This document shows positions 1 through 64,000 of a stretch of DNA of 64,000 nt, piece by piece. The stretch's first letter is position 1, and each line of letters opens with the position of its first letter. The notes beneath the pieces are model-generated. The model did no database searches. It saw only the letters and a program-made list of their open reading frames with translations, and was not told the DNA's origin. Source of the DNA: Candidatus Planktophila vernalis (lineage in GTDB: Bacteria; Actinomycetota; Actinomycetes; Nanopelagicales; Nanopelagicaceae); assembly GCF_002288185.1 (NCBI RefSeq), contig NZ_CP016776.1, positions 744,001 through 808,000 on the forward strand. The letters run 5' to 3'. The translations under genes were made by a program, and so were the position numbers.

Positions 1-604
1 ATGCACCTGGTGCTGTGAATTCAACTGTTGGCAGAATGCGCACTACATCTCCCCCAACGGTTACTGTGATTGATTTGAATGTTGCATCCTTATCAACCAC
101 TGCGTGGTGGCGGGCGGTGTAAACACTCTTTGAATCAAACTCTTGAAGAGTTACGAAAGTCAGCGATGATCCAGGAGCTAAAGCGATCTCTAGGTCTTCT
201 GCCAGCAATGTATCGCCAATGTTTTCAACGATTACTGTTGCAACAGCATGAGTACCTAGTGAAATACGCACTCTTGAAAGTTCAGCTGAATCAAGGGCGC
301 CTGCTGAGCGGGTCAAAAAGATTGGCTCTTTAATTTCCGCATTTGCGTCAATAGAAAGATGTGCAACATCAGAGACTTCCCCGCGGATGCGCTCGATGAT
401 GACATCATCGCTCACAGCAAGAGGTGCCAAAGATTCACGAGTAAAGCTGGCACCCTTAGGTAATCCCGCTTTGGCTAAAAGTGAATTACGGTCTGCAACA
501 ACAGCCGAACCATCATGTAAACCGCGCAAGCGCTTTAACGGTGTGAACCGCCAAGCTTCTTCGCGCCCCGTTGGGGTTAAGTAATTAGTAGTTAAAACAG
601 ACAT
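1..604 (-). CDS. sufD: Fe-S cluster assembly protein SufD (partial, N-terminal part)
   Basis: SufD pairs with SufB in the SufBC2D scaffold that builds iron-sulfur clusters in the cytoplasm. About 201 residues are visible; the rest, including most of the beta-helix core, lies beyond the left edge. The N-terminus starts [18 protein letters not shown] and carries the EEAWRFTPL-type motif usual near the start of SufD/SufB-family proteins. Its ATG shares a base with the sufB stop (TAATG), so the two are translationally coupled, in the order expected after sufR-sufB. A SufC ATPase gene would be expected next, outside the window. Identity rests on the N-terminal motif plus neighbours. Confidence 0.9.
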   Translation of the reverse strand, partial: MSVLTTNYLTPTGREEAWRFTPLKRLRGLHDGSAVVADRNSLLAKAGLPKGASFTRESLAPLAVSDDVIIERIRGEVSDVAHLSIDANAEIKEPIFLTRSAGALDSAELSRVRISLGTHAVATVIVENIGDTLLAEDLEIALAPGSSLTFVTLQEFDSKSVYTARHHAVVDKDATFKSITVTVGGDVVRILPTVEFTAPGA

Positions 605-2013
605 TAACCAACAGCACCTTCCATTTGAAGTTCAATGAGGCGATTGAGCTCTAGGGCATATTCCATAGGTAGCTCACGTGCAATTGGCTCAATGAATCCA
701 CGGACAATCATGGCCATAGCTTCATCTTCAGTTAATCCGCGAGACATCAAATAGAAGAGCTGATCATCAGAGATCTTTGAAACAGTTGCTTCGTGACCCA
801 TTGAGACATCATCTTCGCGAATATCAACATATGGATATGTATCAGAACGAGAAATTGTGTCAACTAGAAGTGCATCGCACTTCACTGTGCTCTTCGAGTG
901 ATGTGCGCCCTCTTGAACTTGGACAAGTCCACGATAAGAAGTACGTCCACCATTTCGTGCAACAGATTTAGAGATAACAGATGACGATGTATATGGCGCA
1001 GCATGAACCATCTTTGCGCCAGAATCTTGGTGTTGTCCTTCTCCAGCAAAGGCAAGTGAGAGAGTCTCACCCTTTGCATGTGGACCCATCAAAAAGATTG
1101 CTGGGTACTTCATGGTGACCTTAGAACCGATGTTTCCATCAACCCATTCCATGGTCGCACCTTCGGCACATGTTGCGCGCTTGGTAACCAAGTTATAGAC
1201 GTTGTTAGACCAGTTTTGAATTGTGGTGTAGCGAACGCGTGCACCCTTCTTCACAATGATTTCAACTACAGCTGAGTGAAGTGAATCTGACTTATAAATA
1301 GGAGCTGTACAGCCTTCAACATAGTGAATGTATGAATCCTCATCGGCGATGATTAATGTGCGCTCGAACTGACCCATGTTCTCAGTGTTAATGCGGAAAT
1401 ATGCCTGCAATGGAATATCTACGTGAACACCCTTTGGCACATAAATAAATGAACCACCTGACCACACAGATGTATTAAGAGCTGCGAACTTGTTATCGCC
1501 CACTGGGATAACAGTTCCGAAGTACTCCTTAAATAGCTCCGGGTGCTGCTTAAGAGCGCTATCTGTATCAAGGAAAATAACGCCTTGCTTCTCTAGATCC
1601 TCACGGATTGAGTGATAAACAACCTCTGACTCATATTGAGCAGCAACACCTGAAACTAAGCGTTGTTTTTCAGCTTCTGGGATACCTAGACGATCGTATG
1701 TGTTCTTAATTTCATCTGGCAGGTCATCCCACGTTGCAGCCTGCTTTTCTGTTGAGCGCACGAAGTATTTGATTGTGTCAAAGAAGATTCCAGAAAGGTC
1801 AGAACCCCAGTTTGGCATTGGCTTTTTCTCAAATAGCGCAAGGCCCTTTAAGCGAAGGTCTAGCATCCACTGTGGCTCAGATTTCTTTGCCGAGATGTCG
1901 CGCACGACATCTTCATTCAGGCCACGCTTTGCGTTCGTGCCTGCATCGCTCTTATCTGACCAACCGTATTCGTAGTTGCCGATACCTTCGAGTTCTGGAT
2001 GTGCGATTGTCAT
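604..2013 (-). CDS. sufB: Fe-S cluster assembly scaffold SufB
   Basis: Scaffold subunit of the SUF complex, 469 residues, close to the family length. The C-terminal part holds the residues known in E. coli SufB to matter for cluster assembly: a Cys at about 379 ([11 protein letters not shown]) and a His-Glu pair at about 407-408 ([10 protein letters not shown]). Their spacing matches E. coli Cys405, His433 and Glu434. The ATG chosen here overlaps the sufR stop as ATGA and gives the normal N-terminus [18 protein letters not shown]; an in-frame upstream extension would run into sufR and is rejected. It is the second gene of sufR-sufB-sufD, so it is probably under SufR control. Confidence 0.97.
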
Positions 2014-2690
2014 GCACGTACCTTTCGCTTTGTTGTAGCTGTGGTTGTGGGTATAAAAGTTGTGCACACGCCATCACCATGTGCAATTGTTGCTAAACGT
2101 TGAACGTGAGTACCTAATAAACGTGAGAGTGCTTCAGTTTCTGCTTCGCATAACTGGGGAAATTCAGATGCAACGTGGGCAATGGGACAGTGGTGCTGAC
2201 ATAACTCTTCACCCATTGGCTTCTTAGTAACACTTGCGGCATAGCCCTGCTCTGTGAGAAATTGTGCGAGAGCTTCAGTCTTATTGCTCTTCTTAGCTAG
2301 AGCAACTGTCGCCTTTCGCTCAATGTCATCTGCGCGAGATTGGGCAAAATTGGAAACTAAGTGTTCTCCCGATTGGGCCGACATAAACTTCAATGCAGCA
2401 ACCGCTAAATCGTCGTAAGAATGCTCGAATTGTTCACGGCCCTTATCGCTCATAACAAAAACTTTTGAAGGTCGACCTCTGCCACGATTAATCGCTGAGT
2501 GCGGTTCGCGTGCTTGCAAAACTCCATCTGCAACAAGTAAATCAAGATGGCGTCGAATTCCAGCTGGAGTCAGACCTAGGCGCTGGCCAAGAACAGCAGC
2601 CGTTGAGGGGCCGTTTTCTAATATGGAACGCGCCACTAAGTCCCGGGTGCGAAGATCATCACCTGGAACTGGGCTTGTTTGGCCGCTCAT
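2010..2690 (-). CDS. sufR: SufR-type Fe-S sensing transcriptional repressor of the suf operon
   Basis: About 226 residues. Residues 15-80 form a winged helix-turn-helix ([19 protein letters not shown], then a basic wing with [17 protein letters not shown]) of the ArsR/DeoR-like kind. The C-terminal half carries four Cys at about 164, 168, 181 and 209 (C-x3-C-x12-C-x27-C), the layout expected for binding an Fe-S cluster in SufR. In this family the holo-form represses suf genes and loss of the cluster relieves it. I chose the ATG giving [12 protein letters not shown]; a start 14 codons upstream is possible but would run through the likely promoter and operator. Its stop overlaps the sufB start. 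Confidence 0.93.
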
Positions 2691-2708
2691 TTTCACAACA
2701 CTATTGTG
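2691..2708 (-). promoter_or_regulatory. sufR leaderless promoter with overlapping operator-like dyad
   Basis: On the minus strand TAGTGT (2698-2703) fits the actinobacterial -10 pattern TAnnnT and ends 7 nt before the sufR ATG, with no Shine-Dalgarno between, so the mRNA probably begins at or next to the ATG. A dyad CACAA-N5-TTGTG (2694-2708) covers this hexamer. A repressor bound there would block RNA polymerase, consistent with autoregulation by SufR. The site itself is seen; that SufR binds it is inferred. Confidence 0.55.
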
Positions 2709-2759
2709 TCGTAATTCGACACCATCGGCCACTCGGCCCGCCTGAGCACCGGGTAGCCA

Positions 2760-2771
2760 TAGGGTTGGGCC
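2760..2771 (+). promoter_or_regulatory. Putative leaderless promoter of ctaA
   Basis: TAGGGT (2760-2765) fits TAnnnT and lies 6 nt before the ctaA ATG with no ribosome-binding site in between. It sits about 50 bp from the sufR -10 on the other strand. No clear -35 is seen. Confidence 0.4.
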
Positions 2772-3653
2772 ATGGCATCAATGCGCGCAGCTCGAGCGTT
2801 AAAACCTCTGAGTCTGGCCCTTCTAGTTTCCCAGGCGGCCATCGTTGTCACTGGGGGCGCAGTACGCCTCACCGGCTCAGGCCTTGGTTGTCCCACATGG
2901 CCCGAGTGCACGCCAGGTTCATATTTTCCAGTTGAAAACCAAGTCGAAGGAACTTTTCACTCCTGGATTGAGTTTGGTAACCGCTTACTTACCTTTGTTC
3001 TTGTTATTTTCGCGCTGGCAACTTTGATTGCAGTTCTTCGCTCTGGAAGAAAAGATCTGCGCATACTTGCAGCTGGCCAATTCTTAGGAATTTTTGGCCA
3101 AGGTGTTCTAGGTGGAATCACCGTTCTAACAGATCTCAATCCGCTGACAGTGGCTAGCCACTTTTTACTATCAATAGTTTTGATTGCTGGAGCAACATCT
3201 CTTCACTCACGACGCAAAGGACCAGCCGCTAAGACCGGTGCAAGTGGTGTCATAAGCAACTATTCGAAAATTCATGTTACCTGGACGGCTCTGGTAATCG
3301 TCTTGGGAACAATTGTTACTGCAGCAGGTCCCCATGCCGGAGATTCTGATGTCCCGCGACTTGATGTAGCAATGCAAGATGTTGCACGTACGCATTCAAT
3401 CTCGGTAATTCTTTTAATGCTCTTAACAATTGCCTTCTATCGCAGGAGCGAATTAACTGCGTTGACTAAGCACCGCATTGGTATCTTCTTCCTTATTTCA
3501 CTTTCTCAAGGGGTGCTTGGATACATTCAATACTTCCTGGGTGTACCTGAGCTACTAGTAGGACTTCACATTCTGGGAACAACTTTGGTGTGGATTGGTG
3601 CGTGGAGAATCTGGCTTTCAGTTCAATTTAGAGCAAAGGAAATGGCGTTATGA
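2772..3653 (+). CDS. ctaA: Heme A synthase CtaA/Cox15
   Basis: Integral membrane enzyme, 293 residues, that oxidises the C8 methyl of heme O to give heme A for cytochrome aa3 oxidase. Eight hydrophobic segments are apparent. After the first (residues 12-30) comes GLGCPTWPECTPGSY, with the paired Cys of the first extracytoplasmic loop known from B. subtilis CtaA, then a conserved FHSWIEFGNRLL stretch with a candidate heme-ligand His. Further His lie in the SHFLLS, THSISV and GLHILG segments. Start is the first ATG after a candidate leaderless promoter; a second in-frame ATG is three codons on. Its stop overlaps tkt (ATGA), so an oxidase assembly gene heads the pentose-phosphate operon, a common actinobacterial arrangement. 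Confidence 0.93.
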   Translation: MASMRAARALKPLSLALLVSQAAIVVTGGAVRLTGSGLGCPTWPECTPGSYFPVENQVEGTFHSWIEFGNRLLTFVLVIFALATLIAVLRSGRKDLRILAAGQFLGIFGQGVLGGITVLTDLNPLTVASHFLLSIVLIAGATSLHSRRKGPAAKTGASGVISNYSKIHVTWTALVIVLGTIVTAAGPHAGDSDVPRLDVAMQDVARTHSISVILLMLLTIAFYRRSELTALTKHRIGIFFLISLSQGVLGYIQYFLGVPELLVGLHILGTTLVWIGAWRIWLSVQFRAKEMAL

Positions 3654-5695
3654 GTTCGATATCTGATTGGTCAGAGATGGATGATCTGGTTGTTGCACAT
3701 GCCCGTGCTCTGGCAGCAGATGCGGTTCAAAAAGTGGGCAATGGCCACCCAGGTACGGCAATGTCATTGGCACCGGTTGCTTACACACTCTTTCAGCGCC
3801 ATTTAGTTCATGATCCTTCAGATCCGCAGTGGATTGGTCGTGATCGCTTCATCCTTTCTTGCGGTCACTCATCACTGACTCTCTACACGCAACTTTTCTT
3901 AAATGGTTACGGCCTTGAAATGAAAGATCTTCAAGAGTTTCGCACGTGGGGTTCACTTACTCCGGGCCACCCAGAATTCGGTCACACTGCCGGCGTTGAA
4001 ATGACAACCGGTCCTCTCGGACAAGGTGTTGCAACTGCAGTGGGAATGGCTATGGCTGCGCGTTATGAGCGTGGTTTATTGGATCCACAAGCACCTGCAG
4101 GTGGCTCTGTATTTGATCACAGCATCTGGGTCATTTGCTCTGATGGAGATCTACAAGAAGGAGTAAGTGCTGAAGCATCTTCTCTTGCTGGAACACAAGA
4201 GCTTGGTTCATTAAATGTTATTTATGATGACAATCGAATTTCCATTGAAGGCGACACACATAACGCATTTACCGAAGATGTATCTGCCAGATATCGCGCT
4301 TACGGTTGGCATGTCATTGATGTTGCAGCTGCTTCTAACGGCAACGTAGATATCGCTGCCCTTGATGCCGCAATGGTTACAGCCAAGAAAGAAACAACCA
4401 AGCCTTCTTTGATTCGCATGAAATCTGTTATCGCTTGGCCAGCACCCAAGGCTCAAGGAACTGCAGGTTCTCATGGTTCCGCACTCGGTGATGAGGAAAT
4501 TGCTGCAACTAAAAAAGCTCTTGGTCTGAATCCAGAAGAGAAGTTTGCAATGCCTGCAGATGTTTTAGCTCACGCACGATTGGTAAAGGATCGTGCAGCC
4601 AAGGTGCGCAATGAATGGAATTCAAAATTTACGACTTGGCAATCAAGTAATCCAGAACAAGCAAAGCTATTGGAGCGCTTGCGTGCGAAAGCATTGCCAG
4701 CTGGCTGGGATTCAGACATTCCAACATTTGCTCCCGGCAAGGATGTTGCAACTCGCGCAGCATCCGGTCAGGTGATTAACGCAATCGCCAAACATCTACC
4801 TGAGTTCTGGGGTGGTTCTTCAGATTTAGCTGGCTCCAATAACACCAGCATTGATGGTGGCGGTTCATTCTTGCCTGCATCCAGTGAAATTAAAGGCGCT
4901 CATCCATACGGACGAATTATTCACTTTGGTATTCGCGAACATGCAATGGGATCAATTCTCAATGGAATCGCACTCCATGGTTTGACCCGATCATTCGGTG
5001 GAACCTTTGCAGTCTTTAGCGATTACATGCGTCCGGCTGTTCGCCTTGCTGCTCTCATGAATATTCCTTCTACTTTTGTTTGGACACATGATTCAATCGG
5101 TGTTGGTGAAGATGGGCCAACTCACCAACCTATTGAGCACTTTGCGGCTTTGCGCGCTATCCCAGGATTAGATGTAGTGCGCCCCGGAGATGCCAACGAA
5201 GTTGCTGAGAGTTGGAAGAAGATTCTGACTCGTGGTCGCGCAGCTGGCATCCTGTTATCTCGCCAAAATCTCCCTGTCTTAGATCGCACAGATTGTGAAC
5301 CAGCATCTGGAACAGCCAAAGGTGCATACATTCTCAAGGATGCTGTTAATCCAAAAGCGATTCTCATTGCTACTGGCTCTGAAGTGTCACTGGCCATTGA
5401 TGTACAGAGCGCATTAGCAAGTGAAGGAATTGCTGTTCGCGTTGTAAGCGCCCCATGTCTTGAGTGGTTTAGCGAACAAGATCAAAGCTATAAAGATCAG
5501 GTGCTCCCACCATCAATTAAGTTAAAGGTAAGTATTGAAGTAGGAATTGCCCAAGGTTGGCATCAGTTAATCGGTGATGGCGGAATCGCAATTTCACTTG
5601 AACACTATGGTGCTTCAGCCGATGCTAAGCGCTTATTCAAAGAGTTCGGATTCTCTGTTGAAGCAATCGTTACCAAGATTAAGGCAGCTCTCTAA
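3650..5695 (+). CDS. tkt: Transketolase
   Basis: Thiamine-diphosphate enzyme of 681 residues that moves two-carbon units between pentose-phosphate and glycolytic sugars. Visible landmarks, in order: QKVGNGHPGTAMSL and DRFILSCGHSS near the N-terminus, the diphosphate and Mg-binding ICSDGDLQEGVSAEA, a pyrimidine-domain HFGIREHAMG with the catalytic Glu at about 430, and VGEDGPTHQPIEH. Full length. Overlaps ctaA by ATGA and tal by TAATG, so it is made from the same message as its neighbours. With tal but without zwf/opcA/pgl beside it, it may chiefly serve the non-oxidative branch, making ribose-5-phosphate and erythrose-4-phosphate for the His, Trp and nucleotide pathways. Confidence 0.97.
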   Translation: MSSISDWSEMDDLVVAHARALAADAVQKVGNGHPGTAMSLAPVAYTLFQRHLVHDPSDPQWIGRDRFILSCGHSSLTLYTQLFLNGYGLEMKDLQEFRTWGSLTPGHPEFGHTAGVEMTTGPLGQGVATAVGMAMAARYERGLLDPQAPAGGSVFDHSIWVICSDGDLQEGVSAEASSLAGTQELGSLNVIYDDNRISIEGDTHNAFTEDVSARYRAYGWHVIDVAAASNGNVDIAALDAAMVTAKKETTKPSLIRMKSVIAWPAPKAQGTAGSHGSALGDEEIAATKKALGLNPEEKFAMPADVLAHARLVKDRAAKVRNEWNSKFTTWQSSNPEQAKLLERLRAKALPAGWDSDIPTFAPGKDVATRAASGQVINAIAKHLPEFWGGSSDLAGSNNTSIDGGGSFLPASSEIKGAHPYGRIIHFGIREHAMGSILNGIALHGLTRSFGGTFAVFSDYMRPAVRLAALMNIPSTFVWTHDSIGVGEDGPTHQPIEHFAALRAIPGLDVVRPGDANEVAESWKKILTRGRAAGILLSRQNLPVLDRTDCEPASGTAKGAYILKDAVNPKAILIATGSEVSLAIDVQSALASEGIAVRVVSAPCLEWFSEQDQSYKDQVLPPSIKLKVSIEVGIAQGWHQLIGDGGIAISLEHYGASADAKRLFKEFGFSVEAIVTKIKAAL

Positions 5696-6780
5696 TGTCT
5701 GTAGCCGATGTAGCTAAGGGCGGAACTTCAATCTGGCTCGATGATTTATCCAGAGCGAAGATTTCGGGTACCGATGCTCATTCACTCCCATCTCGTATTG
5801 CACACTCAGGCGTAGTAGGTGTTACAACTAATCCTTCAATCTTTGGAGCAGCTATTGCAGGGGCAGATGAATACGCCGCAGATATCGCAGCTATGAAGAA
5901 TGCTTCAGTTGATGATGTTGTAAAGAAACTGACTACTGACGATGTGCGAGCTGCATGTGATCTTTTCAAGGAAATCTACTCCGCAACCAAGGGTGTCGAT
6001 GGACGTGTAAGCATTGAAGTCGATCCTCGTCTTGCTCACGATACCGAAGCCACAATCGCCCAAGGCAAAGAGCTCTGGTCAATTATTGATCGACCTAACT
6101 TAATGATCAAAGTGCCAGCAACTATTGAGGGCCTACCTGCAATCACCGCACTCATTGCCGCTGGAATTAGCGTTAACGTCACTTTGATTTTCTCAGTAAA
6201 GCGCTACGGCGCAGTAATCGATGCATACATCTCAGGTATAGAAGCTGCAACTAACCCAGCACATGTGCACTCAGTTGCATCCTTTTTCATTAGCCGAATC
6301 GATTCATCTATTGATGCACTGCTGAAAAAAGATGGCTCAGAAGCTGCAATGTCCCTTCTTGGAAAAGCAGCGATTGCTAATGCCCATCTTGCCTATCAAC
6401 TCTTTGAAGAGAAGTTCTCCTCCCCTAGATGGCAAGCACAAGTTGCAAGAGGTGCACACAAGCAACGTCCACTATGGGCATCAACTGGCGTGAAAGACCC
6501 TGCCTACGATGACACTCGCTACGTTGTTGAACTCATCGCACCAGATACTGTCAACACCATGCCTCAATCAACTTTAGATGCCATTATTGATCATGGAAAA
6601 GTTCGCGGTAACACAATTACTTCTAACTACGGCGCTGCAGTTGAGGTCCTCAAAGATCTATCCGCTCTTGATATCTCTCTCGATTCTGTGACAACTGATC
6701 TTGAAGTTGATGGTGTGAAGAAATTTGCCCAAGCCTGGGATGATCTACTAGCTAATGTGAAAGCAGCTCAGCAAGGATGA
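5695..6780 (+). CDS. tal: Transaldolase
   Basis: Cytosolic transaldolase, 361 residues, transferring dihydroxyacetone units between sedoheptulose-7-phosphate and glyceraldehyde-3-phosphate. The length and the opening SIWLDDLSRAKI match the actinobacterial subfamily. The Schiff-base Lys is at about residue 139 in NLMIKVPATIEG. Other landmarks are GVTTNPSIFGAAI and SVNVTLIFSVKRYGAVIDAY. The start shares a base with the tkt stop and the end overlaps pgi (ATGA). Confidence 0.96.
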   Translation: MSVADVAKGGTSIWLDDLSRAKISGTDAHSLPSRIAHSGVVGVTTNPSIFGAAIAGADEYAADIAAMKNASVDDVVKKLTTDDVRAACDLFKEIYSATKGVDGRVSIEVDPRLAHDTEATIAQGKELWSIIDRPNLMIKVPATIEGLPAITALIAAGISVNVTLIFSVKRYGAVIDAYISGIEAATNPAHVHSVASFFISRIDSSIDALLKKDGSEAAMSLLGKAAIANAHLAYQLFEEKFSSPRWQAQVARGAHKQRPLWASTGVKDPAYDDTRYVVELIAPDTVNTMPQSTLDAIIDHGKVRGNTITSNYGAAVEVLKDLSALDISLDSVTTDLEVDGVKKFAQAWDDLLANVKAAQQG

Positions 6781-8306
6781 TAAAGATTTCAGGACATGCG
6801 ATCAAATACATTGATCGAAGCGATGTGCGTTATGTGGCTCTAACTCAAGTTCATGCACGTTTGGCAAAGAAGGACTCAACTATTTGGGGCCCTGCCGCAC
6901 AAGCTGAGGCATCTGTGCGCTTGAATTGGATAGATCTTCCGGAGAGCTCTAGAGATCTCTTACCCGCACTAGATGCCCTCTATGCAAAGCATCGCGACAA
7001 GGGCAATGTTGTTTTGTGTGGCATGGGCGGATCATCACTTGGTCCTGAAGTTATCGCGCAAAGCTTTAAGAAAAAGCTTTTTATTCTTGACTCAACTGAC
7101 CCTGATTATGTCGCCCATGCACTCAAGGGTGATTTGGCAAAAACTGTTGTTGTCGTGAGCTCAAAATCTGGTTCAACTATTGAAACAGCCTCACAGCGCG
7201 CACTCTTTGAAGATGCATTCACTCAAGCAGGATTAGCACCACACAACCACATGGTTATCGTTACTGATCCAGATTCACCGTTGGATAAGCAAAGCCGCGC
7301 AGCCGGATTCACCGTCATCAACGCCGATCCCAATGTTGGTGGACGCTTTAGTGTGTTGAGCGCATTCGGCTTGGTGCCCTCAGCTCTGATTGGTGTAGAT
7401 GTTTCAATTCTTCTTGATAACGCCAGCGATGCAAAAACCGCATTCCTAAAAGATCCAACATTGGTCGTAGATATCGCATACCTGCTCGCCTATCACGCAG
7501 GTCAATATCTTTCCTATACCGATGATGGCTCTGCAATGCCGGGCTTAAGTGATTGGGCTGAGCAGTTGGTTGCCGAATCAACTGGCAAGAATCAAGTAGG
7601 ACGCCTTCCCGTAGTAATTGAAAAAGCTGCATCAAATCCAAATGTGTTTTCTGTTGCATACGCCGGTTCTGCTGATTTAGTTGTAGAGGCAGACCTTGCT
7701 GCCCAATTCATTATTTGGGAATGGGTAACCGCCCTCGTTGGAGCAGCACTTGAACTCGATCCATTTAATCAACCCAATGTCACCGAAGCAAAAGAGCAGA
7801 CATCTGCATTGCTTAAGGAATGGGGCGGCGTCCTGCCTGTCTTTACTGCCCCACACACCGATGGTGCAGTTGAAATATTTGGCGAAGGAGTTGACCTTGC
7901 CAACTCACTCAAGCTCTTTACTCAAGGCATCCACAAAGATGGTTATGTAGCAATCATGGCTTATCTAGATCGCAAAGATGAAGCAAGGATTTCAGAGATC
8001 AGATCAATGCTTTCAGAGAAAATCGGCAAGCCAGTCACCTTTGGTTGGGGACCACGCTTTCTTCACTCCACGGGACAGTTTCACAAAGGTGGCCAACAAA
8101 ACGGTTCCTTCTTACAAATTACTGGAACTCCATCAACAGATATTGCAATCCCAGGACAGATCTTTGGTTTCAAGACTTTAGTTGCAGCTCAAGCGCTGGG
8201 TGATGGAAAAGCACTTGCCTCAAGAAAATACCCGCTCCTGCGATTTAATTTAACAAATCGTAGTGCGGGTATAGACCAACTTCTTGATGCTGTAAAAAAG
8301 ATTTAG
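6777..8306 (+). CDS. pgi: Glucose-6-phosphate isomerase (SIS-domain)
   Basis: 509 residues. Interconverts glucose-6-phosphate and fructose-6-phosphate at the entry of glycolysis and gluconeogenesis. SIS-domain sugar-phosphate motifs are clear: CGMGGSSLGPEV, then VVVSSKSGSTIETAS, then GGRFSVLSAFGLVPSAL. The C-terminal part has FLHSTGQFHKGGQQNGSF. It belongs to the divergent type that lies between tal and zwf in other actinobacteria, but here no zwf follows: the stop overlaps the convergent rbpA stop by 4 bp. An isomerase or transaldolase-associated SIS role is the only alternative; context strongly favours PGI. Confidence 0.92.
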   Translation: MIKISGHAIKYIDRSDVRYVALTQVHARLAKKDSTIWGPAAQAEASVRLNWIDLPESSRDLLPALDALYAKHRDKGNVVLCGMGGSSLGPEVIAQSFKKKLFILDSTDPDYVAHALKGDLAKTVVVVSSKSGSTIETASQRALFEDAFTQAGLAPHNHMVIVTDPDSPLDKQSRAAGFTVINADPNVGGRFSVLSAFGLVPSALIGVDVSILLDNASDAKTAFLKDPTLVVDIAYLLAYHAGQYLSYTDDGSAMPGLSDWAEQLVAESTGKNQVGRLPVVIEKAASNPNVFSVAYAGSADLVVEADLAAQFIIWEWVTALVGAALELDPFNQPNVTEAKEQTSALLKEWGGVLPVFTAPHTDGAVEIFGEGVDLANSLKLFTQGIHKDGYVAIMAYLDRKDEARISEIRSMLSEKIGKPVTFGWGPRFLHSTGQFHKGGQQNGSFLQITGTPSTDIAIPGQIFGFKTLVAAQALGDGKALASRKYPLLRFNLTNRSAGIDQLLDAVKKI

Positions 8307-8644
8307 TCTTCGTCATCTCCACGAAGTTTGCGCAGCGCCTCTTCTAGAATCTTCTCGCCTTCAGCATCTGTGCGACGCTCTTTAACGTAGGCAAGGTGAG
8401 TCTTGTATGGCTCATTCTTAACTGGGCTTGGTGGATTGTTGCGATCGCGACCTGCTGGGTAACCACACTTAGGGCAGTCCCACTCAGCTGGAATAACTAC
8501 AGTTTCTTCAACGGCAAATGATGGACGAACTTCGTGACCATTTGCACAAAAATATGAGACATATGCGCGAGCAATCGAATCACCGCGTTCTGCCTCGCCC
8601 ATTGGGCCAGCGCCGACTCGGCTTCCACGAATTGCACTTGCCAT
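8303..8644 (-). CDS. rbpA: RNA polymerase-binding protein RbpA
   Basis: Small actinobacteria-specific partner of RNA polymerase and group I/II sigma factors, 113 residues; in Mycobacterium and Streptomyces it stabilises the open complex. The N-terminal tail has RGSRVGAGP as in other RbpA proteins. A zinc-ribbon-like core follows with CANGH and CPKCGYP Cys residues, and an acidic/basic sigma-interaction helix ends the protein (RRTDAEGEKILEEALRKL). The strong AAGGAG site 7-8 nt before the ATG fixes the start. Lies 35 nt downstream of secG. Its stop overlaps that of pgi, leaving no room for a terminator. Confidence 0.95.
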   Translation of the reverse strand: MASAIRGSRVGAGPMGEAERGDSIARAYVSYFCANGHEVRPSFAVEETVVIPAEWDCPKCGYPAGRDRNNPPSPVKNEPYKTHLAYVKERRTDAEGEKILEEALRKLRGDDED

Positions 8645-8679
8645 GTATTACTCCTTTTTAAAATATGGAATTAAAAGTT

Positions 8680-8907
8680 TTACTTAAGAACAAGACTTAA
8701 GGCAACAACTAGTGCGAACCACAGTCCACCAGCAACGATTGTGATGCGATCTAGGTTGCGCTCAACTACTGATGATCCACCGTAGTTAGTTGAAATACCG
8801 CCACCGAAGAGGTCGGATAGTCCGCTGCCCTTGCCCTTATGTAAAAGGACGAGCAGGATCATGATGACGCTTGTAATGACGAGCAAGATTGATAGAGCTA
8901 ATTTCAC
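8680..8907 (-). CDS. secG: Preprotein translocase subunit SecG
   Basis: 75-residue membrane protein with two transmembrane helices (about 3-22 and 54-74) joined by a Gly-rich cytoplasmic loop (HKGKGSGLSDLFGGG), the standard SecG plan. It assists the SecYE channel in protein export. The start is GTG, supported by AAGGAG about 9 nt upstream. Between tpiA and rbpA, as in many actinobacteria where secG follows tpiA. Confidence 0.95.
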   Translation of the reverse strand: MKLALSILLVITSVIMILLVLLHKGKGSGLSDLFGGGISTNYGGSSVVERNLDRITIVAGGLWFALVVALSLVLK

Positions 8908-8964
8908 GTTGTCGAACTCCTTGTTTCGTAGAGGGTAAGGATACCTGCAAAAGCGGCCGCGGCC

Positions 8965-9741
8965 TCACTCTGCTTGCGCGTGGAACTTCACAATCTTGGC
9001 TAATTCCTCAGGGTCTAGGCTCGCTCCCCCGATAAGGGCGCCATCCACATCGCTCTTTTTCATGATTTCTGCGATGTTAGAAGATTTCACTGAACCTCCA
9101 TAAAGGATTCGCATATTTGATGCGATCTCAGCAGATCCGATGTTTTCAATCTCTTCACGAATAGCGGCGCAGACTTCTTGAGCATCTTCTGGTGTTGCAA
9201 CCTTGCCTGTACCAATTGCCCACACTGGCTCATAAGCAATCACAATCTTTTTTAGCTCTGGCTTAGTAAATCCTTCAAGACCTGCGCGAACTTGGCGAAT
9301 CACATGACTGACGTGAGCCCCAGATTCACGAATCGCTAACTCTTCACCAACGCAGAAGATTGGAATAATCTCATTTGCAAGAGCGGCCTTAATCTTGCGA
9401 TTAATTAGTGCATCAGATTCACCGTGAATAGCACGGCGCTCAGAGTGACCGATAAGAACAAATGTGCAACCAAGCTTGTGCAACATCGACCCAGCGATAT
9501 CTCCGGTGAAAGCACCACTTGCCTCTGGTGAGAGATCTTGTGCACCATAAGTAAGGCGCAAGCGATCTCCATCAATCAAAGTCTGAATCGAGCGAATATC
9601 TGTGAAAGGAGGAATGATCGCAACATCAACTGCGTCATAGTCCTTGTCATCTAGTGAGTAAACCAACTTCTGGGCAACTGCAATAGCCTCAAGGTGATTG
9701 AGGTTCATCTTCCAGTTTCCAGCCATCAATGGTTTACGCAT
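8965..9741 (-). CDS. tpiA: Triosephosphate isomerase
   Basis: 258-residue TIM barrel interconverting dihydroxyacetone phosphate and glyceraldehyde-3-phosphate. Catalytic residues are visible in order: Lys in AGNWKMNLN (near residue 11), His in LIGHSERRAI (near 99) and Glu in IAYEPVWAIGTG (near 170). The phosphate loop is GTGKVAT and the C-terminal phosphate site is LIGGASL. Start ATG follows AAGGAG that overlaps the pgk stop region, so it is co-translated with gap-pgk. Confidence 0.98.
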   Translation of the reverse strand: MRKPLMAGNWKMNLNHLEAIAVAQKLVYSLDDKDYDAVDVAIIPPFTDIRSIQTLIDGDRLRLTYGAQDLSPEASGAFTGDIAGSMLHKLGCTFVLIGHSERRAIHGESDALINRKIKAALANEIIPIFCVGEELAIRESGAHVSHVIRQVRAGLEGFTKPELKKIVIAYEPVWAIGTGKVATPEDAQEVCAAIREEIENIGSAEIASNMRILYGGSVKSSNIAEIMKKSDVDGALIGGASLDPEELAKIVKFHAQAE

Positions 9742-9750
9742 GAGTGCTCC

Positions 9751-10937
9751 TTATAAGCCAAGTGCTTGAAGACCAGGAAGTTCCTTGCCCTCTAAATATT
9801 CTAACGATGCTCCGCCGCCAGTTGAAATATAACCAAACTCTGAGTCTGCAAAGCCTAGAGCACGTACCGCTGCAGCTGAGTCTCCCCCGCCAACAACTGA
9901 GATACCTGAAACCTTGGTCAGCGCCGTTGCAACAGTTTTTGTGCCAGCTGCAAAGTTAGCAAATTCAAATACTCCCATTGGACCATTCCAAAATACTGTC
10001 TTGCATTTTTCGATTTCAATGGCAAAAGCTTTAGCCGACTCAGGGCCAATATCTAATCCCATTTGATCGGCTGGAATTGCATCGGCTGAAACGAGAGTGG
10101 GTGTGGCATCGGCAGAAAAGCTGGGTGCAACAGCGATGTCAGTGGGAAGAACCAATTTCACGCCATTCTTCTTCGCACTTTCAATGAGACCTTTAACAAC
10201 ATCGAGCATCTCATTCTCAACAAGTGATGTGCCGATTTCCTTGCCTTGCGCTTTAAGGAACGTAAAAACCATTCCTCCGCCAATAGCTAAGACATCCACC
10301 TTTCCCAGTAGATTCTCAATCACACCTAACTTGTCTGAAACCTTTGCTCCACCAAGAACTACTCCATAAGGACGCTCTGGATTTTGCGTGAGTTTCTTTA
10401 GAACCTCAACTTCTGCTGCAACTAACGTGCCAGCAACATGAGGCAAGAGCTTTGGAAGATCAAAAACTGATGCGTGCTTACGGTGGACAGCACCAAAGCC
10501 ATCACCAACGTATGCATCGGCTAACTTTGCAAGCTCTGCTGCAAACTCCGTGCGCTCTGATTCTTCTTTACTTGTCTCGGCGCTACTAAAGCGAATGTTT
10601 TCAAGAAGCAGAATCTGACCTGGCTTTAACTCAGTGGCCGCGTTTGAAACAACATCGCCAACTACTGCGCCAGGGAAAATGATTTCTTTGCCCAATAACT
10701 CACCTAAACGTTTTGCGACTGGAGCAAGTGAGAGTTCAGGTTTTGCTTCACCCTTTGGACGACCCAAGTGCGCAGCGATGACAAGTGATGCACCTTTTTC
10801 AAGCAATGCTTGAATAGTAGGAAGCGAGGCTTTAATACGACCATCATCTTTAATGACACCATCTTTTAATGGGACATTGAGATCGCAGCGTAGAAAAACC
10901 CTCTTTCCCGCTACATCAAAGTGTGCAAGATCTGACA

Positions 10938-10938
<1 letters not shown>
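9751..10938 (-). CDS. pgk: Phosphoglycerate kinase
   Basis: Glycolytic kinase, 395 residues, making ATP from 1,3-bisphosphoglycerate. N-domain motif KRVFLRCDLNVPL binds the acid substrate; AAHLGRPKG and YVGDGFGAVHRKHASV follow; the C-domain has GVVLGGAKVSDK and nucleotide-site WNGPMGVFEF, with GGGDSAAA near the end. The ATG chosen shares a base with the gap stop (TAATG); a TTG 19 codons upstream lies inside gap and is rejected. Confidence 0.98.
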
Positions 10939-12032
<1,094 letters not shown>

Positions 12033-12074
12033 CTATCAGTGGCCATAGGCCTAACTTGCGGGTAGAAATGGTGT

Positions 12075-13052
12075 TTAGTTCAACAAATCAGGCGAAAGCC
12101 CGCTTTCAGTATCAGGGATTCCGAGCTCTCCCGCTCGTTTATCAGCCATCGCCAATAAGCGACGAATTCGACCGGCAATTGCATCTTTAGTCATTGGCGG
12201 AGTAGCTAGTGATCCCAACTCTTCCAGTGATGCTTGACCATGATTAATGCGAAGCTCGCCTGCTTCTTTCAAATGATCCGGAATCGTTGGACCAAGAATC
12301 TCCATCGCGCGCTGCACACGTGCTGCTGCAGCAACTGCTGCCCGAGCAGAACGTCGAAGATTTGCATCATCAAAATTAGCTAAGCGATTTGCCGTTGCCC
12401 GAACTTCGCGGCGCATACGACGCTCTTCCCAAGCAAGTACAGATTCATGTGCACCAAGGCGTGTAAGCAAAACTCCAATGGCATCGCCATCGCGAATAAC
12501 AACACGATCCACACCGCGAACTTCTCTGGCCTTTGCAACAATTCCCATACGACGCGCTGCCCCAACTAACGCCAATGCAGCCTCTGGTCCCGGACATGTA
12601 ATTTCCAGTGAAGAAGAGCGCCCTGGTTCAGTGAGGGAACCATGTGCAATAAATGCTCCGCGCCATGCAGCCTCTGAATCACAGATTGCAGCTGAAACAA
12701 CTTGTGGCGGTAAACCTCGCACTGGGCGACCATTGGCATCTACTAAACCTGTTTGTCTAGCAAGTGCATCTCCTGCTTCGATGACGCGAACAACATAGCG
12801 TGAGCCTTTGCGCAATCCACTCGATGAGAGAACAGCCAAATCAGATCCATGTCCATAAATATCTGCAATGTCTTTGCGAAGTCTGCGCGCGCTTTGAGAA
12901 GTATCTAATTCAACTTCAATCAAAATCTTGCCAGCGGCGATGTGTAGTCCCCCAGCAAAGCGAAGAAGTGAGGAAACCTCGGCTTTGCGACAGCATGGCT
13001 TAGTGACAGATATGCGACTGAGTTCGTCCTTAACTGATGCTGTCATTGCCAT
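12075..13052 (-). CDS. whiA: Sporulation/cell-division regulator WhiA
   Basis: About 325 residues. WhiA proteins combine a degenerate LAGLIDADG homing-endonuclease fold (here about residues 1-220, starting [11 protein letters not shown] and holding [13 protein letters not shown]) with a C-terminal helix-turn-helix (here [21 protein letters not shown]). In Streptomyces WhiA controls division genes; in non-sporulating relatives it is linked to growth and division. Candidate starts are a TTG inside yvcK, the ATG used here 4 nt after the yvcK stop, and an ATG two codons further; the choice is uncertain. Last gene of the uvrC-rapZ-yvcK-whiA block. Confidence 0.94.
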
Positions 13053-13056
13053 GGGG

Positions 13057-14001
13057 TTATCCAACCAGTTTTGGACCCATGATGTGGCCCAAATGGAGAG
13101 TCAATTTTGAAACATCATGATGAACACTGCCTGGTGCCTTGCGAATATCGGCTGCAATCACTCTTCCGCCCATTTTTGCTGCAGCTTCATCAAGGGCAAC
13201 TGAATTTCGGACTACAGATGAATCAACCAGGCAATAATCAATCTTTAATTCTGGGGCATATGAGTGAAAAAACTCTAAATGCTCTTCTGGTGTGGAGCCG
13301 GCAAACTCTTCACCAGTTGTAGAGCTGGTGGCATCAAGATTGAGAATCAATATCTTTTTAGCTTTTGTGCGAAGTAGAGCATCTTGTTGCATGGGCACCA
13401 TCAAATGTGGCATGACTGATGAAAACCACGATCCCGGACCCATGGTTATCCAATCGGCAACGCGTATGGCAGTAAGGACTTCTAAACGGGCCTGGGGATT
13501 TTCTGGAATTACGCGCAGTGATTCAATGCGCCCCTTAGCAGTGGCAACTTCCTTTTGTCCTCTAACAACGATTCGCCCCGTTGATGTGTTGAAAGTTCCC
13601 TCAATATCTAAAGCGGTTTCAGCCATAGGAAGAACTCGGCCAATAACTTTCAATAACTGACCCACGCGATCTAAACCAATCACTGGATCTTCATTTTCAT
13701 TCCACAGAGATGCCAGTAAGAGATTGCCCATTGCATGGCCGTTCAGTGGTCCATCACTTTCAAAGCGATGTTGCATGATGTTGGCCCATGTTCGACCCCA
13801 CTCGTCATCTGCACACAATGCAGCTAAGGCCATGCGCAGATCTCCCGGAGGCAATATCGGAAACTCTTCACGCAAACGTCCACTAGATCCACCGTTATCA
13901 GCAACGGTTACAACAGCTGTTATGTCACTGGTTATTTGGCGAAGCGCAGATAACGTTGCGGCAAGGCCATGGCCTCCCCCAAGTGCAACTACTTTTTGCA
14001 C
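13057..14001 (-). CDS. yvcK: YvcK/CofD-like UDP-sugar-binding regulator (gluconeogenesis factor family)
   Basis: 314 residues with the 2-phospho-L-lactate-transferase-like Rossmann fold. Motifs are [18 protein letters not shown] at the N-terminus, [16 protein letters not shown] and [13 protein letters not shown], all classic for YvcK/YbhK (CuvA in mycobacteria). Family members bind UDP-GlcNAc-type sugars and affect cell-wall metabolism and growth on gluconeogenic carbon sources; no enzymatic activity is established. Start is GTG, three nt after the rapZ stop. The order rapZ-yvcK-whiA is conserved across Gram-positives. Confidence 0.93.
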
Positions 14002-14004
14002 TAC

Positions 14005-14862
14005 TTATTCTCGCCCAACGTCTCGATGAGTTGCATAGGCAGAGCGATCATTAGAACTGAGTTGGCGTGCAATCTCTTCTGCAATCGCAACACTTCGGTG
14101 CTTTCCACCCGTGCAGCCAACAGAGATAGTCACATACTTTTTGCCTTCATTCATATATCCAGGAACCATGGAATTAATGAGAGCAACATAATCTTTCACA
14201 AACTCGCTGACACCCTCACTACCCAAAACCTTTTCACTTACTTGCGTTGTTAATCCAGTAAGAGGTCGCAGTTCGGGAATCCAATGTGGATTTGGAATAA
14301 AGCGGCAATCCAAAACTAAATCTGAATCAACTGGGATTCCATACTTATAACCAAAGGAGAGAACATTGATGCGAATCCCCTGTATCTTTCCACCACCAAA
14401 AATCTCACCAATTCTCTTCTCAAGTTGGTGCACATTCAAGTTTGTTGTATCAATGGCCACATCGCACTCAGCACGAACTTCTTCAAGCTTGGCCCGCTCC
14501 CGTGCAATTCCATCCACGATTCGATCTCCACCTTGTAATGGATGTGGTCTGCGAGTGGATTCAAAGCGTTGAACTAAAGCTTGATCTGTTGCATCTAAGA
14601 AAACTAAACGATAAGCCGAACCATTCTTCTTGAGTTCAGCTAAAGCTGCAGTTAACTCATCAAAGAAATGTCCTCCGCGAACATCCACCACAACTGCATA
14701 CTCTTTGCCTTGAGAACCTGTGCCTTTACCAACTAACGCTGGCAGCAACGCTGGCGGTAAGTTATCAACTACATACCAACCTAAATCTTCTAGAGCATGC
14801 GCCACCGTTGAACGTCCGGCACCCGACATCCCCGTCAGGACTAAGGTCTCATTGCTCGTCAT
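14005..14862 (-). CDS. rapZ: RapZ (YvcJ) P-loop nucleotide-binding protein
   Basis: 285 residues. N-terminal Walker A GMSGAGRST (residues 11-19), then DNLPPALLPAL and VVDVRGGHFFDEL; the C-terminal domain has VLSFGYKYGIP, LDCRFIPNPHW and SVGCTGGKHRSVAIAEEIA. In E. coli RapZ guides RNase E to sRNA GlmZ; in Gram-positives the YvcJ form binds and hydrolyses nucleotides and its target is less clear. Four nt separate it from the kinase-like gene upstream, so they share a transcript. Confidence 0.95.
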   Translation of the reverse strand: MTSNETLVLTGMSGAGRSTVAHALEDLGWYVVDNLPPALLPALVGKGTGSQGKEYAVVVDVRGGHFFDELTAALAELKKNGSAYRLVFLDATDQALVQRFESTRRPHPLQGGDRIVDGIARERAKLEEVRAECDVAIDTTNLNVHQLEKRIGEIFGGGKIQGIRINVLSFGYKYGIPVDSDLVLDCRFIPNPHWIPELRPLTGLTTQVSEKVLGSEGVSEFVKDYVALINSMVPGYMNEGKKYVTISVGCTGGKHRSVAIAEEIARQLSSNDRSAYATHRDVGRE

Positions 14863-14866
14863 GGCT

Positions 14867-15847
14867 TTATCCTCTTACACCTGTCAAGAACCCGTTCACA
14901 CGCTCCATGCTCTTCTCTAAATAGGCCGGCAGCATCTCTTTATGTTCAGGATTTTTAGTCTCATAGAGATAGTTAAGTAGAACCAGTCGACGCTGTAGTA
15001 GCAGGGAGTCCATTTGAGCCTTGGTATAGGTAGGTAGTTCGCAGACTGTTCTATACCCCTCCAACACTGCCGCGTCCTGCTCTGGAGTATCTAAGTAATA
15101 CAAGGTGATCGCTAAATCTTGATGTGGGATTCCATAGCCACAATCATCAAAGTCAAAGATGAAGAGTTCGCCTTCGTGCCACATCAAGTTCCAGCCATGT
15201 AGATCTCCATGAATGACTTGTATGGGATTGGCAGCAAAAAGACTTTGTGTATCAGCTTCAATGACATCAATTGCCGATTTGATAGCAGTGAATTGCTCCT
15301 TTGTGAGCAAGCTCTTAGAACTGAGCAAAAAGTCTTCAGTCCCCCACAACCAATCACTAAAGGTTGGAAGCTGCGCTTTTTCAGAAAGTTTAAACTCACG
15401 TGCACTTTGATGCATCCGTGCCATTGCAGCGCCGAGTGTCACTAATTGCTCATGAGTAGGTTCATCACCAATCTCTTCACCTTCAAGCCATGTATAGAGA
15501 ATTCCATGAAGCGTGCGCCCAGATTCAGGATGAACAATGGAGGAAACATAACTGTCTTGGCTATTGGCAACCGGTCTTGCCACTTTAATCCCCGGGATTC
15601 TGGATGAAAAGTTAACAAACTCAATTTCACCCTGGATATTGCCCAAGGTGCGAGTGGAATTCACGTTTATCCGAAGAGCGTATTTATCACCGCTACCTGT
15701 GACTACTGAAAATGTTGCATTGAATTCATAATTGATGCACTTGACTTCAACTTCATTGAGGCCATAACCAGCTAGCATTTCTCTTGCAGTCTTTGTGAAA
15801 GACTCTATTTGTTGTTCGCTTGTAGAATCAAAGAAATCCGCACTCAT
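14867..15847 (-). CDS. APH/choline-kinase family phosphotransferase, substrate unknown
   Basis: 326 residues of the aminoglycoside-phosphotransferase/homoserine kinase-like fold. Seen: an N-lobe with KYALRINVNSTRT carrying the likely ATP-binding Lys, a catalytic loop VIHGDLHGWNLMW (Brenner motif HGDLHxxN with catalytic Asp near 216) and the metal-binding FIFDFDDCGYG. The family phosphorylates small hydroxyl compounds (choline, homoserine, sugars, antibiotics) or, for SrkA/RdoA, proteins; nothing here fixes the substrate. The ATG shares a base with the uvrC stop (TAATG) and it sits 4 nt before rapZ, so it is firmly inside an otherwise conserved operon. An antibiotic-resistance role is not supported by context. 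Confidence 0.85.
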   Translation of the reverse strand: MSADFFDSTSEQQIESFTKTAREMLAGYGLNEVEVKCINYEFNATFSVVTGSGDKYALRINVNSTRTLGNIQGEIEFVNFSSRIPGIKVARPVANSQDSYVSSIVHPESGRTLHGILYTWLEGEEIGDEPTHEQLVTLGAAMARMHQSAREFKLSEKAQLPTFSDWLWGTEDFLLSSKSLLTKEQFTAIKSAIDVIEADTQSLFAANPIQVIHGDLHGWNLMWHEGELFIFDFDDCGYGIPHQDLAITLYYLDTPEQDAAVLEGYRTVCELPTYTKAQMDSLLLQRRLVLLNYLYETKNPEHKEMLPAYLEKSMERVNGFLTGVRG

Positions 15848-17769
15848 TATTTACTCTCCACTATCTCACCTGTTGTTGTATTTATCTGCTGGGAACTCAT
15901 TGCCGCAAGTTGCTCACCAATAACTGCTGCAATCTTGCTGCCAATACCTGGAGTCGCAGCAATATCTTCAACCGTTGCCTTACGGATTGCCGCTACTGAA
16001 CCAAAGCGCTCCAGCAACGCCTTTCTGCGTGCCTGACCAAGTTGTGGAATCTCATCAAGAATTGATTCCAACATAACCTTAGAGCGACGTGAGCGGTGGA
16101 AAGTTATTGCAAATCTATGTGCCTCATCACGAATGCGTTGTAAGAGATAAAGCCCTTCACTTGAACGAGGAAGGATGAGTGGATCTGATGAACCAGGAAT
16201 CCACACTTCTTCTAATCTCTTAGCCAAACCACATAGTGCGATATCAGTAATACCTAATTCAGCCAGAGCACGTGCTGCAGCATTTACTTGAGGCTGACCA
16301 CCATCAACAACGATGAGTTGCGGTGGATATGAGAACTTACTCAACTTGCCACCCAGCTCTGCCACTTCAGCTTCATCTACAGACCTATCATCGAGTAATC
16401 GTTTCATTCGCCGAGTAATCACTTGATGCATAGCCCTGGTGTCATCGAAGCCCTCATCAGTATTGATGATGAATCTGCGGTATTCACTCTTCTTAGCTAA
16501 CCCATCTTCAAAAACCACCATTGAAGCAACCACTGATGTGCCTGAGATATTTGAGATATCGAAGCATTCAATGCGAAGTGGTGTGCGAGATAAATCCAAT
16601 GCCTCTTCGATTTCAAGCAGAGCTTTACCACTTACTGCTGCATCATTTGCGCGCTTACTCAAGAACTGAATTAGTGAGTACTGAGCATTTCGTTTAACAG
16701 TTGCCAGAATCTCAACCTTCTCCCCGCGCTGTGGAACCTTCAATGAAACCGGTGCGCCGCGCAAACCACTGAGCCAACTCTCAAGAGCCGTCGCATCTAG
16801 TGGAAGTTCATTGATGAGAATCTCGGCTGGAATATCTGTTGGTGCACTTTGACTATAGATCGAGTAGAAAAGCGCACCCATCTCATCATCGCCTTCTAGC
16901 GATTTACTTTGATCCACAATCCATGAACGTGAGCCCTTGATAGCGCCGCCTCTAACAATAAATATTGACCCTGCCGCGTGTGCTCCGTCATGGTGAATAG
17001 CAACTATGTCAGCCGTTAAATTCTCCGGCAGCGCAGCCTCTGCAGACTCCTGTGCCCGCTCAATTGCATCAATTGAATCTCGAATTTTGCTTGCACGTTC
17101 AAACTCTTCTCGACTAGATGCCAGCTCCATTTCAGCGCGAAGAGTTGGAACAATGTCAGTGTTTCCATTGGACATGAACTTAACTAAGCGATCAGAGAGC
17201 GCTTTATGATCTTCTTTGCTAATCCACTCAACGCAGGGTGCAGCGCACTTACCGATATCGCCCAGCAAACATTGGCGCTTAGTTCGCTTGGCACGTTCAA
17301 AGTTACTGCTTGTGCAGGAGCGAATAGGGAAGGTCTTTAGAACAACATCGAATGTGCTGCGCAGCGCCCAGGTATGAGTAAAAGGCCCAAAGTATGAAAT
17401 TCCTGGTCGCTTTGATTTGCGCGTAATGAATACACGCGGGAACTCTTCCTTATTCGTTATAGCAAGATAAGGATAAGACTTGTCATCCCTAAACTGGACG
17501 TTGTATTGCGGCGCGTATTGCTTAATCCATGAAAACTCTAACTGCAGAGCTTCAACTTCCGTATCAACTATCGTCCAATCAACTCGCACGGCTTGGTGGA
17601 CCATGCGATAAGTTTTTTCAGCTAAGTTGCCCTGGAAGTAATTGCTCAAGCGATTCTTAAGATTAATTGCCTTGCCGACATAAATGACCGTGTCCGTCGC
17701 GTCATAGAATCGATAGACCCCAGGAAGTTTGGGAATATCCGATGGCCGATAGCTTTGGGGATCTGCCAT
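15847..17769 (-). CDS. uvrC: Excinuclease ABC subunit C
   Basis: 640 residues, full length. Makes both incisions around a lesion once UvrB is loaded. N-terminal GIY-YIG nuclease (PGVYRFYDATDTVIYVGKA, residues 13-90), UVR helix pair near 200-235 (EEFERASKIRDSIDAIE), RNase H-like 5' incision domain with Asp in IECFDISNISG and LIVVDGGQPQVNAA, and a C-terminal helix-hairpin-helix pair (AATPGIGSKIAAVIG). Directly downstream of uvrA with 5 nt between, so all three Uvr subunits are adjacent here. Confidence 0.97.
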   Translation of the reverse strand: MADPQSYRPSDIPKLPGVYRFYDATDTVIYVGKAINLKNRLSNYFQGNLAEKTYRMVHQAVRVDWTIVDTEVEALQLEFSWIKQYAPQYNVQFRDDKSYPYLAITNKEEFPRVFITRKSKRPGISYFGPFTHTWALRSTFDVVLKTFPIRSCTSSNFERAKRTKRQCLLGDIGKCAAPCVEWISKEDHKALSDRLVKFMSNGNTDIVPTLRAEMELASSREEFERASKIRDSIDAIERAQESAEAALPENLTADIVAIHHDGAHAAGSIFIVRGGAIKGSRSWIVDQSKSLEGDDEMGALFYSIYSQSAPTDIPAEILINELPLDATALESWLSGLRGAPVSLKVPQRGEKVEILATVKRNAQYSLIQFLSKRANDAAVSGKALLEIEEALDLSRTPLRIECFDISNISGTSVVASMVVFEDGLAKKSEYRRFIINTDEGFDDTRAMHQVITRRMKRLLDDRSVDEAEVAELGGKLSKFSYPPQLIVVDGGQPQVNAAARALAELGITDIALCGLAKRLEEVWIPGSSDPLILPRSSEGLYLLQRIRDEAHRFAITFHRSRRSKVMLESILDEIPQLGQARRKALLERFGSVAAIRKATVEDIAATPGIGSKIAAVIGEQLAAMSSQQINTTTGEIVESK

Positions 17770-17774
17770 ATCAA

Positions 17775-20633
17775 TTACTTCTTAGTCGCTACTTTGCGAT
17801 TACTTGCCAAAATCTCACCCAAGAACTGTCCGGTGTAACTGGCCTTTACCTTGGCAACATCTTCAGGTGTTCCTTGGGCAACAACTAATCCCCCGCGGAA
17901 TCCACCCTCTGGTCCCATATCAATAACCCAGTCAGAGGATTTAATGACATCTAAGTTGTGTTCGATGACGACAACAGTATTTCCGGTATCAACTAAGCGA
18001 TTGAGAACACCGAGTAACTTGCTCACATCTTCAAAGTGCAGACCTGTTGTTGGTTCATCCAATACATAAATTGTGCGGCCAGTCGAGCGACGTTGCAGTT
18101 CAGTAGCCAGCTTCACACGTTGTGCTTCACCACCTGAAAGTGTTGGTGCTGATTGACCTAAGCGCACATAGCCCAAGCCAACATCATTGAGAGTCTTCAG
18201 ATAGCGGGCAATTGCTGGCACAGATTCAAAGAATCCTGCTGCTAGTTCTATTGGCATATCCAAAACATCGGCAATGGTTTTACCCTTGTAATGAACTTCC
18301 AGAGTCTCACGGTTATATCTGGCGCCATGACAGACTTCGCAAGGAACATACACATCAGGCAAGAAGTTCATCTCAATTGTGATGGTGCCATCGCCTGAAC
18401 AGTTCTCACAGCGTCCGCCTTTAACGTTAAAGGAGAAACGTCCCTGCTGATAGCCACGAATCTTGGCCTCTGACGTCTCGGCAAATAACGCACGTACCTT
18501 GTCGAACACGCCTGTGTAGGTAGCAGGATTAGAGCGAGGTGTGCGACCAATTGGTGATTGATCTACGTGCACAACTTTGTCTAGTAGCTCGACACCTGAG
18601 ACTGTTCGATGTCGCCCTGGAACAAGGTTGGCTCCGTTGAGCTTATTCGCAAGAGTGGTATACAAAATATCGTTTACCAGAGTTGATTTTCCAGAACCGC
18701 TCACTCCCGTAACTGAAACAAAGACTCCTAGCGGAACCTCAACGTCAATGTTTTGTAGGTTGTTCTCCTTTGCGCCTTTAACTACTAATTGGCGTTTTGG
18801 ATCCACCTTTCGACGCTTAGCTGGAATAGCAATTGATTTACGGCCAGAGAGATATGCACCTGTGATTGATTCTTTGGAAGCAATCAGATCGTCATAGCTA
18901 CCTGAAACAACAACCTTTCCACCATGCTCACCAGCACCTGGGCCAATATCAACAACCCAATCGGCAGTTCTAATCGTCTCTTCATCATGTTCAACAACAA
19001 TAAGTGTGTTGCCTAAATTACGAAGTCGAGTCAATGTATCAATCAAGCGACGGTTATCCCTTTGGTGCAAACCAATACTTGGCTCATCCAAAACATAGAG
19101 CACGCCAACTAATCCGCTACCAATTTGTGTAGCAAGGCGAATTCTCTGTGCTTCACCACCAGATAGTGTTCCTGCCGGACGCGCAAGCGATAAATAATCC
19201 AAACCAACATCGAGTAAGAAGCCAAGACGTGCATGAACTTCTTTCATGACTCGTTCAGCGATTTGGGCTTCGCGCTTATTGAGCTTGATTGCCTTGAGGA
19301 ATTCAGCACACTCAGCGATTGAGAGCTCGGTGATTTCACTAATGTTCTTATCACCCAAAGTCACAGCTAATACTTCAGGCTTGAGGCGTGCACCCTTACA
19401 AACATCACATGGAGTCTCACGCATAAAAGCTTCGTATTTATCGCGACTATAGTCACTATCGGTTTCACTTAATCGACGATGAATAAATGGAACGACGCCT
19501 TCAAAACCAGTGGTGTAGTTCTTAGTACCGTATCGACCCTTGTATTTCATCTTAATTTCATACTCATAGCCATTGATGATGGCATCACGTGCCTTAACCG
19601 AGATCTTCTTCCACGGTGTATCAAGGGAGAACGACACGTCCTTTGAAAGCGCCTCTAACAAGCGTATGAAGTAATCAGATGAGACTTTGCCGGTCCAGGG
19701 CGCAATAGCACCATCATTAATCGAGATTGAGTCATCAGGAATGATCAAATCATTATCAACTTCTAACTTAGTTCCAATTCCAGAACACTCAGGGCAGGCA
19801 CCAAATGGTGAGTTGAATGAGAAAGAACGTGGCTCTAACTCCTCAAAGGAAAGGTTGCAATCATGGCAAGCCAAGTGCTCACTATAAGTACGCTCCTTCT
19901 CAGCACCCTTTGCATCTACAAAATCAAGCAGAACAATGCCTGATGCAAGGCGAAGCGCAGTCTCAATAGAGTCCGTAAGTCGAGTCTTGGACTCCTCTTT
20001 TGCAGTGAGGCGATCGACAACAACTTCAATCGTGTGCTTTTCCTGTTTTTTAAGCTTTGGAACATCGGTGAGCTGAATAACTTCACCATCAACTCGAGCG
20101 CGTGAGAATCCCTGAGTAATTAAGTCAGCAAATAGCTCAACAAACTCACCTTTTCGTGAACGCACTATTGGAGCTAAAACTTGAAACTTTGTTGTTGATG
20201 GCATTGTAAGAATCTGGTCAACAATCTGTTGCGGTGATTGTCTCGTTACTGCTTTGCCACACGTTGGACAATGTGGGCGTCCAGCTCGCGCAAACAGCAA
20301 ACGTAAGTAGTCATAAACTTCAGTAATTGTTCCAACAGTAGAACGCGGATTTCGGTTCGTTGACTTTTGGTCGATAGAGACAGCTGGCGATAGTCCTTCA
20401 ATAAAGTCCACATCAGGCTTATCCATCTGCCCTAAGAATTGGCGGGCATATGCTGATAGAGACTCAACATATCGACGTTGGCCTTCGGCAAAAATAGTGT
20501 CAAAGGCTAAAGATGATTTACCTGAACCAGATAGACCTGTAAAAACAATGAGTGCATTACGTGGCAGCTCAATGGAGACATTCTTGAGGTTATGCTCGCG
20601 AGCACCGCGAACAATGAGTTTGTCGATAGTCAC
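17775..20633 (-). CDS. uvrA: Excinuclease ABC subunit A
   Basis: 952-residue ABC-type ATPase that finds DNA damage and loads UvrB. Two Walker A motifs ([14 protein letters not shown] near 35 and [13 protein letters not shown] near 645), two ABC signatures ([13 protein letters not shown] and [13 protein letters not shown]), and zinc modules with CxxC pairs (CHDCNLS ... CPECSG and CENCSG ... CEVCHG). Start GTG shares a base with the uvrB stop (TAGTG), showing tight coupling. Full length. Confidence 0.98.
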
Positions 20634-22714
20634 TAAACCCCAGCCTCTTCCATAGAACGTAGTTCCTTCTTTAGGATCTTTATCTCATCGCGCAAACGTG
20701 CAGCGACCTCAAATTGAAGGTCTCCAGCAGCAGCGCGCATCTGATCAGTGAGCGAGCCTATCAATGCCATTAAATCTTGGCGCGGTAAGGAGGCAAGGGA
20801 TTTCACATAGAGTCCAGCCGTTGCCGCGCTCTTTTGATTTGCCCGCTTATTCGATGCCATGAGCTCTTCAGTGTCCTCAGATTCACGATTAATAAGATCG
20901 GTGATATCTGCAATCTTCTTGCGCAATGGTTGTGGGTCCACGCCCTTTTCTAGATTGTATGCAACTTGCTTGGCACGACGTCGATTTGTCTCATCAATAG
21001 CCTTCTCCATTGAGGCTGTGATGTTGTCGGCATACATATGAACTTCACCTGAAACATTTCGAGCTGCGCGACCAATGGTTTGAATCAGTGAAGTAGCTGA
21101 GCGAAGGAAGCCCTCCTTGTCGGCATCCAAGATTGCAACTAATGAAACTTCAGGTAAATCCAAACCTTCTCGAAGTAAGTTAATGCCAATCAATACGTCG
21201 TACTCGCCGATTCGTAGTTCGCGCAAAAGTTCAACACGACGCAGAGTGTCTACTTCTGAGTGCAGATAACGAACTCTCACTCCCTTTTCTTGCAAATAAT
21301 CGGTTAAGTCTTCGCTCATCTTTTTAGTCAGAGTTGTAACAAGCACACGTTCATTCTTCTCAGCGCGAATTGTGATTTCATTCAATAAATCATCAATCTG
21401 ACCCTTAATTGGCTTAATGACAATTTGTGGATCTACTAAACCAGTTGGGCGAATTACTTGCTCCACTACATCGCCATCCACCTTTGCCATCTCGTACTTT
21501 CCTGGTGTTGCAGAGAGATAAAGCTTTTGTCCCGTTCGCTCTATAAATTCTGGAAACTTCAGTGGTCGGTTATCTAGCGCGCTAGGCAATCTAAAGCCGT
21601 GTTCGACCAATGTGCGCTTGCGCGATGCATCGCCTTCAAACATCGCACCTAACTGCGGAACGGTCACGTGGCTCTCATCAATAACCACAAGGAAATCCTC
21701 TGGGAAGTAATCCAACAAGCAGTTCGGTGCAGAACCAGCCGCGCGATCATCTAAATGGCGTGAGTAATTCTCAATTCCACTACAGAAACCAATTTGCTCC
21801 ATCATCTCAATATCAAAGGTGGTTCTCATTCGAAGGCGCTGTGCCTCAAGGAGCTTTCCCTGCTTTTCAAAGAGATTGAGTTGGACTTGTAGTTCATCCT
21901 GAATATCACCGATTGCCCGCTTCATAGTTTCAGGACCAGCTGCATAGTGAGTGGCTGGGAATATATACATCTCAGTTTCATCACGCATGATTTCACCCGT
22001 CAAAGGATGCAACGTAGTTATCTTTTCAATCTCATCACCAAACATCTCAATACGAATAGCTAACTCTTCATACATAGGGATGATTTCGATGGTATCTCCA
22101 CGCACTCGGAAAGTGCCACGCTCAAAGGCAACATCGTTGCGCTTGTATTGCACATCAACGAACTTGCGCAGTAGAGCATTTCGTTCAATCTCATCGCCCA
22201 CACGCAGTTTGATCATGCGATCCACATACTCTTGCGGTGTTCCAAGTCCATAAATACAAGAAACCGTTGCGACCACAATCACATCTCTGCGGGTTAATAA
22301 CAAGTTTGTTGCTGAGTGGCGCAAGCGCTCAACCTCATCATTAACACTTGAATCCTTCTCAATGAAGGTATCTGTCTGTGGTACGTATGCCTCTGGTTGG
22401 TAGTAGTCGTAGTAAGAGACAAAGTATTCAACGGCGTTATTGGGAAGTAGTTCTCTAAACTCATTTGCTAGCTGCGCAGCCAGAGTTTTGTTTGGAGCTA
22501 AGACCAAGGTAGGACGCTGGAGCTTTTCAATCAACCAGGCGGTGGTTGCAGACTTTCCTGTACCGGTGGCGCCAAGTAGAACCACATCTTGTTCGCCAGC
22601 ATTAATGCGACGGGCAATCTCTTCAATAGCCTCTGGTTGATCACCAGCAGGGACATAGTCACTAATTACTTGAAATGGCTCGACTCGTCTCTGGAGTTCA
22701 GATATCGGGCGCAT
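20633..22714 (-). CDS. uvrB: Excinuclease ABC subunit B
   Basis: 693-residue helicase-like damage verifier. Walker [17 protein letters not shown], the damage-probing beta-hairpin region [20 protein letters not shown]-like VVIDESHVT, helicase motif [12 protein letters not shown] and a C-terminal UVR helix pair ([20 protein letters not shown]) that docks UvrC. ATG start lies 9 nt from the coaE stop. Central gene of coaE-uvrB-uvrA-uvrC. Confidence 0.98.
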
Positions 22715-22723
22715 TTGCTAAGC

Positions 22724-23320
22724 CTACTTTTTTACATCCTTATCCGCGAGTTCTTCCCAGATATTTTCTACTTTACGCAGTAAATCATCTTCACTACCAT
22801 CATTTTCAATCAAGAAATCAGCTATCGATTCGCGCTGCTCTCTCGTTGCCTGGGCAGCTATGCGAGCTTCTATCTCAGAGATATGTAAGCCCCTTGCACG
22901 CAATCGTGAAACTCTATTCTCCATCAATGATTCAACGGTAATGACAATATCAAAGCGATCCTGACCTCCAGTTTCAAACAAAAGAGGGATTTCATAGACA
23001 AGGGTTTGATCAGCTTTTAAGGATGCAACTGCTTCTTCGAACTCATGACGAATCCAAGGATGAATGATGTTTTCTAATTTCACCTTCAATGTGGGGTCTT
23101 TAAATATCAACTCCCCCAGTGCGCGCCTATCGATGTCACCATTCTTTAATATGGAATCACCGAAGGTGCTCACTACTTCATCAAAGCCAGTCGAGCCTCG
23201 CTCTATCGCCGCGCGAGCTAACTGATCTGCATCAATAACGATTGCGCCAAGATCGGCAAAGTACTCCGCCGCAAGTGACTTACCGCAGCCAATGCCACCG
23301 GTTAAACCAATTACGCGCAT
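22724..23320 (-). CDS. coaE: Dephospho-CoA kinase
   Basis: 198-residue P-loop kinase for the last step of coenzyme A synthesis. Motif GLTGGIGCGKSLAAEYF binds ATP; IDADQLARAAIERG contains the substrate-binding Asp; YEIPLLFETGGQDRFD and a lid with RLRARGLHISEIEARIAAQ follow. Normal length with no fused domain. Lies after the rpsA terminator, and the short gap between the two genes leaves little room for its own promoter, so partial read-through from rpsA is possible. Confidence 0.95.
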   Translation of the reverse strand: MRVIGLTGGIGCGKSLAAEYFADLGAIVIDADQLARAAIERGSTGFDEVVSTFGDSILKNGDIDRRALGELIFKDPTLKVKLENIIHPWIRHEFEEAVASLKADQTLVYEIPLLFETGGQDRFDIVITVESLMENRVSRLRARGLHISEIEARIAAQATREQRESIADFLIENDGSEDDLLRKVENIWEELADKDVKK

Positions 23321-23346
23321 GGAATAAGGATAACCCGAGTAGAAAA

Positions 23347-23381
23347 GAAAAAGGACCCGACTATTACGTCGAGTCCCTTTA
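23347..23381 (-). terminator. Rho-independent terminator after rpsA
   Basis: On the minus strand a GC-rich stem GGACTCGAC / GTCGGGTCC (one G-U pair) with a short loop is followed by CCTTTTTCTTTTC. It lies about 15 nt past the rpsA stop. Confidence 0.85.
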
Positions 23382-23393
23382 CTTTAATTATTT

Positions 23394-24749
23394 CTACTCA
23401 GCAGCAGGAGTTTCTTCGGCTGGAGTTGCAGCAGCATCGGCAGCTTTAGCTTCTGCCTTTTGCTTCTTATGTGCCATGAAACGCTCTTGCGCTTGGGCGT
23501 ATTGCTTTTCCCATTCTTCGCGCTGTGTTTCATATCCAGGCTTCCACTCTTGTGAATCTGAATCGAAACCTTCTGGATAGATGAAGTTTCCAGAAGCATC
23601 ATAACGAGCAGCCATTCCGTATTGAGTTGGATCAAATGCTTCGATCGCAATCTCATGTCCTTCATTGGCTTGCTTGAGAGAAAGTGAAATACGACGGCGC
23701 TCTAGGTCGATATCGATGATCTTTACGAATAACTCATCATCAACTTGAACAACCTGCTCTGGGATTTCAACGTGGCGTTCTGCCAACTCTGAAATGTGAA
23801 CTAGGCCTTCAATGCCCTCGTGAACACGAATGAATGCTCCGAATGGAACAAGCTTTGTAACCACACCTGGAACAACCTGATTGATTGTGTGAGTGCGAGC
23901 AAATGCCTGCCATGGATCTTCTTGTGTTGCCTTGAGTGAAAGTGAGACGCGCTCACGCTCGAAATCAACTTCAAGAACTTCAACAGTTACTTCATCGCCA
24001 ACTTCAACAACTTCACCTGGGTGATCGATGTGCTTCCATGAAAGCTCTGAGACGTGAACAAGTCCGTCTACGCCACCAAGGTCAACGAATGCACCGAAGT
24101 TAACGATTGATGAAACTACACCTGTGCGAACTTGACCCTTTTGTAGCTGATTAAGGAAAGTTGTGCGTGATTCAGATTGCGTCTGCTCAAGGAACGCACG
24201 ACGTGAAAGAACAACGTTGTTACGGTTCTTATCTAGTTCGATGATTCGAGCTTCAACCTGCTTACCAATGTAAGGAGTTAGATCGCGAACACGGCGCATT
24301 TCAACAAGAGATGCTGGCAAGAAGCCACGTAGCCCGATATCGACGATAAGTCCGCCCTTAACAACTTCAATAACTGTTCCAATAACAACTTCGTCGCGCT
24401 CTTTCTTGCCTTCAATGTCTCCCCAGGCACGCTCGTACTGTGCGCGCTTCTTAGAAAGAATCAAACGACCTTCTTTGTCTTCTTTTTGAAGAACAAGAGC
24501 TTCAATAGTCTCGCCAACCTTGACGAGTGAGTTTGGATCTACATCGTGGCGAATTGAAAGCTCGCGTGAAGGAATAACACCTTCAGTTTTGTATCCGATG
24601 TCCACAAGAACTTCTTCGCGTCCAACCTGGACGATTGTTCCTGTTACTAGATCTCCGTCATTAAAATTTCTGATTGTGCCTTCGATTGCTGCTAGAAAGT
24701 CGGCAGCTGATCCAATGTCATTTACTGCAATTACAGGTGCTGTAGTCAA
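23394..24749 (-). CDS. rpsA: 30S ribosomal protein S1
   Basis: 451 residues with four S1/OB domains (about 33-105, 120-185, 203-273, 290-360), as in actinobacteria rather than the six of E. coli. Each shows the S1 pattern, e.g. GGLIVDIGLRGFLPASL and GAFVDLGGVDGLVHVSE. The C-terminus is an Ala/Glu/Lys-rich tail. S1 binds mRNA upstream of start codons and helps initiation on structured or weak-SD messages. The start appears to be TTG, preceded by CGGAG 4-5 nt upstream; no in-frame ATG would give the normal N-terminus (TTAPVIAVNDIGSAADF). Followed by a clear terminator. Confidence 0.95.
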   Translation of the reverse strand: MTTAPVIAVNDIGSAADFLAAIEGTIRNFNDGDLVTGTIVQVGREEVLVDIGYKTEGVIPSRELSIRHDVDPNSLVKVGETIEALVLQKEDKEGRLILSKKRAQYERAWGDIEGKKERDEVVIGTVIEVVKGGLIVDIGLRGFLPASLVEMRRVRDLTPYIGKQVEARIIELDKNRNNVVLSRRAFLEQTQSESRTTFLNQLQKGQVRTGVVSSIVNFGAFVDLGGVDGLVHVSELSWKHIDHPGEVVEVGDEVTVEVLEVDFERERVSLSLKATQEDPWQAFARTHTINQVVPGVVTKLVPFGAFIRVHEGIEGLVHISELAERHVEIPEQVVQVDDELFVKIIDIDLERRRISLSLKQANEGHEIAIEAFDPTQYGMAARYDASGNFIYPEGFDSDSQEWKPGYETQREEWEKQYAQAQERFMAHKKQKAEAKAADAAATPAEETPAAE

Positions 24750-24797
24750 GTTGCTCCGTAGGGATAGATGAGTAGTAGTTCCCGCTTTCGCGGCTGG

Positions 24798-24833
24798 AGG
24801 GTAAGGGTACGGTTTGCGCGTCTATTTGAGCAA
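24798..24833 (-). promoter_or_regulatory. Putative rpsA promoter
   Basis: Minus strand: TTGCTC (24828-24833), 18 bp, then TACCCT (24804-24809), immediately followed by a second TACCCT. This puts the start point near 24797 and gives a leader of about 50 nt that contains a small hairpin CCGC-GAAA-GCGG (24782-24793) before the GGAG site. The same hexamer and 18-bp spacing recur before the livK-like gene. Confidence 0.5.
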
Positions 24834-24877
24834 ATCCATGCGCAATATTCACGCTCGCAGATAGACTTCCGTCAACG

Positions 24878-26104
24878 ATGAAACGATACAAAGAGCTTTT
24901 TGCCTTTCCGCATGTTATTACTTTGGCATTAGCGGCATTTCCGGCTCGACTTGCCTATTCGATGATCGGCTTGGGAATCTTTTTTAAGGCAGAACAAGAA
25001 ACAGGATCTGTGGCCGTTGCAGGTTTAGCTATTGGCCTGAACTCTCTTGCCGGCTCTCTCACCGCTGGAATTCGCGGTTCCTTGATGGACAAATGGGGTC
25101 AAAAATGGCCACTACGTATCTTTGTCCCTTGTTATGCATCTTTGATTTTGGCACTGAACTCAATGCATTCCAAAGAATCGATTTTGATCACAGCATTTGT
25201 ATTAGGAATCTCTGCTCCCCCTATCAATTTATCTGTTCGCCCATTGTGGAAAGACATTGTTCCTGAAAATTTCCTACGAACTGCATATGCATTTGATTCA
25301 TCGATGATGAGTACAACTTCGGTATTTGGCCCAGTAGTGGTGACATCCCTTGCCCTCTCTTCACGGCCTGGTTTGGCATTAGGCGCGACATCGGCGCTGA
25401 TGATTATCGGTGGCACAGCTTTAGCTCTCACCTCTGTCTCGCGCAATTGGGTTCCTGAAAAGAAAGCTAAAGGACAACAAAAACTTTGGAGAGATAGAGC
25501 TATTCAGCTTTTGATGTTTGAAGGCTGCTTTATTGGATTTGGTTGGGGTGTCTTTGATGTTGCCGTCCCAGCTTATGCAACACAAGAAGGAGTACAACAA
25601 CGCGTTGCTTGGATCTTTGCAGCCTTCGGTATTGCCACAGTCATTGGTGGACTTCTTGGTGGTTTAGTTTCTAAGAAATTAGCACCACTATCAGCTCTGC
25701 GAAATGCATATGTAGTGTGGTTCATTACCTGTATTCCAGTCGCTTTCACATATCCAGATTGGACCATGGCATTAGTGGGAACATTTATTGGACTTATGGG
25801 TGGCGCGGTTCAAGTCTTCTACTTCGAAGTTCTTGAAGCTGTTCGACCTAAAGGTTCTCAAACTGCTTCACTAGGTTGGATCTGGAGTGTTGAAGGATCT
25901 TTCATGGCAGTAGGCGCAGCAACTGGTGGCTGGATTTCAGAGCACTACTCTCCACAAATAGGTTTGGCGTTGCTTCCTACAATGCTTTTTTGTGGCCTCA
26001 TCATTCTCACAATTGGGAAGAAACGTCTGGACGCAGCTAATGATGTCCCAACCGAAGAAGAAGATCTTCAAGCAATTAAGGATATTTCCAACGAAGTTAA
26101 GTAG
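24878..26104 (+). CDS. Major facilitator superfamily transporter, substrate unknown
   Basis: 408 residues with roughly twelve hydrophobic segments in two halves, and a short charged C-terminal tail (TEEEDLQAIKDISNEVK). The loop after the second segment has RGSLMDKWGQKWPLR, matching the MFS loop 2-3 motif G-x-x-x-D-(R/K)-x-G-(R/Q)-(K/R). I cannot name a substrate; drug efflux and sugar or metabolite export are all possible. Stand-alone gene: divergent from rpsA, and its stop codon directly abuts the convergent polA stop. A TAGACT hexamer 10 nt before the ATG could give a near-leaderless message. Confidence 0.85.
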   Translation: MKRYKELFAFPHVITLALAAFPARLAYSMIGLGIFFKAEQETGSVAVAGLAIGLNSLAGSLTAGIRGSLMDKWGQKWPLRIFVPCYASLILALNSMHSKESILITAFVLGISAPPINLSVRPLWKDIVPENFLRTAYAFDSSMMSTTSVFGPVVVTSLALSSRPGLALGATSALMIIGGTALALTSVSRNWVPEKKAKGQQKLWRDRAIQLLMFEGCFIGFGWGVFDVAVPAYATQEGVQQRVAWIFAAFGIATVIGGLLGGLVSKKLAPLSALRNAYVVWFITCIPVAFTYPDWTMALVGTFIGLMGGAVQVFYFEVLEAVRPKGSQTASLGWIWSVEGSFMAVGAATGGWISEHYSPQIGLALLPTMLFCGLIILTIGKKRLDAANDVPTEEEDLQAIKDISNEVK

Positions 26105-28690
26105 TTAGTGCGCAGCCTCATGCCACGTAAGACCCAAGCCAGCACTGACATCTAGTGGAGCCCGCAGCGGATATGCCGCACCCATCTCGCGCTTAACTAA
26201 AGCCGTTATCTGCTCTTCTTCACCTTTTACGACTTCAACTATCAACTCATCGTGAATCTGCAGCAATAAGCGTGAAGCGAGTTTTTCCTTTTCGATTGCT
26301 GCCTGAACTTTGAGCATGGCCAACTTAATAATGTCAGCAGCAGATCCTTGGATTGGAGCGTTGAGCGCCATGCGCTCTGCCACTTCACGGCGCTGGCGGT
26401 TATCGTGCATCAGATCAGGTAAATATCTGCGACGTCCCATAATTGTTTCGGTGTAACCGACCTTGCGTGCATCTTCAACAACAACTTTTAAGTAGTCACG
26501 AATACCACCAAAGCGCTCAAAGTATTTATCCATCAGATCTTGGGCTGCAGGTGGAGAGATATCTAACTGCGCAGAGAGTCCGTAAGAAGAGAGTCCATAA
26601 GCCAACCCATATGACATTGCCTTAATCTGCCTGCGCATTTCAGGGTCAACATCATGTGCTTTAACACCAAATATCTCTCCGGCAATCCTTGCGTGCAAAT
26701 CCTCCCCTGACTCAAAGGCCTTAAGGAGTTTTTCATCATGAGATAAGTGAGCCATGATGCGCATTTCAATCTGACTGTAGTCAGCAGTTAAAAGTCCAAC
26801 ATAACCTTTACCGGCGATGAAGCAGTTGCGAATCGTGCGACCTTCTTCGGTGCGCACAGGAATATTCTGAAGGTTAGGACCCGTGGATGATAAACGCCCT
26901 GTAGCTGCAACTGTCTGTTGGAAGTGCGTATGAATGCGACCATCCTTGGCAATTTCTGCAATTAATCCTTCAACAGTTGTTCCTAGTTTCTTGGTTTCAC
27001 GAATGCGCAAAAGTGAAGTTAATACTGGGTGACCGCTCTTTTGATGCAGCCAATCTAAACTCTCGGCATCGGTTGTATACCCAGTCTTAATCTTTTTTGT
27101 CTTTGGAAGTTTGAGCTCATCAAAGAGAACAACTTGTAGCTGCTTAGGTGATGCCACATTGAATTCATGGCCGACGGCATCATGAGCAGCTTTTGTCTCT
27201 CTACTTACTTCTCCTTCAAAGTAGGCAGCAAGCTTGTCTAGCTCCTTTTTATCGACTGCAATTCCAAGGGCTTCCATCTTGGCTAAAAGGGCAGCAATAG
27301 GGAGTTCCATGTCAATAAATAGATTCCATAATCCACGCTCTTTGAGTTCTCGCGTCAGGGAATCACGCAATGTGAATAATGCGCGAGCAGAAGTCAGAAG
27401 CTCCTGTTCAGGGGATGAAAAGTTAATTGCACTACCATCTCCCCAACGCTCTTGTAGATCTTTAAGTTCTTGGGCTCGAACACCTGGATTAACTAAATAA
27501 GCAGCAAGCGAGGTATCAAATTCAACACCTGCGAGTCCATTACTTCGAGCTAGTGACTTAGCATCATGTGCGATCTTTGGAATTGAGACATCAGTTGCCC
27601 AATCCCCCATCGTTGATGAGTGCACCAAGAAGATATCCTCTTTAGAAAATGCCACGGCGTAGCGATGCAATTTCTCATCATCGAGTGAGAAGGTGATTGC
27701 TATTTCACCTTTGTGCTTAGCAATCTTTGCATCTAGCTCGCCTGGAGTTAAGACACCTTCACTCAACTCCTCTGCAAAGAGAGCAAACTCTGGTTCGAGT
27801 GATTTACCAGTTCCTTTGAGAAGAATTTGCTTCATGCGATCTTTTAACGTTTTAAACTCAAGTCGATCAAATAGCGGATTGGTCAGATTCTCATCGACTC
27901 CTGACCATGCCAGTGCATCAATATTCAGATCCAAAGGAACTTCGGCAACTAGTTGCGTGAGCTCTCGATTGCGAATGACATTATCGATTGAATCTCGTAG
28001 AGACTGCCCGACCTTGCCGCCAACTTTATCTACATTAGATAAGAGTTCTTGTAGTGATCCATATTCAACAACCCACTTCGCTGCCGTCTTTTCACCAACA
28101 CCTGGAATTGATGGCAAGTTATCACTGGGGTCTCCGCGAAGAGCTGCAAAGTCTGGATACTGGGTTGGTGACATTCCATATTTTTCTTGCACAGCATCCG
28201 GCGTCATCCGCGCTAAATCACTCACACCCCGCTTGGGATAGAGCACTGTCGTTTTATCATTTACTAACTGGAATGAGTCTCGATCACCGGTGCAGATAAA
28301 TACTTCTGCACCTTCCTTTTCTGCTCGCTTAGTTATTGTGGCAATAACATCATCGGCCTCATATCCCTCAACTTCAAATTGCGTGATACCAAAAGCACTC
28401 ACTAGCTCATGCAAATATGACATTTGTGAGCGGAACTCATCCGGGGTTTTAGCGCGATTAGCTTTGTATTCAGGAAAGATTTCAGAGCGAAATGTCTTAC
28501 GAGAAACATCAAAGGCCACGGCAACGTGGGTCGGTTTCTCACTCGAGAGCAGCGAGAGCAGCATCGTGGCAAAGCCATAAATTGCATTGGTGTGCTGGCC
28601 TGATGCCGTAGTGAAGTTCTCGGCAGGAAGGGCGTAAAAAGCGCGATATGCCATGGAGTGCCCATCGATAAGTAATAGGCGTTTGCTCAT
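26105..28690 (-). CDS. polA: DNA polymerase I (no active proofreading domain)
   Basis: 861 residues. N-terminal 5' nuclease with YKANRAKTPDEF and Asp-rich FEVEGYEADDVIA; polymerase motifs A (DYSQIEMRIMAHLS), B (RRQIKAMSYGLAYG) and C (LLQIHDELIVEV) are intact. The middle domain lacks the DxE signature and other acidic ligands of a 3'-5' exonuclease (the matching stretch reads GEIAITFSLDD), as in Taq and mycobacterial Pol I. The O-helix residue equivalent to E. coli Phe762 is Tyr, also known in mycobacterial Pol I and linked to weak dideoxynucleotide discrimination. ATG chosen; a GTG two codons upstream overlaps the -10 region. Confidence 0.96.
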   Translation of the reverse strand: MSKRLLLIDGHSMAYRAFYALPAENFTTASGQHTNAIYGFATMLLSLLSSEKPTHVAVAFDVSRKTFRSEIFPEYKANRAKTPDEFRSQMSYLHELVSAFGITQFEVEGYEADDVIATITKRAEKEGAEVFICTGDRDSFQLVNDKTTVLYPKRGVSDLARMTPDAVQEKYGMSPTQYPDFAALRGDPSDNLPSIPGVGEKTAAKWVVEYGSLQELLSNVDKVGGKVGQSLRDSIDNVIRNRELTQLVAEVPLDLNIDALAWSGVDENLTNPLFDRLEFKTLKDRMKQILLKGTGKSLEPEFALFAEELSEGVLTPGELDAKIAKHKGEIAITFSLDDEKLHRYAVAFSKEDIFLVHSSTMGDWATDVSIPKIAHDAKSLARSNGLAGVEFDTSLAAYLVNPGVRAQELKDLQERWGDGSAINFSSPEQELLTSARALFTLRDSLTRELKERGLWNLFIDMELPIAALLAKMEALGIAVDKKELDKLAAYFEGEVSRETKAAHDAVGHEFNVASPKQLQVVLFDELKLPKTKKIKTGYTTDAESLDWLHQKSGHPVLTSLLRIRETKKLGTTVEGLIAEIAKDGRIHTHFQQTVAATGRLSSTGPNLQNIPVRTEEGRTIRNCFIAGKGYVGLLTADYSQIEMRIMAHLSHDEKLLKAFESGEDLHARIAGEIFGVKAHDVDPEMRRQIKAMSYGLAYGLSSYGLSAQLDISPPAAQDLMDKYFERFGGIRDYLKVVVEDARKVGYTETIMGRRRYLPDLMHDNRQRREVAERMALNAPIQGSAADIIKLAMLKVQAAIEKEKLASRLLLQIHDELIVEVVKGEEEQITALVKREMGAAYPLRAPLDVSAGLGLTWHEAAH

Positions 28691-28702
28691 GGGCACATCT
28701 TA
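28691..28702 (-). promoter_or_regulatory. Putative leaderless promoter of polA
   Basis: TAAGAT (28697-28702, minus strand) fits TAnnnT and ends 6 nt before the polA ATG. No ribosome-binding site is present. Confidence 0.4.
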
Positions 28703-28712
28703 GGTTGCGCAC

Positions 28713-28725
28713 TAGAATACGTCTC
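28713..28725 (+). promoter_or_regulatory. Putative leaderless promoter of the thioesterase gene
   Basis: TAGAAT (28713-28718) fits TAnnnT, 7 nt before the ATG, with no ribosome-binding site. It lies 10 bp from the opposing polA -10, so the two promoters are nearly back to back. Confidence 0.45.
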
Positions 28726-29136
28726 ATGATCAACGAAGAGTTTGTAGAGTTTTACAAAGAACGCGGTAGCGGCGCACTAGATCAAAAGATGGGCATCAAG
28801 ATTCTTGAAGCCGAGCAAGGCCGCATCGTTGGCACAATGCCTGTTGAAGGAAATACCCAACCCATGGGCCTATTACATGGCGGAGCAAATGTTGTTTTGG
28901 CTGAAAGTCTCGGCTCAATCGGTACTTCGCTTCACGCCGGTCCTCATCGCAAGATAGTCGGTGTGGACATCAATGCAACTCACCACAAATCTGCAACAAC
29001 TGGATTAGTAACCGGCGTAGCAACAGCGATTTCACTGGGTAAGACTTTATGCAGTTGGGAAATCGTTATTAAAAACGAAGCAGGCGAACGAACTTGTACA
29101 GCTCGAATTACCTGTTTAATCCTGGCAGAGCGTTAA
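28726..29136 (+). CDS. Hotdog-fold acyl-CoA thioesterase (PaaI/YdiI-like)
   Basis: 136 residues, single hotdog domain. The motif PMGLLHGGANVVLAESLGS matches the YdiI/MenI group of the 4HBT-II type, where the Glu in AES is catalytic and the HGG loop binds the thioester. YdiI hydrolyses 1,4-dihydroxy-2-naphthoyl-CoA in menaquinone synthesis and also other aryl- and acyl-CoAs; which substrate applies here cannot be read from the sequence, and no men genes lie nearby. The ATG start is set by the homologous N-terminus (INEEFVEFY) and the promoter spacing. Its TAA overlaps the livF stop on the other strand. Confidence 0.88.
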   Translation: MINEEFVEFYKERGSGALDQKMGIKILEAEQGRIVGTMPVEGNTQPMGLLHGGANVVLAESLGSIGTSLHAGPHRKIVGVDINATHHKSATTGLVTGVATAISLGKTLCSWEIVIKNEAGERTCTARITCLILAER

Positions 29137-29855
29137 GAATGGGCTCCAGTGCCAAGGTATGCCTCACGCACTGCAGGATCATTAAGTAGATCTGAAGCCT
29201 TAGCCTCTTTCACTACATTTCCTGTCTCCAAAATATAAGCACGGTGTGCACGTTGTAACGCTTGCTGTGCATTTTGCTCAACGAGCAAGATTGTCACACC
29301 AGTCTTATTAATTTCAGTAATGATGCGGAAAATATTGGCAATCATCTGAGGTGCAAGACCCATTGATGGTTCATCTAGAAGTAGAACCTTTGGACGAGAC
29401 ATCAGTGCACGGCCAATAGCCAACATCTGCTGTTCTCCGCCAGATAGCGTTCCGCCAGCTTGTGAAACGCGCTCTTTCAAACGTGGGAAGAGTGTATAGA
29501 TCTTATCGAGGTCTTCACTCATCTCAGCTTTGCGATTCTTGCGGTGGAACTTACCCATTTCTAGATTCTCAAGAACTGTCATACCAGGAAAGATTCCGCG
29601 GCCTTCAGGTGCCTGTGAAATTCCAAGATCCACGCGCTCGTGAGCTGGAACATTTGAAATATCCTGACCATCAAAAATGATGGAGCCAGATGAAGCTTTG
29701 CGAAGACCTGAGATTGTCTTAAGCGTTGTTGTCTTACCGGCGCCGTTAGCACCGATCAGAGTAACAATTTCACCTTCGTCAACGACTACAGAGATGCCCT
29801 TAATTGCTTCGATCTTGCCGTAGTGAACGTGTAGATCTTTAATTTCAAGACGCAT
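29133..29855 (-). CDS. livF: Branched-chain amino-acid ABC transporter ATPase LivF
   Basis: 240-residue ABC ATPase. Walker A IGANGAGKTT, Q-loop ISQAPEGRGIFPGMTV (the APEGR form is typical of LivF), signature TLSGGEQQMLAIGRAL, Walker B VLLLDEPSMGLAP and switch His in the following strand region. It pairs with LivG to power LivHM. Overlaps the end of livG by 11 bp. Last gene of the operon; its stop overlaps that of the convergent thioesterase gene. Confidence 0.96.
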   Translation of the reverse strand: MRLEIKDLHVHYGKIEAIKGISVVVDEGEIVTLIGANGAGKTTTLKTISGLRKASSGSIIFDGQDISNVPAHERVDLGISQAPEGRGIFPGMTVLENLEMGKFHRKNRKAEMSEDLDKIYTLFPRLKERVSQAGGTLSGGEQQMLAIGRALMSRPKVLLLDEPSMGLAPQMIANIFRIITEINKTGVTILLVEQNAQQALQRAHRAYILETGNVVKEAKASDLLNDPAVREAYLGTGAHS

Positions 29856-30621
29856 CAGCTGGCACTCCTAAATAGGCCTCAATAACCTTTGGATCATTTT
29901 GAACTTTACTTGGTAGGTCATCAGCGATTTTGACACCGAAATCTAGAACAGCAACGCGGTCTGAGATTCCCATAATCAATGACATATCGTGTTCGATAAG
30001 AAGAACGGTATAACCAGCATCACGGATGCGCTTAATCAAGGCGGCAAGTTCAACCTTTTCAGCTGGGTTAAAACCAGCAGCTGGTTCATCTAGAAGAAGC
30101 AGTTGTGGACTTGTTCCCATCGCACGTGCGATTTCAAGACGGCGCTGAACACCATAAGGAAGGTTCTTTGCCAAGCGATCTGAATACTCATCAATTCCAA
30201 TGAACTTCAAGATCTCATGAGCACGTTCACGGTTCTCGCGCTCTTCACGGCGAGCACGTGGGGTACCAAATAGAGCTCCCATTAGCCCACTCTTCTTGTG
30301 GACATCTGTTGCCGTGATTACGTTTTCAAGGGTAGTCATGTCTCCCCATAGACGAATGTTCTGGAAAGTACGGGCAATTCCCATCCCGGTAATCTGAAAG
30401 CGCTTTTGTTTATTGATTTTTGTTCCAGCAAAAGTGATAGTGCCACTTGTTGGTGTGTAAACGCCAGTAACAACGTTAAACACTGTTGTCTTGCCAGCAC
30501 CGTTAGGGCCGATCAAAGCAAGGATTTCACCTTTTTTGACTTCAAGGTTTACCGCACCAAGTGCTGTGACGCCACCAAATTTCATGGTGACGTTTTCAAG
30601 TGAAAGAAGTACCTCTGACAT
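29845..30621 (-). CDS. livG: Branched-chain amino-acid ABC transporter ATPase LivG
   Basis: 258-residue ABC ATPase. Walker A IGPNGAGKTTVFN, ARTFQNIRLWGDMT Q-loop characteristic of LivG, a family-typical signature YGVQRRLEIARAM in place of LSGGQ, Walker B LLLLDEPAAGFNP and switch IEHDMSLI. Start shares a base with the livM stop. Confidence 0.96.
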   Translation of the reverse strand: MSEVLLSLENVTMKFGGVTALGAVNLEVKKGEILALIGPNGAGKTTVFNVVTGVYTPTSGTITFAGTKINKQKRFQITGMGIARTFQNIRLWGDMTTLENVITATDVHKKSGLMGALFGTPRARREERENRERAHEILKFIGIDEYSDRLAKNLPYGVQRRLEIARAMGTSPQLLLLDEPAAGFNPAEKVELAALIKRIRDAGYTVLLIEHDMSLIMGISDRVAVLDFGVKIADDLPSKVQNDPKVIEAYLGVPADAS

Positions 30622-31658
30622 TATGCATTCACCCCTTTCTTAACAATTGCTTTTTCGCGCTTTTTACGAGGTAGCAATCCATCTGGGCGGAAGTTCATTA
30701 CAACGACGAGAACTAATCCGAATACCAAAAGACGTGCATCAGAGATGAAACGGATGCGATCTGGAAGGTAACCAAGGATTGTTGCACCCACAATTACGCC
30801 CCAGATGTTTCCAATTCCACCAAATACCACGCAGGAGAGAATCAATATAGAAACATTGAGCGTGAACATCTCAGGTGCAATGAACAAGTTCTTAGAGGCA
30901 TAAAGAACACCGGCTGCGCCTCCAACGGCTGCGCCTAATGTAAATGACCAAATCTTGTACTTAAGTGTTGCAATGCCCATGAGCTCGGCAGCATCTTCGT
31001 CTTGACGAATAGCTTCCCAAGCACGACCTGGACGGCGCACACTCAGGCGACGAATCATCCAGATAGTTAGCAGGATCATGAGGATTACCACCCAGAAAAA
31101 GACTTTTTGATCATCTAACTTAAACTCCAATGGTCCAATATCTGGAGGCATTGGAACGTTTGCAATTCCATTTGGGCCCTTACTCCAAGAGGAGTTAAGG
31201 AGAACCAGACGAACAATTTCACCAAAACCTAAAGTAACAATGGCAAGGTAGTCACCGCGCAAGCGAAGTGTTGGAAGACCCAGAATCACACCGGCCAACA
31301 TTGCAAAGCCAATACCAAATGGCATGATCTCCCAGGTGTTAAGGCCTGTTGTGGTTCCCATAATCGCCATTGTGTAAGCACCGATAGCAAAGAAAGCCAC
31401 ATATCCAAGATCGAGCATTCCTGACTTACCGACCACGATATTTAAACCAAGTGCCATCAGCACGAAAATTCCCACTGGATAAACCAGAACAGCATCGTAT
31501 GCAGCAATTGGTGTTGCTAAGAATGAGGCTCCAGCAAATGGAAGGAGTCCAACGAGAATAATTGAAGTAACTGCAATTGCAACACGCTTAGGGCGATTAG
31601 CTCGCTCCCAGATATCTGCGCCCCAGTCGCGAAGGTTCCAATAGTTTCTAATTTTCAT
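30621..31658 (-). CDS. livM: Branched-chain amino-acid ABC transporter permease LivM
   Basis: 345-residue membrane protein with about nine to ten transmembrane segments after a 30-residue cytoplasmic N-terminus. Permease motifs are LGLNIVVGKSGMLDLGYVAFFAIGAY (given here in part) and the EAA-like loop GRAWEAIRQDEDAAELMGI that docks the ATPases. The basic C-terminus ends in GLLPRKKREKAIVKKG. Three nt from livH. Confidence 0.95.
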   Translation of the reverse strand: MKIRNYWNLRDWGADIWERANRPKRVAIAVTSIILVGLLPFAGASFLATPIAAYDAVLVYPVGIFVLMALGLNIVVGKSGMLDLGYVAFFAIGAYTMAIMGTTTGLNTWEIMPFGIGFAMLAGVILGLPTLRLRGDYLAIVTLGFGEIVRLVLLNSSWSKGPNGIANVPMPPDIGPLEFKLDDQKVFFWVVILMILLTIWMIRRLSVRRPGRAWEAIRQDEDAAELMGIATLKYKIWSFTLGAAVGGAAGVLYASKNLFIAPEMFTLNVSILILSCVVFGGIGNIWGVIVGATILGYLPDRIRFISDARLLVFGLVLVVVMNFRPDGLLPRKKREKAIVKKGVNA

Positions 31659-31661
31659 GAG

Positions 31662-32612
31662 TTATGCCCTCGTTGTCTGGACGGCTTCGCCAAATAAACC
31701 ATTTGGCTTGAAGAGGAGAACAAGAACCAAGACGATGAAGACAGTTACTGCCTTCCACTGCGTTCCAAGGACAGCTGAGGCATACACCTCGAGTAATCCA
31801 AGGCTGAGGCCGCCATAGAAAGCGCCTCGGATATTTCCAATTCCACCTAGAACGGCTGCGGTAAATGCAGCCATACCCATTGTGAAACCAATATTAAATT
31901 TGGTGTATTCAAATACTGTGATGTAGAAGAAACCAGCTGCACCTGTTGCAAGTCCACCAACAAGAAACGTTGTGGTGATAACACGGTTGAGGTTCACACC
32001 CATCAATTTTGCTGCATCTTCATTCATGGAAACGGCGCGAATTGCCTTACCCATGCGTGAGAGTTTAATGAAGCGCTCTAATACAAAGAAGATCAACGCT
32101 GCTGCAATAATTGTAATTACTGTGTCGAGGCGGACGTTTGCGCCCCAAACTTCAGTCAAAATAATCTTTTCAAGAACGCGTGGAGATCCCACTGGTCGTG
32201 AATCTGTTAAAAGACGCATTACTTCTTGAAGTGCAATGGAGATACCAATTGCAGAAATCAGAGTTGCAAGTCGGTTAGTGCCCTTCATGCGAAGGCGACG
32301 GTATGCGACGAACTCAACAAAGACAGCCGTAAGGCCAGCAACCAACATTGACATGAACAAGCTTGTGACCAATACCAGGGCAAGCTTTCCACCCGTTGCT
32401 GGTTCTGAAGTTTGTGTGTAATGAAAAATATCGCGTGAGGTAATTACAGTTCCGAACGTTCCCCACATAAAGATTTCGGAGTTCGCAAAGTTAATCATGC
32501 GTAGCACTCCATAAACCATGGTGTAGCCGAGGGAGATCAAAACGTAGATAAATCCAAGGGCGATTCCTGCAATTGTCAGCGACCAGAACTGATCAATTAG
32601 TACTGCAAACAT
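31662..32612 (-). CDS. livH: Branched-chain amino-acid ABC transporter permease LivH
   Basis: 316-residue permease with about eight transmembrane segments. Typical features are SLGYTMVYGVLRMINFAN near the N-terminus, the loop GKAIRAVSMNEDAAKLMGVN that contacts the ATPases, and AVLGGIGNIRGAFYGG. The ATG is preceded by a strong AAGGAGAAC site. It is separated from the binding-protein gene by a 128-nt gap holding a long stem-loop. Confidence 0.95.
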   Translation of the reverse strand: MFAVLIDQFWSLTIAGIALGFIYVLISLGYTMVYGVLRMINFANSEIFMWGTFGTVITSRDIFHYTQTSEPATGGKLALVLVTSLFMSMLVAGLTAVFVEFVAYRRLRMKGTNRLATLISAIGISIALQEVMRLLTDSRPVGSPRVLEKIILTEVWGANVRLDTVITIIAAALIFFVLERFIKLSRMGKAIRAVSMNEDAAKLMGVNLNRVITTTFLVGGLATGAAGFFYITVFEYTKFNIGFTMGMAAFTAAVLGGIGNIRGAFYGGLSLGLLEVYASAVLGTQWKAVTVFIVLVLVLLFKPNGLFGEAVQTTRA

Positions 32613-32661
32613 TGTTCTCCTTCGCTAATACCTCTGCGCGAGTATAAAGGTAGATGTTACG

Positions 32662-32719
32662 CAAGTGGTGGGTGTCTTGGCCTCTTTTTCAAGAGATTTC
32701 CAAAACACCCACCAACTTG
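32662..32719 (-). ncRNA. Long stem-loop between the binding-protein gene and livH
   Basis: Minus strand: CAAGTTGGTGGGTGTTTTGG (32700-32719) pairs with CCAAGACACCCACCACTTG (32662-32680), close to twenty pairs, with an inner CTCTT/AAGAG hairpin. No U-run follows, so it is unlikely to be a complete terminator. Such elements between binding-protein and permease genes often stabilise the upstream mRNA and lower downstream expression. Confidence 0.65.
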
Positions 32720-32740
32720 TTAAGCGTCAGTCCTAGTTAA

Positions 32741-33889
32741 TTACTTGATGATTCCTGTGTTAACTAGAACACCGTTCTTAGTTGTGAAACCAGCAAATAG
32801 TCCGTATGAAATGTCGCCATTTGCATCGAACTTAATTGTGTTTCCAGAGATGCTCTTGCCCTTGTAAGCCTTTACATAAGCAAGCATTGCTGTACGAGTT
32901 GTCTTTCCAGCCTTGATGCCAGAAAGCAAGATGTTTGCAGCATCGAATGACTCAACTGAGTAAACACCTGATGAAACGCCCATCTTCTTCTTGAAGTCAG
33001 CTTCCATCTTTGCATCTACGCCAGCAAGACCGCCAACGCCAGTTACCTTTGAACCTTCAGCTGCAGCTCCTGCAAGCTTTGGGAACTCCTGGTTGAATAC
33101 TCCGTCGCCGCCAGCAAATACTGCCTTTGAACCTGAGTCACGAAGCTGCTTGATGAACACAGCAGCTTGGCTGTAGTAACCAGTGTAGATAACAACAGTT
33201 GCGCCAGATGTCTTGATCTTTGCAATTGTTGGGCTGAAGTCTGTTGTTGTGTTTGGAACTGAGTCTCCGCCTACAACTGTTGCTCCAGCAACCTTCTTCA
33301 AACCAGCTTCAACGAAGCCACGAAGAGGTACTGCGTATGCTGATTGGTCATCGAAAACGAAAACCTTTGCAGCTGAAACGCCTGCTGTTGCGTACTTAGC
33401 CAAAGCTGGACCCTGAAGGTCATCTTTACCTACGACGCGGTGGAAAATTGGTCCACCAAAGTCAGGAGATGTTGGGTCAGTTAGTGACACGCGTGTTGCT
33501 GATGGTGAGATCAACGCCATGTTTACTGACTTGTAATATGGAAGTGAAGCAATTGTTGCACCTGAGTAAGCAGGTCCTACAACGCCAAGAACGTTCTTGT
33601 TTGAAGCAACACCTGGAGCAACTGTTCCAGCTACTGCTGGGTCTCCCTGGTCATCGATTGAAACTAGCTTGATCTTGAAGCCTTTGTTCTTTGCTTCGAA
33701 TAGTTTGATTGCATACTTAACTGCGTTTTGCTCATCGATACCTGTTGATGCTTCTCCACCTGAAAGTGGGCCTTGGTAACCGATTGTGTAAGTCTTAACA
33801 GCTGCACTAGCGGCTGGTACTGAAGTCAAGCCAAAAGCAACGGCTGCAGCAGTAACAACGGCAAGTGAACCCTTGATCTTCTTGTTCAT
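32741..33889 (-). CDS. livK: Branched-chain amino-acid-type periplasmic-binding (extracellular solute-binding) protein
   Basis: 382 residues of the Leu/Ile/Val-binding type I fold (Peripla_BP_6). N-terminal signal: MNKKIKGSL followed by a hydrophobic stretch and an AxA-like site (VPAASAAVKT). Mature part opens YTIGYQGPLSGGEAS, usual for the family, and contains VLGVVGPAYSGATIASL and LISPSATRVSLT in the ligand region. No Cys follows the signal and I find none in the protein, so there is no lipobox, unlike most Gram-positive binding proteins. Ligand could be Leu/Ile/Val, another amino acid, an amide or urea; the family is broad. AGGAAAGG 5-6 nt before the ATG supports the start. Confidence 0.9.
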   Translation of the reverse strand: MNKKIKGSLAVVTAAAVAFGLTSVPAASAAVKTYTIGYQGPLSGGEASTGIDEQNAVKYAIKLFEAKNKGFKIKLVSIDDQGDPAVAGTVAPGVASNKNVLGVVGPAYSGATIASLPYYKSVNMALISPSATRVSLTDPTSPDFGGPIFHRVVGKDDLQGPALAKYATAGVSAAKVFVFDDQSAYAVPLRGFVEAGLKKVAGATVVGGDSVPNTTTDFSPTIAKIKTSGATVVIYTGYYSQAAVFIKQLRDSGSKAVFAGGDGVFNQEFPKLAGAAAEGSKVTGVGGLAGVDAKMEADFKKKMGVSSGVYSVESFDAANILLSGIKAGKTTRTAMLAYVKAYKGKSISGNTIKFDANGDISYGLFAGFTTKNGVLVNTGIIK

Positions 33890-33910
33890 TTAGTGCCTTT
33901 CCTGTTCTTG

Positions 33911-33922
33911 TGTCCCGGGACA
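33911..33922. promoter_or_regulatory. 12-bp perfect palindrome in the livK-type leader
   Basis: TGTCCCGGGACA is fully self-complementary and sits a few bases after the expected transcription start and about 22 nt before the ATG. It could be an operator or a small RNA hairpin. Confidence 0.4.
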
Positions 33923-33933
33923 GGGAGGTGGTT

Positions 33934-33963
33934 AGGGTAATGGCAGCGATGACCTATTCACAA
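33934..33963 (-). promoter_or_regulatory. Putative promoter of the liv operon
   Basis: Minus strand TTGTGA (33958-33963), 18 bp, TACCCT (33934-33939). Start point would be near 33927, giving a leader of about 38 nt. The hexamer and spacing match the putative rpsA promoter. Confidence 0.5.
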
Positions 33964-33977
33964 GCCCGATTGAGCAT

Positions 33978-34022
33978 GAAAAGCCCTGCTTTGGTTGCAT
34001 TTATGTAACGTTTTAGGCAGGA
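33978..34022 (-). terminator. Terminator after pdtaR
   Basis: Minus strand: CCTGCC pairs with GCAGGG, enclosing an inner stem GTTACA/TGCAAC (one mismatch), followed by GCTTTTC. It lies 10 nt past the pdtaR stop and separates it from the liv promoter. Confidence 0.7.
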
Positions 34023-34031
34023 GAGCGATAA

Positions 34032-34613
34032 CTAGCTCTCGGGTACGGCCTGCGGACTGATGACGGCCTCGGCGACCTGTTTCATCGTTAATCGACGGTC
34101 CATGGCCGCCCTTTGAATCCAAGAGAAGGCTTCCGGCTCTGAAAGATTAAGCGCCTTCATCAAAATACCTTTTGCCCTATCAATAATCTTTCGTGTCTCT
34201 AGTCGATCATGTAGATCTGCAACTTCTGCAGCAAGTGAGCGCATTTGTGTGTGACGACTAATTGCGATTTCAATTGCAGGAATCAAATCCCCAATCGTAA
34301 ATGGCTTAACAACATATGCCATTACTCCAGCATCGCGCGCTCTATCTACTAATTCTTTTTGTGAAAAAGCTGTCAGCATCAACACAGGTGCAAGATCAAT
34401 AATTTTTTCAGCTGCAGAAATTCCATCTAGCACCGGCATCTTCACATCAAGAATTGCTAAATCTGGTTTGTGTTCATTTGCTAGATCAATTGCTTCTTGG
34501 CCATTTGTTGCCTCTGCCACAACTTCATAGCCAGCACCTTGTAACATCTCAACAAGGTCCATGCGAATAAGCGCTTCATCTTCGGCTACGAGGATGCGAA
34601 CCTTTTGTGTCAT
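34032..34613 (-). CDS. pdtaR: Two-component response regulator with ANTAR RNA-binding domain (PdtaR)
   Basis: 193 residues. Receiver domain at 1-125: acidic pocket VAEDEALIRMD, phospho-acceptor Asp in LAILDVKMPVLDG (about 57), Thr in LMLTAFSQ and Lys in YVVKPFT. An ANTAR domain follows (about 132-190: LETRKIIDRAKGILMKALNLSEPEAF, shown in part), which binds paired RNA hairpins and acts in antitermination or translation control. The layout matches mycobacterial PdtaR (Rv1626), partner of kinase PdtaS; no kinase gene is in this window. The ATG begins one base past the discriminator of the tRNA-like gene, so its only SD-like GGGG lies inside that gene's acceptor stem. Otherwise typical. Confidence 0.93.
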   Translation of the reverse strand: MTQKVRILVAEDEALIRMDLVEMLQGAGYEVVAEATNGQEAIDLANEHKPDLAILDVKMPVLDGISAAEKIIDLAPVLMLTAFSQKELVDRARDAGVMAYVVKPFTIGDLIPAIEIAISRHTQMRSLAAEVADLHDRLETRKIIDRAKGILMKALNLSEPEAFSWIQRAAMDRRLTMKQVAEAVISPQAVPES

Positions 34614-34614
34614 G

Positions 34615-34687
34615 TGCCCCGAGTCGGATTTGAACCGACACTGTGCAGTGTTTGAGACTGCCCTCTCTACCGTTGGAGTACCGAGGC
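34615..34687 (-). tRNA. tRNA-Leu(CAA)-like gene with class I (short variable loop) body
   Basis: 73 nt, 5' GCCTCGG to 3' TCGGGGC plus A73; CCA is not encoded. Acceptor 7 bp (two G-U); T arm GTCGG-TTCAAAT-CCGAC perfect; anticodon arm GCAGT-CTCAAAC-ACTGC perfect with anticodon CAA; U8, A14, G18G19, A15-U48 present. Two oddities: the variable region is 5 nt (ACAGT), whereas bacterial leucine tRNAs have a long extra arm, and the D stem is short and offset (CTC/GAG). Lies between pyk (28 nt upstream) and pdtaR (ATG one base after A73). It may be a working tRNA, a decayed one, or a tRNA mimic with a regulatory role. Confidence 0.7.
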
Positions 34688-34697
34688 GTTACGTGAT

Positions 34698-34710
34698 ATC
34701 CGAACGGGGC
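34698..34710 (-). promoter_or_regulatory. Leader segment complementary to the tRNA-like 3' half
   Basis: Minus strand GCCCCG-T-TCGGA can pair with TCCGA-CT-CGGGGC (34616-34628), i.e. with the 3' strands of the T arm and acceptor stem. The fold excludes the cloverleaf and its 6-bp GC block is stronger than the real acceptor, which has two G-U pairs. Confidence 0.5.
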
Positions 34711-34715
34711 CAATC

Positions 34716-36155
34716 TTAGCGGTAAGCCGCAGCTACCCCACCAACAGCATCTCCCACGCGGTGAACGCGCATCGCGTTCGTTGAACCTGGAATTCCAGGA
34801 GGTGAACCAGCAACAATCATCACTTGATCACCTAATTGAGCGCGAGCTGAATCAATAAGGACGGTGTCTACCAATTTCACCATTTCATCGGTTGCACCAA
34901 CGATAGGAGTGAGCATTGATTCAACTCCCCATGAAAGTGCAAGGCGGTTATATGTGCCAACCTCTGGCGTCATGGCAAGAATTGGAATAGGTGAGCGCAA
35001 ACGAGACATACGACGTGCTGAATCACCACTTTGTGTAAAGGCCACTAAATACTTTGCATCAACAATAGCGCCAACTTCAGTTGCTGCCTTTGTTATTGCC
35101 CCACCCTTAGTACGTGGGGCTGTTTTTATTGGACGAATACGGTCGAGGCCGCCTTCTTCAGTCTTTTGAATGATGCGTGCCATTGTTTGGACAGCTTCAA
35201 TTGCAAACTCTCCAACACTTGTTTCACCTGAGAGCATTAGGGCATCTGCGCCATCTAGCACTGCATTTGCACAATCTGTTGCCTCTGCGCGAGTTGGGCG
35301 TGAGTTGGTAATCATGGAATCAAGCATTTGAGTTGCAACGATAACTGGCTTAGCCATATCTCGGGCTAACTCAACGCACTGCTTTTGCACCAATGGCACA
35401 TCTTCAATTGGAAGTTCCACACCAAGATCACCACGCGCAACCATGATGCCATCAAAGGCATCAACGATTTCAACAAGGTTTTCAACGGCTTGTGGCTTTT
35501 CAATCTTTGCAATTACGGGAACACGAATTCCCTCTTCATCCATAATCTTATGAACATCTTTAATATCTTCTGCGCTTCTAACAAATGAGAGTGCGATGAA
35601 ATCAGCTCCTGCTCGCAAGCCCCAGCGAAGGTCATCAATGTCCTTTTCAGATAACGCAGGGACGGAGACTGCAACACCTGGCAAGTTAATGCCCTTGTTG
35701 TTACTCACTGCGCCAGGTTCAATAACCTTAGTAACAACATCATTACCCTTAACTTCAACAACTTCGACAGTTACTTTTCCATCATCAATGAGAATGCGAT
35801 CTCCGGTTTTGCAATCTCCTGGTAAACCTTTGTAAGTAGTGCCAACGCGCTCTTTAGTTCCCTCAACATCATCAACTGTGATTGTGAAGATGTCACCACG
35901 TGCTAAATCATGTGGTCCTGCCTTAAAGCGAGCCAGACGAATCTTTGGACCTTGCAGATCAACAAGAATGGCAACTGGGCGACCAGCAGCTTTTGCGGCG
36001 TTGCGAACAGAATCTAAGCGTGCTTGGTGCTCTTCATATGAGCCGTGAGAGAGATTCAACCGTGCCATATTCATACCAGCGTCAATGAGCTCCTTAACTT
36101 TTTCAGGAGATTCAACTGCTGGACCCATCGTGCACACGATCTTTGCTCTACGCAT
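34716..36155 (-). CDS. pyk: Pyruvate kinase
   Basis: 479 residues. Converts phosphoenolpyruvate and ADP to pyruvate and ATP. N-terminal RRAKIVCTMGPAVESPEKV and MARLNLSHGSYEEH; barrel motifs LVDLQGPKIRLARF, DFIALSFVRSAEDI, VPVIAKIEKPQAVENL (catalytic Lys) and IMVARGDLGVELP; C-terminal domain from about 340 without an extra phosphotransferase-like extension. ATG start 9 nt from the gltD stop. Same strand as gltBD and the tRNA-like gene downstream. Confidence 0.98.
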   Translation of the reverse strand: MRRAKIVCTMGPAVESPEKVKELIDAGMNMARLNLSHGSYEEHQARLDSVRNAAKAAGRPVAILVDLQGPKIRLARFKAGPHDLARGDIFTITVDDVEGTKERVGTTYKGLPGDCKTGDRILIDDGKVTVEVVEVKGNDVVTKVIEPGAVSNNKGINLPGVAVSVPALSEKDIDDLRWGLRAGADFIALSFVRSAEDIKDVHKIMDEEGIRVPVIAKIEKPQAVENLVEIVDAFDGIMVARGDLGVELPIEDVPLVQKQCVELARDMAKPVIVATQMLDSMITNSRPTRAEATDCANAVLDGADALMLSGETSVGEFAIEAVQTMARIIQKTEEGGLDRIRPIKTAPRTKGGAITKAATEVGAIVDAKYLVAFTQSGDSARRMSRLRSPIPILAMTPEVGTYNRLALSWGVESMLTPIVGATDEMVKLVDTVLIDSARAQLGDQVMIVAGSPPGIPGSTNAMRVHRVGDAVGGVAAAYR

Positions 36156-36164
36156 ATTCCTACC

Positions 36165-37619
36165 TTAAACCATTAGTTGACGGGTTGTTGGTTCTATCGG
36201 TGACGGAAGCTGAGTCTCCCCAGTGAGATATCTATCAACGGCTGCTGCTGCACTTCTACCTTCTGCAATTGCCCAGACAATTAAAGATTGTCCGCGCCCT
36301 GCATCTCCTGCTACGAAAATACCTTCTTCACTAGTTTCAAAATCTGCATTGCGTGCAATGTTTCCACGATCATCTAACTTAACTTCTAACTGTGAAATGA
36401 GATCAGATTGTTCAGGTCCGGTAAAACCCATTGCTAGGAATACAAAATCTGCAGGAATCTCGTTGGCAGTCCCAGGAACTGGTTCAAACTTTCCATTTTC
36501 AAACTTTGTCTCAACGATACGGATGGCACGTAGATTTCCATCAGCATCACCTAAGAACTCTTCAGTACTTACTGAGAACATACGGTTATCGTTTTCTTCA
36601 TGCGCACTTGAAACACGATAAATCATTGGATACGTCGGCCAAGGCTGTGAACCTGGACGCTCATCACTTGGGCGAGGCATGATTTCAAGCTGAGTAATAC
36701 TTGCAGCTCCTTGGCGAATAGATGTTCCCAAGCAATCTGCACCGGTATCACCGCCGCCTAAAATCACGACATGTTTTCCTGCAACATTAATTGGTGAAAC
36801 TTCGATCTCACCCAAAGCTTGCTTATTGCCCCAAGGCAAAAACTCCATTGCTTGGTAGATGCCTCTATATTCGCGGCCAGGAATTGGTAGGTCGCGCCAT
36901 TTAGTCGCACCGACTGCAAGAACAATTGCATCGTATTTCTTGCGAAGATCAGCGCCAGTTAATTCCACTCCGACATCAACGCCTGCACGAAAACGCGTTC
37001 CTTCTTTTTCCATCTGAGACAAACGGCGATCAAGAATGTGTTTTTCCATCTTAAACTCTGGAATTCCATAGCGAAGAAGTCCGCCAATTTTGTCTGCTCG
37101 CTCATACACAGCAACAGTATGACCAGCACGTGTGAGCTGTTGGGCCGCAGCTAGACCTGCAGGCCCAGAGCCAATAACAGCAATAGTTTTACCTGAAATA
37201 CGATCTGGAGCCAAAGGCTTAACATCACCTGCATCAAATGCTTCTTCAATAGTGCGCAGCTCTACTTGCTTAATTGTCACAGCTTCGCGATTAATCGCAA
37301 CAACACATGCAGTCTCACATGGTGCTGGGCACAAACGGCCAGTGAATTCAGGAAAGTTATTCGTAGCATGCAAACGGTTAATGGCTTCGGTTTTATCACC
37401 GCGCCAAATCAAATCATTCCATTCAGGAATTAGGTTTCCGAGTGGGCACCCTGAATGACAGAAAGGAATTCCGCAATCCATGCAACGACCAGCTTGCTTT
37501 TGTAGATGCTCAAAGCTTTGTGGTTCATAGACTTCGCGCCAATCTTGAATGCGAACATCAACTGGACGTCGCGTTGGAGTCTGGCGCTCAGTTGTCATAA
37601 AGCCTTTTGGATCAGCCAT
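36165..37619 (-). CDS. gltD: Glutamate synthase (NADPH) small subunit
   Basis: 484 residues. Passes electrons from NADPH through FAD and Fe-S clusters to the large subunit. N-terminal [17 protein letters not shown] (C-x2-C-x4-C-x3-C) starts the cluster-binding region; FAD site [22 protein letters not shown] site [16 protein letters not shown]-terminal [18 protein letters not shown]. The chosen ATG ([13 protein letters not shown]) overlaps the end of gltB by 8 bp. A TTG three codons upstream is less likely. Confidence 0.97.
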
Positions 37620-40600
37620 TTGCAGCAACCTCCATCACCAAAGCATCTACAGGTAAACCTTCACGTGTTGCACGGGCCATTGCTTCGAGCACGCGTGCGT
37701 AATCACGTGGCATCACAAGGGAGATTCGCTTAATTGCACTATCCCAATCTTTGATTAATTCACTTGCAACAATAGAGCCTGTCTCTTGGGCAAAGTCAGA
37801 GACAAGTGCGCGAAGAATCTCTTTTTGATCGCCAGGTACTGCCAAAATATCAACCATCTCTGCATTTACATTTGCAGGATCTAGATCCAAAACAAAAGCT
37901 CGTCCACCTGACATACCAGCTGCAAAATTACGACCTGTGCGACCAAGGACAACCACGCTTCCACCAGTCATGTATTCACAACCGTGATCACCAATTCCTT
38001 CAACTATTGCTGTGGCACCTGAGTTTCTAACACAGAAGCGCTCACCAACAACTCCGCGAATCATGATCTGACCAGATGTTGCACCGTAGCCAATAACATT
38101 TCCAGCAATAACATTCTCATTTGAATTAAATGAAGATTTCTCATCAGGTCGAACAATGATGCGACCGCCTGAAATTCCCTTACCCACGTAGTCATTGGAA
38201 TCACCGTAAAGACGAATTGTTAAACCACGTGGAATAAATGCACCCAGTGATTGACCAGCTGAGCCATGTAAAGTCACATCGATTGTGTCATCAGGTAGTC
38301 CTGCTCCCCCGTGATTACGGGTGATTTGCGCACCCAACATTGTTCCAACGGTTCTATTAACATTTCGAACAGGAAGATCAATGCGCACTAACTCCTTCTT
38401 CGCTAGCGCTGGCTGTGAAAGAGAAATCAATTGATTATCAAGTGCAGCATCTAGGCCATGATCTTGCTTTGATGTGTTGTGGAGCGGGCTGATTACATCT
38501 GGTCGTGTGAGCAATGGTGAAAGATCAAGTCCACTTGCCTTCCAGTGATCAACTGCACGCTTGGTATCTAGATACTCAACATGGCCGACTGCTTCAAGTA
38601 GAGTCTTAAAGCCAAGGCTGGCCAAAATCTCTCGCACTTCTTCGGCAATATATTCAAAGAATGTCTCAACGAATTCAGGCTTACCTGTGAAGCGCTTTCG
38701 CAGTTCAGGGTTCTGCGTTGCAACACCAACTGGGCATGTATCCAGATGACACACGCGCATCATGATGCAACCAGAAACAACGAGTGGCGCAGTAGCAAAA
38801 CCAAACTCTTCAGCTCCAAGGAGTGCGGCAATAACAACATCGCGACCAGTCTTTAACTGACCATCGGTTTGAACAACGATGCGATCGCGCAGATTATTGA
38901 GCAAGAGTGTCTGCTGAGTCTCGGCCAAACCAAGTTCCCATGGAGCACCCGCATGCTTAAGTGATGTAAGCGGTGAAGCACCGGTTCCACCATCATGTCC
39001 GGAGATAAGAACAACATCGGCATGTGCCTTACTCACGCCTGCTGCAACAGTTCCAACGCCAACTTCTGCCACAAGCTTGACGTGAACACGTGCATTCTTA
39101 TTGGCGTTCTTTAAATCGTGAATGAGTTGTGCAAGATCTTCAATGGAGTAAATATCGTGGTGTGGAGGTGGTGAAATTAGGCCAACACCAGGGGTTGAAT
39201 AGCGAACCTTTGCTACCCATGGATAGACCTTGTTACCTGGGAGTTGTCCGCCTTCACCAGGCTTTGCACCTTGCGCAATCTTGATTTGAATGTCATCTGA
39301 ATTAACTAAGTAATCACTGGTGACACCAAAGCGACCTGATGCAACTTGCTTGATGGCAGAGCGCTTTGAATCTCCATTAGCCATCTTGATGTAACGCTCT
39401 GGATCTTCTCCACCTTCACCCGTATTTGATTTACCACCAAGGCGGTTCATAGCAATCGCTAAAGTCTCATGCACTTCTTGTGAAACAGAGCCATATGACA
39501 TCGCTCCAGTTGAGAAGCGCTTAATAATCTCTGAAGCTGATTCCACTTCATCAATTGAAATGGCAGGACGCACGCCTTCATTGAAACCAAAGAGTCCGCG
39601 CAAAGTCATTAAGCGCGTGCTTTGATCATTGACTCGGTCGGTATAGCGCTTGAAGACGTCATAGCGCTTATTGCGAGTTGAATGCTGCAATGTAAAGACA
39701 GTCTCTGGATCAAATAGATGTGGCTCACCTTCACGGCGCCATTGGTATTCCCCACCAATGGGTAAACGCTTAGTTCCAGGAATCGCTCCCCCTGGAGGAT
39801 ATGCAATGTGATGGCGCGCAATTGTCTCTTGGGCAATGACATCTAAGTTGACTCCGCCAAGGCGAGATGTTGTGCCAACAAAATACTCATCTACTAACTC
39901 TTGGCTCAAGCCAATTGCTTCAAAAACTTGGGCTCCGGTGTAAGAAGCAATGGTGCTAATGCCCATCTTCGACATAACTTTGAGGACGCCCTTACCTAAA
40001 GACTTAATTAAGTTGCGAACAGCCTTCTCAGGTGTAATTCCTGTGATTACACCCTGTAGAACTAAATCTTCAGCAGTTTCCATAGCCAAGTACGGATTAA
40101 CTGCCGCTGCGCCATAACCAATTAAAAGTGCAACGTGGTGCACTTCTCGCACATCGCCAGCTTCAACAACAAGTCCCACTTTGGTGCGAGTCTTCTCTCG
40201 AATTAAATGGTGGTGAACAGCAGAAGTTAAGAGAAGGGATGGAATAGGTGCTTCTTCAGCATCTGCATCACGATCAGAGAGAACAATGATGTGTGCTCCA
40301 TCGGCAATTGCCTGTGAAACTTCTGCCTTAATCTCTTCCAAACGCTCACGAAGTGAATCGCCACCATCTGCAACAAAGAACAAACCACGAATCACATGTG
40401 TGGCTAAGCCTGGGTAATCTCCATCAGCGTTAACGTGAATAATCTTTGCTAACTCATCATTATCGATAACTGGGAAAGCCAAAGAGATTTGGCGACAGCT
40501 ACTTGGACCTGGATCTAACAAATTGTGTTCTGGACCCATAGACGTTCCAAGGCTTGTAACTAACTCTTCGCGAATTGCATCAAGCGGCGGATTAGTAACC

Positions 40601-42129
40601 TGGGCAAAAAGCTGAGTGAAGTAGTCAAAGATTAATCGCGGCTTATCAGAGAGAGCTGCAATAGGAGTATCTGTTCCCATTGAACCGAGAGCTTCTAATC
40701 CATTCTTTGCCATCGGCGTAATAAGAATGCGAACTTCTTCTTCGGTATAACCAAATGCACGCTGTCGGCGTAATACTGATGAGTGAGGATAAATAATGTG
40801 CTCGCGGGAGGGAAGGTCACTTAACTTAACCATTCCCGCATGAATCCAATCTCCATAGGGAGATGAATCAGCTAATTGATCTTTAATCTCAGCATCTTCA
40901 ATAATTCTTCCAGCTTCGATATCTACTAAGAACATCTTGCCTGGCTGCAGACGACCCTTTCGTGCAATGTTTTCTGCAGGAATATCAAGCACACCAACTT
41001 CAGATGCAAGTACTACAAGCCCATCCTTAGTTACCCAAAAACGAGAAGGACGCAAACCATTTCGATCAAGAACTGCTCCAACTTGATGACCATCCGTAAA
41101 TGTCACACATGCAGGTCCATCCCATGGCTCCATCAGTGATGCATGGAATGCATAGAAATCGCGACGATTCTGCGGCATCGTTTCATGATTTTCCCACGCC
41201 TCAGGAATCATCATCAACACTGCATGTGGCAAAGAGCGACCACCTAAATACAAAAGCTCGAGTACTTCATCAAATGATGCAGAGTCGCTACCTGACATTT
41301 CAACGATTGGGAACAAACGCTTGAGATCTCCGGGAATTAAATCACTTTCAAGTAAAGACTCACGAGCACGCATCCAGTTTCGGTTTCCCTTAACAGTGTT
41401 AATTTCACCGTTGTGAGCGATAAAGCGGTAAGGGTGTGCAAGTGGCCAAGAAGGAAAAGTATTTGTTGAAAAACGCGAGTGCACGAGTGCTAGCGGTGAG
41501 ATAACACGCTCATCAGAGAGATCAGGGAAAAACTCTTCTAACTGTCCAGTTGTAAGCATGCCCTTATAAACAATTGTTTGGGATGAGAGTGAAGGGAAAT
41601 AGACTTTCAATCCATGTTCGGCGCGTTTGCGCAAACAAAAAGCCATACGATCTAGAACTAACCCAGATTCCCCGTTCACACCCGCAATGAAGATCTGCTG
41701 AAAACTAGGCATAACAGAAAGCGCAGTTTTACCAAGTGAGCTCGAATTAATAGGTAGCTCGCGCCAACCTAAAATCTTTAACCCTTCTTCTACCGCAATC
41801 TTTTCTATCGCAGCTTTAACATCAACACCCTGCTCAACAAATGCAATTCCTGATGCATAGGAGCCAGCTGCTGGTAAATCAAAAGTAGTTACATCCTGAT
41901 AAAACTTATCTGGAATACGAATAAGGATTCCTGCACCATCACCGCTATCTGGTTCTGCTCCAGATGCACCGCGGTGTTCTAAATTACGAAGAGCGGTGAG
42001 TGCTTTTTCAACAATTTCATGTGTTGCTACTTTATTAAGCGTTGCCACCATTGCCACACCGCAGGCATCATGTTCTTGCGCAGGGTCATAGAGACCTTGT
42101 GCATGCGGGTAATTGGAAGGCAAAGCCAC
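37612..42129 (-). CDS. gltB: Glutamate synthase large subunit
   Basis: About 1,505 residues. Transfers the amide of glutamine to 2-oxoglutarate, giving two glutamates; with glutamine synthetase it is the low-ammonia assimilation route. The GTG start follows AGGAG by 10 nt and yields [18 protein letters not shown], a short propeptide cut before the nucleophile Cys at about 23 ([10 protein letters not shown]). Then a class II amidotransferase domain to about 430, a linker, an FMN synthase domain with 3Fe-4S ligands [12 protein letters not shown], and a C-terminal beta-helix rich in Gly repeats. A longer in-frame opening of 53 codons into the VIT gene is not homologous. Confidence 0.97.
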
Positions 42130-42227
42130 GGCGTCAGAGCTCCTGTTGTCGAAAATGATGTGAGGGACAACCTTGGCCCTGTGGTGCTGGTAAAGAGTAT
42201 CAACAACTGAGCAGATTTCTACAGCAG

Positions 42228-42935
42228 TTAAATCCCAGAGATATGGGCAATCTTTCCAATACCTGCGGTGATGAGCATGCCCAGGCATCCTCCAATAATT
42301 ACTCGAAGGGTTGGTACCAACACCTTTGAGCCTGCTGTCCTTGCACTAAGAATGCCCGTGATAACTAAGCCCATCACCGTGAAGGCAACAATGCTCCAGG
42401 CCTTAGCGCCAAGGGTCGGTGCAAAAGCACCGAGGAAGGGAATGAATCCTCCTGCTGTAAAACTTAAGGCCGAAGCTATTGCTGCCTGAACAGGTCGGGC
42501 CTTGGTGTGAGGATGTTGACCCAACTCATCACGCAAGTGCGCAGCAAGTGGATCTTTCTTATGCATCTCTTGTGCAACAGTTAAAGCAAGTTGCGGTGAA
42601 AGACCACGCTCAATATAAATGTGTTGTAGTTCAACAAGTTCACCTTCTGGATCTGTAGCAAGGTGTTCGATTTCTAACAGGCGATCTGATTCTTCAACAT
42701 CGTTTTGAGAACGCACTGAAACATATTCACCAACAGCCATAGACATTGCACCGGCTGAAATTCCGGCTAAACCAGCTGTTAGTAGAAAATCAGTTTTACC
42801 TGCTGCTGCAACACCAATCATTAAAGATGCTGTGGATACCAATCCATCGTTTGCACCAAGAACTGCAGCGCGCAACCAACCAGCACGATGAGTGCGGTGG
42901 TGAAGATTGCGCTGATATACATCTTCTAGTGCCAT
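42228..42935 (-). CDS. VIT1/CCC1-family divalent metal transporter
   Basis: 235 residues. Opens with [19 protein letters not shown], then [18 protein letters not shown] and [23 protein letters not shown], the hallmark first and second membrane segments of the vacuolar iron transporter family. A cytoplasmic metal-binding helical region with many Glu (about 75-125) and three further hydrophobic segments follow. Plant and yeast members move Fe2+ or Mn2+ into vacuoles; bacterial ones are thought to export these metals. Lies between lgt and gltB on the same strand with short gaps, without an obvious functional link. Confidence 0.9.
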
Positions 42936-42956
42936 GGGTCTGAGCCTACCTGAAAG

Positions 42957-43763
42957 CTATTGCCCTTTGCGTGATTGTGCGCGAAGTGTCAATGCCCCAG
43001 CTAGTGCAACCAGCACGCTCACCCAAATATTGACGCGAAATCCAGCAATTGTGTTAGCAGAATCAATTCGGATCGATTCAATTGCCAAGCGTCCTATTGA
43101 ATACACCATTACATATATGGAGAAGACCTGACCGGGTGCAAGGTGCTTACCAAATTTAATCAAAGCAAACGCTAAAGCAGAACACCACAATGCTTCATAG
43201 AGAAAAGTCGGGTGAAATGTTTCAAATGCTGCATAGCCTGAAGGTCGATATTGCACGGGGACTTCTAGGGCCCAAGGTGCATTTAATGGTTTGCCAAATA
43301 ATTCGACGTTAAACCAATTTCCAAATCTTCCTATAGCTTGTGCAAACAAAATCCCTGGTGCCAGCGCATCCAAAAAATGTGCAAAATTTGGCAAATCCAT
43401 GCCCTTAGCTAATTGGCGATATCGAAGCCAAGCACCCACAGCGCCAAGAGAGATTGCGCCCCAAATACCCAAGCCACCCTCCCAGATTTTGAGAGCATCA
43501 ACTGGGTTTCCTCCAGAACCAAAGTAAGCATTAGGAGAAGTGATCACGTGATAAATACGCCCACCAATAATTCCTGCAGGAACCGCCGTGATTGCAACTT
43601 CTGAAACTACAGATTTAGCTTCTGGTGCTTGCGCACGAAAGCGCTTATCTCCTAACCAAATAGCTATTGCGATTCCAGCAATTATGCATAAGGCGTAGAG
43701 ATGAAAAGTAAGTGGGCCCAACTCCAACGATGAAACTGTTGGTGATGGAATTGAGCGAATCAA
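42957..43763 (-). CDS. lgt: Prolipoprotein diacylglyceryl transferase
   Basis: 268-residue membrane enzyme that attaches diacylglycerol to the lipobox Cys. Seven hydrophobic segments; signature IGRFGNWFNVELFGKP and HPTFLYEALW are present, with GGRIYHVITS earlier. Start appears to be TTG three nt after the upstream gene's stop, giving IRSIPSPTVSSLELGPLTFHLYALC, as in other Lgt (first residues only approximate). No ATG fits. Tail of the trp-redox run. Together with lspA it shows that a lipoprotein pathway exists. Confidence 0.94.
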   Translation of the reverse strand: MIRSIPSPTVSSLELGPLTFHLYALCIIAGIAIAIWLGDKRFRAQAPEAKSVVSEVAITAVPAGIIGGRIYHVITSPNAYFGSGGNPVDALKIWEGGLGIWGAISLGAVGAWLRYRQLAKGMDLPNFAHFLDALAPGILFAQAIGRFGNWFNVELFGKPLNAPWALEVPVQYRPSGYAAFETFHPTFLYEALWCSALAFALIKFGKHLAPGQVFSIYVMVYSIGRLAIESIRIDSANTIAGFRVNIWVSVLVALAGALTLRAQSRKGQ

Positions 43764-43766
43764 GGC

Positions 43767-44486
43767 TTAGCTTGCTTCGAACGCAGCTGCGAACTCACTT
43801 GGAAGGAATGCATTGTTCTGGCGCTCCCACTTTTTGCCGTTAAAGAACACGGTTGGAGTTCCTTGAACGTTGTATTTGGTCATAGATTCATAGGCAGCTT
43901 TTACCTTATCTAGCTTTGAACCCTTGGTCACGCAATCACTGAAGCTCTGCGTTGTAAGACCCGCGTAACTACCAATCTTGATTAAGTTTTCTGTTGAATA
44001 AAAGCCTGAGTTTTCAAGTACTGGCTGCACCAAATACATAGCCTTATGGAAATCTAGATAACGACCTTCATCAGCTGCGCAATAAGCAGCATTAGCAGCG
44101 GCAACAGATTCATTTCCAAGGAAAGAGACAACGTGGTAAACAACGTTAGCTTTCTTGGTGCGCACTAATTCATCGATGAACTCACCGTTGGCCTGTTCAA
44201 AAGTATTACAGACTGGGCACTGTGGATCTTCCCAAATATCAATAGTCTTTGCTGCACCGTTGTTAAATGTAATTCCCGCACCGTTTGCTTCATCAACAGT
44301 TGAAACAACTGTTGGGCCAGGTTTAAAATCGCTCAAGATTGCAAATGACTCATTGGCTTTAGACTTCTCACCAACAACGCTGAAGATAGCCCCTGATGCA
44401 ACAACGAGGGTGACCATTCCGATAACTAACCATCGTGTGAATTTATCTCCGCCAGATGATTTAGTTGCCTTCGACTGCTTTGCCAT
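43767..44486 (-). CDS. Membrane-anchored DsbA-like thiol-disulfide oxidoreductase
   Basis: 239 residues. Lys-rich N-terminus, one transmembrane segment (about 20-40), then an extracytoplasmic thioredoxin fold of the DsbA/thioredoxin_4 type. The active site is DPQCPVCNTF (CPVC) at about 90-93; a cis-Pro loop is seen in VQGTPTVFFNGKKW. Two further Cys (AAYCAADEG and FSDCVTKG) lie in the helical insertion. Likely catalyses disulfide formation in exported proteins. Coupled to the MauE-like gene by TAATG, suggesting that membrane protein is its redox partner. Confidence 0.9.
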   Translation of the reverse strand: MAKQSKATKSSGGDKFTRWLVIGMVTLVVASGAIFSVVGEKSKANESFAILSDFKPGPTVVSTVDEANGAGITFNNGAAKTIDIWEDPQCPVCNTFEQANGEFIDELVRTKKANVVYHVVSFLGNESVAAANAAYCAADEGRYLDFHKAMYLVQPVLENSGFYSTENLIKIGSYAGLTTQSFSDCVTKGSKLDKVKAAYESMTKYNVQGTPTVFFNGKKWERQNNAFLPSEFAAAFEAS

Positions 44487-44983
44487 TACTGCTCCTCGTT
44501 ATTGTGAAGTGGTTTTTCAATGCTCAAACGTCCGTATGGGAAAAAGTATAGATAGGTACCGCACAAAGCCAAACCTAAATCGCGCAGAATCTCCTTGAGA
44601 TAGGCGCTATGTGCCTCGGCAGCTTTACTTGGGTCAACTTCGCCTCCCCCACCAAAACATCCACAGTCAATGAGGATGCCGCGGGCCCACACCGAGATAA
44701 TTGCGGCGATAAAGATAATCATGACGCCTGTTCCGATAACTGCAGCAAATCGAGTGGACAGGCCAATAATTAACAGGATTCCGATTGCGATCTCTAACCA
44801 TGGCAATGCATAGCCAATCAGATGAGCAAGATTTGTAGGCAAGATTTTATAAGCCGCAACTGCACCTGCTGACTCAGAAGGTTTGAAGGCTTTTAGTCCT
44901 CCTGCTACTAACAGCACTCCACCTAGAAGAAGGCGACAAATCAAAGTAATAAAAGGTTGATACTTCTTATGCAAATTACTCAT
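44486..44983 (-). CDS. MauE/DoxX-like membrane protein, probable redox partner of DsbA
   Basis: 165 residues with four hydrophobic segments. The motif ILIDCGCFGGGGEVD carries a Cys-Gly-Cys pair on a loop, as in the MauE family, which in methylamine utilisation is needed for disulfide-rich protein maturation. Overlaps trpA by ATGA and the DsbA-like gene by TAATG. Re-oxidation of the DsbA-like protein, in place of DsbB or VKOR, is a reasonable inference but is not proven for this pair. Confidence 0.85.
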   Translation of the reverse strand: MSNLHKKYQPFITLICRLLLGGVLLVAGGLKAFKPSESAGAVAAYKILPTNLAHLIGYALPWLEIAIGILLIIGLSTRFAAVIGTGVMIIFIAAIISVWARGILIDCGCFGGGGEVDPSKAAEAHSAYLKEILRDLGLALCGTYLYFFPYGRLSIEKPLHNNEEQ

Positions 44984-45783
44984 CGACCCTCTCGCACTCC
45001 TAACGCCAACTCTTTTGCTAATGCTGAAATCGCATCTAATCCCTCTTGCTCTGATTTAGCAGTTAAAAGCAGTTTAATGAAAGCTGATCCAACAATGACG
45101 CCATCTGCATAGGCTGCAACTTGCTTTGCCTGCTCACGCGTTGAAACTCCTAAACCAACAGAAACAGGAAGCTTTGTTGTGTTCTTCACTCTTGCAACCA
45201 GCGCACTTGCATCAACTGAAACATTGGTTCTAGCTCCAGTGACTCCCATGACAGAGGCGGCATAGACAAAACCGCCAGTCTTAGCAGTCACTTTGGCCAA
45301 GCGAGCATCTGAAGTACTTGGTGCAACGACATAAATTGGATTAATCCCAGAGTTATCAACGGCCTCTAACCAACGGGCGGATTCTTCAATTGTTAGATCC
45401 GGTGTAATAACCCCAGAGCCACCGTTATCTGCGATGGACTGTGCAAACTCGTTCACACCATATTTTTCAATAGGATTCCAATACGTCATAACAACCGATG
45501 CAACACCGGTATCACTTGCCACCTTCAGAGCTGAAAAGACATCTGCAGCATTTGTCCCACCTTTAAGGGAAATCTCTGCAGCCTCTTGAATTGTTGGACC
45601 ATCCATAATCGGATCAGAGTATGGATAACCGATTTCAATTGCATCAACGCCCGCCTCTGCCAGAGCTTTGATTGCTTTTTCGCACCCTGATTTGGAAGGA
45701 AAACCTGCTGGAATATATGCAATGAGTGCAGCTCTATTTTCTGAACGAGTTCTTTCAAAAACTAGATCTAAAGCTGTGCTCAC
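44980..45783 (-). CDS. trpA: Tryptophan synthase alpha subunit
   Basis: 267-residue TIM barrel cleaving indole-3-glycerol phosphate to indole. Catalytic Glu and Asp lie in [27 protein letters not shown] and [10 protein letters not shown] form the phosphate site. GTG start within the trpB stop (GTGA). Full length. Confidence 0.97.
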
Positions 45784-46976
45784 AATGGAATACCGAAATA
45801 ATCTGCCGCAGTCTGAACATCTTTATCTCCACGTCCAGAAAGGTTAATAAGTAGAGTCGCATCAGGACCTAACACATTTCCTAGTACCAGCGCACCAGCT
45901 AAAGCGTGAGCAGTTTCAATTGCTGGGATTATTCCCTCTGTTCTAGAAAAGAGAGAGAACGCAGCCATGGCTGCATCATCATTTACTGCACGATATTCGG
46001 CGCGACCAATGTCATGTAGGTAGGCGTGCTCTGGACCAACACCTGGATAATCTAAACCGGCAGAGATTGAATGGGATTCAATCGTCTGTCCGTTTTCATC
46101 TTGCAAAACATAAGAGCGAGTTCCGTGCAATACACCCTCTGAACCACCGCTAATTGTTGCTGCATGGCGACCAGTTTCAATTCCATCCCCGCCAGCTTCC
46201 AAACCAATCAAACGTACTCCCGCATCAGGGATGAATGCATGGAAAATTCCGATTGCATTAGATCCTCCCCCAACGCATGCAAGAACAGCATCAGGTAATT
46301 TTCCGGTCAAGGCTAGAACTTGTTCACGGGCTTCTTCACCGATAATTTTATGGAAATCGCGCACCATTGTTGGGAATGGATGCGGTCCTGCAACTGTGCC
46401 CAACATGTAATGAGTTGTTGCAACATTTGTTACCCAATCGCGCATTGCTTCGTTAATAGCATCTTTAAGAGTGCGAGAGCCTGAAGTGACTGGAACAACT
46501 TCAGCCCCTAACAACTTCATTCGTGCAACATTGAGTGCTTGGCGGCGTGTGTCTTCTTCGCCCATGTAAACAACACATTCAAGTCCCATGAGCGCTGCAG
46601 CAGTTGCTGATGCAACGCCATGTTGTCCTGCGCCAGTTTCAGCGATGATGCGCTTCTTACCCATCTTCTTGGTAAGTAGTGCTTGACCTAAAACGTTATT
46701 AATCTTGTGGCTACCAGTGTGGTTGAGATCTTCTCGCTTGAGCAGAATTCTTGCCCCACCTGCGTGTTCAGAAAATCTCTTAGCTTCTGTGATGATGCTT
46801 GGACGTCCTGTGTATGTGCGATGTAGTTCGGCCAGCTCTGCTTGGAAAACTGGATCAGTTTTTGCCGCGTTATGCGCTGCCTCTAGCTCATCAAGAGCTC
46901 CAATAAGTGCTTCGGGCACAAAGCGACCACCGTATTGACCAAAGTGGCCAAGGACATCACCTAATTGGATTGTCAT
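45780..46976 (-). CDS. trpB: Tryptophan synthase beta subunit
   Basis: 398-residue PLP enzyme joining indole and serine. PLP Lys in [15 protein letters not shown] (about residue 90), Glu in [11 protein letters not shown], phosphate loop [11 protein letters not shown]-terminus [16 protein letters not shown] as usual for TrpB1. ATGA overlap with trpC. Confidence 0.98.
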
Positions 46977-47758
46977 GAACTAATCCTATCCGTGCCTAGA
47001 AGTTCGCGCATCGCCAACTCTGGATTGGCTGCGCGCACCAATGCCTCACCCACCAGAATCGCCGTCGCCCCATTGTTTTGTGCAAATTCGACTTCAGAGC
47101 GCTTGGAGATTCCAGATTCTGCGACGCGCACCACATCTTTTGGGATGAGAGGCAAAAGCTGCGCAAATGCACTTGCATCAACATCTAGGGTCTTTAAGTT
47201 ACGGGAGTTAACACCAACAATGCGCGGTGAGATCTCTAACGCTCTCTCCATTTCATCATGTGTATGTACTTCAACAAGTGCTCGCATATGCAAACCCTCT
47301 GCTAATTGATGAAAATCGTTGAGTTGTGACTTACTCAATGCAGCAACAATAAGAAGCACAACATCTGCGCCATGGGCGCGTGCTTCAAAGAATTGATATT
47401 CATCAACCATAAAATCTTTACGCAGTATAGGAATATTCACTCGCGAACGGACCGCATCTAAGTCATCAAGTGAACCGCCAAAGCGTCGTCTTTCAGTCAA
47501 CACGCTAATTACGCTGGCACCAGCGTTTTCATACTGCTCAGCCAAACTTGCAGGATCTGCAATTGTCGCAAGTGCTCCCTTGCTCGGCGAAGAGCGCTTA
47601 ACTTCAGCAATCACTGAGAGTTCATTTTGAAGTAGCTTCTCTAAAGGATCGCGCACCGGTGCCGCTTTATCCATGGCCTCTTGCAGTTGAGCTAAAGGTT
47701 TTCTACGAGCAGCTAAATCTTCCCGAACGCCTTCAATAATCGAATCCAGGACGCTCAT
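46973..47758 (-). CDS. trpC: Indole-3-glycerol phosphate synthase
   Basis: 261-residue TIM barrel. Motifs [15 protein letters not shown] (catalytic Glu, Lys), [25 protein letters not shown] (catalytic Lys) and [12 protein letters not shown] stand-alone enzyme, not fused to TrpF. The ATG overlaps the stop of the small membrane ORF by ATGA. Confidence 0.97.
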
Positions 47759-47925
47759 TTTTTATCCTGCACAGTTGGGTCAATGCCTTCATCAAGTGCG
47801 CTCCACGTGTTGAGCACACGAGGCTTTCTCTCATAGCGTGAAGAAAGCTTGAACTTCTTACCAATAAGCAGCACTAAGGAATAAACAACAAGAATGCTCA
47901 AGGCGATTGCAATTGATTGTTCCAT
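47755..47925 (-). CDS. Small single-pass membrane protein inside the trp operon
   Basis: 56 residues, MEQSIAIALSILVVYSLVLL then a Lys/Arg-rich stretch (GKKFKLSSRYERKPR) and a hydrophilic tail ending DPTVQDKK. One clear transmembrane helix (about 5-22) with the basic part after it, so the tail is probably cytoplasmic. No family recognised. Its ATG shares a base with the trpE stop (TAATG) and its TGA overlaps the trpC start (ATGA), so it is translated in step with both. Other actinobacteria carry a small trp-associated membrane protein in a similar place; whether this is the same family is unknown. Confidence 0.8.
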   Translation of the reverse strand: MEQSIAIALSILVVYSLVLLIGKKFKLSSRYERKPRVLNTWSALDEGIDPTVQDKK

Positions 47926-49409
47926 TAGTTCTTTCGCAATCTATTTGCCGAATCCACTGCCATCAACACAGCTGCTGCCTTATTTCTACACTCTTGATTC
48001 TCTGACTCCGCATCAGAGTCTGCAACGATTCCGGCCCCTGCTTGCACGTAAGCAACACCATCATGAATTAACGCAGTTCTAATCGCAATGCATGTGTCAA
48101 TATTTCCAGTGAAATCTATATAACCGACAATGCCTCCATAGACTCCGCGACGAGTTGGCTCGAGCTCTTCAATAATCTCCATCGCTCGAGGCTTTGGTGC
48201 ACCAGATAATGTGCCAGCAGGAAAGACTGCAAAGAGTGCATCTACTGGAGTTGATTTCTCGCCCAAAGTGCCAGTAACAGTTGAAACAATATGCATGACG
48301 TGCGAATAGCGTTCAATGTGCATGAAATCAATAACTTCCACAGAACCCGGAGCACACACACGCCCCAAATCGTTTCGACCTAAATCAACCAACATTAAAT
48401 GCTCTGCTCGCTCTTTTGGATCTGCTAAAAGTTCCTCACCTAAGCGGTGATCTTCCTCAGGAGATGATGAGCGCTTTCTCGTTCCAGCGATGGGGTGAAT
48501 CATTACTTCACGCGCATTTACTTTCACCAACGCTTCAGGGCTTGAACCCACAATTGTGATTCCCTCATTGAAACGGAACAAATACATATATGGACTTGGG
48601 TTATTAAGGCGCAGCATGCGATAAACATCAATTGCATCGGCAGAACATGGCATTGAAAAACGTTGAGAGAGAACAATCTGGAAAGCCTCTCCGGCCAATA
48701 TCTCCTCTTTTGCAATTGCAATCTTTGCCTTGAACTCATCAGGGCTCATGTTGGCTTCAAAAGTTGGTGAAGCATGTGAATCAATCTGTGCAATTTCACC
48801 ATCAAGGGGTGCTGCCAAATCTGCTTGCATGCGATCTAAACGCTCATTGCATGCATTGAATGCTTCATCGATACGATCATCGCTTCCATCCCAGTTAATG
48901 GCATTAGCAATTAAAGTAATGGTTCCATCACTGTGATCTAGAACTGCCAAATCACTTGTCAACATAAAACTCAGCTCTGGAAGTGGTAGATCCTTTTTCG
49001 AAAGGCTAGGAAGTTTTTCCAATCGTCGGACAACGTCATAGCCCATGAAGCCCACTAGTCCCCCAGTTAGTGGAGGAAGTCCTGCAAGGGTGGGTGATTT
49101 CAAATGTGCTGCAGAAAGACGCAACGCTTCAAGTGGGTCAATTCCAGTTGGTGCACCAGCTGGTGCCGTGCCCTGCCAATATGCCTTTCCATCTTTTTCG
49201 CTCAGCGTTGCTTCACTTCGCACGCCAATAAATGAATACCGTGACCAAGCACCACCATGTTCGGCAGATTCCAATAGAAAGGTATTGGCAGCGTTCTTAG
49301 CTAATTTTCTATAAACACCCAACGGTGTTTCACCATCTGCAAGCAGACGCCTTGAAACTGGAATTACATTTGAAATCTTGGCGTAAGCTCGAAATTCTTC
49401 TAGGTTCAT
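47925..49409 (-). CDS. trpE: Anthranilate synthase component I
   Basis: 494 residues. Converts chorismate to anthranilate with a TrpG amidotransferase partner, which is not in this window. The N-terminal feedback motif LLES is present (NTFLLESAEHGG), so inhibition by tryptophan is likely. Chorismate-binding domain has HLMLVDLGRNDLGRV, FPAGTLSGAPKPRAM and RRGVYGGIVGYIDF. Two nt from hisI. Confidence 0.96.
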   Translation of the reverse strand: MNLEEFRAYAKISNVIPVSRRLLADGETPLGVYRKLAKNAANTFLLESAEHGGAWSRYSFIGVRSEATLSEKDGKAYWQGTAPAGAPTGIDPLEALRLSAAHLKSPTLAGLPPLTGGLVGFMGYDVVRRLEKLPSLSKKDLPLPELSFMLTSDLAVLDHSDGTITLIANAINWDGSDDRIDEAFNACNERLDRMQADLAAPLDGEIAQIDSHASPTFEANMSPDEFKAKIAIAKEEILAGEAFQIVLSQRFSMPCSADAIDVYRMLRLNNPSPYMYLFRFNEGITIVGSSPEALVKVNAREVMIHPIAGTRKRSSSPEEDHRLGEELLADPKERAEHLMLVDLGRNDLGRVCAPGSVEVIDFMHIERYSHVMHIVSTVTGTLGEKSTPVDALFAVFPAGTLSGAPKPRAMEIIEELEPTRRGVYGGIVGYIDFTGNIDTCIAIRTALIHDGVAYVQAGAGIVADSDAESENQECRNKAAAVLMAVDSANRLRKN

Positions 49410-49411
49410 TC

Positions 49412-49753
49412 TTACTTACCCAGCGCTAACGGGGTGTGGAAACAGGTTCTTTCACCAGTATGGCAAGCAACACCTGTTTGCTCCACTCGAATGAGTAATG
49501 CATCTCCGTCACAATCCAAAGCGACAGAGATTACTTTTTGAAAGTGTCCAGAAGTTGCACCTTTAATCCAGAGTTCGTTTCGAGAGCGCGACCAATACGT
49601 TGCCTTTGCTGTACTAAGAGTCAGCGCAAGAGATTCTGAGTTCATATAAGCCAGCATTAAAATTTCATTCGTTGTTGAGTCTTGAACCACGGCAGGAATG
49701 AGTGTTGTTGGATCTTTAAGCAACGCTGTAACTGCTGGATCAAGTGAGCTCAT
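49412..49753 (-). CDS. hisI: Phosphoribosyl-AMP cyclohydrolase
   Basis: 113 residues, monofunctional (no HisE fusion). Metal-binding motifs [15 protein letters not shown] and [13 protein letters not shown] hold the Asp and Cys ligands. Opens the purine ring of PR-AMP, step three of histidine synthesis. Short leader of 14 nt after hisF. Confidence 0.97.
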
Positions 49754-49767
49754 GGAGTAATTCTGCC

Positions 49768-50541
49768 TTACCTTGCTGCCACGGCGCGCACGGGATAATT
49801 GTGCGAACCTAGGTAGGACTTCACATCACCTATGCGGTGTATTCCAAAGTGGAACACGCTTGCAGCAAGAAGTGCACCGGCCCCTGCATCTAGGGCTGCT
49901 GCGAAATCAGCCGAAGTTCCAGCACCTCCACTGGCAATCAATGGCACTTTTGAAACTGAACGCATTGCGGTAATCATTCCAATGTCATAACCAGCACGAG
50001 TTCCGTCGGCATCCATAGAGTTCAGAAGAATTTCACCGACGCCCAATGCACAAGCTTTTTCAATCCAGGCGATTGCATCAATATCTGTTCCTTCTCGACC
50101 GCCATGAGTTGTGACTTCAAAACCTGATTCGGTACGTGCACGGCGGGCATCGACAGAAAGGACAAGGACTTGTGAACCAAATCGATCTGCAATCTCTGCG
50201 ATTAATTCAGGTCGAGCTACTGCTGCAGTGTTAATTGAAACCTTGTCTGCTCCAGCTCGAAGTAAGCGATCTACATCAGAAACATTTCTAATGCCCCCGC
50301 CAACTGTGAGTGGAATAAAGACTTGTTCAGCTGTGCGGCGAACAACATCTAACGTTGTCTCTCGTCCATCAACGGTTGCTGAGATATCAAGAAAAGTTAA
50401 CTCGTCAGCACCTTCTGCCCCATAGAGAGCGGCCATCTCAACTGGATCTCCAGCATCAACAAGGTTTGTGAAGTTAACTCCCTTAACAACTCGACCATTA
50501 GTGACATCCAAGCAAGGAATGATGCGAACAGAAAGAGTCAT
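49768..50541 (-). CDS. hisF: Imidazole glycerol phosphate synthase, cyclase subunit
   Basis: 257-residue barrel that accepts ammonia from HisH. Catalytic Asp residues in [14 protein letters not shown] and [15 protein letters not shown]; phosphate loops [12 protein letters not shown] and [16 protein letters not shown] overlap with hisA. Confidence 0.98.
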
Positions 50542-51263
50542 CGTCCTGCAACTTTCAGCGCTTCTTGCAAAGTAAAAGCACCGGCATATAAAGCCTTACC
50601 AACAATGGCACCTTCAACACCTGTTGAATTGAGATCACACAATGCTTGAATATCAGCCAAAGAAGAGATACCACCACTAGCAACAACTGGTTTAGATGTT
50701 GCTGCACAGACAGATTTAAGAAGTTCCAAATTAGGCCCAGCTAACGTGCCATCTTTTGTCACATCAGTTACTACATAGCGAGCACAACCATCTTTATCTA
50801 ATCGTGAAAGAGTTTCAAAGAGATCCCCACCCTCTTTGGTCCATCCTCGCGCAGAAAGCACGTGACCGCGCACATCAAGTCCAACAGCAATGCGATCGCC
50901 GAATTCACCAATGACTCGAGCAGTCCATTCAGGATCTTCTAGGGCAGCTGTTCCAAGGTTTACTCGTGTGCAACCAGTTGCTAATGCTCTGCGCAACGAT
51001 TCATCATCTCTAATGCCGCCAGATAGTTCGACTTTAATATCAAGTGCGCCAACAACTTGTGCCAAGAGTTCAGCATTACTTCCGCGGCCAAAAGCAGCAT
51101 CAAGGTCAACAAGGTGTAACCACTCAGCTCCTGCTGCTTGAAACTCAAGTGCAACTTCAAGCGGTGCTCCATAAATACTCTCTTGGGCAAGCTCGCCTTG
51201 CACCAAGCGCACTGCACGCCCATCTTTAACATCTACTGCAGGCAGAAGCTCCAAGTAACTCAT
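50538..51263 (-). CDS. priA: Phosphoribosyl isomerase PriA (HisA, probably also TrpF)
   Basis: 241 residues. Closely resembles mycobacterial Pri[19 protein letters not shown] with the first catalytic Asp, [37 protein letters not shown] loop and [14 protein letters not shown] with the second Asp. In actinobacteria PriA isomerises both ProFAR (His) and PRA (Trp), and no trpF is present among the trp genes here, which supports the dual role. ATG start overlaps the hisH stop; a TTG five codons earlier is rejected. Confidence 0.95.
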
Positions 51264-51862
51264 AGTGCACTCACCCAATTCTTAATCAAAGCTAACCCTG
51301 CATCTCCGGACTTTTCTGGATGAAATTGCGTTGCCGAAACATAGCCATCTTCAACCACTGCCAAAAACTTCTCACCGTGAAAGCTCCACCCTTGCATCTT
51401 TCCGACTGCTTTCTTGGCTGCATATGAGTGCACGAAATAGAATGACTCGCCTGAAACTCCTTTTAACAAAGTGGAGTTCGGATCACTTTCAATATTGTTC
51501 CAACCCATATGAGGAAGTATTGGTGCCTTCAGGCGCGAGACTTCACCTTCCCAAACTCCAACACCTTTATGGTTTGTATTTTCAGCATGCTCGCTACCCT
51601 CTTGAAAAAGTATCTGCATACCAATACAAATTCCTAGTACAGGTCGTTCTTTCGCAATTCGCTCACGAATGATTGCTTCGCCATCAACAGATCTCAACCC
51701 CTGCATACATGCCGCAAAGGCTCCAACGCCGGGAACAACTAAGCCATCGGCTTCAAGTGCTGTGGCGCGATCTGATGTGACAACTACATCAACACCAGAA
51801 GTAGCAAAGGCTCTTTGTGCCGAACGTAAGTTGCCAGAACCATAATCAAGAATTGCGATCAA
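51260..51862 (-). CDS. hisH: Imidazole glycerol phosphate synthase, glutamine amidotransferase subunit
   Basis: 200-residue class I amidotransferase supplying ammonia to HisF. Nucleophile Cys in [12 protein letters not shown] (about 83), His-Glu of the triad in [12 protein letters not shown]. The start is TTG overlapping the hisB stop (TTGA) and gives the expected [14 protein letters not shown]. Confidence 0.96.
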
Positions 51863-52443
51863 AGAGAGCCTTTAGTTGAAGGAATACCTGCAACTCTGCC
51901 ATCGAGTGAAACTGCATCACGTAGTGCACGTGCAACAGCTTTGAACTGTGCTTCAAAAACATGGTGCGCATTTCTTCCTTCAAGCACACGGATATGCAGG
52001 GCAATATGTGCTTCTGCAACTATTGATTCCCAAATATGTTTTCCAAGTGTTGTATCAAAAGTTCCAATGAGCTCAACAATCTCTGGCTGACGGTGGACTA
52101 AATATGGACGGCCAGAGAGATCAACTGCAGCTTGAACTAAAACTTCATCAAGTGGAACCATCGAATCACCGAAGCGGCGAATGCCTGCTTTGTCCCCCAA
52201 CGCTTCACGTAGGGCTTGGCCAAATGCCAGTGATGTGTCTTCAACACTGTGATGAGAATCGACTTCAACGTCACCCGTTGTCTTAATAGTGAGATTAAAG
52301 CCTGAGTGCTTACCGAGCTGAGACATCATGTGGTCAAAAAACGGCACACCAGTAGAAACATCGATAACGCCTTGTCCATCTAGGTTAAGTTCAACTAAAA
52401 CATGTGACTCTTTAGTTGCTCTTTCGACTCGTGCAGTTCTCAT
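51859..52443 (-). CDS. hisB: Imidazoleglycerol-phosphate dehydratase
   Basis: 194-residue monofunctional IGPD, not fused to a phosphatase. Manganese-binding His/Glu motifs are clear: FFDHMMSQLGKHSGF, DSHHSVEDT, and EGRNAHHVFEAQFKA near the end. Confidence 0.97.
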   Translation of the reverse strand: MRTARVERATKESHVLVELNLDGQGVIDVSTGVPFFDHMMSQLGKHSGFNLTIKTTGDVEVDSHHSVEDTSLAFGQALREALGDKAGIRRFGDSMVPLDEVLVQAAVDLSGRPYLVHRQPEIVELIGTFDTTLGKHIWESIVAEAHIALHIRVLEGRNAHHVFEAQFKAVARALRDAVSLDGRVAGIPSTKGSL

Positions 52444-52455
52444 GGTGGCCTCTCT

Positions 52456-53541
52456 TTAGATGAGTTCTTTTAATGCAGTTATAAATAATGTGTTTTCGGC
52501 TTCATTGCCGACAGTTACTCGCAAATACCCTGGTAGTCCGACATCTCGAATTAGGACGCCTTTACCGAGTAGTTCACTCCAAAGTTTAGGGGCTTCGGCC
52601 TTAAATCCTGTAAACAAGATGAAGTTGGCGCTGCTCGGGACAACCTTGAGCCCGAGTGCGTGTAACTGCGCAGTCATTGCCTCCCGAGCCCGTATCAACT
52701 CAGAGACATATCCCAGTAGTTCGTCTTTGAAATCTATGGCAACTGATGCCGCAGCTTGAGTCAATGCACTTAAGTGATACGGCAATCTCACAAGCATCAT
52801 GGCATCTTTTACCGAACTATCACAGAGCATGTATCCCACTCGTGCTCCTGCAAATGCAAACGCTTTACTCATTGTCCGTATAACAACAACATGAGGATTC
52901 TTAGCTATGAGTGTTACTGCAGAATCTTCAGTTGAAAATTCAGCGTATGCCTCATCCACAATCAGTAGACCATTGACCTTTGCTACAGCATCAGCAAGTG
53001 ACTTAATTTGTGAGATTGAAACAGATCCACCTGTTGGATTGTTAGGCGTTGTGATAAAAGTTAATGCTGGCTTAATCTGCACAATTTGCTCAATAGCAAG
53101 TTCGACGTTTAGTGAGAAATCAGAATTTCGCTTTCCATCCACCCAATTTGTTCCACACACCTTGGCAATGAGTGGGTGCATTGAATAAGAGGGCGTGAAG
53201 CCAAGTGCACTCCCCTGACCGAATGCTAGAAAAATAGATTGAATAATCTCATTACTGCCATTAGCTGCCCAAATGTTATCTATTGTGAGATTTACCCTAG
53301 ACGTTGAATTGATGTATCCAGCCAACTTAGTTCGCAGTTCATTGGCATCACGATCTGGATAACGATTCAAATTCGCTGCCGCAACCATCACAGCATCAGC
53401 AATCGCTTTCTGCAGAGCAGGTGAAGGTGAATAGGGATTCTCATTAGTGTTCAATGATGCTTGCGCAGGAACTTGTGGTGCGCCATAAGGAGTAAGAGGA
53501 GTTAAGTCCTTGCGCAGAGGCAACCAAGTTGGCCAATTCAT
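52456..53541 (-). CDS. hisC: Histidinol-phosphate aminotransferase
   Basis: 361-residue fold-type I PLP enzyme. N-terminal LNTNENPYSPSPAL, substrate loop TTPNNPTGGSVS, Asp-Tyr in LLIVDEAYAEF, PLP Lys in RTMSKAFAFAGARVGY (about 220) and Arg in YLRVTVG. ATG follows directly on the hisD stop with no spacer. Confidence 0.96.
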   Translation of the reverse strand: MNWPTWLPLRKDLTPLTPYGAPQVPAQASLNTNENPYSPSPALQKAIADAVMVAAANLNRYPDRDANELRTKLAGYINSTSRVNLTIDNIWAANGSNEIIQSIFLAFGQGSALGFTPSYSMHPLIAKVCGTNWVDGKRNSDFSLNVELAIEQIVQIKPALTFITTPNNPTGGSVSISQIKSLADAVAKVNGLLIVDEAYAEFSTEDSAVTLIAKNPHVVVIRTMSKAFAFAGARVGYMLCDSSVKDAMMLVRLPYHLSALTQAAASVAIDFKDELLGYVSELIRAREAMTAQLHALGLKVVPSSANFILFTGFKAEAPKLWSELLGKGVLIRDVGLPGYLRVTVGNEAENTLFITALKELI

Positions 53542-54849
53542 TTACGAATTTTCCAATCTAATTGTCATTGCTTGCCCATGTGCGGGTAAGTCCTCTGAAT
53601 TAGCTAGCGTCACAACTGTCGGAACTAAATCAGTAAATGCTTTTTCGCCATATTCAATGAAGTGAAGTCCACGCAGAAATGTCTGAACAGATAATCCACT
53701 TGAGTGGCAAGCACATCCGCCTGTAGGCAGGACGTGGTTAGAGCCTGCCGAGTAATCTCCAAGTGAGACTGGTGAGAAGCGTCCGATAAAGACTGCTCCA
53801 GCGTTTCTAATTTGTGCAGCATCTTCGCGCGAATTCTTTGTCTGAATTTCTAAGTGCTCTGCAGCATAAGCATTAACAACATCAATCCCCTGCTTCATGT
53901 CATCGACTAAGACAATTGCTGACTGAACGCCTGAAAGGGCAGATGTAATTCGCTCCTTGTGTTTAGTCTTTCCAACTTGAATCTTAAGTTCGGACTCAAC
54001 CTTGTTTGCTAAATCAATTGAGTCGGTAACCAAAATCGCTGCCGCGATTACATCGTGCTCGGCTTGGCTAATTAGATCTGCTGCAACATCACTTGCTCGA
54101 GCAGAAGAGTCAGCCAGAATTGCAATTTCAGTTGGGCCAGCTTCTGAATCAATTCCAATCACACCACGTAATGCGCGTTTTGCAGCAGCTACATAGATAT
54201 TGCCTGGACCTGTAACCAGATCACTCTTTTCACACAGACCTTCAACACCATAAGCAAACATGGCAATCGCCTGGGCTCCCCCAACAGCAAAGACTTCAGT
54301 TACACCAAGTAGTGCACACGTTGCCAAAATAGTTGGGTGAGGCAGACCTGCGAATTCTTTTTGCGGTGGTGAAGCAACAGCTATCGATGAAACCTTTGCA
54401 ATTTGTGCAGGTACCACATTCATGACAACGCTACTTGGATATACCGCTCGTCCACCTGGAACATAAAGACCCACACGATCAACTGGGATCCACTTTTCAG
54501 TAACCGTGCCACCGTCAACAACGTTCGTAGTCCTATCAGCTCTTACCTGATCATTATGAACTTTTCTCACTCGTTCAATTGAAAGCTCTAACGCTGCCCG
54601 AATTGCAGGATCTAATGACGCTAAAGCCGAATCCAAAGCCTGCTGTGGAACACGAATAGAAGCAGGAGTTACGCCATCGAATTCTTGCGCCAATTTAATG
54701 AGTTCGCTTTCTCCACCGGTTTTCACACGGTGCAGAATTGGCTCAACCAGAGCCATAGCTTGGGCAACATCTAAAGCTGCACGCGGAAGTTCGGCGTTAT
54801 ATCCAGCCTTAGTAAGGGCTTTGCCACGAAGATCAACGGTGCGAATCAC
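53542..54849 (-). CDS. hisD: Histidinol dehydrogenase
   Basis: 435 residues. Zinc- and NAD-dependent two-step oxidation of histidinol to histidine. Signature [18 protein letters not shown] and [15 protein letters not shown]; catalytic and zinc residues in [17 protein letters not shown], and NHVLPTGG near the C-terminus. The start is GTG with no ribosome-binding site, 6 nt after a TAnnnT hexamer, so the his-trp message probably starts at this codon. Confidence 0.97.
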
Positions 54850-54861
54850 ATGCTAATTGTA
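54850..54861 (-). promoter_or_regulatory. Putative leaderless promoter of the his-trp operon
   Basis: Minus strand TACAAT (54856-54861) is a near-consensus -10, followed by 6 nt and then the hisD GTG. It lies in the 42-nt gap after dnaE. No -35, attenuator or leader peptide is visible, so control by His or Trp is not evident here. Confidence 0.5.
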
Positions 54862-54891
54862 ACGGCTGAGCCCAACACGGCGGACTTGAAT

Positions 54892-57800
54892 TTAAACCAG
54901 GCAGTTAGGCCCAAGAATAGATTTGAGATCTGCGCTCAGTGATGGAGAAGCTGTGACCGATGCATCAATCTTCATTACTGTGCTGCTGCCATTTTCACTC
55001 AATGACAGATGCACTTCTCGCTTACCTGGATGTGAACGCAAAATTTCCTTAATGCGATCAACCACAGGTGGCGTGCACTGAGACATTGGAATTGAAATCA
55101 CAAGAGGACCTGTAGGACCTGCAGAAATATCTGGCATAGACATTTCAAGGGCTGTAAATCGCAGGTTCTCTTCACGGCGATCAACGCGACCACGAACAGT
55201 CACAATTCGATCCTCAGTTAGCGACATTGAATACTGGTTGTAGGTGTTTGAGAAGAAGAGAACTTCCAAAGATCCTTCAAGATCTTCAATTGTTACTACG
55301 GCCCATGAAGCTCCTTGCCTTGAAACCTTGCGAGTAACGCTAGTGATTAAGCCGCCGATAGTGACAACTGATTCATGTTGCGCGCCTTCATCAACTAATT
55401 CACTGATAGACATATCTGTATTTGCGCGAAGCACATGTTCAACGCCTAAAAGTGGATGATCGGAAACATAGAGACCCAGCATCTCGCGCTCATAGCTAAG
55501 CAGCATCGCCTTATCCCACTCACCAGTTGGGATCTCAATATCTAATCCTGAAACCTCAGTGATGGCTTCTCCACCAAATAAATCAAATTGTCCAATGGCC
55601 TCAGCACGCTTGCTCTCAATAACAGAATCAATTGCCTCCAAGTGAACAGCAATCAAGCCCTTACGAGTTGCTCCAAGTGAGCCAAAAGCTCCCGCCTTAA
55701 TCAAGGATTCAATTGTCTTCTTGTTACACACTTGCGCATCTACTTTTGCTAAGAAATCACCAAAGGATGTGAATCGACCTTTACTCTCACGCGCAGCTTT
55801 AATGGATGCAACAACGCCTTCACCAACATTTCTAATTGCTGCAAGACCAAAGCGAATATCTTTTCCACGAGGGGTATATTCACCATTTGATTCATTGACA
55901 TCCGGTGGCAACACATTAATTCCCATACGGCGGCATTCACTTAAATACAAGGCAGATTTATCTTTATCATCTCGAACGCTAGTCAACAGCGCAGCCATGT
56001 ATTCAGTTGGGTAGTTAGTCTTTAAATAAGCCGTCCAATATGACACAACACCATAGCCGGCTGAGTGTGCTCGGTTGAAAGCGTAATCAGAGAATGGAAT
56101 AAGAACGTCCCATAAGCGTTTGATAGCAGCAGTTGAGAAACCATTGGCCTGCATACCCGCTTCAAAAGGAATATATTCCTTATCCAAAATATCTTTGTTC
56201 TTCTTACCCATCGCCTTACGCAAAAGATCTGCACGTCCGAGTGAGAACCCAGCAACCTTTTGTGCAATAGCCATTACTTGTTCCTGATAAACAATTAGGC
56301 CGTATGTGTCACCAAGAATTTCGTGCAAAGGTTCTGATAGCTCTTGGTGAATAGGTTCAACTGGCTTTCGCTTGTTTTTGCGATCGGCGTAGTTGTTATG
56401 TGCATTCTCACCCATAGGACCTGGACGATAGAGAGCGATAACAGCCGAAATATCTTCAAAAGAATCCGGTGACATAGATTTGAGCAACGCACGCATTGGT
56501 CCACCATCGAGCTGGAACACACCCAGAGTGTCACCGCGTGAGAGCAGTTCATATGTCTTTTTATCATCGAGCTTTAAATCCTCTAACACCACATCAATGT
56601 TTTGGTTCTCTTTAATGTTGAGCAGCGCATCATCTAGAACAGAGAGGTTTCGAAGGCCCAAGAAGTCCATCTTGAGTAAGCCAATGGATTCACATGCACC
56701 CATATCAAACTGAGTAATGATTGCGCCATCTGCTTCGCGGCGATGGATTGGAATGACATCGAGTAATGGTTCGCGAGAGAGAATAACTCCAGCTGCGTGA
56801 ACACCCCACTGGCGCTTTAATCCTTCAAGACCACGGGCCGTATCAACCACTCGCTTTGAATCTGGATCTGATTCATACAGTGATCGGAACTCCCCTGCTT
56901 CACCGTAGCGATCATCTTTAGAATCAAAGATTCCACCAAGAGAAATATCTTTACCCATAACCGATGGCGGCAAAGCCTTTGTTAACTTCTCACCAATGAC
57001 GTATGGATAACCTAGAACGCGTGTTGAGTCCTTAATCGCTTGCTTGGATTTAATGGTTCCATAAGTGATGATCTGAGCAACCCGATCTTCGCCATATTTA
57101 TTTGTTGCATAACGAATCATTTCGCTGCGACGACGCTCATCAAAGTCCAAGTCGATATCAGGCATAGAGATACGTTCTGGATTAAGAAAGCGCTCGAACA
57201 AAAGTCCATGTTCAAGTGGATCTAAACCAGTAATACCAAGTGAATAAGCAACCAGTGAACCTGGAGCCGATCCTCGACCTGGTCCAACCCGAATACCAAC
57301 TTTCTTTGCATGTCCTACTAAGTCAGCAACAACAAGGAAGTAACCAGGAAAACCCATCTTCTCCATCACACCTAGTTCATAATCAAGACGAGATTCGTGT
57401 GCAGGTGTGAGCTTGTCCCCCAAACGCTCCTTCATGCCGCGCACGGCTTCCTTCTTAAGCCAAGAATCTTCCGTCTCTCCAGCTGGAACACTAAATTGCG
57501 GAAGGAGATTTTCATTTTCTCGCATAGTCACATCACAGCGCTCGGCAATAAGTAATGTGTTATCGCAACTCTCTGGAATGTCCTTAAAGAGCTCTCGCAT
57601 CTGTGCCGGAGTTTTGACATAGAAAGAGTCATTATCGAATTTAAATCGCTTGGGATCTGCCAATGTAGAACCAGATTGAACGCAGAGCAGAGCCTCATGT
57701 GCACCAGAGTCTGCTTGTAATGTGTAGTGCAGATCATTGGTTGCAAGAAGTGGAAGGCCTAACTCTTTTCCAAGCTTGAGCAAGTCAGCTTTGACGCGAG

Positions 57801-58389
57801 TTTCAATATCAATTCCATGATCCATTACCTCTAAAAAGAAATTGCCTTCACCAAAAATATCTCGATAATCACTTGCAGCCTTTATTGCCTCTTTATATGC
57901 ACCCATTCTCAAACGAGTTTGGATCTCTCCACCTGGGCAACCCGTAGTCGCAATCAATCCCTTGGAATACTGAGCTAGAAGTTCTCTATCCATGCGGGGC
58001 TTGTAGTAATAACCTTCAAGGGATGCAAGAGAAGATAGACGAAAGAGATTGCCGAGACCAACATTATTCTCAGCCAAAATTGTCATGTGCGTGTAAGCAC
58101 CGCCACCGGAAACATCATCTTCACCACCACTTGCCCACTGCACTCTCTTTTTATCAAAGCGAGATTCAGGGGCAACGTAGGCTTCAATTCCAATGATTGG
58201 CTTAACACCAGCTTTTTTCGCTTGCTTATAAAACTCATAAGCACCAAAAACATTTCCATGATCTGTCATTGCAATTGCTGGCATGCCTTGTCTGACAACT
58301 TCTTGCATTAAATCGGGAACACGCGCTGCGCCATCGAGCATTGAATACTCGGTATGGACGTGCAGATGTACGAAATTCTCAGAAGTCAT
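54892..58389 (-). CDS. dnaE: DNA polymerase III alpha subunit with intact PHP domain
   Basis: 1,165-residue replicative polymerase. PHP domain at 1-290 keeps all nine metal ligands expected from mycobacterial DnaE1: His10, His12, Asp19, His44, Glu69, His101, Cys151, Asp219 and His221, so it likely proofreads. Palm motifs GPGRGSAPGSLVAYSLGI and PDIDLDFDERRR (catalytic Asps near 400), fingers and beta-clamp region follow, then an OB domain (VVTIGGLITSVTRKVSRQG). Nineteen nt after rluD on the same strand. Confidence 0.97.
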   Translation of the reverse strand: MTSENFVHLHVHTEYSMLDGAARVPDLMQEVVRQGMPAIAMTDHGNVFGAYEFYKQAKKAGVKPIIGIEAYVAPESRFDKKRVQWASGGEDDVSGGGAYTHMTILAENNVGLGNLFRLSSLASLEGYYYKPRMDRELLAQYSKGLIATTGCPGGEIQTRLRMGAYKEAIKAASDYRDIFGEGNFFLEVMDHGIDIETRVKADLLKLGKELGLPLLATNDLHYTLQADSGAHEALLCVQSGSTLADPKRFKFDNDSFYVKTPAQMRELFKDIPESCDNTLLIAERCDVTMRENENLLPQFSVPAGETEDSWLKKEAVRGMKERLGDKLTPAHESRLDYELGVMEKMGFPGYFLVVADLVGHAKKVGIRVGPGRGSAPGSLVAYSLGITGLDPLEHGLLFERFLNPERISMPDIDLDFDERRRSEMIRYATNKYGEDRVAQIITYGTIKSKQAIKDSTRVLGYPYVIGEKLTKALPPSVMGKDISLGGIFDSKDDRYGEAGEFRSLYESDPDSKRVVDTARGLEGLKRQWGVHAAGVILSREPLLDVIPIHRREADGAIITQFDMGACESIGLLKMDFLGLRNLSVLDDALLNIKENQNIDVVLEDLKLDDKKTYELLSRGDTLGVFQLDGGPMRALLKSMSPDSFEDISAVIALYRPGPMGENAHNNYADRKNKRKPVEPIHQELSEPLHEILGDTYGLIVYQEQVMAIAQKVAGFSLGRADLLRKAMGKKNKDILDKEYIPFEAGMQANGFSTAAIKRLWDVLIPFSDYAFNRAHSAGYGVVSYWTAYLKTNYPTEYMAALLTSVRDDKDKSALYLSECRRMGINVLPPDVNESNGEYTPRGKDIRFGLAAIRNVGEGVVASIKAARESKGRFTSFGDFLAKVDAQVCNKKTIESLIKAGAFGSLGATRKGLIAVHLEAIDSVIESKRAEAIGQFDLFGGEAITEVSGLDIEIPTGEWDKAMLLSYEREMLGLYVSDHPLLGVEHVLRANTDMSISELVDEGAQHESVVTIGGLITSVTRKVSRQGASWAVVTIEDLEGSLEVLFFSNTYNQYSMSLTEDRIVTVRGRVDRREENLRFTALEMSMPDISAGPTGPLVISIPMSQCTPPVVDRIKEILRSHPGKREVHLSLSENGSSTVMKIDASVTASPSLSADLKSILGPNCLV

Positions 58390-58408
58390 GGTGGTCGTAG
58401 ATTATTAC

Positions 58409-59350
58409 TTAAGGCAGAACTGCATCAGATAGCAACGCTAATGAGCGTGTGAGATCGGCTGGGTATGGAGCTTCAAAACTCAGGTGTTCACCAGTAATAG
58501 GGTGGTCAAACATGAGCTCCTTGGCGTGTAGCCAAGGTCGTCTCATCTCTAGAGATTTAGCCAAAACAGGATCTGCGCCATATGTTGTGTCGCCAACAAG
58601 TGGATGGTTGAGTGCAGAGAAGTGGACACGGATTTGGTGTGTACGACCGGTTTCTAATTCAACTTTGGCTAATGAAACACCTCGATAAAACTCAATAACT
58701 TCATAATGGGTTATGGAATCTTTTCCTGTTGCCACTACTGCGAAACGATGATCCTCTTTTGGATGACGATCAATAGGTGCATCAATAGTTCCAGTGGTTG
58801 GATCCATATGACCTTGAATCAGTGCATGATAAATCTTGTCCACAGTGCGATTTCTAAAGGCATCCTTTAACACAGTAAATGCTCGATCACTTTTAGCAAC
58901 AATCATTAACCCGCTAGTGCCAACATCTAGGCGATGAACAATGCCTTGTCGCTCTGCTGCCCCACTTGTTGAAATTGAATAACCGGCTGCCATCAATGCA
59001 CCGACAACAGTTGGTCCCGTCCATCCTGGACTTGGATGGGCAGCACAACCCACGGGCTTATCAATAACAACGATTGCATCATCGTCATAAACAATTGAAA
59101 GGCCCTCTAGCGGAGTGAGCGGAATTGGATCTTGATTAATTGGAGCTGGCATCAACACATCAATAACTTGGTTGGCGCTCACGCGATCTGATTTAGCCAT
59201 GGCTTTTCCAGATGTTCTGATATCGCCATCTTCGAGCAGCTTAACTACTGCTGTGCGCGAAAGGCCCAGCACACGGGTGAGAGCACTATCGATTCGCTCA
59301 CCAGCAACGCCTTCTGGCACTGACAGGGTGCGCTGTTCTCGATTACTCAT
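58409..59350 (-). CDS. rluD: Large-subunit rRNA pseudouridine synthase RluD family
   Basis: 313 residues. N-terminal S4 RNA-binding domain (GERIDSALTRVLGLSRTAVVK) and RluA-type catalytic domain with the Asp in HRLDVGTSGLMIVAK (about 140), then KIYHALIQGH and GRTHQIRVHFSAL. Expected to modify helix 69 of 23S rRNA, though RluA-family targets vary. ATGA overlap with lspA. Confidence 0.93.
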   Translation of the reverse strand: MSNREQRTLSVPEGVAGERIDSALTRVLGLSRTAVVKLLEDGDIRTSGKAMAKSDRVSANQVIDVLMPAPINQDPIPLTPLEGLSIVYDDDAIVVIDKPVGCAAHPSPGWTGPTVVGALMAAGYSISTSGAAERQGIVHRLDVGTSGLMIVAKSDRAFTVLKDAFRNRTVDKIYHALIQGHMDPTTGTIDAPIDRHPKEDHRFAVVATGKDSITHYEVIEFYRGVSLAKVELETGRTHQIRVHFSALNHPLVGDTTYGADPVLAKSLEMRRPWLHAKELMFDHPITGEHLSFEAPYPADLTRSLALLSDAVLP

Positions 59351-59829
59351 ATCAACTCTTCTTTTTTAATTGGTGGAATGTTTCGCGCAGTTAAAACAAC
59401 AGATATAAAGGCAGCAACCACGATTGCGGTGTCTGCAATATTGAATATAGGCCAATTAGGCAGTTGTAACCAATCAATAACATGGCCACGAAGCAATCCT
59501 GGCTCTCTGAATATGCGATCAGTCAGATTTCCTAAAACTCCACCCATTACTAGGCCTAAAACAACTCCCCAACCCTTTGAGGTCAATGCAGGTGCGTAAT
59601 AAGCAATTGCGATTAATACAGCAATTCCAAAGAGAGATAGAAACAGAGTTGCCCCTTCAGCAAAAGAAAAGGCAGCTCCAGAGTTTCTCACGAAGGTGAG
59701 TTGAAAAAGTGAGCCAATGACTTTTACTGGACCTCGGTTGGACAAATAATCTACTGCCCAGATTTTGGTTGCTAAATCCGCAAGCCAGATAAGCAAGGCA
59801 ACACCTAAGAGTGTGCGCCACACGCGCAC
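59347..59829 (-). CDS. lspA: Lipoprotein signal peptidase
   Basis: 160 residues, four transmembrane segments. Catalytic Asp residues lie in GGVLGNLTDRIF and IFNIADTAIVV; the NSGAAFSF motif is present. Start taken as the GTG two nt after the dksA-like stop (MRVWRTLLGVALLI); a second GTG two codons later is possible, while an upstream reading overlapping the dksA-like gene by 90 bp is not homologous. Confidence 0.94.
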   Translation of the reverse strand: MRVWRTLLGVALLIWLADLATKIWAVDYLSNRGPVKVIGSLFQLTFVRNSGAAFSFAEGATLFLSLFGIAVLIAIAYYAPALTSKGWGVVLGLVMGGVLGNLTDRIFREPGLLRGHVIDWLQLPNWPIFNIADTAIVVAAFISVVLTARNIPPIKKEELI

Positions 59830-59831
59830 TG

Positions 59832-60623
59832 CTAGCGCCGTTCTTCCTTCTGCTTGCAGATCATGCACAAAGTGGCCCGGGGAAATACTTGTAAACGGGC
59901 CTTTCCAATTGCACTTCCACATTCTTCGCAGTTTCCATAGGTCTTAGAGTCAATTCGATCTAAGGCACGCTCTGTTTGCAAAACCATGTCACGAGCATTA
60001 ATCACTAGCGACATTTCATGTTCACGTTCAAAAGTCTTAGTACCTGCATCTGCTTGGTCATCTCCGGCGCCTTCACCAGATTCTTGAATAAGTGAATCCA
60101 TCTCCACTTCAACTTTTTCCAGCTCAACGCGAAGACGTGCCAACTCTTTAGAAATCTCAGTACGAATGCTCTTAAGCTCTGCTGCAGTCCATGGTGATTC
60201 ACTCTCACTGACCACAATTGGTGTTGGAGCAACTTTAATTGGCTTTAGTGGTGCAACCTTTTTACCGCTCTTAGCTGGACGCGGTGGTGGTGGCATTACC
60301 AATCGGCGCTCTTCTACTACAGGGGCAGCAACTGGCGCAGAAATCGTTGAGACTGAAACTGTTTGAGATTTTTCATCAACAGTCAGAGTTGTCTTTGATG
60401 GAAATGGCTTACCTGGTGCCTTTTTGACTGGAATGCTCTTTACCGCTGCTTTTTTAGCAGGTGCTTTCTTGGCAGGAGCCTTTTTAGCTACGGCTTTCTT
60501 AGCCACTGCTTTCTTGGCTGGTGCTTTTTTTGCTGGAGCCTTTTTAGCTACCTTCTTCTTTACGGCAGCCTTCTTAGCAGGAGCCTTCTTGGCTGCTGCT
60601 TTCTTGACCGGCTTCTTAGGCAT
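59832..60623 (-). CDS. DksA/TraR-family zinc-finger protein with histone H1-like Lys/Ala tail
   Basis: 263 residues in three parts: a basic low-complexity tail (1-65) made of repeats like AKKAPAKKA; a Pro/Val-rich linker (66-140); and a coiled-coil plus C4 zinc-finger domain (145-263) ending NCEECGSAIGKARLQVFPR and TLCMICKQ. DksA-family proteins reach into the RNA polymerase secondary channel; the acidic tip here reads GDDQADAGTKTF, not a clean DxxDxA. The tail resembles mycobacterial HupB or H1-type DNA-binding tails. The gene precedes lspA, as in other actinobacteria. TAAGGT ends 7 nt before the ATG, so it may be leaderless. Confidence 0.85.
   Translation of the reverse strand: MPKKPVKKAAAKKAPAKKAAVKKKVAKKAPAKKAPAKKAVAKKAVAKKAPAKKAPAKKAAVKSIPVKKAPGKPFPSKTTLTVDEKSQTVSVSTISAPVAAPVVEERRLVMPPPPRPAKSGKKVAPLKPIKVAPTPIVVSESESPWTAAELKSIRTEISKELARLRVELEKVEVEMDSLIQESGEGAGDDQADAGTKTFEREHEMSLVINARDMVLQTERALDRIDSKTYGNCEECGSAIGKARLQVFPRATLCMICKQKEERR
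60425..60615 (-). repeat. Lys/Ala-coding tandem repeats
   Basis: Degenerate repeats of about 12-15 bp coding for KKA, PAKKA and VAKKA units in the N-terminal tail of the DksA-like protein. Slippage here could change tail length between strains. Confidence 0.8.
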
Positions 60624-60636
60624 GTCGCGAACCTTA
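60624..60636 (-). promoter_or_regulatory. Putative leaderless promoter of the DksA-like gene
   Basis: Minus strand TAAGGT (60631-60636) fits TAnnnT and ends 7 nt before the ATG. AAGG in the same bases could instead act as a weak ribosome-binding site about 9 nt from the ATG, so this case is ambiguous. Confidence 0.3.
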
Positions 60637-60694
60637 ATGCTCTTCAGGGGCTGTTACCAATTAGCCACGGGCATTTTTTGGCTTAACTAGACGA

Positions 60695-60700
60695 TAGTAT
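60695..60700 (+). promoter_or_regulatory. Possible -10 of the ileS transcript
   Basis: TAGTAT at a suitable distance upstream of T-box stem I. No convincing -35. Confidence 0.3.
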
Positions 60701-60707
60701 TGAGCCA

Positions 60708-60899
60708 CTACCGCAAATGAGCATTGACGGGGCCATCACCTCACGAGCTTGCTAGAAGAAATGGTGCAAACCATCTAGAACTAGCCGCGGATAGAAAAGT
60801 GAAGTGGCGTGAGTTTCACGCAAGGCGGGTGGTACCGCGAGATCTGCGCCAGCAGGTCACGTCCCTCCAGAGTTCTTTCCTACTCGTGGAGGATTTTTT
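60708..60899 (+). promoter_or_regulatory. Translational T-box riboswitch for isoleucine, ileS leader
   Basis: The T-box core GGGTGGTACCGCG is at 60827-60839 and would pair with the uncharged tRNA 3' end. A short stem I holds the specifier ATC (60735-60737, Ile). Stem II is CTAGA/TCTAG with an inner ATGG/CCAT; a hairpin GCGTGA/TCACGC (60807-60821) precedes the core. Downstream CCTCC (60864-60868) is complementary to the Shine-Dalgarno GGAGG (60888-60892) 7 nt before ATG, so uncharged tRNA-Ile should free the SD. No terminator U-run: control is at translation, as known for actinobacterial ileS. Confidence 0.93.
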
Positions 60900-63800
60900 A
60901 TGTCGTTTCGCGCAATTCCAGCAGCAGTTGATCTGCCTGCCGTCGAGCACGAGATTTTAAAGTTCTGGCGCGATAACGAGATTTTTGAAAAAACTCTTGC
61001 GGCCCGTGAAGGTGCACCTGCATGGATGTTTTATGAAGGTCCGCCAACTGCAAATGGAATGCCTGGCGCTCACCATATTGAAGCGCGTGTATTTAAAGAT
61101 GTATTCCCCCGCTTTCACACAATGAAGGGAAAACATGTAATCCGCAAAGCTGGTTGGGATTGCCATGGTTTGCCCGTTGAAATTGCTGTTGAAAAAGAGT
61201 TGGGCTTTGCCGGTAAAGGCGATATCGAAAAATATGGAATCGCAGCTTTTAATGACAAGTGCCGTGAGTCAGTCCAACGCCATGTTGGTGCATTTGCCGA
61301 CATGACACATCGCATGGGCTTCTGGGTTGATTTCGATGAGGCGTATTGGACTATGTCACCTGAATATGTGGAGAGTGTGTGGTGGTCTCTCAAAGAGATC
61401 TGGAAAAAGGGATTACTCGTTCAAGATCATCGCGTTGCACCATATTGCCCGCGCTGTGGAACTGGACTCTCTGACCATGAATTGGCACAGGGATATGAAA
61501 CTGTCACAGATCCTTCGGTCTATGTTCGTTTTCCAATTACATCAGGTGATTTAGTAGCACTCAACGCCAGTTTCCTAGTGTGGACCACGACGCCATGGAC
61601 CTTAGTTTCAAACACTGCAATCGCAGTGCATCCAGAAGTGGATTATGTAGCTGTTGAAGTTACTGTCGATGAAGCCAGTGAAGTTCTAGTCGTTGCCGAG
61701 GCCCTACTGGAGAGCGTTAAGGGCGAGAAGAAGATTCTCAAGAAAATGCTTGGAAAAGAGCTAGAGCGCACAACGTATAAGCGCCCCTTTGATTTTGTAG
61801 AGATTCCTGATGCGCATTACGTTGTTCTTGCAACGTATGTGACAACTGAAGATGGAACTGGACTCGTTCACCAATCTCCAGCATTTGGCGCCGATGACTT
61901 AGCGGTCTGCCGTGCATATGGATTGCCTGTTGTTAATCCCATCGCACCTGATGGACACTTCTTAAAGGAAGTAGACGTTGTTGGCGGAATCTTCTTTAAA
62001 GAGGCAGATAAGTTATTAGTCAAAGAGTTAAAGGCCCGTGGTGTTCTCTATAAGCATCAACCATATGAGCACACCTATCCGCACTGCTGGCGCTGTCACA
62101 CACCTTTGATGTATTACGCACAACCATCCTGGTATATCCGCACCACGTCAATTAAGGATGCTCTGCTTCGCGAAAACGCAGCTACTGATTGGCACCCAGA
62201 GACAATTAAAGAGGGGCGCTATGGCGATTGGCTCAACAACAACATCGACTGGGCACTTTCACGTAATCGTTATTGGGGTACTCCCCTTCCTATTTGGCGC
62301 TGTGAAAACAAGCACGAAATCTGTGTTGATTCACTAGCCGAGTTAGGCGCACTTGCTGGGCAAGAGCTCTCAAATCTTGATCCTCACCGCCCATTTGTTG
62401 ATGACATTACTTTTGCTTGCGCTGATTGTGATTCCACGATGGTGCGTGTTCCAGAAGTTATCGATTGTTGGTATGACTCTGGAGCCATGCCATTTGCCCA
62501 ATGGGGATATCCGCACAAGGAAGGCTCTGTTGAAAAGTTTAAAGAGTCATATCCTGCTGACTTTATTTGTGAAGCTATCGATCAAACACGTGGCTGGTTC
62601 TACACACTCATGACTATTGGCACTTTGGTCTTTGATAAATCCTCATATAAGACAGTGCTCTGCTTAGGACACATCTTGGATAAAGATGGTCGCAAGATGA
62701 GTAAGCACGTGGGTAACGTCCTAGAACCAATGGCCCTTATGGATCAACATGGCGCAGATGCTGTTCGCTGGTACATGTTGGCTGCAGGCTCACCTTGGGC
62801 TGCGCGCCGTGTTGGCCATGATGCAATCAATGAAGTTGTTCGAAAGACACTGCTTACTTATTGGAACACCGTTTCTTTCCACGCCCTTTATGCCAATGCT
62901 TCTAACTTTGATTTAAGCCAGCGCACAAAGATTGCAGATCGACCACTCATGGATCGCTGGATTATCTCTGAACTCAATCTCTTGATTGAGGAAGTAGATG
63001 TCGCACTCAGTGATTTTGATTCACAGGTTGCAGGTCGTGCACTAGCAAGGTTTATTGATGATCTTTCAAACTGGTATGTGCGCCGTTCACGACGCAGGTT
63101 CTGGGATGGAGATGTCAGCGCCCTTTCTACTCTTCACGAGTGCCTAGTAACTCTGACTCAACTTCTCTCTCCTATGGTTCCCTTTATTACAGAACAAGTC
63201 TGGCAAGAGTTGGTAATCCCTGCCGATTCTTCTGCAGTTGCTTCAGTTCACCTTTCTAACTTCCCAGTTGCAGATGCAGCAGTCATTGATCGCGAACTTG
63301 GAAAGCAAGTTGCACTCACCCGTCGCATCGTTGAACTGGGTCGTGCATCTCGCGCTGAATCTGGCATCAAGATTCGTCAACCTTTGGGCCGTGCCCTGAT
63401 TGCTGCAAGTGGTTGGGCATCTTTGCCTGAACAAATGCGTGAGCAGATTGCAGATGAGCTCAACGTTATTGATCTCCAAGACATCGCTAGCGCCGATGGA
63501 GATTTAGTAGATATCTCCATTAAAGCTAACTTCAAATCACTAGGTGCAAAATTTGGTGGCGCAGTCCAAGAGATTGCTAAGGCAATTGCGGCCAGTGATG
63601 CAACTGCCCTTGTGAAAACTCTGCGTTCCTCTGGCACAACCCAGCTAGGTAGTTGGGAAATCGCTCTGGACGATCTGGTTATTACAGAAGTTCCAAAGTC
63701 CGGCTGGATGGTGGCCTCTCATGAGGGTGAAAGCGTGGCACTTGATCTAGAGCTCACCCCAGCACTTATTGCTGCTGGGCATGTGCGCGAAGTTATTCGC

Positions 63801-64000
63801 TTTATTCAAGAGCGCAGAAAGAGTGATGGTTTTGAAATCTCAGATCGCATTAATGTGAAGTTCAATGCAACTGCCCAAATTGCTGCAGCCATTGCCAGCG
63901 ATGAAGCTCATATTAAGGATGAAGTACTAGCACTCTCCATGGTTCAAGACTCTTCACTTACAGTTGAAGATAATGAACTTGGTATTGCAGTCACACTTAC
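60900..64000 (+). CDS. ileS: Isoleucyl-tRNA synthetase (3' end beyond window)
   Basis: About 1,033 residues visible and still open at the right edge; family members of this type are only slightly longer. Class I synthetase: the HIGH-equivalent is HHIE in GPPTANGMPGAHHIEARVF, the KMSKS-equivalent is GRKMSKHVGN. Editing domain starts WTTTPWTLVSNTAIAV with the Thr-rich and GTGLVHQSPAFGADD motifs; CPRCGTG and CWRCHTP are metal-type Cys pairs. Closest by eye to the eukaryal/actinobacterial type, which is generally less mupirocin-sensitive. Start ATG is fixed by the T-box-controlled GGAGG. Confidence 0.96.
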   Translation, partial: MSFRAIPAAVDLPAVEHEILKFWRDNEIFEKTLAAREGAPAWMFYEGPPTANGMPGAHHIEARVFKDVFPRFHTMKGKHVIRKAGWDCHGLPVEIAVEKELGFAGKGDIEKYGIAAFNDKCRESVQRHVGAFADMTHRMGFWVDFDEAYWTMSPEYVESVWWSLKEIWKKGLLVQDHRVAPYCPRCGTGLSDHELAQGYETVTDPSVYVRFPITSGDLVALNASFLVWTTTPWTLVSNTAIAVHPEVDYVAVEVTVDEASEVLVVAEALLESVKGEKKILKKMLGKELERTTYKRPFDFVEIPDAHYVVLATYVTTEDGTGLVHQSPAFGADDLAVCRAYGLPVVNPIAPDGHFLKEVDVVGGIFFKEADKLLVKELKARGVLYKHQPYEHTYPHCWRCHTPLMYYAQPSWYIRTTSIKDALLRENAATDWHPETIKEGRYGDWLNNNIDWALSRNRYWGTPLPIWRCENKHEICVDSLAELGALAGQELSNLDPHRPFVDDITFACADCDSTMVRVPEVIDCWYDSGAMPFAQWGYPHKEGSVEKFKESYPADFICEAIDQTRGWFYTLMTIGTLVFDKSSYKTVLCLGHILDKDGRKMSKHVGNVLEPMALMDQHGADAVRWYMLAAGSPWAARRVGHDAINEVVRKTLLTYWNTVSFHALYANASNFDLSQRTKIADRPLMDRWIISELNLLIEEVDVALSDFDSQVAGRALARFIDDLSNWYVRRSRRRFWDGDVSALSTLHECLVTLTQLLSPMVPFITEQVWQELVIPADSSAVASVHLSNFPVADAAVIDRELGKQVALTRRIVELGRASRAESGIKIRQPLGRALIAASGWASLPEQMREQIADELNVIDLQDIASADGDLVDISIKANFKSLGAKFGGAVQEIAKAIAASDATALVKTLRSSGTTQLGSWEIALDDLVITEVPKSGWMVASHEGESVALDLELTPALIAAGHVREVIRFIQERRKSDGFEISDRINVKFNATAQIAAAIASDEAHIKDEVLALSMVQDSSLTVEDNELGIAVTL

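Follow-up and report, generated by a model that had tools for sequence, protein, structure and literature searches.

Bacterial leucine tRNAs usually belong to class II, and their long variable arm separates them from most other tRNAs; bldA of Streptomyces is an example of such a class II tRNA-Leu. The window analyzed here, the whole stretch of 64,000 nucleotides from Candidatus Planktophila vernalis, holds a tRNA gene with the leucine anticodon CAA and no long arm. This raises the question of whether the gene encodes a working leucine tRNA, a tRNA charged with something else or, as the first-pass annotation also considered, a decaying copy.

A CAA anticodon on a tRNA body with a short variable region

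ARAGORN called a tRNA-Leu(CAA) at 34614-34687 on the minus strand, the sole tRNA that it reports in the window, and the Rfam tRNA model RF00005 matched 34615-34687 with 50.2 bits (E = 8.5e-8). Both bear out the initial description of a CAA anticodon on a body with ACAGT in place of a long arm. Since the folding energy beats that of shuffled sequences only moderately (z = -2.0; 7 of 200 shuffles folded equally well), the evidence beyond chance lies in the model score and in conservation. The parts of the tRNA are as follows.

34615..34687, minus strand: tRNA-Leu(CAA), positions 1-73, full 3' CCA not encoded; ARAGORN, RF00005, family conservation and compensatory changes
34652..34654, minus strand: anticodon CAA, positions 34-36, reads UUG
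34640..34644, minus strand: short variable region ACAGU, 5 nt, positions 44-48, where a long arm would be
34663..34678, minus strand: leucine-type D arm, positions 10-25, with a 3-bp stem, open 13/22 and a D loop with GGUAG
34615..34615, minus strand: discriminator A73

The acceptor stem has 7 bp and the anticodon and T stems 5 bp each. The latter two are fully paired, as expected from the perfect arms initially ascribed to this 73-nt cloverleaf. The 7/5/5-bp stems are kept by compensatory changes, as in an elongator tRNA, and the acceptor and T stems add up as 7+5 pairs, unlike those of tRNA-Sec or of allo-tRNAs with an altered acceptor. A hidden long arm was considered and rejected, as only 5 nt sit between two fully paired stems. 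For the same reason the tRNA lacks the defining feature of a class II tRNA-Leu, whereas its variable region falls within the 4-5 nt of class I. It is nevertheless not a standard class I tRNA, because the class I D stem has 4 bp with 13-22 paired, and C13 and A22 are unpaired here and in all 97 aligned relatives. The D stem consists of C10-G25, U11-A24 and C12-G23, and all three pairs are retained in the 97 aligned actinobacterial copies. The same copies, which were selected for the CAA anticodon, are invariant at T33, C34, A35 and A36, and ACAGU, seen in 26 of these 97 distinct sequences, is the commonest of their short variable regions. The D stem had been read earlier as short and offset. 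It does have three pairs only, but it is not defective; it is the leucine-type D arm common to the leucine tRNAs of this genome.

Conservation of the short form

The gene was matched at 89-100% identity in 96 of 101 family genomes, two of these matches covering 67 of 74 bases; listed completeness is 78-92% for the five genomes without a match. When family genomes with a completeness of 95% or more were considered, the short CAA form was recovered by pattern in 61 of 61 and the short UAA form in 56, as counted and judged by eye. Among the matches listed for these genomes there is no tRNA-like long form, three matches having been set aside by eye as not tRNA-like (one each in G007, G424 and G429). 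In some family genomes (G045, G085, G417, G418 and G043) the short tRNA-Leu(UAA) gene is present in two or three copies.

Beyond the family, named contigs were scanned with a pattern that required AGAG, the CAA anticodon, a short distance and a C directly after A73; every match has these features by construction. At least 119 contigs matched, and ARAGORN folded all of them as tRNA-Leu(CAA). Among the matches listed, 110 are Actinomycetota by title, including Streptomyces, Mycobacterium, Bifidobacterium, Nocardioides, Micromonospora and others. Nine further contigs among the matches listed (L123, L132, L137, L153, L156, L158, L175, L192 and L224) are titled Chloroflexi, cyanobacteria, Acidobacteria, Planctomycetes or Myxococcota. 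One contig titled Bifidobacterium breve (L194) has a tRNA of the window's type, with pyk 81% and pdtaR 93% identical to those of the window, the pdtaR match being short and at the edge of the locus; these matches suggest that its label is probably wrong.

For the alignment, 191 short CAA genes gave 106 distinct sequences, of which 97 are actinobacterial; the nine non-actinobacterial ones were left out, and a second tRNA in L175 was skipped. Only typed loci were taken from the list of relatives' loci, which holds other tRNAs as well. Of the 97 copies, 67 came from the pattern that requires A73 and 30 were not chosen by pattern. Over the cloverleaf and the 15-48 contact, 99.0% of the cells in the 97 copies are paired, and this value falls to 35.5-50.2% when the partners are slid. 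Sixteen of the 21 pairs have changed on both sides, with 352 such cells compared to a shuffled mean of 91.8. The compensatory changes that had been called for as a check in related actinobacteria are thus present. Further pair types numbered 41, not above the 39.5 of the shuffles (138 of 500). Pair 31-39 is open in 17 of the 97 copies, and positions 15 and 48 are A and U in 85 copies but G and C in 12. In the 30 copies not chosen by pattern, A73, C12-G23 and C13/A22 are retained without exception.

That the gene is a decaying pseudogene, as the missing arm expected of its isotype and a U4-G69 wobble (U-A in some relatives) might hint, can be dismissed as having next to no probability, given its presence in nearly all family genomes, arms that are neither broken nor lost in close relatives, the near-complete pairing with many compensatory changes and a genome in which no replacement tRNA was found.

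Leucine identity within the genome

The genome of the window is a single contig of 1,364,004 bases and is 99.95% complete. RF00005 finds 39 tRNAs in it, which were typed by ARAGORN. Its leucine tRNAs with anticodons UAG and GAG are long-armed, with variable regions of 13 and 15 nt, and those with CAA and UAA have variable regions of 5 nt. When the tRNAs were compared by a script in standard numbering, the combination of a 3-bp D stem, open 13/22, A15-U48, A73 and the G19-to-27 spacing was seen in 4 of the 39, all of them leucine tRNAs; the script assigned wrong numbers to tRNA-Lys(UUU) and gave a poor fit for L028. The tRNA-Cys of the genome has open 13/22 only, without the rest of the leucine set. 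As this layout is unique to the four leucine tRNAs, the body of tRNA-Leu(CAA) is a leucine body and the part that is missing is the long arm. The tRNA thus combines a leucine anticodon and A73 with the core layout of the leucine tRNAs in the same genome.

No class II tRNA-Leu(CAA) was found elsewhere in the genome, and no other tRNA with a CAA anticodon, among the 39 typed tRNAs or by pattern search; the check proposed earlier, for a normal class II counterpart, therefore came out negative. A first pattern, with 132 matches compared to 153 in its control, was too loose to judge. A tighter pattern for UUR leucine tRNAs of either form gave exactly two matches in the genome, which are the short CAA and the short UAA genes. 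One LeuRS gene scores above the family cut-off. The genome also has two extra tRNAs with valine anticodons and odd bodies: L028 (G000:C1:891800-891872) pairs poorly in the numbering used and has T73, and L026 (G000:C1:931106-931180) has a 7-nt variable region.

The meaning of UUG was examined with 48 mechanical ORFs of the window, in which 354 UUG and 371 UUA codons occur among 19,370 codons. Alignments were limited to at most 75% identity and to one per gene and locus. Of 1,913 pairs aligned at UUG, 59.0% have leucine in the homologue, 54.1% by way of CUN codons. The corresponding leucine values are 59.8-71.5% across the four CUN codons, 70.8% for UUA and 1.0-18.1% for seven non-leucine codons. 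Homologue matches were obtained for 18 of the 48 ORFs, and the codon pairs come mostly from a few genes, with pdtaR and pyk leading. UUG behaves as leucine in this test, which reports what UUG means and not which tRNA decodes it; reassignment of the codon is not supported. Because tRNA-Leu(UAA) may also read UUG by wobble, we do not claim that tRNA-Leu(CAA) is the sole reader of UUG.

These results bear on the possibility that the tRNA receives some other amino acid than leucine, which would then be inserted at some UUG codons. It is true that a class I-like body carries the leucine anticodon here and that the Rfam score is low within its own genome, where 3 of the 39 tRNAs score lower. Nonetheless, within the genome only the leucine tRNAs share its combination of D arm, A15-U48 and A73, and UUG positions behave as leucine. 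In addition, A15-U48, A22 and A73 are common to class II tRNA-Leu(CAA) of other genomes, and 6 of 13 loci of that class II tRNA likewise lie within 0.9 kb of pdtaR. Together with the failure to find another CAA tRNA in the genome, these observations weigh against the other charging identity raised by the first-pass annotation, and we consider it very improbable.

Two forms of UUR-reading leucine tRNAs

We sampled 99 Actinomycetota genomes, 85 of which gave 141 pattern matches; the 14 without a match are not evidence of absence. One of the 141 rows, a second G384 row, was dropped because this 50-nt AGAG string does not look like a tRNA by eye; were it a genuine tRNA, it would break the AGAG/AGAC rule described below. 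The 140 remaining genes comprise 58 long and 10 short CAA genes and 49 long and 23 short UAA genes. The same anticodon was not seen twice in one genome of this sample. Both genes are long in 33 genomes and both short in 2; 13 combine long CAA with short UAA and 7 short CAA with long UAA. Only one of CAA and UAA was seen in the other 30. UUR-reading leucine tRNAs in the sampled Actinomycetota are thus either of a long or of a short form.

The end of the D loop is AGAC in 107 of 107 long genes and AGAG in 33 of 33 short genes, the UUR leucine patterns used for the phylum sample, the genome of the window and the family admitting only C or G after AGA, such that forms with A or T would be missed. 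Further differences were seen in 44 full-length genes (20 short, 24 long), hand-chosen from the phylum sample and other genomes. Among the 20 short forms, 18 have A9 and all have C12-G23 and C13. All 24 long forms have G9 and G12-C23, with G or A at position 13. A14, A15, A22, U48 and A73 are identical in all 44 genes. Arm and core thus switch together, and the presumed leucine signals are unchanged.

The short form may have spread by copying, for example by gene conversion from a short tRNA-Leu(UAA), rather than by loss of the arm in place. In line with copying, short CAA and short UAA genes carry the same core changes. Outside the core, the closest counterpart of 6 of ten short CAA genes is a short UAA gene from a different genome, with a long UAA gene tying for first place in one case. 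The other 4 of the ten are best matched by a long CAA gene, the window's own tRNA among them, and when the core is set aside, short CAA genes are on average no more identical to short UAA genes (0.644) than to long CAA genes (0.680). Identity outside the core therefore fails to separate the two routes; we regard copying as rather less likely than not.

The pdtaR locus

The gene lies between pyk and pdtaR, as described initially, and both neighbors are likewise on the minus strand.

34032..34613, minus strand: pdtaR-type gene, receiver plus ANTAR, 193 aa (Pfam PF00072 and PF03861)
34716..36155, minus strand: pyk, pyruvate kinase (Pfam PF00224 and PF02887), ending 28 nt before the tRNA
34611..34613, minus strand: pdtaR start codon ATG, with one C (34614) between the ATG and A73

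No other in-frame ATG, GTG or TTG precedes the receiver motif of pdtaR in the window. In each family genome, the earliest start codon in frame with the receiver motif (AEDE) was taken as the start of pdtaR. It lies exactly 1 nt past A73 in 88 of 105 family genomes (80 ATG, 8 GTG), which are related and not independent trials. The count leaves out G049 and G057 (partial matches), G417-G420, G429 and G430. Of the remaining genomes, nine lack a co-oriented motif within 330 nt, and in eight the gap is 10-66 nt; where pdtaR is co-oriented, the spacing is thus exactly 1 nt in 88 of 96. The stretch from the start codon to the AEDE motif comes in 22 different lengths, from 5 to 34 residues. The family therefore shows the abutting start codon that is characteristic of a tRNA-punctuated transcript. 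Scanning the minus strand around the tRNA for promoters turned up a single site, which lies inside pyk; shuffled sequences contained more.

Across the phylum, the 5' end of pdtaR faces the tRNA within 460 nt in 101 of the 110 actinobacterial contigs among the matches listed, on the opposite strand in 78 and on the same strand in 23. In the other nine actinobacterial contigs among the matches listed, one pdtaR turns its 3' end to the tRNA at a distance of 1,066 nt, five contigs lack a pdtaR match but have the tRNA near a contig edge, and three have no match at all. None of the nine non-actinobacterial contigs among the matches listed has pdtaR facing the tRNA, five of them being near a contig edge. 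As for the 13 long-arm tRNA-Leu(CAA) loci of other genomes, besides the six with pdtaR within 0.9 kb, two have it within 1.7 kb and five have no pdtaR match within about 2 kb. In part of the phylum, this site is thus occupied by the long form.

Close abutment was also seen after another tRNA. In the genome of the window, tRNA-Ala(GGC) (L012/L225, G000:C1:433461-433540) ends 3 nt before the start of leuS, and it does likewise in G051; in other relatives the offset of leuS was estimated as 13, 31-33, 77, -11 (one) or about 0.9-1 kb, or there was no match. Downstream of tRNA-Ala(GGC), we located the first open frame with 90 codons or more in 30 family loci (L327-L356); in 14 of them it begins 1, 3 or 4 nt beyond position 73. 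The abutting gene is often not leuS and often looks like a short-chain dehydrogenase by sequence appearance. Close abutment is therefore not special to pdtaR. The spacing after tRNA-Ala(GGC) varies more, and that to pdtaR is nearly always exactly 1 nt when co-oriented.

It is conceivable that the tRNA has an added regulatory role, in which its transcription and 3' processing would control pdtaR such that pdtaR output would follow tRNA maturation. The proximity to pdtaR in most of the actinobacterial contigs listed is consistent with such a role, as is a start codon that stays 1 nt past A73 despite the variable length of the N-terminal stretch. On the other hand, the tRNA points away from pdtaR in 78 of the 110 contigs among the matches listed, and tRNA-Ala(GGC) abuts leuS or another gene in much the same manner. 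We consider this role doubtful on balance. The plain alternative is compact packing of a small genome, and because abutment is not special to pdtaR, packing could explain the spacing seen here. The abutment at both pdtaR and the genes after tRNA-Ala(GGC) suggests that tRNA 3' processing may make near-leaderless mRNAs in the family of Planktophila.

Discussion

We propose that this gene encodes a functional tRNA-Leu(CAA) on a remodelled body that decodes UUG as leucine, is charged by LeuRS and in the family usually lies against pdtaR. We hold this reading with high confidence on the structural and comparative evidence, and the short-arm tRNA is most likely a normal decoder with an unusual body that is widespread in actinobacteria. 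Its charging and 3' processing, its co-transcription with pdtaR and leaderless translation of the latter are what we infer from the sequences. The tRNA is predicted to work like a tRNA-Leu but lacks the class II arm, and its unpaired 13-22 sets it apart from standard class I tRNAs as well.

In the mechanism that we favor, the long arm would have been replaced by a 5-nt loop through coordinated remodelling of the core, with A for G at position 9, C-G for G-C at 12-23 and C for G or A at position 13, while the leucine-type D arm, A15-U48 and A73 would have been kept. Bacterial LeuRS would probably read the D arm, A15-U48 and A73 rather than the long arm. This agrees with work on bacterial and mitochondrial LeuRS and on leucine identity elements. 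In a simple mechanism for the spacing, one transcript would carry the tRNA and pdtaR, and a cut by RNase Z after A73 would leave a pdtaR mRNA that starts with C-AUG. Leaderless translation is common in actinobacteria.

A broader reading can be put forward tentatively, at a probability somewhat short of even. Family tRNAs, with tRNA-Leu(CAA) before pdtaR and tRNA-Ala(GGC) before leuS or another gene, might serve as 5' boundaries of messages, so that their excision would yield near-leaderless mRNAs and an ANTAR regulator would be tied to tRNA maturation, the UUR tRNAs themselves existing in two states. Within this broader reading, LeuRS would have to accept both bodies, given that arm and core switch together in a two-state family.

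The tRNA resembles the class II tRNA-Leu(CAA) and tRNA-Leu(UAA) of bacteria in its anticodon, A73, A15-U48, A14 and A22, and the long leucine tRNAs of its own genome in its 3-bp D stem, open 13/22 and D-loop spacing. It differs from the long forms in having 5 nt where those of its own genome have 13 or 15, and A9, C12-G23 and C13 where the 24 long genes compared have G9, G12-C23 and G or A at position 13. Mitochondria have a tRNA-Leu with a short variable loop that is charged by a LeuRS of bacterial type, and thus provide another leucine tRNA without a long arm. In contrast to it, the tRNA described here is encoded on a bacterial chromosome, has a full cloverleaf and a normal T loop and occurs beside other leucine tRNAs that are long-armed. 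The position of its 3' end is reminiscent of tRNA punctuation in mitochondrial transcripts, as the tRNA abuts a start codon and its excision would give a nearly leaderless mRNA; here, however, the genes are bacterial and processing is predicted from spacing.

Indications of short-armed leucine tRNAs can be found in the literature. In the text available to us, tRNALeu-2, -3 and -5 of M. tuberculosis are named as tRNAs with a long variable loop (PMC11541572), and this naming suggests that the other leucine tRNAs of that species lack one. A mycobacterial tRNALeu(TAG) carried in a cluster is given a short loop in the accessible part of another report (PMC6582537), and a tree marks some Leu, Ser and Tyr tRNAs as short-armed in the portion at hand of a third (PMC2474678). 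The parts available of these three sources (PMC11541572, PMC6582537 and PMC2474678) describe no two-form UUR family, core change or pdtaR locus. A human tRNA-Leu-CAA without a long arm is described as close to tRNA-Met (PMC8450103, as far as accessible). It shares the CAA anticodon and the missing arm with the tRNA of the window; the human gene, however, is near tRNA-Met and recently mutated, whereas the tRNA of the window is built on a leucine body and occurs throughout the actinobacteria. The accessible portions of four further papers (PMC12772374, PMC8629427, PMC4524478 and PMC9569102) contain nothing on short-arm bacterial leucine tRNAs. The literature searched, mostly without subscription journals, held no paper that treats the short UUR leucine tRNAs as a family. 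In databases, such genes are presumably annotated as tRNA-Leu.

These findings imply that many actinobacteria use arm-less leucine tRNAs beside long-arm ones in the same cell. The mixed bodies would permit a direct test of how LeuRS recognizes its tRNAs and of which core changes allow the loss of the arm. Isotype rules in tRNA calling that expect a long arm could mislabel genes of this kind. Finally, the closeness of the tRNA end to a start codon offers a testable case of tRNAs as mRNA starts in bacteria, and if this is true, tRNA excision would be a bacterial counterpart of mitochondrial tRNA punctuation.
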